Source: a virus. From it: 29,419 nucleotides of DNA. The notes under the pieces were generated by a model. That model did not search any database. It had not been told where the DNA came from and worked only from the letters and a program-made list of their open reading frames with translations. Location of the stretch: IMG/VR virus record IMGVR_UViG_3300037175_000339, positions 1-29,419 of that record; one strand, 5' to 3'. How positions within the stretch are numbered: the stretch's first letter is position 1; the number at the start of each line of letters is the position of its first letter. Both the position numbers and the translations under genes were made by a program. Shown one piece after another: positions 1-29,419 of this stretch.

Positions 1-288
1 TCCGTCCGCAAGTAGGCCGGCGAAGGTGTCGAGCGCCGCATGGACCGCGGCGCGAAGATTGGCGGCAGCGGCGTAGGTGAGGGCGTGGCAGCGGAACCGC
101 AGACGCGAATGCAGCTCGCCCATACTTCCGTCCAGCAGGATGACTTGCTTGTCCGGCAGGACCGCGTAGGTGATGGCCGGGAAGGATGTGAACCCAGGCG
201 GCAGTGTCAGGGGCATGACCCCCGCGCCAACAAGGGCAGAGACGCCAGGGTCGGCGTCAAGCTTGGCGGTGATGCCGGCTTCAATCAT
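1..288 (-). CDS. Tail completion protein, DUF3168-like (partial, runs off the left edge)
   Basis: The first 96 residues are visible; the C-terminus lies beyond base 1. The start is the ATG at 288, which overlaps the stop of the upstream gene as ATGA. The pattern (a short N-terminal helix, a 'FPAITY' strand, then 'LLDGSMGELHSRLRFRCHA' and an alanine-rich helix) matches DUF3168 / gp17-like proteins. In SPP1-like and HK97-like phages these sit at the end of the head-completion module and help join tail to head. The preceding HK97-gp10-like gene is the usual neighbour. The family call is from pattern memory and fits the context well. Confidence 0.8.
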   Translation of the reverse strand, partial: MIEAGITAKLDADPGVSALVGAGVMPLTLPPGFTSFPAITYAVLPDKQVILLDGSMGELHSRLRFRCHALTYAAAANLRAAVHAALDTFAGLLADG

Positions 289-797
289 GACAACCCCTCA
301 GTGATGAGATCTCCGCTGGCACCGAGTTCTTCGTTGATGCCGTCGGCCATGGTCTGCAGGATCGCGTCCAGCGCTTCCTGGGCGCTGGCCTGGAAGGCCG
401 GGCCAATGAATGGGTACGGTTCAACGAATCCTTTGCCGACAAACTTGCTCTTGCGCTTTTTGCCGCGCGTAAGTTCGTGGCCATGTTCAAGCCAGTTGGC
501 AACGTAGTCGGTGTCCACGCCATCCGCGTAACCGGGGCCGACAGTGATCTGCGCGTACCCCTTTTCACCGTCGATATCGAGCATGGTCTGGATGCTGTCT
601 CTAACCTCTCCGGGCCGAAGGGCGTTGCCTCCGGAGTGCTTGTCTTTGCGCACGGGTGCGAAATCGCGCTGCGCTCCGGCGAGGACTTCTCCCCCGGCGC
701 GTAGAGCGCGAGCAGTGATGGTGGCGGCGATCTTGACCCCGAGATCGGTCAGATTGCGCTCGAAATTGGAAGTATCGACGTCCATCTCCAGCTTCAT
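285..797 (-). CDS. HK97 gp10-like head-tail / tail completion protein
   Basis: This 170-residue protein is of the HK97-gp10-like family, small neck or tail-completion proteins of siphoviruses. The N-terminal part (about 1-50) is the usual amphipathic helix region that ends in a basic 'DFAPVRKDKHSGG' stretch. It is followed by 'GPGYADGVDTDYVANWLEHG', which corresponds to the conserved Y-x-x-xxEfGt region of the family. It starts at 797, one base inside the stop of the upstream head-closure gene (TGATG), and its own stop overlaps the next start. Length and position are typical of the family. Confidence 0.85.
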   Translation of the reverse strand: MKLEMDVDTSNFERNLTDLGVKIAATITARALRAGGEVLAGAQRDFAPVRKDKHSGGNALRPGEVRDSIQTMLDIDGEKGYAQITVGPGYADGVDTDYVANWLEHGHELTRGKKRKSKFVGKGFVEPYPFIGPAFQASAQEALDAILQTMADGINEELGASGDLITEGLS

Positions 798-1147
798 CAG
801 TCGGCCTCATTCAAAACGTGGCAAAGGATCTGCAGCTTACGGCGGCGGCGCTCGATGTCGGTGACGGTGTCGATGACGTAGACGGTGCCGTCGGCGAGAG
901 CGACGATGCGGTCGGCGGCGCTGATCTGGACAGCCGCGCCTGCCCAGCGGATGCAAACGACGTACGTCGCCTTGGAAACGAACTCAGCGGTTTCGTTCAG
1001 CATCTGGCTGCTCAGAATCTCAATGTCTGCCCAGCAGGTGTAGTACGTGCTCCACGCCGTCGAGGGCTGCCCGAAAGCATCGGGCGTGGCCGCGGCCTGT
1101 TGGAACTGCACCCGGTGACGTAGTTGCCCGGCCTGAATTGGCTTCAT
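797..1147 (-). CDS. Head closure protein (SPP1 gp16 / phage head-tail joining family)
   Basis: This 116-residue protein begins 'MKPIQAGQLRHRVQFQQ' and continues 'DAFGQPSTAWSTYYTCWADI', the standard opening of phage head-tail joining (head closure) proteins. In SPP1 the homologue gp16 plugs the DNA exit channel below the connector. The C-terminal half ('ISAADRIVALADGTVYVIDTVTDIERRRRKLQILCHVL') corresponds to the family's conserved beta-barrel end. It is translationally coupled: the stop at 797 overlaps the gp10-like start, and the upstream small gene ends at 1144, overlapping the ATG at 1147. Confidence 0.88.
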   Translation of the reverse strand: MKPIQAGQLRHRVQFQQAAATPDAFGQPSTAWSTYYTCWADIEILSSQMLNETAEFVSKATYVVCIRWAGAAVQISAADRIVALADGTVYVIDTVTDIERRRRKLQILCHVLNEAD

Positions 1148-1341
1148 GTGGCCTCGTAGACGCCGCTCGCGGCAACGTCAATGAAAAGCAGGTCGGCCCT
1201 ATTCCAATCATGCTTCGGCTGGCTCTCGCGTTGGATCGACACGGCCATGTCGATCGCTGCATCTGGACAGCTCGCGGCGATTAGGAAGACGTGCTCGGAT
1301 ATCCTTCCAAGTTTTACGCGGTACAGTGTTTTCGTGTCCAT
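1144..1341 (-). CDS. Small unknown protein in the head-completion operon
   Basis: This 65-residue protein is not recognised. The ATG at 1341 is taken as start because it overlaps the TAA of the connector gene, and the stop overlaps the start of the head-closure gene. The open frame continues further upstream, but only inside the connector gene. The sequence has a short beta-rich start ('TLYRVKL'), a hydrophobic segment ('HVFLIAASCPDAAIDMAV') and a C-terminal 'ADLLFIDVAASGVYEAT'. It is probably a small virion or assembly accessory protein, judged from position only. Confidence 0.65.
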   Translation of the reverse strand: MDTKTLYRVKLGRISEHVFLIAASCPDAAIDMAVSIQRESQPKHDWNRADLLFIDVAASGVYEAT

Positions 1342-2021
1342 TAGAACCTTTCCGTGATGTAGGGCGCGAGGATGGCGGCGATGTTGAGCGGCATCTCGTA
1401 GGGCTGCGTGCCAGGGACAAGGGAAACCGGCTCGCGATTCTCGTAGAAGTTGGCGATCACCATCTTGATGGCGAGCTTGATGCGAGCGGGCACCAGCGCG
1501 GCGCTGGCATAGCCACAGACGCACGGCACACAAATCGCGTTGCGCTGCGAAGTGTAGGGCGGCCAGATTTTCCCAGGCGCGAGATAGATGCGCGCCGGTT
1601 CGCTCACCAGGTCAACCAGGTAGATGGATGGGTCGAGGGTTTGGGTGACGCCGTTCACGTCCACATAGGTGACCGGCCCGACCGACTGGGTGGGCGGCAT
1701 ACTGAGTTCGAGATACGAATTCAGCGGCCACTGCTGCGCCCAGCGGCTGGACCCTCCGTAAGGGATGGGCACGTTGGAGCCGGGATAATTCAATCCGGTC
1801 ATGAAGCGGCGGTCGCGCGGGATGAAGTCCTGAAAGTAGAAGTTCCAGGTCTGGGTCATCAGGGCGCGACCGCAGAACTCTTCGACATACTGGCGTGCGG
1901 CTGGAATCATGTCCACGATAAAGCCAGACTCGTCGCCGGTGTCGTCAATGCGCAGGTATTGCATGATGTGCTGCGGCGTAAGCGGTTCGGCGATGGGCGC
2001 GACGATGAGTTTGCTGGGCAT
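1341..2021 (-). CDS. Head-tail connector / adaptor protein (phiE125 gp8 / HK97 gp6-like)
   Basis: This 226-residue protein belongs to the phage head-tail connector family, the adaptor ring that docks under the portal. The N-terminal helical region 'EPLTPQHIMQYLRID...FIVDMIPAARQYVEEFCGRALMTQTW' is the family hallmark, since most members have 'A...ve..tgraL..qtw'. The middle has the beta region with 'VTYVDVNGVTQTLDPSIYLVDL', and the C-terminus has 'IKLAIKMVIANFYENREPV', the conserved closing helix. Its place between the capsid gene and the head-closure gene is the expected one. Confidence 0.88.
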   Translation of the reverse strand: MPSKLIVAPIAEPLTPQHIMQYLRIDDTGDESGFIVDMIPAARQYVEEFCGRALMTQTWNFYFQDFIPRDRRFMTGLNYPGSNVPIPYGGSSRWAQQWPLNSYLELSMPPTQSVGPVTYVDVNGVTQTLDPSIYLVDLVSEPARIYLAPGKIWPPYTSQRNAICVPCVCGYASAALVPARIKLAIKMVIANFYENREPVSLVPGTQPYEMPLNIAAILAPYITERF

Positions 2022-2024
2022 GGG

Positions 2025-2345
2025 CTACTCGGAAATCTTTTTGGCCAAAGCGGCGAGCTGCTCGGCACTCTGCGCGGTGGGATCGGCTTCGAAGTACTCG
2101 ACGCACTGGGCGATGCCGGCGAGCTGGGAGGCGGTGAGCTTGCGCAGTTCGAGCGCGGGCTGCTTGGCGACGGCTGTCTCGGGAGCGCCTGTAACGTTAT
2201 TCACGGCCCCAGGCGGCGTGGTGACCACGGGGACAGCCGTTCCTCCCGCGATGAGGCGCGCGGCCACATCGTCGGGAACGTCAACAATCTGGCCCTCGGT
2301 GGTGTAGGCGGTGCCGGAGAGGCTGGTGAAAAGTTTGATTTGCAT
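2025..2345 (-). CDS. Small unknown protein between capsid and connector genes
   Basis: This 106-residue protein has an N-terminal half, 'LSGTAYTTEGQIVDVPDDV' then 'AARLIAGGTAVPV', that resembles short phage proteins often encoded right after the capsid gene. Those fold as a small beta domain that limits a lysine- or proline-rich tail. The middle (about 40-65) is proline- and alanine-rich linker. The C-terminal helical part ('LTASQLAGIAQCVEYFEADPT') may be a separate short helical bundle. Its start at 2345 lies about 20 bases downstream of a predicted intrinsic terminator, so it may be expressed less than the capsid gene. Confidence 0.7.
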   Translation of the reverse strand: MQIKLFTSLSGTAYTTEGQIVDVPDDVAARLIAGGTAVPVVTTPPGAVNNVTGAPETAVAKQPALELRKLTASQLAGIAQCVEYFEADPTAQSAEQLAALAKKISE

Positions 2346-2365
2346 GGTGCTCCAAAAAGCGTTCG

Positions 2366-2400
2366 AAAAAGCGGAGCCGGGATTGCATGTCCAGCTCCGC
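2366..2400 (-). terminator. Intrinsic terminator after the capsid gene
   Basis: On the minus strand the arms GCGGAGC and GCTCCGC (2394-2400 and 2371-2377) form a 7 bp GC-rich stem, extended by a GG/CC pair. They are followed directly by a run of five T (complement of 2366-2370). It lies between the capsid stop and the next small gene and could set the high capsid dose relative to downstream genes. Confidence 0.65.
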
Positions 2401-2424
2401 GCACAGATAAGGCAAGGTCAACTA

Positions 2425-2456
2425 CCCCACATCTGCTAACAGCGGCAGATATGGGG
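2425..2456 (-). other. Strong stem-loop downstream of the capsid gene
   Basis: The two 12-base arms 2425-2436 and 2445-2456 pair perfectly as RNA, allowing one G-U pair, around an 8-base loop. No T-run follows, so this is not a standard terminator. It could protect the 3' end of capsid mRNA or act together with the terminator at 2366-2400. Confidence 0.5.
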
Positions 2457-2487
2457 CACCCGTGCACCCGTGCACCCGTGCACCCGT
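2456..2487. repeat. Tandem repeat, four units of GCACCCGT
   Basis: Four perfect head-to-tail copies of an 8-base unit lie in the gap between the capsid stop and the downstream genes, directly beside the stem-loop at 2425-2456. The unit length is not a multiple of three and the tract is outside any convincing gene. Confidence 0.85.
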
Positions 2488-2543
2488 GAGAGCCCGCAGC
2501 CGGGTAACGCGCTTTCGCGCTGCGCTGCCGCGGGCGCCCAGGT

Positions 2544-3803
2544 TTACGCGTGCATCGTGTAGGCGACGAGCGCCTTGGTGCTGGCGCAGACGAGGCGGCT
2601 GTCACCGCGATAAAAGCCGACGTAGGCAACCTGGTCGGAAACGGCGTACAGCTCGTTGAGGCGGCGGATTACAATGCCGCGCACGTCGCGCACGATGAAC
2701 TTGCCAAAATCCCCAAACAGGATGGTGATGTGGGTGGCCGCGACCTTCGCCATCTGCTGGTTGGTGATCACCTTGAAGCCAAGGAGCGAGGTGAACATGC
2801 CAGGCAGGGTGCTGTAATCGAGCAGGTAGCGGTTGTTGGAATCCTTCAACTGCCGGATCATGCGGACGGTGTCGTCATTCATCATGAAGGCGCACTTGGG
2901 GTTGCTGCGATACGCCGGATCGACCGCATGCTGCAGGGTGATCAGCTCGTCGGGAGCGATGGCGGTGGGAGACGCGCTGGTAACAGCCGCGGTGGCCCCA
3001 ACGGTGACGCCCTGGAAATAGCTGGTACCGGAGCCGGTGGTCTGTGCCGCGTTCTGACGGCGGCCGAGGCGCTCGCCCATCATGCCGCCGAGTTCCGTGT
3101 CCAGATTGATGCCGGTGTCTTCCAGCAGTTCGGTGGGAACCAGGATCAGGCCGGAATCGATTTTGCTGGAAATCAGCGTGACCTGGCCGAAGGTGATGTC
3201 CTGCTCGCTGGCGGCGGTGTTGATGGTGGAATCTTCGCCGGTGTTGCCGGTATCATCGGTGGTCGGCCAAGGGATGGCATTGCCGGATTCGGTCTTGAGG
3301 ATGCGGGCTGCCTGACGGACGCCACCGAACATCAACTCGGCGCGTTCCAGCTCAGCCATGAATCCCTGGGGAACCAGATAGCCGCCGCCCGTGGTGCTGA
3401 CGGTCTGGGCGCGCTGTTCCGTTGCTCCATCCTTCACTTCGCGGTATCCATTTTTCAGGATGCTGCGCTGCTCCGGGGTGAGTTCCTGCACGCCAAAGCG
3501 CATGTAGGCTTCAAACGCTGCACTGTAGGCGCGGCCTTCGGCTTCGATCGCTTTCTTGCGATCTTCAGGAGCGGGATCCAGCTTCGGGTCTACGATCGGA
3601 TCCGTCTTGGTGGCCAGCTCGCGCTCGCGGGTTTCCTGCTTTTCGTAGAGATCGATGTCGCTCTGCAGCTTGTCGATATCGGCGTCCATGGCGGTTGCCT
3701 TGGCGCGGATCTCGGTGGTGAGTTCGCCGGCCATCAGGGCCCGGCAGTCGGCGATCAGCTTGGCGCGCTTCTCGCGAAGTTCTTTCGATTTGAGCATCAA
3801 CAT
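2544..3803 (-). CDS. HK97-type major capsid protein
   Basis: This 419-residue protein is the HK97-fold major capsid protein. Residues 1-70 are charged and helical, consistent with a coiled-coil delta (scaffold) domain that the prohead protease removes. The mature part begins near the 'QTVSTTGGGYLVPQGF' region, the typical entry to the N-arm. It continues with 'LVPTELLEDTGINLDTELG', the 'LITLQHAVDPAYRSNPKCAFMMND' P-domain helix region and the C-terminal 'RDVRGIVIRRLNELYAVSDQVAYVGFYRGDSRLV' strand pattern of the family. It follows the protease gene after a 201-base gap, one of the few gaps in the head operon. Confidence 0.95.
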   Translation of the reverse strand: MLMLKSKELREKRAKLIADCRALMAGELTTEIRAKATAMDADIDKLQSDIDLYEKQETRERELATKTDPIVDPKLDPAPEDRKKAIEAEGRAYSAAFEAYMRFGVQELTPEQRSILKNGYREVKDGATEQRAQTVSTTGGGYLVPQGFMAELERAELMFGGVRQAARILKTESGNAIPWPTTDDTGNTGEDSTINTAASEQDITFGQVTLISSKIDSGLILVPTELLEDTGINLDTELGGMMGERLGRRQNAAQTTGSGTSYFQGVTVGATAAVTSASPTAIAPDELITLQHAVDPAYRSNPKCAFMMNDDTVRMIRQLKDSNNRYLLDYSTLPGMFTSLLGFKVITNQQMAKVAATHITILFGDFGKFIVRDVRGIVIRRLNELYAVSDQVAYVGFYRGDSRLVCASTKALVAYTMHA

Positions 3804-3966
3804 GACGTTTGTCCTTGGGTGGTGCGAATTGCGAGACAGGCGCCCTGCCGGGTGCTTCGTCGCGTTCCCGTGCTGGGCAGACGGCTGCCGCCGTCCGCGA
3901 AGCGCGGGAAAAAATCGGGTTGTGATAGAAAAACCTGTAAGCGGCGCGCTAGATTTACACTGCGCT

Positions 3967-3994
3967 GGGGTCCTTCGCTTCGCTCCAGGATGAC
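3967..3994 (-). repeat. Copy of a dispersed extragenic repeat (Acidobacteria-type)
   Basis: The minus strand reads GTCATCCTGGAGCGAAGCGA followed by AGGACC. It resembles the short extragenic repeat with core CTGAGCGAAGCGAAGGA that I recall as very common between genes in Terriglobia chromosomes. It lies in the gap between protease and capsid. The surrounding 3804-3960 contains no gene; it holds two short dyads (GACGGC/GCCGTC at 3880-3895 and CCGCG/CGCGG at 3895-3907). Confidence 0.5.
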
Positions 3995-4004
3995 ACTTCT
4001 AAAC

Positions 4005-4763
4005 TTAAAGCTTTTCGGCGAGCTTGAGGTGTATCTCCATGTGCTCTTTGAAATCAGATCGCGCTGTTTCTTCGCTTGCCGCCCGCGCACTTCGTTTGGC
4101 GCAGCGGCAGTTTTCGTCGTCGCACTCTTCGTCCGAGCAGTCGGCGCAATTATCGTCCTGGCACTCGGGGCAGTCGCACTCGCAATCGGCGGCGGCGGCG
4201 CGCATCTCCTTGGGAATTTCCAGACCCTCGAAGAGCTGGCTGCGAACGCCGGCGGTGGTGGAAGCGTAGGCCGGATAGGTCACGGGCGAAACATCGATCA
4301 GGTCCACGTCAAGAATCTCGCGTAGGCAGGTGAATACTCCGTCTTTGGTGGCTTCGTTCCATTTGTCGCTGCGGGTCACGAAAGCGAAGCTGCTGGCGTC
4401 GATGTCGCCGCGGCTAATGGATTCCATGAGGTCATTGGCCACCGTGGTATTCGGCGGGTCGATCTCGTACCTCAGTCCCTTGTCATCCACGGAGAGGCGC
4501 AGCGTGCTGGACTTGATGCGCCCGAGTACCTTGCCGTCGTGGTGATTGAAGAGGGCGCGCACGTCCTGCTTTTCCTTGATAGCTCGGTCGAATGCGGTGG
4601 GGCGAATCACTTCGCTAAATGAACCGCCAATCTTCGCGATCTTGTTGAAGACGGCTGCGTAGCCCGTGATCATGGTGGGCTTGTCGGCTTCCTTCTGGAG
4701 GCGGACTTCGGTCTGGAGGAAGCGGCGTTCTTGTTTTACGCGGGGCATTTTTACGCGGGACAT
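4005..4763 (-). CDS. Prohead protease (HK97 family, peptidase S78) with cysteine-rich tail
   Basis: This 252-residue protein is the prohead maturation protease, which cleaves the capsid delta domain during head assembly. Visible motifs are 'ITGYAAVFN' (32-40), 'LFNHHDGKVLGRI' with the catalytic His (74 or 75), 'GDIDASSFAF' with the nucleophile Ser (124 or 125), and 'VSPVTYPAY' (158-166). The start at 4763 is chosen because the reading frame upstream lies in the portal gene; the two genes overlap by 13 bases. Residues 194-221 are odd: ten cysteines in acidic CxC and CxxC spacings ('CECDCPECQDDNCADCSDEE'), followed by a basic 'KRSARAA' helix region. The family normally has a plain charged C-terminal helix here. 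Confidence 0.93.
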   Translation of the reverse strand: MSRVKMPRVKQERRFLQTEVRLQKEADKPTMITGYAAVFNKIAKIGGSFSEVIRPTAFDRAIKEKQDVRALFNHHDGKVLGRIKSSTLRLSVDDKGLRYEIDPPNTTVANDLMESISRGDIDASSFAFVTRSDKWNEATKDGVFTCLREILDVDLIDVSPVTYPAYASTTAGVRSQLFEGLEIPKEMRAAAADCECDCPECQDDNCADCSDEECDDENCRCAKRSARAASEETARSDFKEHMEIHLKLAEKL

Positions 4764-6298
4764 TGGCACTCCTGTTCGAAGCGCGCGATGGCGCGTTCGG
4801 CAAAATTGGGTAGAGCTGGATCCATCTCGGACATCATGCGCATACAGAACTCGCGCGAGCTGGGCAGCGCGGCGCTTCCACGGGCCGTGTGCAGGACGGC
4901 AAAGGACTCGAATACCGTCGCGAGAGCCTCTGCGACCCTCACTGCATCTCTCTTTTCCCACTTGGAAACCCTGGACTGAACGTCTTGCAGCCAGGCGACA
5001 TGCGCGCTGCGAACCCCGGCGCCAGCGGTGACATCCGCATCGGGCGCGGCGGGAGGCACGGGCGGAGTTGAGCCCTTCTTGATCTGAGCCTCAAGCACCT
5101 CATCGACTTTGTCCAGCGGCATGAAACCTTGCTGCACGAAGTAGCGCTCGCCGCCCTCGATGGGATCAAGGTCTTCCCAATCGCGAATGTCGTTGGGCGA
5201 CAGGGCCGCCGAGGACCACAAGGATTTGTAGAACTCGCTGCGGCCTTTGGCATCGCCGCGCAGCAGCCCGTTGAGGTCGAACTTGCAGTAAAGATCGTCG
5301 GTGTTGGGGAAGCACTTGCGGTCGAACTCCTGCTCGATGGCCTGCACCCAGGGCGTCACAGTGAATTTCACAAAGCTCAGGAAAAAGGCGTCGGCCGAGG
5401 CGTGTGTGGCCGTCTCCGAGAGGCCGACCAGGACGCCGGGCACGCGGTAGATGCGGGCAATATCGGCGAGCTGGAATTGACGTGTCTCGATGTACTGCGC
5501 GTCGGCGGGCGGAATCGAGAGCTGGTTCCACTTGAGGTCGCCCGAGAGGATGGGAACCTTGCCGTGATTACGCGCGCCGCTGAATTTGCTGAACCACTTG
5601 TCTTCGAGGTTCTCGCGCTGATCCCTGGTGAGCTTGGTGGCGCTCGACAGATAGCCGGACGGCCGCGAGCCGTTGCCGAAAAACGATGCCCCGGCCGACT
5701 CCGCCGCGAGGCTGAGGCCGATGGCCTGGCGGTGCTGCGCAATCGGAGAAAGGCCGGCGATACCATCGAGCGATAGGCAGGGGACATGGATCACGTCCGA
5801 GCAGTCGAGGGTATCGCGCTGGCCGTTGCGGCGGGTGACGGCGAAGACCAGACGCTCCTCATCGAGCGATTCATAGACTTGCACGGTCCACGATGGCAAG
5901 AGCCGGAAGAACTTGATGCGATTGGCGCCGTCGCGCACGATCTCCACGTAAAGATTGCCGTAGAGCAGCACGTTGATCATCATGGCGACGCGGAAGCTGA
6001 ACGATGTCATGCAGGCGTTGGGTTCGGCGTGGAGCAGGTAATGCTCCGCGCGATCGCGCGCCACGGTCTTCGTTTTCCCGGTCCGGCGAAAAACATCCCA
6101 TGGCACCTGGGCGAGGGTTTGGGCGAGCACGTTGACACAGGCGTACACGGCGGTGCACTTGAGCGCGCCGCGCTCGCTCACGGCCATGCCCGACTCGGTC
6201 GGTGACATGCCGAAGGCCTCGAAGAGCCAACCCAGCGGGGCGGAGAGCGAAGAGGTGAGGCCATCGCGGCGCTCGACGATAGAGCTAAGGAATCCCAT
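4751..6298 (-). CDS. Portal protein (HK97 family)
   Basis: This 515-residue protein is the portal, the dodecameric ring at the packaging vertex. Recognisable blocks are 'ALKCTAVYACVNVLAQTLAQVPW', 'HYLLHAEPNACMTSFSFRVAM', 'LLYGNLYVEIVRD', 'DVIHVPCLSLDGIAGLSPI', 'LEDKWFSKFSGARNHGKVPI', and the 'FQLADIARIYRVPGVLVG' helix that precedes the crown. Length fits the family, with a C-terminal extension (about 410-515) of proline-rich linker and a helical domain ending 'RFEQECQCPA'. It starts two bases after the stop of a small membrane protein gene. Confidence 0.95.
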   Translation of the reverse strand: MGFLSSIVERRDGLTSSLSAPLGWLFEAFGMSPTESGMAVSERGALKCTAVYACVNVLAQTLAQVPWDVFRRTGKTKTVARDRAEHYLLHAEPNACMTSFSFRVAMMINVLLYGNLYVEIVRDGANRIKFFRLLPSWTVQVYESLDEERLVFAVTRRNGQRDTLDCSDVIHVPCLSLDGIAGLSPIAQHRQAIGLSLAAESAGASFFGNGSRPSGYLSSATKLTRDQRENLEDKWFSKFSGARNHGKVPILSGDLKWNQLSIPPADAQYIETRQFQLADIARIYRVPGVLVGLSETATHASADAFFLSFVKFTVTPWVQAIEQEFDRKCFPNTDDLYCKFDLNGLLRGDAKGRSEFYKSLWSSAALSPNDIRDWEDLDPIEGGERYFVQQGFMPLDKVDEVLEAQIKKGSTPPVPPAAPDADVTAGAGVRSAHVAWLQDVQSRVSKWEKRDAVRVAEALATVFESFAVLHTARGSAALPSSREFCMRMMSEMDPALPNFAERAIARFEQECQCPA

Positions 6299-6300
6299 GG

Positions 6301-6462
6301 CTATTCAAGGTCCTGACGGCGTTTACGCTGGTCGGCGGAGGCGCGAGCGACGAGAATGCAGAGTCCGCCGGCAACGAGGAGGCCGAGAGGGCGATAGATG
6401 AAGGCGGCTCCAGCAATGAGCAGGAGGAAACCTGCGAGGATGAGCCAATCTGTCTTGTTCAT
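6301..6462 (-). CDS. 53-residue two-span membrane protein between terminase and portal genes
   Basis: The gene begins with the ATG at 6462, which overlaps the terminase stop as ATGA, and ends with TAG just before the portal start. The product (MNKTDWLILAGFLLLIAG..., ending DQRKRRQDLE) has two hydrophobic segments, about residues 6-23 and 25-42, with a short 'YRPLG' turn and a basic C-terminus. It would therefore be a hairpin in the inner membrane. No family is recognised. Similar tiny hydrophobic genes occur in packaging operons of other siphoviruses, but a role is unknown. Tight coupling to both neighbours is the main support. Confidence 0.7.
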   Translation of the reverse strand: MNKTDWLILAGFLLLIAGAAFIYRPLGLLVAGGLCILVARASADQRKRRQDLE

Positions 6463-8333
6463 TCGGAATCCATAACTTGCTTAAAGTAGGCTCTGCGGGC
6501 CTTTTCTGCTTTCGAGAGCGCGGGTAAAGCTGGTGCGCCGGGCACGGCGTGAGGCGTTTCTTCTTCGCTGGGGCCGATTTCGTCAATATCCGGTCCGTCG
6601 TTGGATTCCGGAAGCGTTCCGGCGCGCGACATGGCCATGATGTAGGCGGCGGCGCCGTCGATCTTGGAATCTGCGTTGGCGCGATCGGGAATGATTGAAT
6701 CTTTCCCTACCGCGCGGGCGACCACGTTGGACATCATCCAGGACATCACCGGGTCCCCGTCGTGCTCGACGGAGTTGGCGCGCACGTTTTTTTCGATCTG
6801 GTGCATGGCCGGCGAAAGGTTCTCAGCCGACTGGGTGATCTTCACAAACTCGATGGACTGATCCCAGCGTGGATCCTGCTGCACGAACTGCACGAGCGGC
6901 GGCGCATGGTGAGGATCGAATGCAACTTCTTTGACCAGGTAGCGCTCGCAGTCGTCGATCAGGTCCTCTTTGATCAGGGGATAGTCGGTGACGTTGCCGC
7001 GCGTCTCGGTAAGCCATCCGTCGGCAACCCACGGAAGGTAGTGAGCGTTGCGCTTTTCCCGGACGCGGGCCGAGTTGAGATAGTGCTTGGTGAACACCGC
7101 GTATCCCGGCTCGCCGTTGACCTCATGGCTGAAGACGTACACCTTGGAGGCAATGTCGATTTCATCTGCGAGGTCGAGGCCGATGACGCAGGGCTGCCCT
7201 TCAAACTGCTTGATGAGAAGCTCGGGATTAGCGCACGCCTTCCACAGTTCGGAGTTGATCCAGGCGTTGCGCGTGTTGGTCCAGACATTGAGCTGCTTGT
7301 TCTTGAAATCGTTTTGCTTCTCCACGAAGGCGACGGCGGAGGCCTGATCGTCGAGCAGCTTCTGCCGGTCAACGGTGATGCCGAGGGACGGCTGAGCTTT
7401 TACCAGTGCGGCCTCGGTCGTCCAGTCATCCTCAGGATCGATGGTGTAGACGATTCCAAAGATGCGCTCGTCGACGACGGAGCCATCGAGGATTTTTTCA
7501 ACCTGCTGCTGCGTCTCATAGCAGGGGCTGGAAATGTCATTGCCGGCGGTGGTGATCTCCAGCAGCAGGGGATTGTCACGCGCGGCCATGCCCTGGTACA
7601 TCGCGTTGAGCAGCTCATAGGTGCCGTGCTCGTGAAACTCCTCAAGGGCGGCGCAGGAGGGCGAATCGCCGTCTCCCGGCTTGGCGATGACCGGCTTGAG
7701 AATCGAGCCGTCCTCGTCGCGCACCAGGGAATGGACGTTGACCTTGATGCCAAAGTGCTTCTTGAGCGACGGCGATTTCATCACCATCGCGCGGCAGGTT
7801 TTGAATGCCGTGCGCTTCGCCTGGTCCAGCGAGGTGGCGCCAATATAGACCTCGGCGGCGTACTCGCCGTCGGCGCAGAACTTGTAGAGTTCGATGCCAG
7901 CGCAGATCGTGGTTTTTGCGGCCTTGCGGGGAACGCAGATATAGGCGATGCGAAACCGGTAACGGTCGGGACGAGCGCGCTCGACCCATCCGAAGAGTGA
8001 GGCGATGATGAACGCCCAGGACGGGGTGAGGGTGATCAGCTCCTTGCGCCGCGCCCACGCTCCCTTGATGTGCGGGAGTGCCTCGATGAACTCGCAGGCG
8101 CGGGAGGCGGATTCCTTGTCGAAGATGAAATCAAACCCGAACTCGCGCTTGCGAATGCGCGCGAGGTCTGTGAGGTGACGCTGGCAGGCTTGCTTGACCT
8201 GCCTGCAGGCGGGAACCCTGCCGCGGACGACATCCTGGGCATACTGCTTGGCAAGCGCCGCAAAGTCGCGCTTACTGGTTGCGGGCGGTAGGCTTGCCGC
8301 GTCCAGTGGCAGCGAGGCGTCCGAAGGTGTCAT
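6459..8333 (-). CDS. terL: Terminase large subunit (ATPase and nuclease)
   Basis: This is the packaging motor and headful/cos nuclease of the HK97-like Terminase_1 class, 624 residues from the ATG at 8333. Walker A is 'VPRKAAKTT' (about 134-142), with the R/K-rich form usual in terminases. Walker B and the catalytic Glu appear as 'ALEEFHEH' (about 229-236), and the coupling motif 'LLEITTAGND' follows. The RNase H-like nuclease domain begins at 'VIGLDLADEIDIA' (about 383-395), with a later Asp in 'VAFDPHH'. An ATG ten codons upstream (8363) is also possible, but only the 8333 start has a purine-rich AAAGAAG ahead of it. Either way it overlaps the small-subunit gene. Confidence 0.95.
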   Translation of the reverse strand: MTPSDASLPLDAASLPPATSKRDFAALAKQYAQDVVRGRVPACRQVKQACQRHLTDLARIRKREFGFDFIFDKESASRACEFIEALPHIKGAWARRKELITLTPSWAFIIASLFGWVERARPDRYRFRIAYICVPRKAAKTTICAGIELYKFCADGEYAAEVYIGATSLDQAKRTAFKTCRAMVMKSPSLKKHFGIKVNVHSLVRDEDGSILKPVIAKPGDGDSPSCAALEEFHEHGTYELLNAMYQGMAARDNPLLLEITTAGNDISSPCYETQQQVEKILDGSVVDERIFGIVYTIDPEDDWTTEAALVKAQPSLGITVDRQKLLDDQASAVAFVEKQNDFKNKQLNVWTNTRNAWINSELWKACANPELLIKQFEGQPCVIGLDLADEIDIASKVYVFSHEVNGEPGYAVFTKHYLNSARVREKRNAHYLPWVADGWLTETRGNVTDYPLIKEDLIDDCERYLVKEVAFDPHHAPPLVQFVQQDPRWDQSIEFVKITQSAENLSPAMHQIEKNVRANSVEHDGDPVMSWMMSNVVARAVGKDSIIPDRANADSKIDGAAAYIMAMSRAGTLPESNDGPDIDEIGPSEEETPHAVPGAPALPALSKAEKARRAYFKQVMDSE

Positions 8334-8742
8334 CGGCGGCTTCTTTCTTGGTGGACGGAGCATGGACGCGGCTGCGATCGGCGGGAGTTAGGCCCATCCT
8401 GCCCAGGAGATTCAGGAGCAGATTGGCCTCGGCGGCTTTGAGGTTCTCCGGCGGCTTGATCTTGCCCTCGCGCTCGGGATCGGGATCGCCGCCGCGCATG
8501 CGCGCAACCAGCGTGCAGTAGAGCTCGACCATGACGCGATCGGAGATTGTTAGGATATTTTCCGGAGCCTGGAGAATCAGCTCAAGCCAGGCTTTGCGCT
8601 GGGCTTTGGTGAAGGTCACCGGGGGATCGCCGAGAGGTCCGGAGGGGGCTGGCTCACCTTCGCGGGCAGCTCGGCGCTGCGGATCATGATCGAACGAGCC
8701 ATTTTGCTCAAGCATGGAGGTAGGAGTGCGCGGTCTAGGCAT
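8272..8742 (-). CDS. terS: Terminase small subunit, P27 family
   Basis: This 156-residue protein is the DNA-recognition subunit of the terminase. The start at 8742 gives 'MPRPRTPTSMLEQNGSFDHD', the typical opening of P27-family small terminases (RPRkPT..L...G....R); a further in-frame ATG upstream at 8787 lacks family similarity. The 'FTKAQRKAWLELILQAPENI' and 'LTISDRVMVELYCTLVARMR' helices, and the 'LLNLLGRMGLTPADRSRV' segment, are the conserved helical core and oligomerisation part. It lies directly ahead of terL and overlaps it by about 60 bases. Confidence 0.88.
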   Translation of the reverse strand: MPRPRTPTSMLEQNGSFDHDPQRRAAREGEPAPSGPLGDPPVTFTKAQRKAWLELILQAPENILTISDRVMVELYCTLVARMRGGDPDPEREGKIKPPENLKAAEANLLLNLLGRMGLTPADRSRVHAPSTKKEAADDTFGRLAATGRGKPTARNQ

Positions 8743-8835
8743 AATCTGCTCGATTTCGCCCGTCCCCGGCCGCTTCGGCAGCCTCAAGTTGTTGATTCTG
8801 CTTTGTCGGCCGAGGAAAGATTGTGAAAAAAGTGG

Positions 8836-8862
8836 AATTTTGCGGAAATAGAAATTTTGCTG
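8836..8862. repeat. Short direct repeat upstream of the terminase genes (possible cos element)
   Basis: AATTTTGC followed by G or T and GG occurs at 8836-8845 and again at 8853-8862, a 17-base spacing, in the only AT-rich stretch of the 8743-8920 gap. A dyad with GACCCC/GGGGTC arms lies beside it at 8899-8922 and overlaps the HNH stop. The position between the HNH gene and terS is where cos or small-terminase binding sites are often found. Function is inferred from position only. Confidence 0.35.
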
Positions 8863-8920
8863 GACGGGCGGTCAAAGCACGCGTCGCGAAAGAGATCCGA
8901 CCCCACCCTGGGTATGGGGG

Positions 8921-9262
8921 TCATGCTCGTCCGCCAGCTCCGCCAAGTCCGTCGTGATGCTCACCACACAGCGCCTGCAGGTTACCTTCGTCACATTGCG
9001 CGCCGCCGTCGACCATCCTCACGACGTGGTGCGCATCCGTCGCCACCTGGTCACAACCGCCGGCCGCCTCGCACATCGGATGACGTCGCAGGTATTGCGC
9101 CCTGAATTTTCGCCAACACCCATCGTACCCACGCCCGGCCGAGTTCGGCCGTCCGCGCTCGCGATCCCGACCGCGTTCCAAGCGATGCTTCTCGCACAGC
9201 CCATCATTGGTCAACTCGTGGCATCCAGGATGCCGGCATGGGCGTCGCGCCCTCATCGGCAT
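8921..9262 (-). CDS. HNH endonuclease next to the terminase
   Basis: This 113-residue protein is an HNH nuclease. An N-terminal zinc site is suggested by Cys9, Cys14, Cys23 and His26. The HNH core runs from 'DAHHVVRMVDGGAQCDEGNLQALCGEHHDGLG' and contains His78/His79, Asn94 and His102/His103, with Cys99 as part of the structural zinc site. In HK97 and related cos phages an HNH protein encoded beside terS is needed for terminase cleavage at cos, so this gene suggests cos-type packaging. The start at 9262 has a good ribosome site (GGAGG, 4 bases upstream). Only 14 bases separate it from the upstream gene. Confidence 0.9.
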   Translation of the reverse strand: MPMRARRPCRHPGCHELTNDGLCEKHRLERGRDRERGRPNSAGRGYDGCWRKFRAQYLRRHPMCEAAGGCDQVATDAHHVVRMVDGGAQCDEGNLQALCGEHHDGLGGAGGRA

Positions 9263-9274
9263 AGGCCCTCCGAT

Positions 9275-9694
9275 TTATTCCGGCGGCGCGCCAGATGACA
9301 TCAACTTCGCCGCGGCGTCACGTCGAAGGTCGCTCCGCATTCCGGACACGTCATTGCGCCGAGACAGAAGGTAGGCTGTTCGTAGCGATACGCCCAAATG
9401 AGTTCGGCGTGCTTGCAGATTGGACACTCGACGCCGCGCCCTGTTTCCCTCGATGTCACGTTGTTTCTGTTGGCACTGGGGGCAATCTCGCTCATCGCTG
9501 TCCACTTCACGGGTAAAGATCCTCCCACAGCGTTCGCAGTGCTTTAACTCGACGTGTATATACTCATCGCCGCGATCACCTATCTTGCTTGAGCGCTCAA
9601 ACGCGTTCGCGAGGGCCAGCGGTTCGCGGCCGCTTAAAATCGCGTCCGCGCGTAGATACGCCTCGCTGCGTGGATCCTGGGTGAGAGGGTGCAT
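9275..9694 (-). CDS. Zinc-ribbon protein of unknown function
   Basis: From the ATG at 9694, 15 bases after the upstream stop, this frame encodes 139 residues. The first 80 look genuine: an acidic helical region ('SEAYLRADAILSGREPLALA') and a zinc ribbon made of 'CERCGRIF' and 'CPQCQQKQRD'. After the second CxxC the sequence becomes arginine-rich and low in typical codons, while another frame (9301-9495) takes on strong coding character with its own pair of CxxC motifs. Either two genes overlap here, or the true protein crosses into the second frame and has four CxxC motifs. Confidence 0.6.
   Translation of the reverse strand: MHPLTQDPRSEAYLRADAILSGREPLALANAFERSSKIGDRGDEYIHVELKHCERCGRIFTREVDSDERDCPQCQQKQRDIEGNRARRRVSNLQARRTHLGVSLRTAYLLSRRNDVSGMRSDLRRDAAAKLMSSGAPPE
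9301..9495 (-). CDS. Zinc-ribbon miniprotein overlapping the previous gene
   Basis: From the ATG at 9495 the frame gives 64 residues ending 'TFDVTPRRS'. It contains 'VECPICKHAELIWAYRYEQP' and then 'MTCPECGATFDV', a clean two-knuckle rubredoxin or zinc-ribbon pattern. Codon choice here (ATC, TGC, AAG, CAC, GCC, CTC) is far more like the neighbours than that of the overlapping frame. The ribosome site is poor, which raises the possibility that this is the second half of the gene above, reached by frameshifting or separated by a mutation or sequencing error. Confidence 0.55.
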   Translation of the reverse strand: MSEIAPSANRNNVTSRETGRGVECPICKHAELIWAYRYEQPTFCLGAMTCPECGATFDVTPRRS

Positions 9695-9708
9695 CACAAT
9701 GGATACTC

Positions 9709-9909
9709 TTAGGCTTCGTCCCACGTGAAGGTCACTTTTAATGTCTGATCGAGCCAGAGTCCAATGACGTTTGTGATCTTCACATCGCGGCAAAAATCAT
9801 CGGCGCCGTCGATGCGCAGCCGCGCCCGCGGCAGGCTATCACCATTGAGCGCGCCAGATGACAACTCGACGACCGTGGCTTGCATTTCGATTTTTACGTG
9901 TCCCCTCAT
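9709..9909 (-). CDS. Small unknown protein
   Basis: This 66-residue protein looks all-beta: 'VKIEMQATVVELSSGAL', then 'ARLRIDGADDFCRDVKITNV' and 'DQTLKVTFTWDEA'. The ATG at 9909 overlaps the stop of the upstream gene (ATGA). Nothing in it points to a specific family. Position in the operon leading to the HNH and terminase genes suggests late or middle expression. Confidence 0.6.
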   Translation of the reverse strand: MRGHVKIEMQATVVELSSGALNGDSLPRARLRIDGADDFCRDVKITNVIGLWLDQTLKVTFTWDEA

Positions 9910-10301
9910 CGCGACGCCTTTTTTGCCCGCATTTTCTTTACTCGTTTTTTGGCTTCGCGCGGATCTGGGAAATACGCGCGCCCCGCCAGAATTATGATTG
10001 CATAGGTATCACAGACGGTGGGCCACGCCTCCACTTTCAGGCGCGATCGGTTCCGTTTGTGGCGGATGACGGCGTCGGCGTTTTGCTCCATATCGGCGCG
10101 CGTCAAGGTAGCGAGGACGTGAAAATTAGGAACCTTCCGGCAGGTATCGGCCAACTTAAAAACCGCCAGGCTGTCGGCGCCAGCGTGTTCTTCGAGGCTG
10201 GCAACGCCCTCGGTAACCATGGAGTAGCCTTCACGTATCGGCAAAAAACGCAGATGCGTGTTGTTTCGCGACAGCAGAATCGCTCGATGAGATCGCGCCA
10301 A
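9906..10301 (-). CDS. Unknown protein, probable TTG start
   Basis: The frame from the TTG at 10301 gives 131 residues: 'RSHRAILLSRNNTHLRFLPI', 'REGYSMVTEGVASLEEHAG', 'VFKLADTCRKVPNFHVLATL' and a very basic tail 'REAKKRVKKMRAKKASR'. TTG is chosen because an AGGA lies four bases before it and the protein-like character extends upstream of the first ATG (10220). The tail suggests nucleic-acid binding or a virion-associated role. No family is recognised. It is the first gene after the 0.9 kb gene-free region. Confidence 0.6.
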   Translation of the reverse strand: MARSHRAILLSRNNTHLRFLPIREGYSMVTEGVASLEEHAGADSLAVFKLADTCRKVPNFHVLATLTRADMEQNADAVIRHKRNRSRLKVEAWPTVCDTYAIIILAGRAYFPDPREAKKRVKKMRAKKASR

Positions 10302-10719
10302 TTTGTCCTGATTTTTTCTAGCAGCGCCAAACTTACAGGGGGGGGAAGTGTGGACATGGTTCTGCGTAAGTGTGGCGGCCGGATGTCGTTCGGAAAGGGC
10401 AACTGCCCAACGCCGCGTTGCCGCGGGGATCGATGAGTGAAGGTAATTGAATATTTATCAGGTTTCCACGGCGCTTGCAAGCGGGTTCGCGCCAGGGCGC
10501 CGGTTACCTCCGTAACTCGCGCCCAAACCGCGGCGCGGCTTCCTCGTTTTCCTTGCCTACAACTTCAAGACCTCTCCGCTGCCTGCATTTTCCGATCCCA
10601 GGCTTTTGCCGTTGCTCTTGCTTTTGTTTTTTGTTTCAATCTTTGCGATTTTCCCATCTACACTGCCGGTGGTTTGGCAACGCACTTGCGCACCTTCTTT
10701 TCAGGGAAACGGGGGGTTT

Positions 10720-10735
10720 GGGGGGCTTGCCCCCC
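10720..10735. other. G6/C6 hairpin
   Basis: Six G, a CTTG tetraloop and six C form a very stable stem. Two further G-runs lie just before it (10704-10706 and 10711-10716), so the plus strand could alternatively fold into a G-quadruplex. Confidence 0.55.
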
Positions 10736-10988
10736 AACATAGGGATGCTTGCCTTGAGCCGCTGGCAAAGCCAGCGCACCTTAGAAGATTTCCACAGCTC
10801 TGCACAAGCGAAATCAAGGCTGCTAGAAGCATAAGGTCTAATAGATAAGGACAAAGTCATAAACCACTACCGAATTCTGCGCGCGGTGGAGAAGGGTTTC
10901 TGTTTCCTAGCCAGCCGAACTCTGTGCAGACTGGATACCGATTTCTGACATGGTCAAGAGCCACTTCTGCACAGCGTGTTCCTTGTCG

Positions 10989-11006
10989 TGCCAACTTTTC
11001 TGGGCA
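10989..11006. promoter_or_regulatory. Imperfect dyad, sister of the 11047 dyad
   Basis: The 18 bases TGCCAACTTTTCTGGGCA match the core of the dyad at 11049-11066 (TGCCAACTTTTATTGGCA) in 16 positions. They lie exactly 60 bases from it, close to six helical turns. This looks like a pair of protein-binding sites. Confidence 0.45.
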
Positions 11007-11046
11007 TGGCCGGGATCTCGCTCGCGCGCTCGCCATCAGCGCCAAT

Positions 11047-11068
11047 GATGCCAACTTTTATTGGCATC
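11047..11068. promoter_or_regulatory. Perfect 8 bp dyad, operator candidate
   Basis: The arms GATGCCAA and TTGGCATC flank a 6-base AT-rich centre. No T-run follows, so it is more like an operator than a terminator. A second copy with imperfect arms is at 10989-11006. Confidence 0.5.
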
Positions 11069-11071
11069 GAA

Positions 11072-11095
11072 ACGCACCAAAGTGCGCACCAAAGT
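11072..11095. repeat. Tandem 12-base repeat (iteron-like)
   Basis: Two adjacent units, ACGCACCAAAGT and GCGCACCAAAGT, differ in one base. They lie four bases from the dyad at 11047-11068 and downstream of the probable replication gene, reminiscent of iterons, although only two units are present. Confidence 0.5.
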
Positions 11096-11201
11096 TTCTC
11101 TGGAGCGCATCATTGCTGCCTCACGCGCAAAGCGGCGTCCAGGGACACTTCGCCCCTTGGCCGTTCCTTCCTCGCTTGATTTTTAGAGGATTGTTACTGG
11201 C

Positions 11202-12296
11202 TCAACTTGGCGCCCGCCATTCAGGAAAGAGTGTGTCAAGCAAGTGCGCCGGCACGCCGCAGCCGCCGTCGATCAGCTCCATGCGGCAGGCATGCCAGAA
11301 GGTGACTACGTGCCTCTCCGTGCCAATCCACCGCCGCAGCAGCGTGCCATGCACCCGCGCCACGTGCTTCCACCACAGCTCGGCGGTCATCTGCTGGGCC
11401 TTTGCTAAGGCCTGCAGCCGCTGCGTCTCCAGCAGCCCTGTGCGCTCATCCAGCATGCGGTCTCCCAGGTAGATGATCTTGTTCGGTGGCTGTTTCCAGC
11501 TTGCGCCGGCTTCCTGGTGATCCAGCGGCTGCCCGCTTTTCTCCCAGTGTCCGCCCAGGCAGACGATGCGGAAGATAGGAAACTCGCCGCGCTGCTCGGT
11601 CCGCTCCCGGCTCAGTTTGCCGGTCAGAGGGTCGCGTAGACGGACGGTATAGACCGAGTACTTGCGCAGGATGCTGCGCACCGTGTCGCAGCAGAGCCCG
11701 GTCATGCCGGCAATCTCGATCTGCGTTGTGTCGTCCAGTACTCCTTTATCCTTGCCTTTGCCGCCGCCGTCGAAGATGCCCAGCTTGCACAGCGCGCTCA
11801 GCACGGTGCGGTCGTTGGGCGTGCCAGGAAAGTTCGGATGGTAGATAAAGCCCATGCGCTGGCCATAGCCGCCTCCGCCAGTGGCGTTGCGGAAGTGCGG
11901 CCCCAGCGTGGGATGGTTCTTCAGCTCGCGCGCCGAGGGCAGGTTGTGGCCCTTCCATGGTCCATTCTTCTTGCGCACGCGGTCGCTCTCGGGAAACGCC
12001 CACTCGCGGTGCGAGGGCGACCCGTAGGCGCCAGAGCTGGTGATCATCTCGCGGCAGCGCCGCACCACCCTGGCATAGCTGGAGGCGTGCTTGTAACCCG
12101 CCGCTGGGGCAATCTGTGAGAGTGCCAGGTCCACCAGCTCTTTCCGGGGGATGCCGTCGCTGGGCAGTACGCGCAGCGATTCCATGGCCAACACCACGCG
12201 CAGCATGCGGCTCTTGTCCAGCCGCGCCTCGTGCTTCACGCCACCCGCGCTGGTCTCCGTGCCTTCAAAGTCCCACAGACCGTTCCAGCCGCGCAC
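11202..12296 (-). CDS. Probable replication or regulatory protein with helix-turn-helix segment
   Basis: The frame from the GTG at 12296 gives 364 residues with no family I recognise. The N-terminal third is helical ('LRVVLAMESLRVLPSDGIPR', 'KELVDLALSQIAPAAGYKHA') and could be a winged-helix domain. Residues about 189-213 ('TTQIEIAGMTGLCCDTVRSI') have the spacing of a helix-turn-helix. The C-terminal part has a conserved-looking 'QQMTAELWWKHVARVHGTLL' helix. As the largest gene in the early half, next to a repeat-containing gene-free region, it is a good candidate for replication initiation. The true start may be upstream at the ATA at 12392, which has a perfect ribosome site; this would add 32 residues. 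Confidence 0.6.
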   Translation of the reverse strand: MRGWNGLWDFEGTETSAGGVKHEARLDKSRMLRVVLAMESLRVLPSDGIPRKELVDLALSQIAPAAGYKHASSYARVVRRCREMITSSGAYGSPSHREWAFPESDRVRKKNGPWKGHNLPSARELKNHPTLGPHFRNATGGGGYGQRMGFIYHPNFPGTPNDRTVLSALCKLGIFDGGGKGKDKGVLDDTTQIEIAGMTGLCCDTVRSILRKYSVYTVRLRDPLTGKLSRERTEQRGEFPIFRIVCLGGHWEKSGQPLDHQEAGASWKQPPNKIIYLGDRMLDERTGLLETQRLQALAKAQQMTAELWWKHVARVHGTLLRRWIGTERHVVTFWHACRMELIDGGCGVPAHLLDTLFPEWRAPS

Positions 12297-12408
12297 CGGG
12301 GCGCGGTCCGCCTCGACAAATTGTTGCAGCAGCAGCGGCGTCGGCGTGCGCGGCGTCCGCTGGCGTGTCTCGGGTTGCGGCTTGCTGGCTATGACATCCT
12401 CCGATGGC

Positions 12409-12660
12409 TCACGCCAGGTACTTTTCGTTTGTTTTAGGCGGCGCTTCCGGCAGTTCCGGCTTGAAGAAGGCTTTTCCCTGGCCTCTGTTGCCCGTCACTT
12501 CGAGGAACTTCACCTCGACTCGGGCAGAGTCGATCAGCTTTTCCGCCACCATGCAAATGGCCCTGGCGCGGTCTGTGTCCATTGGTTTCTCTTCGTCCTT
12601 GAGCGCTTCGAGCGTCTCAAAGAGATGGTTGCGCAGGTCCTGGATTCCGTTCTTTGGCAT
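12409..12660 (-). CDS. Small acidic-helical phage protein, unknown function
   Basis: This 83-residue protein begins 'MPKNGIQDLRNHLFETLEAL' and continues 'EEKPMDTDRARAICMVAEKL' and 'IDSARVEVKFLEVTGNRG'. I have seen this layout (a helical start, a central M-D-x-x-R-A element, then V-E-x-x-F-L-x-V-T-G) in uncharacterised early proteins of many phages, often near replication genes. The 3' end leads into the next gene with 16 bases to the ATA codon discussed under 11202-12296. It overlaps the upstream HNH gene by 44 bases in another frame. Confidence 0.75.
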   Translation of the reverse strand: MPKNGIQDLRNHLFETLEALKDEEKPMDTDRARAICMVAEKLIDSARVEVKFLEVTGNRGQGKAFFKPELPEAPPKTNEKYLA

Positions 12661-13336
12661 CGATCTCCCTTTTTCGGCACGTGATCACGCGTTTGATGGC
12701 GCCCTTGAGCTGGATCACTTCGACCAGCTCCTTGGGCAGCCTATGAATGGTGTTGCGCCGCATCAGCTCGGCGCGCGTAATAAGTTCGAGGTTGGCGTCC
12801 GTGATGTTGTCTTTGTCGCCGTCCTTGAACACAAGAGCATGGGTGTTAGCAGAGGGAAGCGGGCCGTGCAGCTCCTGCCAGAGCAGGTGATGCAGCGGCC
12901 GCCAGTCGCGCGGCGGATAACCGGTGTCGGAGATCTTCCGGCACAGGTAGCCATCATCGTCGTGGCGCGTGCTGCCAATCGGCTTCCACGTGTGCGGCCG
13001 CTGGCCTTTCTTGAATTGCGTCTCCGCCATGCGCCCAGGCGCGTAGCCAGGAAAGCGCACGCCCTTGTTGGCTGGAATAGTCCCAGGCTGGAAGCGGTGC
13101 GCAATGCTGGCGGCGCTCTGCGCCACGTGCTTCCCCAACTCGCGATCCACGCGCGCCAGGAACTCCGCGCTCTTCTTCAGCCCCAACGTGCTTGCGTGCG
13201 CGGATGCTTGCGTAACCGATAGCCGCAGCGCCAGCGCCAGCGCCCGCGTCGAGCAGTTCGCGTACACCTTGCGCAGCCATGCCTCTTCGCGCGGCGTCCA
13301 GCAGTGGCGCTTTCTGTTGTGTGATGGTCGGCCCAC
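12617..13336 (-). CDS. HNH endonuclease with N-terminal Myb/SANT-like DNA-binding domain
   Basis: This 239-residue protein resembles free-standing HNH homing-type endonucleases. Residues 11-55 ('WTPREEAWLRKVYANCSTRA' onward) look like a SANT/Myb or HTH module. Residues 82-122 ('FQPGTIPANKGVRF', 'TQFKKGQRPHTWKPIGS') are the NUMOD-like link common in these nucleases. The HNH core is 'RPLHHLLWQELHGPL' with His149/His150, followed by 'ALVFKDGDKDNITDANLELI' with Asn182. The start is a GTG at 13336 that overlaps the stop of the upstream gene (TAGTG). It may be selfish, or be kept as a replication or packaging accessory. Confidence 0.88.
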   Translation of the reverse strand: MGRPSHNRKRHCWTPREEAWLRKVYANCSTRALALALRLSVTQASAHASTLGLKKSAEFLARVDRELGKHVAQSAASIAHRFQPGTIPANKGVRFPGYAPGRMAETQFKKGQRPHTWKPIGSTRHDDDGYLCRKISDTGYPPRDWRPLHHLLWQELHGPLPSANTHALVFKDGDKDNITDANLELITRAELMRRNTIHRLPKELVEVIQLKGAIKRVITCRKREIDAKERNPGPAQPSL

Positions 13337-13983
13337 TATGGCTCCGCCTCCCGGAGATAGATTTGCAGCACTAGCGCTTTGTCCTCGATCGGCAGCGCCG
13401 CGAACATGCGTACAAGCTGCGCGTCGCTCACCAGCAGCGTGGCCAACGCGGGGCGCTGTGCCTTGCTTTCAACCGCCGTGCCGTTCGCGGGCTCGGTGGC
13501 CTTCTTGTAGGGTCCGCGCTTGCCCTTGTGATGTTGGTCCACGCGGCACGCGCGGCAGACGTCCGACTTGGAATCTTTACGCAGGGCCTTCTTGCAGTTG
13601 GTGCACCAGCGCGAATCCCTGGAGTGTGCTTTGACCCTGGTCATGGTTTCGATCTCCCTAGGTGATTCAGTGTCCGCCAGAGGTTTAGCCACCGGCGCCA
13701 GGACGCTTTCCAGGAAGCTTTCGGGTCGATCCTCGGCTGCCGATGTCGTCTGTTCGGGTGTCTCCTTCCGGGGCGTCGCCTTCGCTTTCGCCTTCGCGGT
13801 CTGCTCTTGCCTTGGCGCGGGTATCGGTGCGGGCATCGCCACAATTCTGGCGTCGTCGATTTCCTGCTGGGAGTAGCCCGCGGCCCTGGCATGCGCGATG
13901 CACATCTCCTCGCGGCCAAGGATCACCGCCGCCGGCGTCGGCTCGCCCTTCACGCCGCACTCCAGGCACCAGTTCGTGCTCAT
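13336..13983 (-). CDS. Two-zinc-knuckle early protein with lysine/alanine linker
   Basis: From the ATG at 13983, which overlaps the upstream stop as ATGA, the protein has 215 residues. It opens with a zinc-type element ('STNWCLECGVKGEPTPAAVI', Cys6, Cys9, then Cys28 and His31). It then has a 50-residue proline-, lysine- and alanine-rich linker (50-110). A second four-cysteine site follows (Cys127, Cys130, Cys143, Cys146), with 'HHKGKRGPYKK' basic residues after it. The C-terminal helix pair 'DAQLVRMFAALPIEDKALVL' closes the protein. This is likely a DNA- or RNA-binding early protein; no family name is certain. Confidence 0.75.
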   Translation of the reverse strand: MSTNWCLECGVKGEPTPAAVILGREEMCIAHARAAGYSQQEIDDARIVAMPAPIPAPRQEQTAKAKAKATPRKETPEQTTSAAEDRPESFLESVLAPVAKPLADTESPREIETMTRVKAHSRDSRWCTNCKKALRKDSKSDVCRACRVDQHHKGKRGPYKKATEPANGTAVESKAQRPALATLLVSDAQLVRMFAALPIEDKALVLQIYLREAEP

Positions 13984-14204
13984 AGCAGCATCCTCAGCGG
14001 GAACGCATGACAGCACTCGGCAGTCGGTTCCTGTTGCCGTTTCAGCTCGCCATCGAGCTCCGCCAGGTTCTGATCGCTCTTGACCGCCAGCCGCGGGATC
14101 AGGCAGTGGATCCGGATGCCACTTTCCGTTTCGCCCTCCCAGACGCGGCACTTGACCCCGTTGGCGATCACAATCCTGCTCGTGCTCTCAATCGTCATCT
14201 TCAT
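13980..14204 (-). CDS. Small early protein, unknown
   Basis: This 74-residue protein begins with 'MKMTIESTSRIVIANGVKCR' and continues 'VWEGETESGIRIHCLIPRLA', a compact beta pattern, then an acidic and glutamine-containing helix. The first ATG (14204) has GAGGAAGCC ahead of it. It is coupled to the next gene by ATGA. No family was recognised, but the 'VWEG.T..G....C.I.R' element recalls uncharacterised phage early proteins. Confidence 0.7.
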   Translation of the reverse strand: MKMTIESTSRIVIANGVKCRVWEGETESGIRIHCLIPRLAVKSDQNLAELDGELKRQQEPTAECCHAFPLRMLL

Positions 14205-14287
14205 GGCTTCCTCGTCAAACCGGATGCCGGCGATCCAGCTTGGTTCGCCGGCGCCCGTTGCTCTGGCGCGCTCTCCTCTCGCTGGAT

Positions 14288-14515
14288 TTAACTGCCTACT
14301 CTCGTCACAGCCGCTCGACCTCGGGCGTTGCGAACCACGGACGCCATCCTTTCGGCCAGCATCTCAATATCGCGCGCTTCGTCCGTGGTAATCTGTGCTT
14401 GCTCCGCTGTGTTGCACTCCGGCCGGCGGCGGGCTCGAACTCGCTGCCGGCGCAGGCTTGGCTTATTAAAGAACATCTCGTGCGACCCTTCGCTTCCCCA
14501 GTATTCGCCTTCCAC
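14288..14515 (-). CDS. Small early protein with GTG start
   Basis: The GTG at 14515 has an ideal ribosome site (AGGAGG, spacing 6). The 75 residues comprise a short N-terminal part ('MEGEYWGSEGSHEMFFNKPS'), an arginine cluster ('RRQRVRARRRP') and a helical C-terminal half ('ITTDEARDIEMLAERMASVV'). It overlaps the upstream gene by 50 bases. The basic patch next to an acidic helix is compatible with nucleic-acid or protein binding. The function is unknown. Confidence 0.55.
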   Translation of the reverse strand: MEGEYWGSEGSHEMFFNKPSLRRQRVRARRRPECNTAEQAQITTDEARDIEMLAERMASVVRNARGRAAVTRVGS

Positions 14516-14654
14516 TTCGCCTCCTGTTTTTCAACTGCGCTTCAAACGCTTTTACGGCCCGTCTGAGCCTTGGCTCATCGCGTGGTCCTTCCATGTCGAA
14601 CGTCGGATGACGCCATCCCCAGCCGCGTGTCTCCATCGCTTCTTCTCCTTCCAT
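14466..14654 (-). CDS. Small basic early protein
   Basis: This 62-residue frame begins at the ATG at 14654, which shares a base with the upstream TGA (TGATG); the in-frame ATG at 14636 has a better ribosome site (GGAG) and is a second option. The sequence 'METRGWGWRHPTFDMEGPRD' is followed by 'EPRLRRAVKAFEAQLKNRRR' and a basic tail that overlaps the next gene. This is the least certain member of the cassette. Confidence 0.45.
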   Translation of the reverse strand: MEGEEAMETRGWGWRHPTFDMEGPRDEPRLRRAVKAFEAQLKNRRRSGRRILGKRRVARDVL

Positions 14655-14944
14655 CAGTTCAGCCTCGCCAGCTCGGCTGCGCTGCGCCGCGCATGCAGTG
14701 TCTCCACCAGTGCGGAAACCACCCACAGCGCGTGGCGCCGCTGCTCCGTCAGGCGCTCATAGTCCAACGACAACGGTGTCCGCGCGTGCATCGTATCGTC
14801 GAAGCACAGCACGTGGGCGCAATCGGCGCATACCGCCATATCGCCGGGCACGATCTGGCGCTCGCCACCGCCTACGGTGGTGACCATATCCAGCGCCGCC
14901 CCGCAGTGCGGGCAGCGAGCGCGAAGATTGGCAGGGATGTTCAT
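14654..14944 (-). CDS. Zinc-ribbon early protein
   Basis: This 96-residue protein has 'LRARCPHCGAALDMVTTVGG' at residues 7-26 and a second pair 'MAVCADCAHVLCFDD' at about 36-50, giving a four-cysteine zinc ribbon. The C-terminal half is helical ('SLDYERLTEQRRHALWVVSA' then 'LVETLHARRSAAELARLN'). The ATG at 14944 overlaps the upstream stop (ATGA). Similar zinc-ribbon plus helix proteins are common in phage early regions, with no known function. Confidence 0.75.
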   Translation of the reverse strand: MNIPANLRARCPHCGAALDMVTTVGGGERQIVPGDMAVCADCAHVLCFDDTMHARTPLSLDYERLTEQRRHALWVVSALVETLHARRSAAELARLN

Positions 14945-15231
14945 AAGGCAATCTCCCTGGCGCGGGCACTCGCCTGGCGCAGACACTCGCGCGAGATTCG
15001 CATGCGCGCACTGGCCTTCTTTTGCGAGCGCCCGCATTGGTCCAAAGCTGCCGCCAGCAAATGGGCGCGGAAGATCGCCATCGACTCGCGGTAATCGAAG
15101 CCCTCGGCCAGCACCGCGCGCGCCGCCTTCAGCATGTCGCCCTTGACCAGGTAGCTGGGCTGGCGGGGAATCACCTTGAACTCGAGAATGGGTAACACTG
15201 CGCTGCCGGTCGCGGACGCTTGGGTGCTCAT
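14941..15231 (-). CDS. Fis-type helix-turn-helix early protein
   Basis: The ATG at 15231 overlaps the upstream stop (15228). The 96-residue product has an N-terminal helical region ('KGDMLKAARAVLAEGFDYRE') and a C-terminal segment at about 56-88 ('AHLLAAALDQCGRSQKKASA' followed by 'RMRISRECLRQ') whose spacing matches the Fis/NtrC-type DNA-binding helix pair (LxxALxxxxxxxxxAAxxLxIxRxxLR). It is thus a candidate transcription regulator of the early operon. The family assignment is by pattern only. Confidence 0.65.
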   Translation of the reverse strand: MSTQASATGSAVLPILEFKVIPRQPSYLVKGDMLKAARAVLAEGFDYRESMAIFRAHLLAAALDQCGRSQKKASARMRISRECLRQASARAREIAL

Positions 15232-15425
15232 GCGGCCTCCGGTCCGAGGTCTTCTTCCAGCGCCGCCAGCGGCCCAAAGCCTTCCTCGTAGTACTGCTTC
15301 CAGGTGGCGCGCTTGATCGGGCCGCCGCGATCGATGAGCTGCGCGGCGGCTTTGCATGAGAAGAAGAAATTCTCCACCGCCGTCTGCTCAAGCTGCATAC
15401 ACCATGCCGTGTAAGATTCAGCCAT
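15228..15425 (-). CDS. Small early protein, unknown
   Basis: From the ATG at 15425 (TGATG with the upstream stop, AGGAG before it) the product has 65 residues: 'MAESYTAWCMQLEQTAVENF' then 'FFSCKAAAQLIDRGGPIKRA' and an acidic end 'LAALEEDLGPEAA'. It appears fully helical, aromatic at its N-terminal end, and soluble. No family recognised. Confidence 0.7.
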   Translation of the reverse strand: MAESYTAWCMQLEQTAVENFFFSCKAAAQLIDRGGPIKRATWKQYYEEGFGPLAALEEDLGPEAA

Positions 15426-15817
15426 CACGCGCTCCTTTCGCCGGGATTTAGTTCCTTGAATCCCTCCGTTTCAGTGGGAGGCAAGGGGATCTCGGCTGCA
15501 AGAGGACGCCACCAGTGCAGGCGGAACGGAAAGTTTTTGAACCACGTCGATTGCAGTGGGTGGAACTGTATGACAGTCTCTTCGTCGTCCCAGAACCGGC
15601 TCTTGATGAAGCACATCTCCGGCCAGTTTGGGTAGCGGTTCCGCAAAGAGACGCTTACGTGGTCCCACGGACACTCGGCGTCGCCGAGAACCGCGCCCAC
15701 CAGCAGGTCGCGGCCACATGGGCCTGGGACAACGAACACTCCCTCTTGCTCGCCCGGGCGCGATGAGTAAACCCCGGAGAGAACACGGTACTTTTCCAGC
15801 TCAGCGGACAGCTTCAT
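15425..15817 (-). CDS. DUF7694-like phage protein
   Basis: This 130-residue protein contains 'CPWDHVSVSLRNRYPNWPEM', 'CFIKSRFWDDEETVIQFHPL' and 'NFPFRLHWWRPLAAEIPLPP'. This W-x-H-V-S-V-S ... P-x-W-x-E-M ... K-x-x-F ... I-Q-F-H-P ... L-H-x-W arrangement is the signature of a widespread phage family (DUF7694) with no known function, possibly related to small metal- or nucleotide-binding folds. The start at 15817 overlaps the upstream stop (TGATG). Confidence 0.82.
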   Translation of the reverse strand: MKLSAELEKYRVLSGVYSSRPGEQEGVFVVPGPCGRDLLVGAVLGDAECPWDHVSVSLRNRYPNWPEMCFIKSRFWDDEETVIQFHPLQSTWFKNFPFRLHWWRPLAAEIPLPPTETEGFKELNPGERSA

Positions 15818-16014
15818 CACGCACCCCTTTCGCTGGCACCAGGTGAGCGGCGCAACTGGCGGTCAATCTCAATCCGGCGCTTGACGGAGATGCGCAGCTT
15901 GCCAGATCCCGTGCAGGCATCGCAGATGCGCACCTTGTAAGTCACGCTCGGGTCGGGCTGCAGACCGGTTTCGTCGCAGGCGGGACAATGGAAGGAAAAG
16001 CACCGGTGCTTCAT
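15817..16014 (-). CDS. DnaJ-type zinc miniprotein
   Basis: This 65-residue protein begins 'MKHRCFSFHCPACDETGLQP' and continues 'YKVRICDACTGSGKLRISVK'. The two CxxCxxxG units (CPACDETG and CDACTGSG) are the DnaJ cysteine-rich repeat type, here only two units rather than four, giving one zinc site. A basic tail follows ('RRIEIDRQLRRSPGASERGA'). It could recruit host chaperone function or simply be a small zinc protein. The ATG at 16014 overlaps the upstream stop as ATGA. Confidence 0.75.
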   Translation of the reverse strand: MKHRCFSFHCPACDETGLQPDPSVTYKVRICDACTGSGKLRISVKRRIEIDRQLRRSPGASERGA

Positions 16015-16184
16015 CGCGCCCTCCACAGGACGATCGCCGTGATCACCAGCGACCAGAAGAGCACAAGGAAAATTGCCAAACCGATCCAGGCCATACGCAC
16101 GCGGCGAATGTCGAGATGTGACACGTTCTCCAAGCGCGTGTCCGCTTCTGTGAGCGCCGGCCGCCCGGCAATGCGAGTGTTCAT
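16011..16184 (-). CDS. 57-residue single-span membrane protein
   Basis: The ATG at 16184 overlaps the stop of the upstream gene (ATGA), and the TGA at 16011 overlaps the next start. Residues 1-30 are polar ('MNTRIAGRPALTEADTRLEN', 'VSHLDIRRVR'). Residues 31-53 form one hydrophobic span ('MAWIGLAIFLVLFWSLVITA'), and the protein ends with 'LWRAR'. It is a predicted inner-membrane protein with the N-terminus probably inside. Its role is unknown; superinfection exclusion is a common job for such genes, but nothing here proves it. Confidence 0.7.
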   Translation of the reverse strand: MNTRIAGRPALTEADTRLENVSHLDIRRVRMAWIGLAIFLVLFWSLVITAIVLWRAR

Positions 16185-16531
16185 CGCGCACCGCCTTCCG
16201 CACCGTCAAGGCAGAAGTGCTCGTGAAATTTATCCAGGTCGATGCGGTGCTCACGGCTGAACGTGTAGCCCATGCGGCCATCGACCAGAATGTAGATCAT
16301 CGTTGGGGCGTGCTCGATTTCCACCGGGCCAACCTCGACCGCTACGCGTCCCGTCCAGTATTTCAACTGCTTGATACACCGGCCCGGCAGCCGCGGGTGA
16401 ATGAACTTGGCTACCTCGGTGGTCGGTCTGGCTTTAGGCTTCGCGCTAAGTTCGGAGGGTACCGGCACTGGCTCGGGTTCCAGAAAGTCAAATAAGCCTG
16501 CGGAGGCTGGTGCTGCGTCGCGCCGCGTCAT
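16181..16531 (-). CDS. Early protein of unknown function
   Basis: From the ATG at 16531, which overlaps the upstream stop at 16528, the product has 116 residues. A proline-rich opening ('GLFDFLEPEPVPVPSELSAK') is followed by a compact domain: 'FIHPRLPGRCIKQLKYWTGR', 'VAVEVGPVEIEHAPTMIYIL', 'VDGRMGYTFSREHRIDLDKF'. This looks like a beta-sheet domain with a closing acidic helix. It is conserved-looking but not assigned. Confidence 0.7.
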   Translation of the reverse strand: MTRRDAAPASAGLFDFLEPEPVPVPSELSAKPKARPTTEVAKFIHPRLPGRCIKQLKYWTGRVAVEVGPVEIEHAPTMIYILVDGRMGYTFSREHRIDLDKFHEHFCLDGAEGGAR

Positions 16532-16773
16532 GAGGCACGCTCCGGGGCGCGGTCGGCACCGCACGGGCTGAGAGCAAATTCATTGCGTGCCAGCGCGGGG
16601 GTGCGCGAAATCCACTCCAGCGCCGTGACCAGCGCTTCGGCCAGCAGAACGCAAGCCAGCGCCGGAACAAGGAACGCGAGCCTGATCGTGCCGCCGATTG
16701 TTTGGCTTGCACCATTGAGCGTCTGCGTAAGCGCCGCGGTACTCTGGTTGAGAATTGCCTCGGGGGCCGTCAT
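16528..16773 (-). CDS. 81-residue membrane protein
   Basis: The ATG at 16773 overlaps the upstream stop at 16770 (ATGA). The product starts 'MTAPEAILNQSTAALTQTLN' and has a hydrophobic stretch of about 25 residues in the middle ('LAFLVPALACVLLAEALVTA'), followed by a polar C-terminus. One membrane span is predicted. Together with 16011-16184 it gives two single-span membrane proteins in the same cassette. Confidence 0.68.
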   Translation of the reverse strand: MTAPEAILNQSTAALTQTLNGASQTIGGTIRLAFLVPALACVLLAEALVTALEWISRTPALARNEFALSPCGADRAPERAS

Positions 16774-17174
16774 GACGCACCCCCGCCGGATTCGCCGTGC
16801 CCGCGCGCGCCGTGGGCGCACTCGCACCGCTTCACCTCTCCATCAATCTCGGCGGCGATGTTGTCGCAGTGCCCGCAATCTTCCATTGTGCACGGCAGGC
16901 AGATGGTTTCCCGCAGCGCTGGCGCGAGTTCGGGTTCGATGCAGCGGAACCCGGCCCGCGGCGAGAGGTACAACTTCACCACGCCACCGCTGGCCACAAA
17001 GCTGCAGATCCGGCCTCGGGTCAGGATCAGCAGCGCTTCGCTGGCGTGCGATTGCGCCGCGCCCTGGTAGTCGGTGACGCGCACCGGCAGTCCCTGCATT
17101 TCGGCGGCCGGTATTTTGTGTTCCGCCGCCGAACTTTTGCTTTTGTCTTTACCGCGCAGCACAGTGATTTTCAT
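16770..17174 (-). CDS. Cysteine-rich early protein
   Basis: This 134-residue protein begins 'MKITVLRGKDKSKSSAAEHK' and has a mixed beta middle ('GLPVRVTDYQGAAQSHASEA', 'LLILTRGRICSFVASGG'). The C-terminal third holds six cysteines ('ICLPCTMEDCGHCDNIAAEI', then 'KRCECAHG'), apparently one or two zinc sites. The ATG at 17174 overlaps the upstream stop. No family recognised. Confidence 0.72.
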   Translation of the reverse strand: MKITVLRGKDKSKSSAAEHKIPAAEMQGLPVRVTDYQGAAQSHASEALLILTRGRICSFVASGGVVKLYLSPRAGFRCIEPELAPALRETICLPCTMEDCGHCDNIAAEIDGEVKRCECAHGARGHGESGGGAS

Positions 17175-17371
17175 GCCGCACCGCCCACGGCCAATTTTTT
17201 GGTGGCCTCAACCGCCGCAGCGATCTTGTCCATATCGAGGGTGATCTTGCCTTCGGCGTGCAGCTCGCAGCGGGTCATCCAGAAGTCGCTCAGCTTGACG
17301 GCCGTCACCGAGACGCGCTTGCAGCGGAGATGTGAGCAGAGTCCGCTGATCACAATCAGCCGGGGCGTCAT
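17171..17371 (-). CDS. Small early protein, unknown
   Basis: The ATG at 17371 overlaps the upstream stop (ATGA). The 66-residue product is 'MTPRLIVISGLCSHLRCKRV' followed by 'SVTAVKLSDFWMTRCELHAE' and 'GKITLDMDKIAAAVEATKKL'. Three cysteines and a His in the first half might bind a metal ('CSHLRC'), and the C-terminus is a single helix. Nothing further can be said. Confidence 0.65.
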   Translation of the reverse strand: MTPRLIVISGLCSHLRCKRVSVTAVKLSDFWMTRCELHAEGKITLDMDKIAAAVEATKKLAVGGAA

Positions 17372-17682
17372 GCCGCACCGCCCTTGGCCAGAAAGCATTC
17401 AGTGCAGATCACGGGATTCTTGCCAGCCGCGATGATCCGCTGGCCGCTCGGCGCAATCCAGACTTCCTGCGAGCAGACGCCGCAGGTTGTTTTCGCTGAG
17501 CCCGTAATCCTGGACTGCATGTCGGCAGAGAAGCGCACTGGGTAACAAATGACAGGGCATTCGGAGGCGATGATGTCGGCTTCGGGGTGTACCTCGACTT
17601 CCAGCTTGCGGTCGAGTCCGAGGGCCTTCCCAAGATTAATGCGGAACGGTGCGAAGGTTTTCTCTACGCAGTCGGCGCTCAT
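17368..17682 (-). CDS. Zinc-knuckle early protein
   Basis: This 104-residue protein has a beta-rich first half ('LEVEVHPEADIIASECPVIC') and a C-terminal zinc ribbon: 'TTCGVCSQEVWIAPSGQR' and 'NPVICTECFLAKGG'. Note that 'CTECFLAKGG' resembles 'CPKCLAAKGG' in the plus-strand miniprotein at 19684-19845, so the two may share a small zinc module. Coupled by ATGA on both sides. Confidence 0.72.
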   Translation of the reverse strand: MSADCVEKTFAPFRINLGKALGLDRKLEVEVHPEADIIASECPVICYPVRFSADMQSRITGSAKTTCGVCSQEVWIAPSGQRIIAAGKNPVICTECFLAKGGAA

Positions 17683-17936
17683 AGAGCACCTTCCGCTCTG
17701 GTAATCGCCTGCTCGGCGACCAGCCCGAGAATCCGGACCTTCAGTAGCAGCGCGCCGTCGAGATCCGGAACGGCGCGGAGAAGCAGAACGAGTTCCCTGG
17801 TGCGCAGGGCGACATCGTAAAGCTCAAGCGCCGCCAGTTTCAGGCTCTGCACGGTGGGACAATTGGGTTGGGCTGGAGGGGTTTCGGGCGGGAGTTGTAC
17901 TTGTTCGATCGAAGGCGTTCGGTTTTCGGTGATCAC
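17679..17936 (-). CDS. First gene of the early cassette, unknown
   Basis: This 85-residue protein starts at a GTG (17936). A proline- and glutamine-rich opening ('MITENRTPSIEQVQLPPETP') is followed by a helical body ('LAALELYDVALRTRELVLLL', 'LLLKVRILGLVAEQAITRAE'). Its ribosome site (GGGAG) lies in the loop, and its start codon in the 3' arm, of the hairpin at 17934-17958. As the promoter-proximal gene of a coupled series, its translation could set expression of the genes that follow. Confidence 0.65.
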   Translation of the reverse strand: MITENRTPSIEQVQLPPETPPAQPNCPTVQSLKLAALELYDVALRTRELVLLLRAVPDLDGALLLKVRILGLVAEQAITRAEGAL

Positions 17937-17958
17937 TGGATTCTCCCAAAGTCCAGTG
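17934..17958 (-). promoter_or_regulatory. Hairpin holding ribosome site and start codon of the first early gene
   Basis: On the minus strand the arms CACTGGA and TCCAGTG pair perfectly (7 bp) around an 11-base loop containing GGGAG. The last three bases of the 3' arm are the GTG start at 17936. The geometry would hide the start codon until the helix is opened. Confidence 0.55.
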
Positions 17959-17977
17959 CCGGTACCGAAATTTGAGA

Positions 17978-18008
17978 AGAGGCTCTTCGCTTAGCAGGTT
18001 AGAGGCTC
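17978..18008. repeat. Direct repeat AGAGGCTC beside the attP candidate
   Basis: AGAGGCTC is found at 17978-17985 and at 18001-18008. The similarity continues more loosely (TTCGCTTAGCAGG versus GCCTTAGAAGG), so about 20 bases look tandemly duplicated, with the second copy entering the tRNA-like segment. These are candidates for integrase arm or core sites. Confidence 0.5.
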
Positions 18009-18010
18009 GC

Positions 18011-18050
18011 CTTAGAAGGCAGATGCTCTATCCAACTGAGCTACGCTCCC
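18011..18050 (-). other. 5' half of tRNA-Arg(TCT): probable attP core
   Basis: The minus strand from 18050 reads as a standard tRNA start: acceptor GGGAGCG, TA, D-stem GCTC with loop AGTTGGATA and GAGC, then A, stem TCTGC and anticodon loop CTTCTAA (anticodon TCT, Arg). After the loop the match stops: no 3' anticodon arm, T-arm or CGCTCCC acceptor strand follows. A truncated tRNA beside a tyrosine recombinase gene is the usual sign of an attachment site. The segment also supplies the TAG stop of the upstream gene (18041-18043). Confidence 0.75.
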
Positions 18051-18463
18051 GCAGAGGTTCCCGCGACAACAGAAGAGGCACTATCCAAAATCGGTCCAAC
18101 ACTGGCGCGTTTTTTGCTCGGCCCTGATAAGTTGGGCTCTGCGGCCATGGCGCTCGCTTTGAGCGCGAGGTTCTTGACGCGTGTTGCACGGGCTCTCTTT
18201 GCAAACTCGCAAAGCTGCTCATGCGTGTATTTTGCCGCCCGCGCCGGGCCACCAACCAGACCGGCCTTGCGCTTCGGCGTCATTTCTTTTACCACCACCG
18301 GCCTAGGGCGTCTTTTGCTTGAACGGAGAAATTGGGTGCGGTCCCAGTTCGGGCTTCTGCATTTATTGCTCGCACACTTCAAGGGCGGCGCCGACTTGTG
18401 CGGGTGCCAGGTGTATCCGCAGACCAAGCAAGTGCGAACCGGAAGCTGAACGTCTTCGGCCAT
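18041..18463 (-). CDS. Zinc-site basic protein ending in the attP candidate
   Basis: From the ATG at 18463 the product has 140 residues. The N-terminal part carries a zinc element ('RTCLVCGYTWHPHKSAPPLK', 'CASNKCRSPNWDR': Cys-x2-Cys, His, then Cys-x4-Cys). A very basic middle ('RSSKRRPRPVVVKEMTPKRK') and a helical part ('KYTHEQLCEFAKRARATRVK') follow. It could bind DNA or RNA and, being next to integrase and attP, might be a recombination accessory. The last codons and stop lie within the tRNA-derived segment, so integration would change its C-terminus. Confidence 0.68.
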   Translation of the reverse strand: MAEDVQLPVRTCLVCGYTWHPHKSAPPLKCASNKCRSPNWDRTQFLRSSKRRPRPVVVKEMTPKRKAGLVGGPARAAKYTHEQLCEFAKRARATRVKNLALKASAMAAEPNLSGPSKKRASVGPILDSASSVVAGTSAGA

Positions 18464-18524
18464 AGCAGCCCCAGTTGTACAGCGCAACTTCGTTCTTGTC
18501 AAGACTTGTTTTTCCGCGCGAGTC

Positions 18525-19607
18525 TTACAAATTCCCGGCGATAGAGCTTCTTTCGTCCGCCGCAACCGATGCCGGAGGCTTCTTTTCCAGCTTCAGTTCG
18601 AGCTTCGCAGTGGCTTCGGACTTCGGCCTCATGCGGATGTGCGAGTAGCGTTTCTTCATCCGCGAGCTGATCGCGTGACCGGCCATCTCCTCGATGGTCT
18701 GCTCGCTCACCTCCGGATCTTCCATCAGTTTTGTCAGGCAGTGGTGGCGCAGGTCGTACATGCGCAGCGTCGGCATCCCGGCCTTCGCGCGCAGGCTTCC
18801 CCAGGCTTTCTTCCACGAGCCCATCGGCTTCCATGGGTCGTACGGCGTCGACCGCGCCCGGCCCGGCAACAGGAAGTGCTCAGGATCGGGCTCCAATTTG
18901 CGCCGCCGGATGATTTTGAAGTATCGCTTCAATAGTTGTCCTGCCGCCCACTGCGACGAGGCGTTGAGCGGCACGATGCGTTCGCGGTGTCCGTTCTTCA
19001 GGCCATCGCGCACCCGCAAAGTTCCCATCGGCGCGCCGGCGCACTCGCCCAGGGTAATGTCGTTGACGTGCAGATGCGAGATCTCAGATGGACCCGCCGT
19101 GGTCGTCGCTGTCAGGATCGAGCAGAGATATGCCACGCGCCAGCGGGGCTCGGTTGAGGCGATCTCAAACAGGAGCTGCTCGGCCGAGGGCTCCATCGCC
19201 TGGCCCACCGTCGGCGCGCCTACCTTCAGTGGCTGGTAGAATTTTGCCACTTCGTTCCACAGTCCGGCACGGGCAAGGATCTGTTTGACCGTGTTCAGTT
19301 CATGATTGATGCAGTTTGGTCCAGCCGTTTCCGAGCGCTCGGCGACGTAGGCCTGCAGGTGTCCCGCGTGGATCTCATCGAGCCGCAACTCGCCGAAGAA
19401 CCTATCCAGCATCCGGATGTAGTACTCGTAATCGGTGAACGTCTTGTGCGCGATCGCCGTCTCATGTTCCTTGAGCCAGATGGGCGCGGCCTCGCCGAAC
19501 TGCATGCGGCCAAGCACCAGCGGTTCGCGGATGCGGTCGAGGAGTTCGATGCAGGCGGGGCAGTCATGGTGATTTGCGGTGTGGAGGAGCACTGGACGAA
19601 GTTGCAT
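18525..19607 (-). CDS. int: Tyrosine recombinase / phage integrase with atypical active site
   Basis: This 360-residue protein has an N-terminal segment with a possible zinc site ('HHDCPAC'), a SAM-like core-binding domain (about 37-125) and a catalytic domain (about 140-325). Visible catalytic positions are the beta-hairpin Lys204 ('DGLKNGHRERIVPL'), Arg287 in 'MYDLRHH', His311 in 'EEMAGHAISSR' and the nucleophile Tyr321 in 'KKRYSHIR'. The first catalytic Arg, normally in 'TGLRxxE', is replaced ('TTTAGPSEISHL', Gly172 or Pro173), and the His of HxxR is Tyr284. It is encoded divergently from the plus-strand gene at 19684 and lies 475 bases from the tRNA-type attP. Confidence 0.9.
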   Translation of the reverse strand: MQLRPVLLHTANHHDCPACIELLDRIREPLVLGRMQFGEAAPIWLKEHETAIAHKTFTDYEYYIRMLDRFFGELRLDEIHAGHLQAYVAERSETAGPNCINHELNTVKQILARAGLWNEVAKFYQPLKVGAPTVGQAMEPSAEQLLFEIASTEPRWRVAYLCSILTATTTAGPSEISHLHVNDITLGECAGAPMGTLRVRDGLKNGHRERIVPLNASSQWAAGQLLKRYFKIIRRRKLEPDPEHFLLPGRARSTPYDPWKPMGSWKKAWGSLRAKAGMPTLRMYDLRHHCLTKLMEDPEVSEQTIEEMAGHAISSRMKKRYSHIRMRPKSEATAKLELKLEKKPPASVAADERSSIAGNL

Positions 19608-19638
19608 GACTGCGCGATACTAAAAGGCAGCGGTGGCT

Positions 19639-19666
19639 TTTTCAACTTACGTTGGTAACTTGAAAA
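19639..19666. promoter_or_regulatory. Near-perfect 28 bp dyad between int and a divergent gene
   Basis: The arms TTTTCAACTTAC and GTAACTTGAAAA are inverted copies except for one position, around the 4-base centre GTTG. It lies in the 76-base gap between two divergent starts (19607 minus, 19684 plus), a standard place for an operator controlling a switch. Confidence 0.6.
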
Positions 19667-19683
19667 CAGGGAAGGTGAGTGCG

Positions 19684-19845
19684 ATGGGGGAAAAAACCGC
19701 GACCTGCGCCGTGCATACAGACACCGAGCTGGTCTGCCCGAAATGCCTTGCGGCAAAGGGCGGCGAGACGACGGCTGAGAAACACGCGGAAAAGTTGAGC
19801 AGCTGGGGAAAGCTGGGGGGAAGGCCAAGGAAGAAGAAGGCGTAA
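19684..19845 (+). CDS. 53-residue zinc-knuckle protein with basic tail, divergent from integrase
   Basis: This is one of only two supported plus-strand genes. The ATG at 19684 has a good ribosome site (GGAAGG). The product 'MGEKTATCAVHTDTELVCPK', 'CLAAKGGETTAEKHAEKLSS', 'WGKLGGRPRKKKA' has Cys8/His11 and Cys18/Cys21 as a possible single zinc site, a short helix and an AT-hook-like 'GGRPRKKK' end. Small, basic, divergent from int across a dyad: this fits a directionality factor or regulator, but that is inference. A 13 bp hairpin (19851-19887) follows its stop. Confidence 0.7.
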   Translation: MGEKTATCAVHTDTELVCPKCLAAKGGETTAEKHAEKLSSWGKLGGRPRKKKA

Positions 19846-19850
19846 AAGGC

Positions 19851-19887
19851 TTGAGGCTCCCTGGGAATCCGGACCAGGAAGCCTCAA
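19851..19887 (+). terminator. Long hairpin after the plus-strand gene
   Basis: The arms TTGAGGCT and AGCCTCAA, then CCTGG and CCAGG after a single mismatch, enclose a 9-base loop. The stem starts 5 bases after the stop codon. There is no T-run, so termination is likely but not certain. The remainder of the gap up to 19971 contains no gene. Confidence 0.5.
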
Positions 19888-19971
19888 CTGTGAACCTATC
19901 CAGGGACGCGTTCTTTGGGAGATTGCAACCCGGATGGCCTCAGGATATCACGCAAATGTCAGCGCACAAGT

Positions 19972-20003
19972 AATAAAAATGGCTCCGCCGGGGAGGCGGA
20001 GCC
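19972..20003 (-). terminator. Intrinsic terminator at the end of the late operon
   Basis: On the minus strand a perfect 9 bp stem (GGCTCCGCC / GGCGGAGCC, 5-base loop) is followed by ATTTTTATT. It lies 85 bases after the HIRAN gene stop and before the integrase region, and so closes transcription of the tail-lysis operon. Confidence 0.85.
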
Positions 20004-20088
20004 GTGGTGATGCCGCACGCGCTGGGGTGCGAGTGAACGCTGCGCGGCGGCGAGTTGTGGAGCTGCCAACGGTAAGGTGAGGTTGGGC

Positions 20089-20535
20089 CTAGGCCAGATG
20101 GCAGAGCATGAGTGATACACCTTGAGTGCGTGGGCCACCCACGCGAGTGGCGATGGCCCACCATCGTTCGCCGCGATCCAGAGCCAGGGCAAGTTCGCGA
20201 GCCAGCTCTCCATCGAGGTGTCCGATTTGTATGCGGCGGATTTCCGGCGAGGTCGCGTGCGCCTCGCCTTTCTTGCGCCGTCCCGGCTCGGCCAGCAGCG
20301 CCATCACCTTGATGGCGTTCGCGTCCCATTGGTCTTGAGGGTTGCGCACCAGCTCCACTACATCGAACTGGTGCATCTTCTCGATCGCCAGCTGGCGTGA
20401 GCTGCCATCGGCGTTAGTGTGGGTCACGCCGACGACTTTGGTATGGCGCCGCTCGCTGTGCGCGGGAAGAAGCTGGCCAAGTAGCGCCTGCTCTACCCGG
20501 CGCTCGTCGCGCGCGCGTTCTTCGGGAGTACGCAT
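20089..20535 (-). CDS. HIRAN-domain protein
   Basis: This 148-residue protein carries a stand-alone HIRAN domain, a small beta-barrel that binds single-stranded 3' DNA ends or stalled forks and is usually fused to helicases (HLTF/Rad5). Visible blocks: 'TKVVGVTHTNADGSSRQ' (32-48), 'FDVVELVRNPQDQWDANAIK' (57-76), 'IRRIQIGHLDGELARELALA' (99-118) and 'GGPRTQGVSLML' at the end. It sits at the end of the lysis operon before the terminator. Such placement hints at a moron or a DNA-end-binding accessory; the domain call is from pattern. Confidence 0.82.
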   Translation of the reverse strand: MRTPEERARDERRVEQALLGQLLPAHSERRHTKVVGVTHTNADGSSRQLAIEKMHQFDVVELVRNPQDQWDANAIKVMALLAEPGRRKKGEAHATSPEIRRIQIGHLDGELARELALALDRGERWWAIATRVGGPRTQGVSLMLCHLA

Positions 20536-20542
20536 GGCTGGG

Positions 20543-20983
20543 TTACGCTTTCACGCCAGATACGGTGGTAGCCGCTGCCGGGGTGGCGGGCGCAGTTGAT
20601 GCCGTTGTAGCATCGAAAAGATCGGCCACGGCTCCAGTAAGCACGGAGATGGCAGACTTCCACTTAGCCACGTCGGCGATCGCGCGCGTGCTCAGGAAGC
20701 CCGATCCCGTGATGAGCTGTTCCACCAGCGGCGCAGCAATGGCGAGCTTCGACGCACCCGTGCCAGCCGTGCCTGCCACTGTGGTAACAAGCGCGCCAGC
20801 ACCCACCACAACGGCGCCGATCTTAGAGATCGCTGCGGCGATTTCTGGCTGTCCGGCAGTGTCTGCGACGGCTTCACCTACTCCGGCAACGATCGGCTCG
20901 ACCTTGGCTGCTTCTTTTAAGAACCCGGCCACATCCGCCTCGGCCGCTTTCAGAAACGATTTAATTTTCGTGAGCAAATTCAT
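20543..20983 (-). CDS. Hydrophobic alanine-rich protein in the lysis region
   Basis: This 146-residue protein begins 'MNLLTKIKSFLKAAEADVAG' (amphipathic helix) and has two hydrophobic stretches, about 28-42 and 56-77 ('ISKIGAVVVGAGALVTTVAG'), and a threonine/alanine/proline-rich end. The position between a holin-like gene and the HIRAN gene suggests a lysis accessory or membrane-associated structural protein. The sequence is low in complexity, so assignment by family is not possible. Confidence 0.7.
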   Translation of the reverse strand: MNLLTKIKSFLKAAEADVAGFLKEAAKVEPIVAGVGEAVADTAGQPEIAAAISKIGAVVVGAGALVTTVAGTAGTGASKLAIAAPLVEQLITGSGFLSTRAIADVAKWKSAISVLTGAVADLFDATTASTAPATPAAATTVSGVKA

Positions 20984-21019
20984 TGTGTTCCTTTTCTGGG
21001 CTCGCGGGCCCTGTCGGTT

Positions 21020-21184
21020 TCAAGGTTGCGTGGACTTTTGAGCGACGCCGCCGCCAAACACGCCGAGGCCGCCGATAATGATTTCCTTTCCCACTTCTGC
21101 GTTGTGCAGGGCGATGACTCCGCCGAACACGATGAGCAGGAAGGCCAGAATGTTGACTGCTGAATTCACGTCCTTGAGGTCCAT
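21020..21184 (-). CDS. 54-residue holin-like membrane protein
   Basis: From the ATG at 21184, two bases after the upstream stop, the product is 'MDLKDVNSAVNILAFLLIVF', 'GGVIALHNAEVGKEIIIGGL', 'GVFGGGVAQKSTQP'. There are two hydrophobic segments (about 10-27 and 34-48) separated by a charged turn, and a short polar C-terminus. Two-span proteins of this size next to a peptidoglycan hydrolase are often class II holins. No direct family similarity is recognised. Confidence 0.62.
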   Translation of the reverse strand: MDLKDVNSAVNILAFLLIVFGGVIALHNAEVGKEIIIGGLGVFGGGVAQKSTQP

Positions 21185-21185
21185 G

Positions 21186-21917
21186 TCAGTTCCCCTTCAC
21201 TAAAGCGATTCCACCTGCCACGCCTGGCGCCAACTTCAGCCCGTACTTGATGCCAGCGCCGATCGCGTGCCTGACCGGGTGCGGGCCGCGGTACGGGGGC
21301 GGAAAGGCCCATGCGTCAAAGTCCAGCACCGTCTTGTTCGTACTGCCAGCCAGGTCGCCCCAATTCTTGATTGCCCTGTTGAGGTACGGATTGTTGACGA
21401 AGTCGCCGCCGGCCGTGATCGTCTTCGTGGCCGCCCGCTCAAGGTCAGGCAAGGGCTCCATTGCCGCATCCATCTTTGCCAAACTCAATTGCGTGCGATC
21501 TGAGAGACTCGTGGCAGCCGTGCCGATATTCCCCTCAAGCGCGGTCGCAGCGGTGAGCGTGGCTCCTGCTTTCTCACCGAGGCCGGTTACCGTGGTTGAG
21601 GCTGTGTTAGCCAGCAGGCCGTACTTGGCGATCACGGCGTCCATCTGGCTCAGACTCCTGTCCATGTGCTTGATTACGGTGTCGGTGTCGTCGGAGACGT
21701 TCACAGAGCGTCGTGCGCCTCGCTGTAGCTCCGTCACCAGCCCCTGGCCGTGTACCAGGCTTTCCTTGGCCGCCAGCGCCGTCTCCGGTCCGTACCGTAC
21801 CGTCAGCCACGCCGCCGTGACCGCGAGTAAGGCCAGCGCAACTGCAGTGACCAGCCTCATCACCGCGCGGGCCAAGCACGTCCAGCCGATCATCGTGTCC
21901 GGGAGTTCGGCTCTCAT
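21186..21917 (-). CDS. Membrane-anchored protein in the lysis module, unknown
   Basis: The ATG at 21917 overlaps the transglycosylase stop (ATGA). The 243 residues include one membrane span (about 20-40, 'MRLVTAVALALLAVTAAWLT'), then a long helical, threonine- and alanine-rich region (50-180) with heptad-like spacing, and a globular end ('HAIGAGIKYGLKLAPGVAGG'). Periplasmic coiled coil anchored in the inner membrane would suit a spanin-like or tail-lysis accessory role, but this is inferred from layout only. Confidence 0.68.
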   Translation of the reverse strand: MRAELPDTMIGWTCLARAVMRLVTAVALALLAVTAAWLTVRYGPETALAAKESLVHGQGLVTELQRGARRSVNVSDDTDTVIKHMDRSLSQMDAVIAKYGLLANTASTTVTGLGEKAGATLTAATALEGNIGTAATSLSDRTQLSLAKMDAAMEPLPDLERAATKTITAGGDFVNNPYLNRAIKNWGDLAGSTNKTVLDFDAWAFPPPYRGPHPVRHAIGAGIKYGLKLAPGVAGGIALVKGN

Positions 21918-22369
21918 GCGGAAGCCTTTGCCGGATCGGGGTCGTAGTTTGCCAGCCGCGCCAGCACCAGGGCGGGGTACTGCGGATCAGCGCCGCCGTT
22001 GTAGACCAGCAGCGCCGCGCGAACATCGTTGGGATGCAGGCGCATGGCGCGCTCCAGCTTGCGGCAACCGTACTCGATGCCGACCGGCGGGTCGCACAGC
22101 TCGGAAAGGTACTCATATTTGAACCCGAGCTCGCGCGCCGTTTGACCCATGATCTGCATCAAGCCCCAGGACATCGAGCGGCCCCAGTTTTCCTCCAGCG
22201 CCAGGCGCGGAATGGGATCGACATAACGTTTTTCAAAGGCGGGTTCGGGCTTGAATGCCCACGGCTGCCAATCGCTCTCGTGCTCACACACGGCGCAGAC
22301 CAAGTCTTCCGGCAGCGCGTGCGCCTTCGCGGTGGCTCGCGCCACGCGAATCATCGTTTGAACGTCCAA
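21914..22369 (-). CDS. Lytic transglycosylase (SLT domain), endolysin
   Basis: This 151-residue protein is an SLT-type lytic transglycosylase that cleaves peptidoglycan glycan strands. The catalytic Glu31 sits in 'CAVCEHESDWQPWAF', followed by 'SMSWGLMQIMGQTARELGF' (G-L-M-Q-I element, 67-73) and 'LLVYNGGADPQYP' (N-G-G, 124-126), the three classical motifs. No signal peptide is present, so it needs a holin to reach the wall. It could also be tail-associated, but separation from the tail genes and its small size favour an endolysin. Confidence 0.9.
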   Translation of the reverse strand: MDVQTMIRVARATAKAHALPEDLVCAVCEHESDWQPWAFKPEPAFEKRYVDPIPRLALEENWGRSMSWGLMQIMGQTARELGFKYEYLSELCDPPVGIEYGCRKLERAMRLHPNDVRAALLVYNGGADPQYPALVLARLANYDPDPAKASA

Positions 22370-22423
22370 GTTGCACCTCGGGTAAGGAAGGAAAATCGGA
22401 TAATTACGGACAACATCGAACAG

Positions 22424-22654
22424 CTATTGGCCGCCGCGATGGGCGAGCGCGGTCTCGGAGCTGGGGTGGCGAGTCCCGGTCCACCAGCTCCAGAGCTCAT
22501 CGACCTTCGTGTCGCGCGCCTTCGACTGTTCGTGGTAGGCGCCAAGCTCCACGCGGATGTCGCCGATTTTTTGGGAGAGGATCCACGTCGCGGTGATAAT
22601 GGCGATGATGATCGTGACCGCAACGGCGGCCAAGCCAACAGTGGCGGGGTTCAT
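22424..22654 (-). CDS. 76-residue single-span protein (holin or i-spanin candidate)
   Basis: From the ATG at 22654 the protein has one span (about 5-26, 'TVGLAAVAVTIIIAIITATW') followed by a charged, helical tail ('QKIGDIRVELGAYHEQSKAR'). N-out or N-in cannot be decided. Location directly after the tail-tip gene and before the endolysin matches a holin or inner-membrane spanin subunit. The frame is open for 33 codons further upstream, but that part is without protein-like character and overlaps the tail-tip gene. Confidence 0.65.
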   Translation of the reverse strand: MNPATVGLAAVAVTIIIAIITATWILSQKIGDIRVELGAYHEQSKARDTKVDELWSWWTGTRHPSSETALAHRGGQ

Positions 22655-22683
22655 GGCGTTTGTCCTGAAAAAGCTGTGTGGGG

Positions 22684-25600
22684 TTAAGAAGCGGTGAGAT
22701 AGATGCTTTCGACGGTGCTTCCCATTCCCGCCATGGTCGTAAACGGCAGGCACCCGAGGGAAACCCGTCCGCTGATTGAGGTTTGTGCCATCTGCGTGGA
22801 GCTGGGCGCGGTCTGCGGGGCACCGGCCATGTTTACCGAGCCATCCGAAGCCAGGATGTAGAGATAGGCGTAATAGATGGTCCCAGGGGTAAGGCCAGCG
22901 GCGCTCACCGAGCCCGCGGGAACAGAGACGCCGGATACGGTCTGCGCCACATAGACAAGACCGATATCGATATTCCTCGTGGTCTGCGTTGCGGCCAGCG
23001 TGTCCGATCCCGCTCCCACGGCCAGGTTGCTGGCCGTGACCGGTCCCGCTCCGACCCAGTCGCCGGATGCTCCCCCGGCATGGGCGGCGCGGATCTGCAC
23101 GTTATACTGCACTCCGGCGACCACGCCGCCGATGTAACACTGCACCGTGATGCCGGGCAGAATTGCAGCCGTCTGCCAGCTCGTCGCGCCCACCCCCTGG
23201 ACCTGCACCGCGATCGTGCCGCCGGCGGTGGTGAATGGGTCAACCGGTTCCGTCCACGTCGCCAGGATGCGCGGCGTCACCGAGCCGTCGGCGTTCACAA
23301 GCGCCGTGGAGAGATCACTTTCCAGCGCGAGCCCGGTGGGATCGGCAACCTGCAAACTGCTTTTCAGCATTGGCGAACTGGTGTTAGCGAGGCTGCGTTC
23401 TTCGGCTGCACTCCAGGTGTAGATCGATGGATCCGTTTCGTTCACATCCACCTGCACCCCGAGGGTGATGGACTGCTCCTCTTCGTGATTGTCTCCCGCG
23501 CCATCTTCGCCTCCGGAAGATTTCGCCGTCGTTGGCGTGAAGTGGAAGTTCTCGATCTCCAGGTACTTGTTTGCCCAGCCCAGCGGCGCGGCGGTCATTT
23601 CGATTACGTCAACCGGGCAGGTCTGGTAGGCCGCCAGCGACATCTGCTGCGTGCCCGTACCCTCGAAGCGGTTGCGCAGCAGCCGAATTTTCATCAGGCG
23701 CTGGCACGTCGCCGCCGAGGTCACAAACTGATAACGCACGTCGGTGTAGAGCTTCACTCCGGCGTCGGCCGCCAGATTGACGTCACCCTGGTACGGGTCG
23801 GTGATCAGGCCGTACCCATGCAGGTAATCCTGCGCGTACTCAGGCGCGTCGGTCGGCTGGTACTGGCCGTCGAAGGTGCTGTTGTCTTTGTGGTTCTTGT
23901 CGTAGCCGCCCACCGAATAAGGGTAGGAAGGACAGACGAACGTGGCGCGGATGGCGTTGAACAGGTCGCGGAACTTGCGCCGCGGACTCCACTTGATGGG
24001 TCCGGTGAGATCGCCAAGATCGAAGGTTAGAGTGCTACCATACCAGGCCGCGGGGAAGATCTTCCAAACGCCACCCTGATACGAGATGTGCGCTTCCATC
24101 GCCGCCAGCATCGAGGTCAGAATGTCCCCAGGCGCGGTGGACCAGTCAAAGCTGCCGTTGATGGTGTAACGCGCCTCGGTGAGTGGGTTCGGAAGGGTCG
24201 TCCAGATCACGCTGCCATCGGTCACGGTTGCACCGAACGTGGTCGGCCACACCGGGACGGTTGCGCCCGTAGTGCCGGACGGACTTGAACTGCCGATGGC
24301 ACCGAGTACGCTGCCGGTAAAGTTCGTCACCTTTTGGCAGTTGCCATTGCTATCGAGGATCGTCCAGCCGATGTAAAGCGTGGCGCTGGCCGTCCAGGGC
24401 AGGCTCACCGTGGGCGGACTCATCTGCCAATTCACGGTGCCATCAACTACGGTCCCGCCCGGCGTGGTCGGCCAGGTGGGTGTGGTGAGCGCGTCAGTCT
24501 CGCCCACGCCATCCACGGGGACGCCGATGGCAGTTTCGATGTTGCCGTTGCTGTCGAGGATCTGAGTGCCCAACGAAACGTCCAGCTCTTCCGCCCAGGG
24601 AGTGCTTACGCCCGCCAGTTCGACCTGTTCGTCGCAGATGTTAGCGGCGGCGATGAGCTGATCGATATCGATCTCGCTCCAATCGCAGCCCACGCCGAAG
24701 TCGCTGTTGGTCAGGTGATCGGCGACGATGAGCGCGGCGTTATCGGTCCAGATGTGGGTCGCGGGATTCGGTGTGATGCCATCGCTGAGAAACTGCGCGC
24801 CGAGGCGCGGATCGTAAATATCACACTTGCCGTGGATCGCCGCCTTGGGGCCGGGGATCGCGCCGAACATGTTAGGATCGCTGGCCGCGCCGATGAAGGT
24901 GGCGCAGATGCCGTTCAGCGTACACTCGTTCGTCCAGTTCGCGTCGCCGTTGAAGTTGCTCGCTCCGCCCGGTGGGAGCAGTCCCTTGCCAAGCTGCCAC
25001 AGCCAGCTTCCGCTGGTATTCTTCGTAGGCAACGCTCCGGCGGGAGTGGCCGCACCCGTGTCGGTCCAGGACGTGGGATACACATAGCTGGCGCCGATGC
25101 CGAAGTCGGTGGTAAGCACCGTGCCGATGAGCTGCTCGGCTCCGGCCGTGCGTCCGTAAATGTTGTTACCCGCCGGCTGATCAAAGCCAATGGCGGAGGT
25201 GTGCGAAAACGGCGCGGACCAGTTGAGCGTGATCGAGCAGGTGTTCGGGCCCACTGGAGTCGTGACGGAAACTTCCGCGCTGGCATACGTCTCGCCGGTA
25301 TTGCCATCGATGGCGGAGATCCGGTACGTGTAAGTCGTGCCGCCGTGCAGCGTGCCGCCTGTGGCAGAGGCCGTGCAAGCGCCGGGCATGGGCGTGGTCA
25401 GGTGTCCAAGGGTGGACTGGGCGAGGACGTGGTAATTGCCGCCTCCGTCGCCGCCGAAGTTGTACTCATTCCCTGCCGTGTCGTAGAAGTTCCCGCCCAG
25501 GTCGTAACCCTGTGCGCCCGCCACGGGGCCACCGGTGTAGCCCCAGAAAACGATTTCGCGGCCATCGAGGTAGAGGAAGTCCACGCTCTTGCACTTGTGC

Positions 25601-25929
25601 GACGCCCAGGCGACAACCTGGTTGATGCAATAGCCAAGGTCGGACATGTAGACCACGTCGCCGGAGACGCGCGTCTGTCCGTAGATGGTGACGCGGCGGC
25701 CCAGCGGCTGGCGGATCGAGGTGCTCAATCCCTGGCCGCCGCCCTGCAGCGCCTGCGCAATCGACGAGAGGGTCAGGCCCGCGCCCATGGTGCCAAGCAA
25801 CATCGAGGCCGCCATCACCTCCGTTTGCGAAAACACCATTCCGAATGCCTCCGCACCGAGCCCGTCGCTCATCACGGTGAGTGCGATGGCCCCGGCGATC
25901 AGCGCAACACCCATGATCACTTTTGCCAT
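22684..25929 (-). CDS. Tail-tip attachment protein (lambda gpJ-like host-recognition protein)
   Basis: At 1081 residues this is the largest gene. The hydrophobic N-terminal part ('VIMGVALIAGAIALTVMSDG', 'GTMGAGLTLSSIAQALQGGG') followed by 'IRQPLGRRVTIYGQTRVSGD' is the usual start of gpJ-type tip proteins. A middle section resembles the gpJ hub ('YNPATHIWTDNAALIVADHL'-type block, here 'ATHIWTDNAALIVADHL', then 'DIDQLIAAANICDEQVEL'). Two tandem beta modules follow, each with P-x-W-P-T-T-x-G-x-x-V-x-D-G-x-V-x-W. A fibronectin-type-III-like domain lies near 880-970 and a beta-rich end probably contacts the host. It follows the DUF6950/NlpC-type gene, as in related phages. Confidence 0.9.
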   Translation of the reverse strand: MAKVIMGVALIAGAIALTVMSDGLGAEAFGMVFSQTEVMAASMLLGTMGAGLTLSSIAQALQGGGQGLSTSIRQPLGRRVTIYGQTRVSGDVVYMSDLGYCINQVVAWASHKCKSVDFLYLDGREIVFWGYTGGPVAGAQGYDLGGNFYDTAGNEYNFGGDGGGNYHVLAQSTLGHLTTPMPGACTASATGGTLHGGTTYTYRISAIDGNTGETYASAEVSVTTPVGPNTCSITLNWSAPFSHTSAIGFDQPAGNNIYGRTAGAEQLIGTVLTTDFGIGASYVYPTSWTDTGAATPAGALPTKNTSGSWLWQLGKGLLPPGGASNFNGDANWTNECTLNGICATFIGAASDPNMFGAIPGPKAAIHGKCDIYDPRLGAQFLSDGITPNPATHIWTDNAALIVADHLTNSDFGVGCDWSEIDIDQLIAAANICDEQVELAGVSTPWAEELDVSLGTQILDSNGNIETAIGVPVDGVGETDALTTPTWPTTPGGTVVDGTVNWQMSPPTVSLPWTASATLYIGWTILDSNGNCQKVTNFTGSVLGAIGSSSPSGTTGATVPVWPTTFGATVTDGSVIWTTLPNPLTEARYTINGSFDWSTAPGDILTSMLAAMEAHISYQGGVWKIFPAAWYGSTLTFDLGDLTGPIKWSPRRKFRDLFNAIRATFVCPSYPYSVGGYDKNHKDNSTFDGQYQPTDAPEYAQDYLHGYGLITDPYQGDVNLAADAGVKLYTDVRYQFVTSAATCQRLMKIRLLRNRFEGTGTQQMSLAAYQTCPVDVIEMTAAPLGWANKYLEIENFHFTPTTAKSSGGEDGAGDNHEEEQSITLGVQVDVNETDPSIYTWSAAEERSLANTSSPMLKSSLQVADPTGLALESDLSTALVNADGSVTPRILATWTEPVDPFTTAGGTIAVQVQGVGATSWQTAAILPGITVQCYIGGVVAGVQYNVQIRAAHAGGASGDWVGAGPVTASNLAVGAGSDTLAATQTTRNIDIGLVYVAQTVSGVSVPAGSVSAAGLTPGTIYYAYLYILASDGSVNMAGAPQTAPSSTQMAQTSISGRVSLGCLPFTTMAGMGSTVESIYLTAS

Positions 25930-25930
25930 G

Positions 25931-26365
25931 TCACACTCTCCAGGCTTTGAGACAGTTTTTTACCGGCACGCGCGCCAGTCCTTTGGTGGAGACGACCAGC
26001 GCATGGCGGCCGTTGAGATGAACAATGCCGAGCGCCAATCCCGCGTCGCCGTTGAACAACACAAGGTCGCCGCGCTGCGCAAAGAGTGGCGAGGGCAGGG
26101 ACTTGAGTCCATACTTTCCAGCCGCGTAGACCGCCGCGTCTTCCACGGTCGCGCCCCCGGTGACCTGGTGCAGCTCGGCGAACGCGCCAGCTTCATCGCT
26201 GTAATTCTTTCCGCGATAGTCGGCGGCAACGTCGATGCCGGTCATCGCCAGGATGGCGTCGGCGGCGAAGATGCAACAATCGTTTTTACCCCACGCGAAA
26301 GGCTCGCTTTTGCGAGCCTCGATGAATGCGTGCAGGTCTTCCGGCCAACTGTGTTTTCGTCGCAT
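25931..26365 (-). CDS. NlpC/P60-like tail protein (DUF6950 type)
   Basis: This 144-residue protein resembles phage tail-assembly cysteine peptidases. The nucleophile Cys30 lies in 'FAWGKNDCCIFAADAILAMT', followed by 'YRGKNYSDEAGAFAEL'. A later 'FAQRGDLVLFNGDAGLALGI' is the R-G-D-hydrophobic block seen in NlpC/P60 folds; His116 or His121 may be catalytic. Its role is tail-tip assembly or peptidoglycan penetration at infection. Its start at 26365 has no clear ribosome site and lies only 21 bases from the start of the divergent plus-strand gene at 26387. Confidence 0.85.
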   Translation of the reverse strand: MRRKHSWPEDLHAFIEARKSEPFAWGKNDCCIFAADAILAMTGIDVAADYRGKNYSDEAGAFAELHQVTGGATVEDAAVYAAGKYGLKSLPSPLFAQRGDLVLFNGDAGLALGIVHLNGRHALVVSTKGLARVPVKNCLKAWRV

Positions 26366-26386
26366 AATAGTGTCTTGGGAGAATCA

Positions 26387-26569
26387 ATGGCGTGTTGCAA
26401 TGAAATGGATTACGAGCTGAAGCGCTTTGCCGAAAGCGCCGACTATGGCTTCGAAGTCGCCGAGGATGGCAAAACTTTCGACATCGTTTGGGAGACAGTG
26501 AACGTCGTCATCGAATGCAAGTTCTGCCCGTTCTGTGGCGCGCCCTGCAGCCGGACGATTAGCACTTAG
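26387..26569 (+). CDS. 60-residue plus-strand miniprotein inside the tail operon
   Basis: The ATG at 26387 has a good ribosome site (GGGAG, spacing 6). The product 'MACCNEMDYELKRFAESADY', 'GFEVAEDGKTFDIVWETVNV', 'VIECKFCPFCGAPCSRTIST' is acidic, with a beta-strand middle and a cysteine cluster (Cys44, Cys47, Cys50, Cys54) that probably binds one zinc. Its stop overlaps the stop of the convergent tail gene (26566). A 200-base interval is exactly replaced by this reverse-oriented gene in an otherwise tight minus-strand operon: a moron-like insertion. Function unknown. Confidence 0.65.
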   Translation: MACCNEMDYELKRFAESADYGFEVAEDGKTFDIVWETVNVVIECKFCPFCGAPCSRTIST

Positions 26570-27126
26570 GTTTTCCAGATCAGGTTGCGATCCTGGTTGT
26601 AAGGCACCCAGGAGAGGCTGCGATCCTTGGGATAGCGGGCGCGCTGGTCCTGATCAGTGAAGCGGCCGCCGCGCGAGCGATTGAGATCCGCGAGGCGATT
26701 CTCCACGTCGATGGTGATGGAGCAAGTGTTCGTGTCGAGGTCGATGTCCGGCTTGTCGAGGACTCCCATGTACGCCGGCACGGGATCGGCAATGATCGCG
26801 CCGGAGTTGTCGAAGCACGCCAGGTACACCCAGGCTTTGCCGGCGTGATTAATTTCGTTCATGCTCTCGGCGAGATCTCCGGGGTTGATCCCGGAGAGCG
26901 TGAGGGTGATCCCCTGCGCCTGCACAGTGCTGGATTCGCTGATCCCGCCGATAGTGCCAAGGGTGCCCACGCCAAGGTAGTTGTTGCCGTTCCACGCGAC
27001 GATGCCGACGCCGGTCCAGAGGAAGTAGGTGTTGTCGGCGAAGTTGAGTTGCAGTAGAAACGCCAGGCGCACCGCGCCCGAAGTCACAGCCGTGATCACT
27101 GCCGAAGTAAGTCCGTCGCGCGCCAT
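26566..27126 (-). CDS. Distal tail protein upstream of the NlpC-type gene
   Basis: This 186-residue protein begins 'MARDGLTSAVITAVTSGAVR' and has 'LAFLLQLNFADNTYFLWTGV' then 'GIVAWNGNNYLGVGTLGTIG', a pattern seen in siphophage tail proteins placed just before DUF6950/NlpC-type genes. The C-terminal block 'CSITIDVENRLADLNRSRGG', 'RFTDQDQRARYPKDRSLSWV' is strongly conserved-looking. A tail hub or distal tail role similar to DUF2163/gpL-type proteins fits best. The start at 27126 is coupled to the upstream stop. Confidence 0.78.
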   Translation of the reverse strand: MARDGLTSAVITAVTSGAVRLAFLLQLNFADNTYFLWTGVGIVAWNGNNYLGVGTLGTIGGISESSTVQAQGITLTLSGINPGDLAESMNEINHAGKAWVYLACFDNSGAIIADPVPAYMGVLDKPDIDLDTNTCSITIDVENRLADLNRSRGGRFTDQDQRARYPKDRSLSWVPYNQDRNLIWKT

Positions 27127-27416
27127 CAGCAGTCCTCCCAGTCAGGAATTGCGACCGTCTGCCCGGCCAGTCGATGGGTCGAGTCGGTGAGAAATTGAAT
27201 GCGGCCGGCGACCACGAACGAGTGGCAACAGTTGTTGTCAGAGCGCACTCGGACGGATGGTGCAAAGGTCGGCAGCCCCGTGTTTCCGTTCCAGTTCCAC
27301 ACCGGCTGCTCTCTGCCCGAGACGCGCACCTGGTGGGCGCACTGGCAGCCGGGGCAATGGAAGGCCACCGTGTGCTCGTCGACCCGATGCAGTTTCATCG
27401 CTATCCCGCCGTTCAT
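27126..27416 (-). CDS. DUF6527-like small phage protein
   Basis: This 96-residue protein has 'FHCPGCQCAHQVRVSG' near the start and 'CCHSFVVAGRIQFLTDSTHR' followed by 'LAGQTVAIPDWED'. This C-P-x-C ... C-H-x-F-x-x-x-G-x-I-x-F-L-x-D-x-x-H-x-L-A-G-Q-x-V is the pattern of DUF6527, found in many phage tail or Mu-like regions with unknown role and likely one zinc site. The ATG at 27416 overlaps the upstream stop (ATGA); a later Met (27398) is also possible. Confidence 0.8.
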   Translation of the reverse strand: MNGGIAMKLHRVDEHTVAFHCPGCQCAHQVRVSGREQPVWNWNGNTGLPTFAPSVRVRSDNNCCHSFVVAGRIQFLTDSTHRLAGQTVAIPDWEDC

Positions 27417-28498
27417 CGCGCCTCTTTGCACTTGAAGCCGACAGGAATGACCTTGAGATAGTTCGCCGTCCAGTTGCGCGTGTTGGTCTCCAGCCGGAAA
27501 AGCCCACTGGTGTTGTGCAGCAGAATCGGCTGGCCATCCGCGGGCAGCTCGCGGATCGACGGCCACACGGGGATCGCGGCGTTGCCGTTGGCGTCTGAAT
27601 TGACCGCCGCGCAGGCGTAGGTCACAAAGTGCAGGCGGTAGCCGATCTGGAGATAATCACCCGGCAGCAGCAGCCGGTATTTGTTGGGCGTCCAGCCGCG
27701 CGTGTGCAGCACGTTCGCAGTCGTGAGGTTATAGCCTGGGTAGGAACAATCGCAGACGGGCGAACCCATCGGCGTGCCCAGTGGCGCGATGCCCGAAGGG
27801 TCGCCAATCTGGAAGGCGTTGAACTTGCCTTGCAGCGCGGCGAGCCATGCGATCCAGTTGTTCGCCCACGGCCGCTTCATTGCGGGCATGGAAACATTCA
27901 GCGACCACCAGTCCGCGCCGGGCCAGAGTTGCACCTGTGATTGCCGGGTGAACGGCGAAACGTTCTCACCGACGCTGTCGCTGATGCTGAAATCGATCTG
28001 GCGTGGAACCGGACGCGGCGGTAAGGCGATGATGTTCCAGCCGTTGAAGCTGGTGGTGAATGCGATGGCGGCGGCGCGCGCATAATAGCTTCCGATCAGG
28101 CCGATCGTGGCGTTGAGCTGCAGCCACGGGCTCATCGAGACCGCCAGCGGAGGCACGGTGATCTGGCCGGAGACCAGCGTCCAGCCGGTCCCGGAAGCGA
28201 TGGTTGCGATGGATACCCAGGAGACGACCCCGGCGGCGGTGGTGAACCTCATCCCGATTCCCACAGTCCAGGGGTCGCTGTCCGTGGGATGGCCGGTGAG
28301 GTTGGACGCGTCCAGCCAGGCGACCATGTTGATCTGCATCCCGGCGGTCACCGCCAGCGAGGCCGAGTTGACAACATCGCGGCAGCTCCACCGCAGCGCC
28401 TGGGCAAACGGCTGCGCAACAATGGTGTCAATCGCAATCGCGCCCACGGATGGGTTCCACGCTTCGAGAAGCGTGCCGTTCCACGTTCCATTGATCAT
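27413..28498 (-). CDS. Tail / baseplate protein with N-terminal lectin-like domain
   Basis: This 361-residue protein has two parts. Residues 1-165 look like a beta-sandwich of the carbohydrate-binding type ('INMVAWLDASNLTGHPTDSD', 'WTVGIGMRFTTAAGVVSWVS', 'LQLNATIGLIGSYYARAAAI'). The C-terminal part ('VSPFTRQSQVQLWPGADWWS', 'SMPAMKRPWANNWIAWLAAL', 'GDYLQIGYRLHFVTYACAAV') matches the general layout of phage baseplate proteins with a small central beta-barrel. It lies three genes upstream of the tip protein. The lectin-like part could bind host surface sugar. Confidence 0.75.
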   Translation of the reverse strand: MINGTWNGTLLEAWNPSVGAIAIDTIVAQPFAQALRWSCRDVVNSASLAVTAGMQINMVAWLDASNLTGHPTDSDPWTVGIGMRFTTAAGVVSWVSIATIASGTGWTLVSGQITVPPLAVSMSPWLQLNATIGLIGSYYARAAAIAFTTSFNGWNIIALPPRPVPRQIDFSISDSVGENVSPFTRQSQVQLWPGADWWSLNVSMPAMKRPWANNWIAWLAALQGKFNAFQIGDPSGIAPLGTPMGSPVCDCSYPGYNLTTANVLHTRGWTPNKYRLLLPGDYLQIGYRLHFVTYACAAVNSDANGNAAIPVWPSIRELPADGQPILLHNTSGLFRLETNTRNWTANYLKVIPVGFKCKEAR

Positions 28499-28750
28499 TG
28501 GGTCTCTTCGGTCTTCTTGCGCTTAGGCTCAGTGGCGCAGATGCAACAGCAGCGGTCGTAAATGCAGCGCTCGCAATGGCCGGTGAGGCAGTCCAGACAA
28601 ATCGTTAGCAACCCCTGATCGGACAGTGTCCTTCGCCGCCCCACGCGCTGATCCTCGGCGATTCGCTCCTGCATTGAACGTTTTGTGGCGCTCACCTCAT
28701 CACCGCCGTTCCGGAGGCCGTGCCGGTCCGCTTTCCATTGATCATTGGGG
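28488..28750. repeat. Duplicated gene-start sequence (two copies, outer bounds given)
   Basis: CCATTGATCATTGGG occurs at 28488-28502 and at 28735-28749. On the minus strand each copy contains ATGATCAATGG. The first is the start (Met-Ile-Asn-Gly) of the 361-residue tail gene; the second opens a 17-codon frame (28692-28745) that stops at the GTG of the cysteine-rich gene. The bases before each copy are similar too. Confidence 0.6.
28495..28695 (-). CDS. Cysteine-rich small protein in the tail operon
   Basis: The start is taken as the GTG at 28695, which overlaps the stop of the 17-codon mini-frame at 28692-28745; ATG 28674 is the alternative. The 66-residue product has 'MQERIAEDQRVGRRRTLSDQ', then 'LLTICLDCLTGHCERCIYDR' and 'CCCICATEPKRKKTEE', eight or nine cysteines in about 30 residues, consistent with two zinc sites or a disulfide-rich knot. 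It ends with a basic tail. It overlaps the next start as ATGA. Unknown function. Confidence 0.6.
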   Translation of the reverse strand: MSATKRSMQERIAEDQRVGRRRTLSDQGLLTICLDCLTGHCERCIYDRCCCICATEPKRKKTEETQ

Positions 28751-28760
28751 GTTTCTCGTC

Positions 28761-29419
28761 TTATTGCACTGTGAGCGAGACCGACGCTTGTACGTTGGCG
28801 ATGGTCGTCCCTGTTTGGGTGGTGAACCGGACATTGATCAGCCCCAGAGCGGCTATCGGGATTGAGAGTCCGTTTACGTGACAAGCTGTGCCGGTGCCGA
28901 GGGTGCAGGTGGCGCCAGTCAGTGCCGAACTGCCGTTGTACACCTGGAACACTCCATCGCTGCTATTGACGCCCGCCCCACTCGTGACTACCGACAAATC
29001 GGTGAGGGTCGAGGCGGTGGGAATTGAGGCTGAGTCATAGCCGCCAGGATAACTGGTCACAGTGCATGCAGAGGTACTCATCTGACCTAGGTTGTAGAGA
29101 AATACGGTGGCGCTGGCAGTTGCCGTCGCCAAACAATAGCCGCGCACAATCGTTTTCGCGGTGGACGGGGTTGCTGCCGTGTAACACGGGTTGGGCGTGC
29201 CCCCGGTTGTGTATTCGATTGCCTGCCCGGTTGTTGGCGTGTACCCGGTACAGAATGGGACTCCGAGAATCCCAGATGACGATCCCGGTGCGGTGTAGTA
29301 GCCCCCAGGCGACCCCACGTACACATCCATGCTGGATGGAGCCCCAGCGCCGCCATACAGGGGATTCGCGTTGCATCCGGATGAAGCGCAGCCAACTCCA
29401 TCGAGGGACGCCACCGTAG
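28761..29419 (-). CDS. Beta-rich tail or fibre protein (partial, runs off the right edge)
   Basis: About 219 residues of the C-terminal part are visible, ending at the TAA at 28761; the frame stays open to base 29419. It is rich in Gly, Ser, Thr, Ala and Tyr ('SMDVYVGSPGGYYTAPGSSS', 'GYTPTTGQAIEYTTGGTPNP') with scattered cysteines, and ends in a strand pattern ('INVRFTTQTGTTIANVQASV', 'SLTVQ'). Composition and position just upstream of tail-tip genes suggest a tail-fibre-like or major-tail-associated surface protein. A GTG at 29414 is a formal start but no ribosome site is visible. Confidence 0.6.
   Translation of the reverse strand, partial: TVASLDGVGCASSGCNANPLYGGAGAPSSMDVYVGSPGGYYTAPGSSSGILGVPFCTGYTPTTGQAIEYTTGGTPNPCYTAATPSTAKTIVRGYCLATATASATVFLYNLGQMSTSACTVTSYPGGYDSASIPTASTLTDLSVVTSGAGVNSSDGVFQVYNGSSALTGATCTLGTGTACHVNGLSIPIAALGLINVRFTTQTGTTIANVQASVSLTVQ

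Follow-up and report, generated by a model that had tools for sequence, protein, structure and literature searches.

Positions 18011 to 18050 of this viral DNA, read on the minus strand, are very probably the tRNA part of a functional phage attachment site (attP), by which a temperate tailed phage of Acidobacteriota integrates and restores a tRNA-Arg(TCT) transcribed from a phage promoter. The window, that is, the whole stretch of DNA analysed, is an entire IMG/VR virus record of 29,419 bp. The evidence consists of the parts of the site present in the sequence, their conservation in three viruses, a host gene that matches, a hybrid tRNA that is complete, and relatives integrated in that tRNA gene or an analogous one. 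An intact attP with a tRNA 5' part, as proposed in the preliminary description, is the interpretation with the best support, as the half lies behind an integrase, recurs in two other viruses and gives a complete hybrid. Against this explanation stand an integrase without Arg I, a fragmentary genome, a promoter -10 box without its final T and the finding of no 5'-half lysogen.

The probable attachment site and the genes around it

The following features, all on the minus strand, make up the region (L002, L003, G003 and G425 are related viruses or prophages).

17679 to 17936, minus strand: first phage gene past the P' arm, 85 aa, with a similar ORF, by inspection, beside the tRNA in the G003 prophage
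17934 to 17958, minus strand: P'-side inverted repeat CACTGGA..GGGAGA..TCCAGTG, enclosing the Shine-Dalgarno sequence and GTG start of the first early gene
17976 to 17988, minus strand: candidate P'-arm palindrome GAAGAGCCTCTTC, 13 bp, overlapping one copy of AGAGGCTC
18011 to 18018, minus strand: putative strand-exchange core CTTCTAAG (anticodon loop plus 1 nt), where host identity ends and the 47-bp repeat of G003 begins
18011 to 18050, minus strand: tRNA-Arg(TCT) 5' half, nt 1 to the anticodon loop, an exact 40-mer and the proposed tRNA part of attP
18041 to 18463, minus strand: zinc-ribbon-like small ORF, 140 aa, with homologues at the same place in L002 and G425
18071 to 18105, minus strand: candidate P-arm sites, CCAGTGTTGGACC at 18105-18093 and AGTGCCTCTTCT at 18082-18071, conserved with L002
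18474 to 18502, minus strand: promoter-like TTGACA-N17-TACAAC between integrase and half, a putative promoter for both the small ORF and the tRNA once restored
18525 to 19607, minus strand: tyrosine-family integrase, 360 aa (PHROG_1 integrase, E 4.6e-30; Pfam Phage_int_SAM_3)

Read from 18050 to 18011, the minus strand is GGGAGCGTAGCTCAGTTGGATAGAGCATCTGCCTTCTAAG, which is tRNA-Arg(TCT) from nt 1 through the anticodon loop. The match is exact and stops there, as first described: the bases that follow (GCGAGCC...) are no longer tRNA-like and the 3' half is absent. A complete tRNA fold is not predicted here, as ARAGORN called no tRNA in the window and Rfam gave no match to it at gathering score. 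The single match in a tRNA-model search of the whole record was the half itself, at a sub-threshold 12.1 bits (cut-off 29 bits). The proposed attP contains an end fragment of its target gene (nt 1-40), and the 40-nt match is not due to chance, because elsewhere in the loci scanned the best ungapped match reaches at most 22/40. Downstream of the window half no decayed 3' half is detectable (748 of 1000 shuffles were equally good), and a search of L002 and L003 likewise gave none.

The annotation agrees with the earlier view that phage genes lie on both sides and that host DNA does not split the site. Head, portal and terminase genes are to the left of the half, and integrase, lysis and tail fibre genes to the right; no host genes were seen in the window. 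An episomal, circular or virion genome had also been suggested. The unintegrated arrangement stands; the record is a linear piece, about 29 kb out of a genome of about 41 kb, and does not demonstrate an episomal lifestyle. The virus is one of soil Acidobacteria. In a phage GenBank collection the window has no DNA relative except ordinary phage tRNA-Arg genes, and its integrase has no relative.

The integrase is encoded beside the site, with the half just downstream at a distance of 474 bp. K204, R287, H311 and Y321 (Lys, Arg II, His/Trp and Tyr) are conserved in 20/20. The canonical Arg I is missing, the residue there being Gly at position 172, which is variable across most of the integrase family. 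Integrated relatives suggest that this Arg I-less family works. Searching the PDB by sequence returned nothing, as did an integrase scan of the genome contigs. The family is common in this acidobacterial group, with mostly Gly, Ala, Ser or Met at the Arg I position (loci L161-L174 and L028-L031), and the window clade has Tyr instead of the first His. In more distant prophages of the family (L030, L033 and L176) the integrase frame enters or crosses a tRNA gene of the host (tRNA-Ser or tRNA-Pro). A second, short tyrosine recombinase, an open frame of 184-190 aa with the catalytic domain only, is found far from attP in the relatives G001 (G001:C1:27706-28185) and G002 (G002:C1:30284-30763) and is absent from the window fragment.

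Between the integrase and the half lies the only occurrence of TTGAC[AT]-N17-TA on either strand of the window (0.38 expected per window). The same promoter pattern recurs at the corresponding position in L002, L003 and G425, all suppliers of a tRNA 5' part, and is absent from the 3'-half prophage G003. A generic promoter scan did not report 18474-18502 because the -10 box lacks its final T (position 6).

The small ORF next to the promoter appears to be coding, as suggested by a dN/dS of about 0.4 between the window and L002 (dN 0.53, dS 1.30, with dS near saturation and arm sites inside the ORF). In L003 and G003 the slot holds a different, lysine/arginine-rich protein. The slot between integrase and tRNA is therefore occupied by two unrelated small-ORF types (window 18041-18463; L003 473-775; L026 2649-2930), either of which could be an excision factor or a regulator. 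In all three 5'-half phages the TAG stop of the small ORF is tRNA nt 8-10, which is weak evidence, as every frame of the tRNA half has a stop and two ORF lineages were sampled; in G425, with a whole tRNA, the small ORF stops before it. It is conceivable, if unlikely, that the half doubles as an integration sensor: RNase P would cut the completed tRNA at nt 1, the stop codon would be lost and the ORF silenced in the lysogen. The ORF would then stay on in the free phage genome, where there is no complete tRNA, and the switch could not work in G425.

Related viruses, host genes and integrated relatives

Only two other viral contigs in IMG/VR carry the exact 40-mer. These are IMGVR 3300037131_000051 (L002/L004, 41.5 kb), with an integrase 77% identical to that of the window, and IMGVR 3300050132_000227 (L003/L006/L009, 40.8 kb), with one 44-46% identical. 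In both, the half is placed as in the window, behind integrase and small ORF. Between the window and L003 identity is 40/40 inside the half but only 7/40 in the upstream and 15/40 in the downstream flank; the half has therefore apparently been kept, which fits selection for a working tRNA half. No full tRNA was found by tRNA-model search in the window or in its 41-kb relatives G001 and G002, and a match near L003 was sub-threshold (24.3 vs 29 bits). Two relatives with integrases 46-48% identical (L007 and L008) have no such half, and the target is therefore not common to all relatives.

Unrelated viruses also carry TCT 5' halves. In a sample of 120 such contigs, four had internal halves without a full tRNA, and in two of these four an unrelated PF00589 integrase ends directly upstream, about 16-32 bp from the half (L094 near 6531, L150 near 1466, reverse strand). 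L150 retains a shrunken 3' half, the only clear decayed 3' half found (6/1000 shuffles).

In an 85,000-species genome collection the 40-mer occurs in five contigs, all from Acidobacteriota MAGs. Four of the five contain a complete tRNA-Arg(TCT), so that the host gene with the same 5' half, for which the preliminary description had suggested a search, was found and in Acidobacteriota only. Each searched host genome has one exact copy of the 5' half, except Tolsyn with two; the target gene is apparently single-copy. When the phage half is joined to the 3' half of each of the four host genes, ARAGORN calls tRNA-Arg(tct), which it does not call in the phage sequence alone; in silico, recombination thus restores a complete tRNA. 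The split attL and attR forms that it had suggested looking for did not turn up: the searched genomes contain no integrated 5'-half lysogen of the window phage or its closest kin. An unrelated element in the Tolsyn MAG (L012, PJLO01000062.1; L015, PJLO01000018.1) does show, in this tRNA gene, a full tRNA at one end and a 5' fragment at the other. That element bears an integrase, appears integrated at tRNA-Arg(TCT), and has its own copy of a host-like promoter and 5' half, with a 78-bp repeat.

Relatives of the window phage are found integrated. In one of the Acidobacteriota MAGs with the 40-mer, G003 (contig CAILAZ010000268.1), a prophage of 42,036 bp, with an integrase 63% identical to that of the window at its end, is bounded by a 47-bp direct repeat, CTTCTAAGCAGAGGGTCGCAGGTTCGAGTCCTGCCGCTCCTACCATA, which starts exactly at CTTCTAAG of the same tRNA-Arg(TCT) gene. 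By its sequence it is a prophage of the conventional 3'-half type in that gene, and it has no detectable decayed 5' half (242/1000 shuffles). The G425 prophage (40.3 kb), whose integrase is about 62% identical to that of L002, has a complete tRNA-Lys(TTT) at both ends within a 78-bp repeat, and its attP therefore carries the whole tRNA. At its integrase end the order is integrase, promoter, zinc-ribbon ORF and tRNA, as in the window.

The tRNA part of the window phage ends at CTTCTAAG and that of G003 begins there, the overlap being exactly those 8 bases. Provided that both integrases share one specificity, these 8 nt would pin the exchange region. A crossover in the anticodon loop, as originally proposed, thus gains support from a prophage sharing both tRNA gene and core. 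The element said to be duplicated near the crossover, AGAGGCTC, is indeed present at 17978-17985 and 18001-18008, the former copy lying inside the palindrome GAAGAGCCTCTTC as part of a candidate arm-site motif. As a feature significant in itself the duplicate was rejected, since the same 900 bp contains other 8-bp two-copy repeats. The motif AAGAG/CTCTT is present on either side of the tRNA segment, no more than 60-90 bases away, in all five phages (10/10 arms), compared with a background of 9-15% of such stretches; the motif was picked after looking, so these numbers flatter it. L003 has a 15/17 direct repeat across the site (0/2000 shuffles). The AAGAG/CTCTT motifs are candidate arm-type integrase sites. 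The inverted repeat on the P' side has a z value of -2.4 in the window and is weak in L003 and L002. In the prophages G003 (z -5.5) and G425 (z -4.3) it is very stable and lies just past the tRNA (L024 and L179), in the path that a tRNA transcript from the host promoter would take.

In a maximum likelihood tree of the integrases, support is 100/98 for the pair of window and L002 (both 5' half) and 100/100 for the group that adds G003 (3' half) and G425 (whole tRNA), with L003 (5' half) next at 86/92. One supported integrase clade, as judged by sequence, therefore contains 5'-half, 3'-half and whole-tRNA attP sites sharing one anticodon-loop core, and the attP type changed within it. The simplest path would be that a whole tRNA was captured and one of its halves then lost. 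Such a path, with either half lost, suggests a route by which polarity could flip while the integrase stays unchanged. The family also supplies attachment sites and integrases for Acidobacteriota, a group with few genetic tools.

Proposed integration and alternative explanations

Under the proposed mechanism, the upstream integrase would recombine the putative attP core CTTCTAAG with its identical counterpart in the host, which lies in the anticodon loop of the tRNA-Arg(TCT) gene. Because the phage 5' half is on the integrase (P) side, one junction would read integrase, phage promoter, small ORF, and phage 5' half fused to host 3' half, giving a complete tRNA-Arg(TCT) that would be transcribed from the phage promoter, presumed active. 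At the other junction the host promoter and host 5' half would form a stump, in the order host promoter, 5' half and GCGAGCCTC, reading through the P' arm into the phage early genes. If the window phage does integrate in this way, a probably essential, apparently single-copy host tRNA would depend in the lysogen on a phage promoter, and losing or silencing that prophage end would be lethal.

Other explanations of the half are much less probable. It is very unlikely that it is what remains of a phage tRNA gene in decay, or a product of chimeric assembly, and plays no part in integration today; whole or shrinking tRNA genes do occur at such sites in related and unrelated viruses (G425 and L150), but nt 1 to the anticodon loop is 100% conserved in three viruses from different metagenomes with diverged flanks, and the window has no detectable 3' remnant. 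Similarly, we consider it very improbable that the half was kept mainly as DNA recognized by the integrase rather than for tRNA restoration. Integrases need sequence flanking the core, yet their core region is about 20-25 bp, whereas identity here extends 32 nt to one side and ends exactly at tRNA nt 1, and G003 uses the same core without the 5' half.

An intron interrupting the tRNA gene in its anticodon loop can be practically discounted. Group I introns do occur in the anticodon loops of bacterial tRNAs, but the record contains no downstream 3' exon and no match to an intron RNA family, and coding DNA comes directly after the half. In tRNA-dependent lysogeny, as in mycobacteriophage Fionnbharth, the host tRNA does not survive integration and its place is taken by a separate tRNA that the phage encodes, and phages whose tyrosine integrases target tRNA-Lys(TTT) in this manner are known (PMC10865867). 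It is a highly improbable account of the window phage, which shows none of its marks (a short core, no tRNA reconstruction and a separate phage tRNA): the shared segment is 40 nt rather than about 10 and rebuilds a complete tRNA, and since neither the window nor G001 and G002 contain a further tRNA, it is excluded as far as sequence reaches.

Comparison with known systems

Attachment sites carrying tRNA 5' parts are, as the preliminary description held, rarer than those carrying 3' parts. In Islander, 3760 islands have 3' tDNA fragments and 159 have 5' ones, so that 159/3919 are of the 5' kind (PMC4383910). Like the Islander 5' class with an anticodon-loop site (A), the window has a tyrosine-family integrase, a proposed crossover in the anticodon loop and an element that gives the 5' end of the tRNA. 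In contrast to that class, the set described here is made up of tailed-phage genomes in unintegrated form, which have a conserved putative promoter of their own and whose close relatives carry a 3' half or a whole tRNA.

The archaeal integrases of the pTN3 type use a tRNA 5' half as attB, and a promoter on the element drives the rebuilt tRNA (PMC8371274). The tRNA 5' half at the site has a counterpart in the window, and the element promoter for the rebuilt tRNA has a putative one. However, in the pTN3 type attP lies inside the integrase gene, which is split on integration, while the window integrase is intact, stops at 18525 and is separated by the small ORF from the half at 18011-18050.

For bacteria, Zhao and Williams in 2002 reportedly described a precedent for 5'-side restoration; to our knowledge, based on the literature read, mixed attP types within one integrase clade are not known for it. 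Restoration from the 5' side is called seldom met in bacteria (PMC8371274; PMC6563490), and the bacterial precedent cited in the latter is a single element, whereas the window clade has mixed attP types.

The mycobacteriophages Fionnbharth and Boilgate, one with tRNA-dependent lysogeny and the other with a 3'-half attP, resemble the window clade in that their related integrases use one tRNA gene through attP sites of different construction (PMC10865867). In that pair, a 3'-half site is set against no reconstruction, while the window clade combines 5'-half, 3'-half and whole-tRNA sites, all able to restore the gene. Given these comparisons, the site is best read as a real but rare 5'-type attP of an already known kind, in a new variant.
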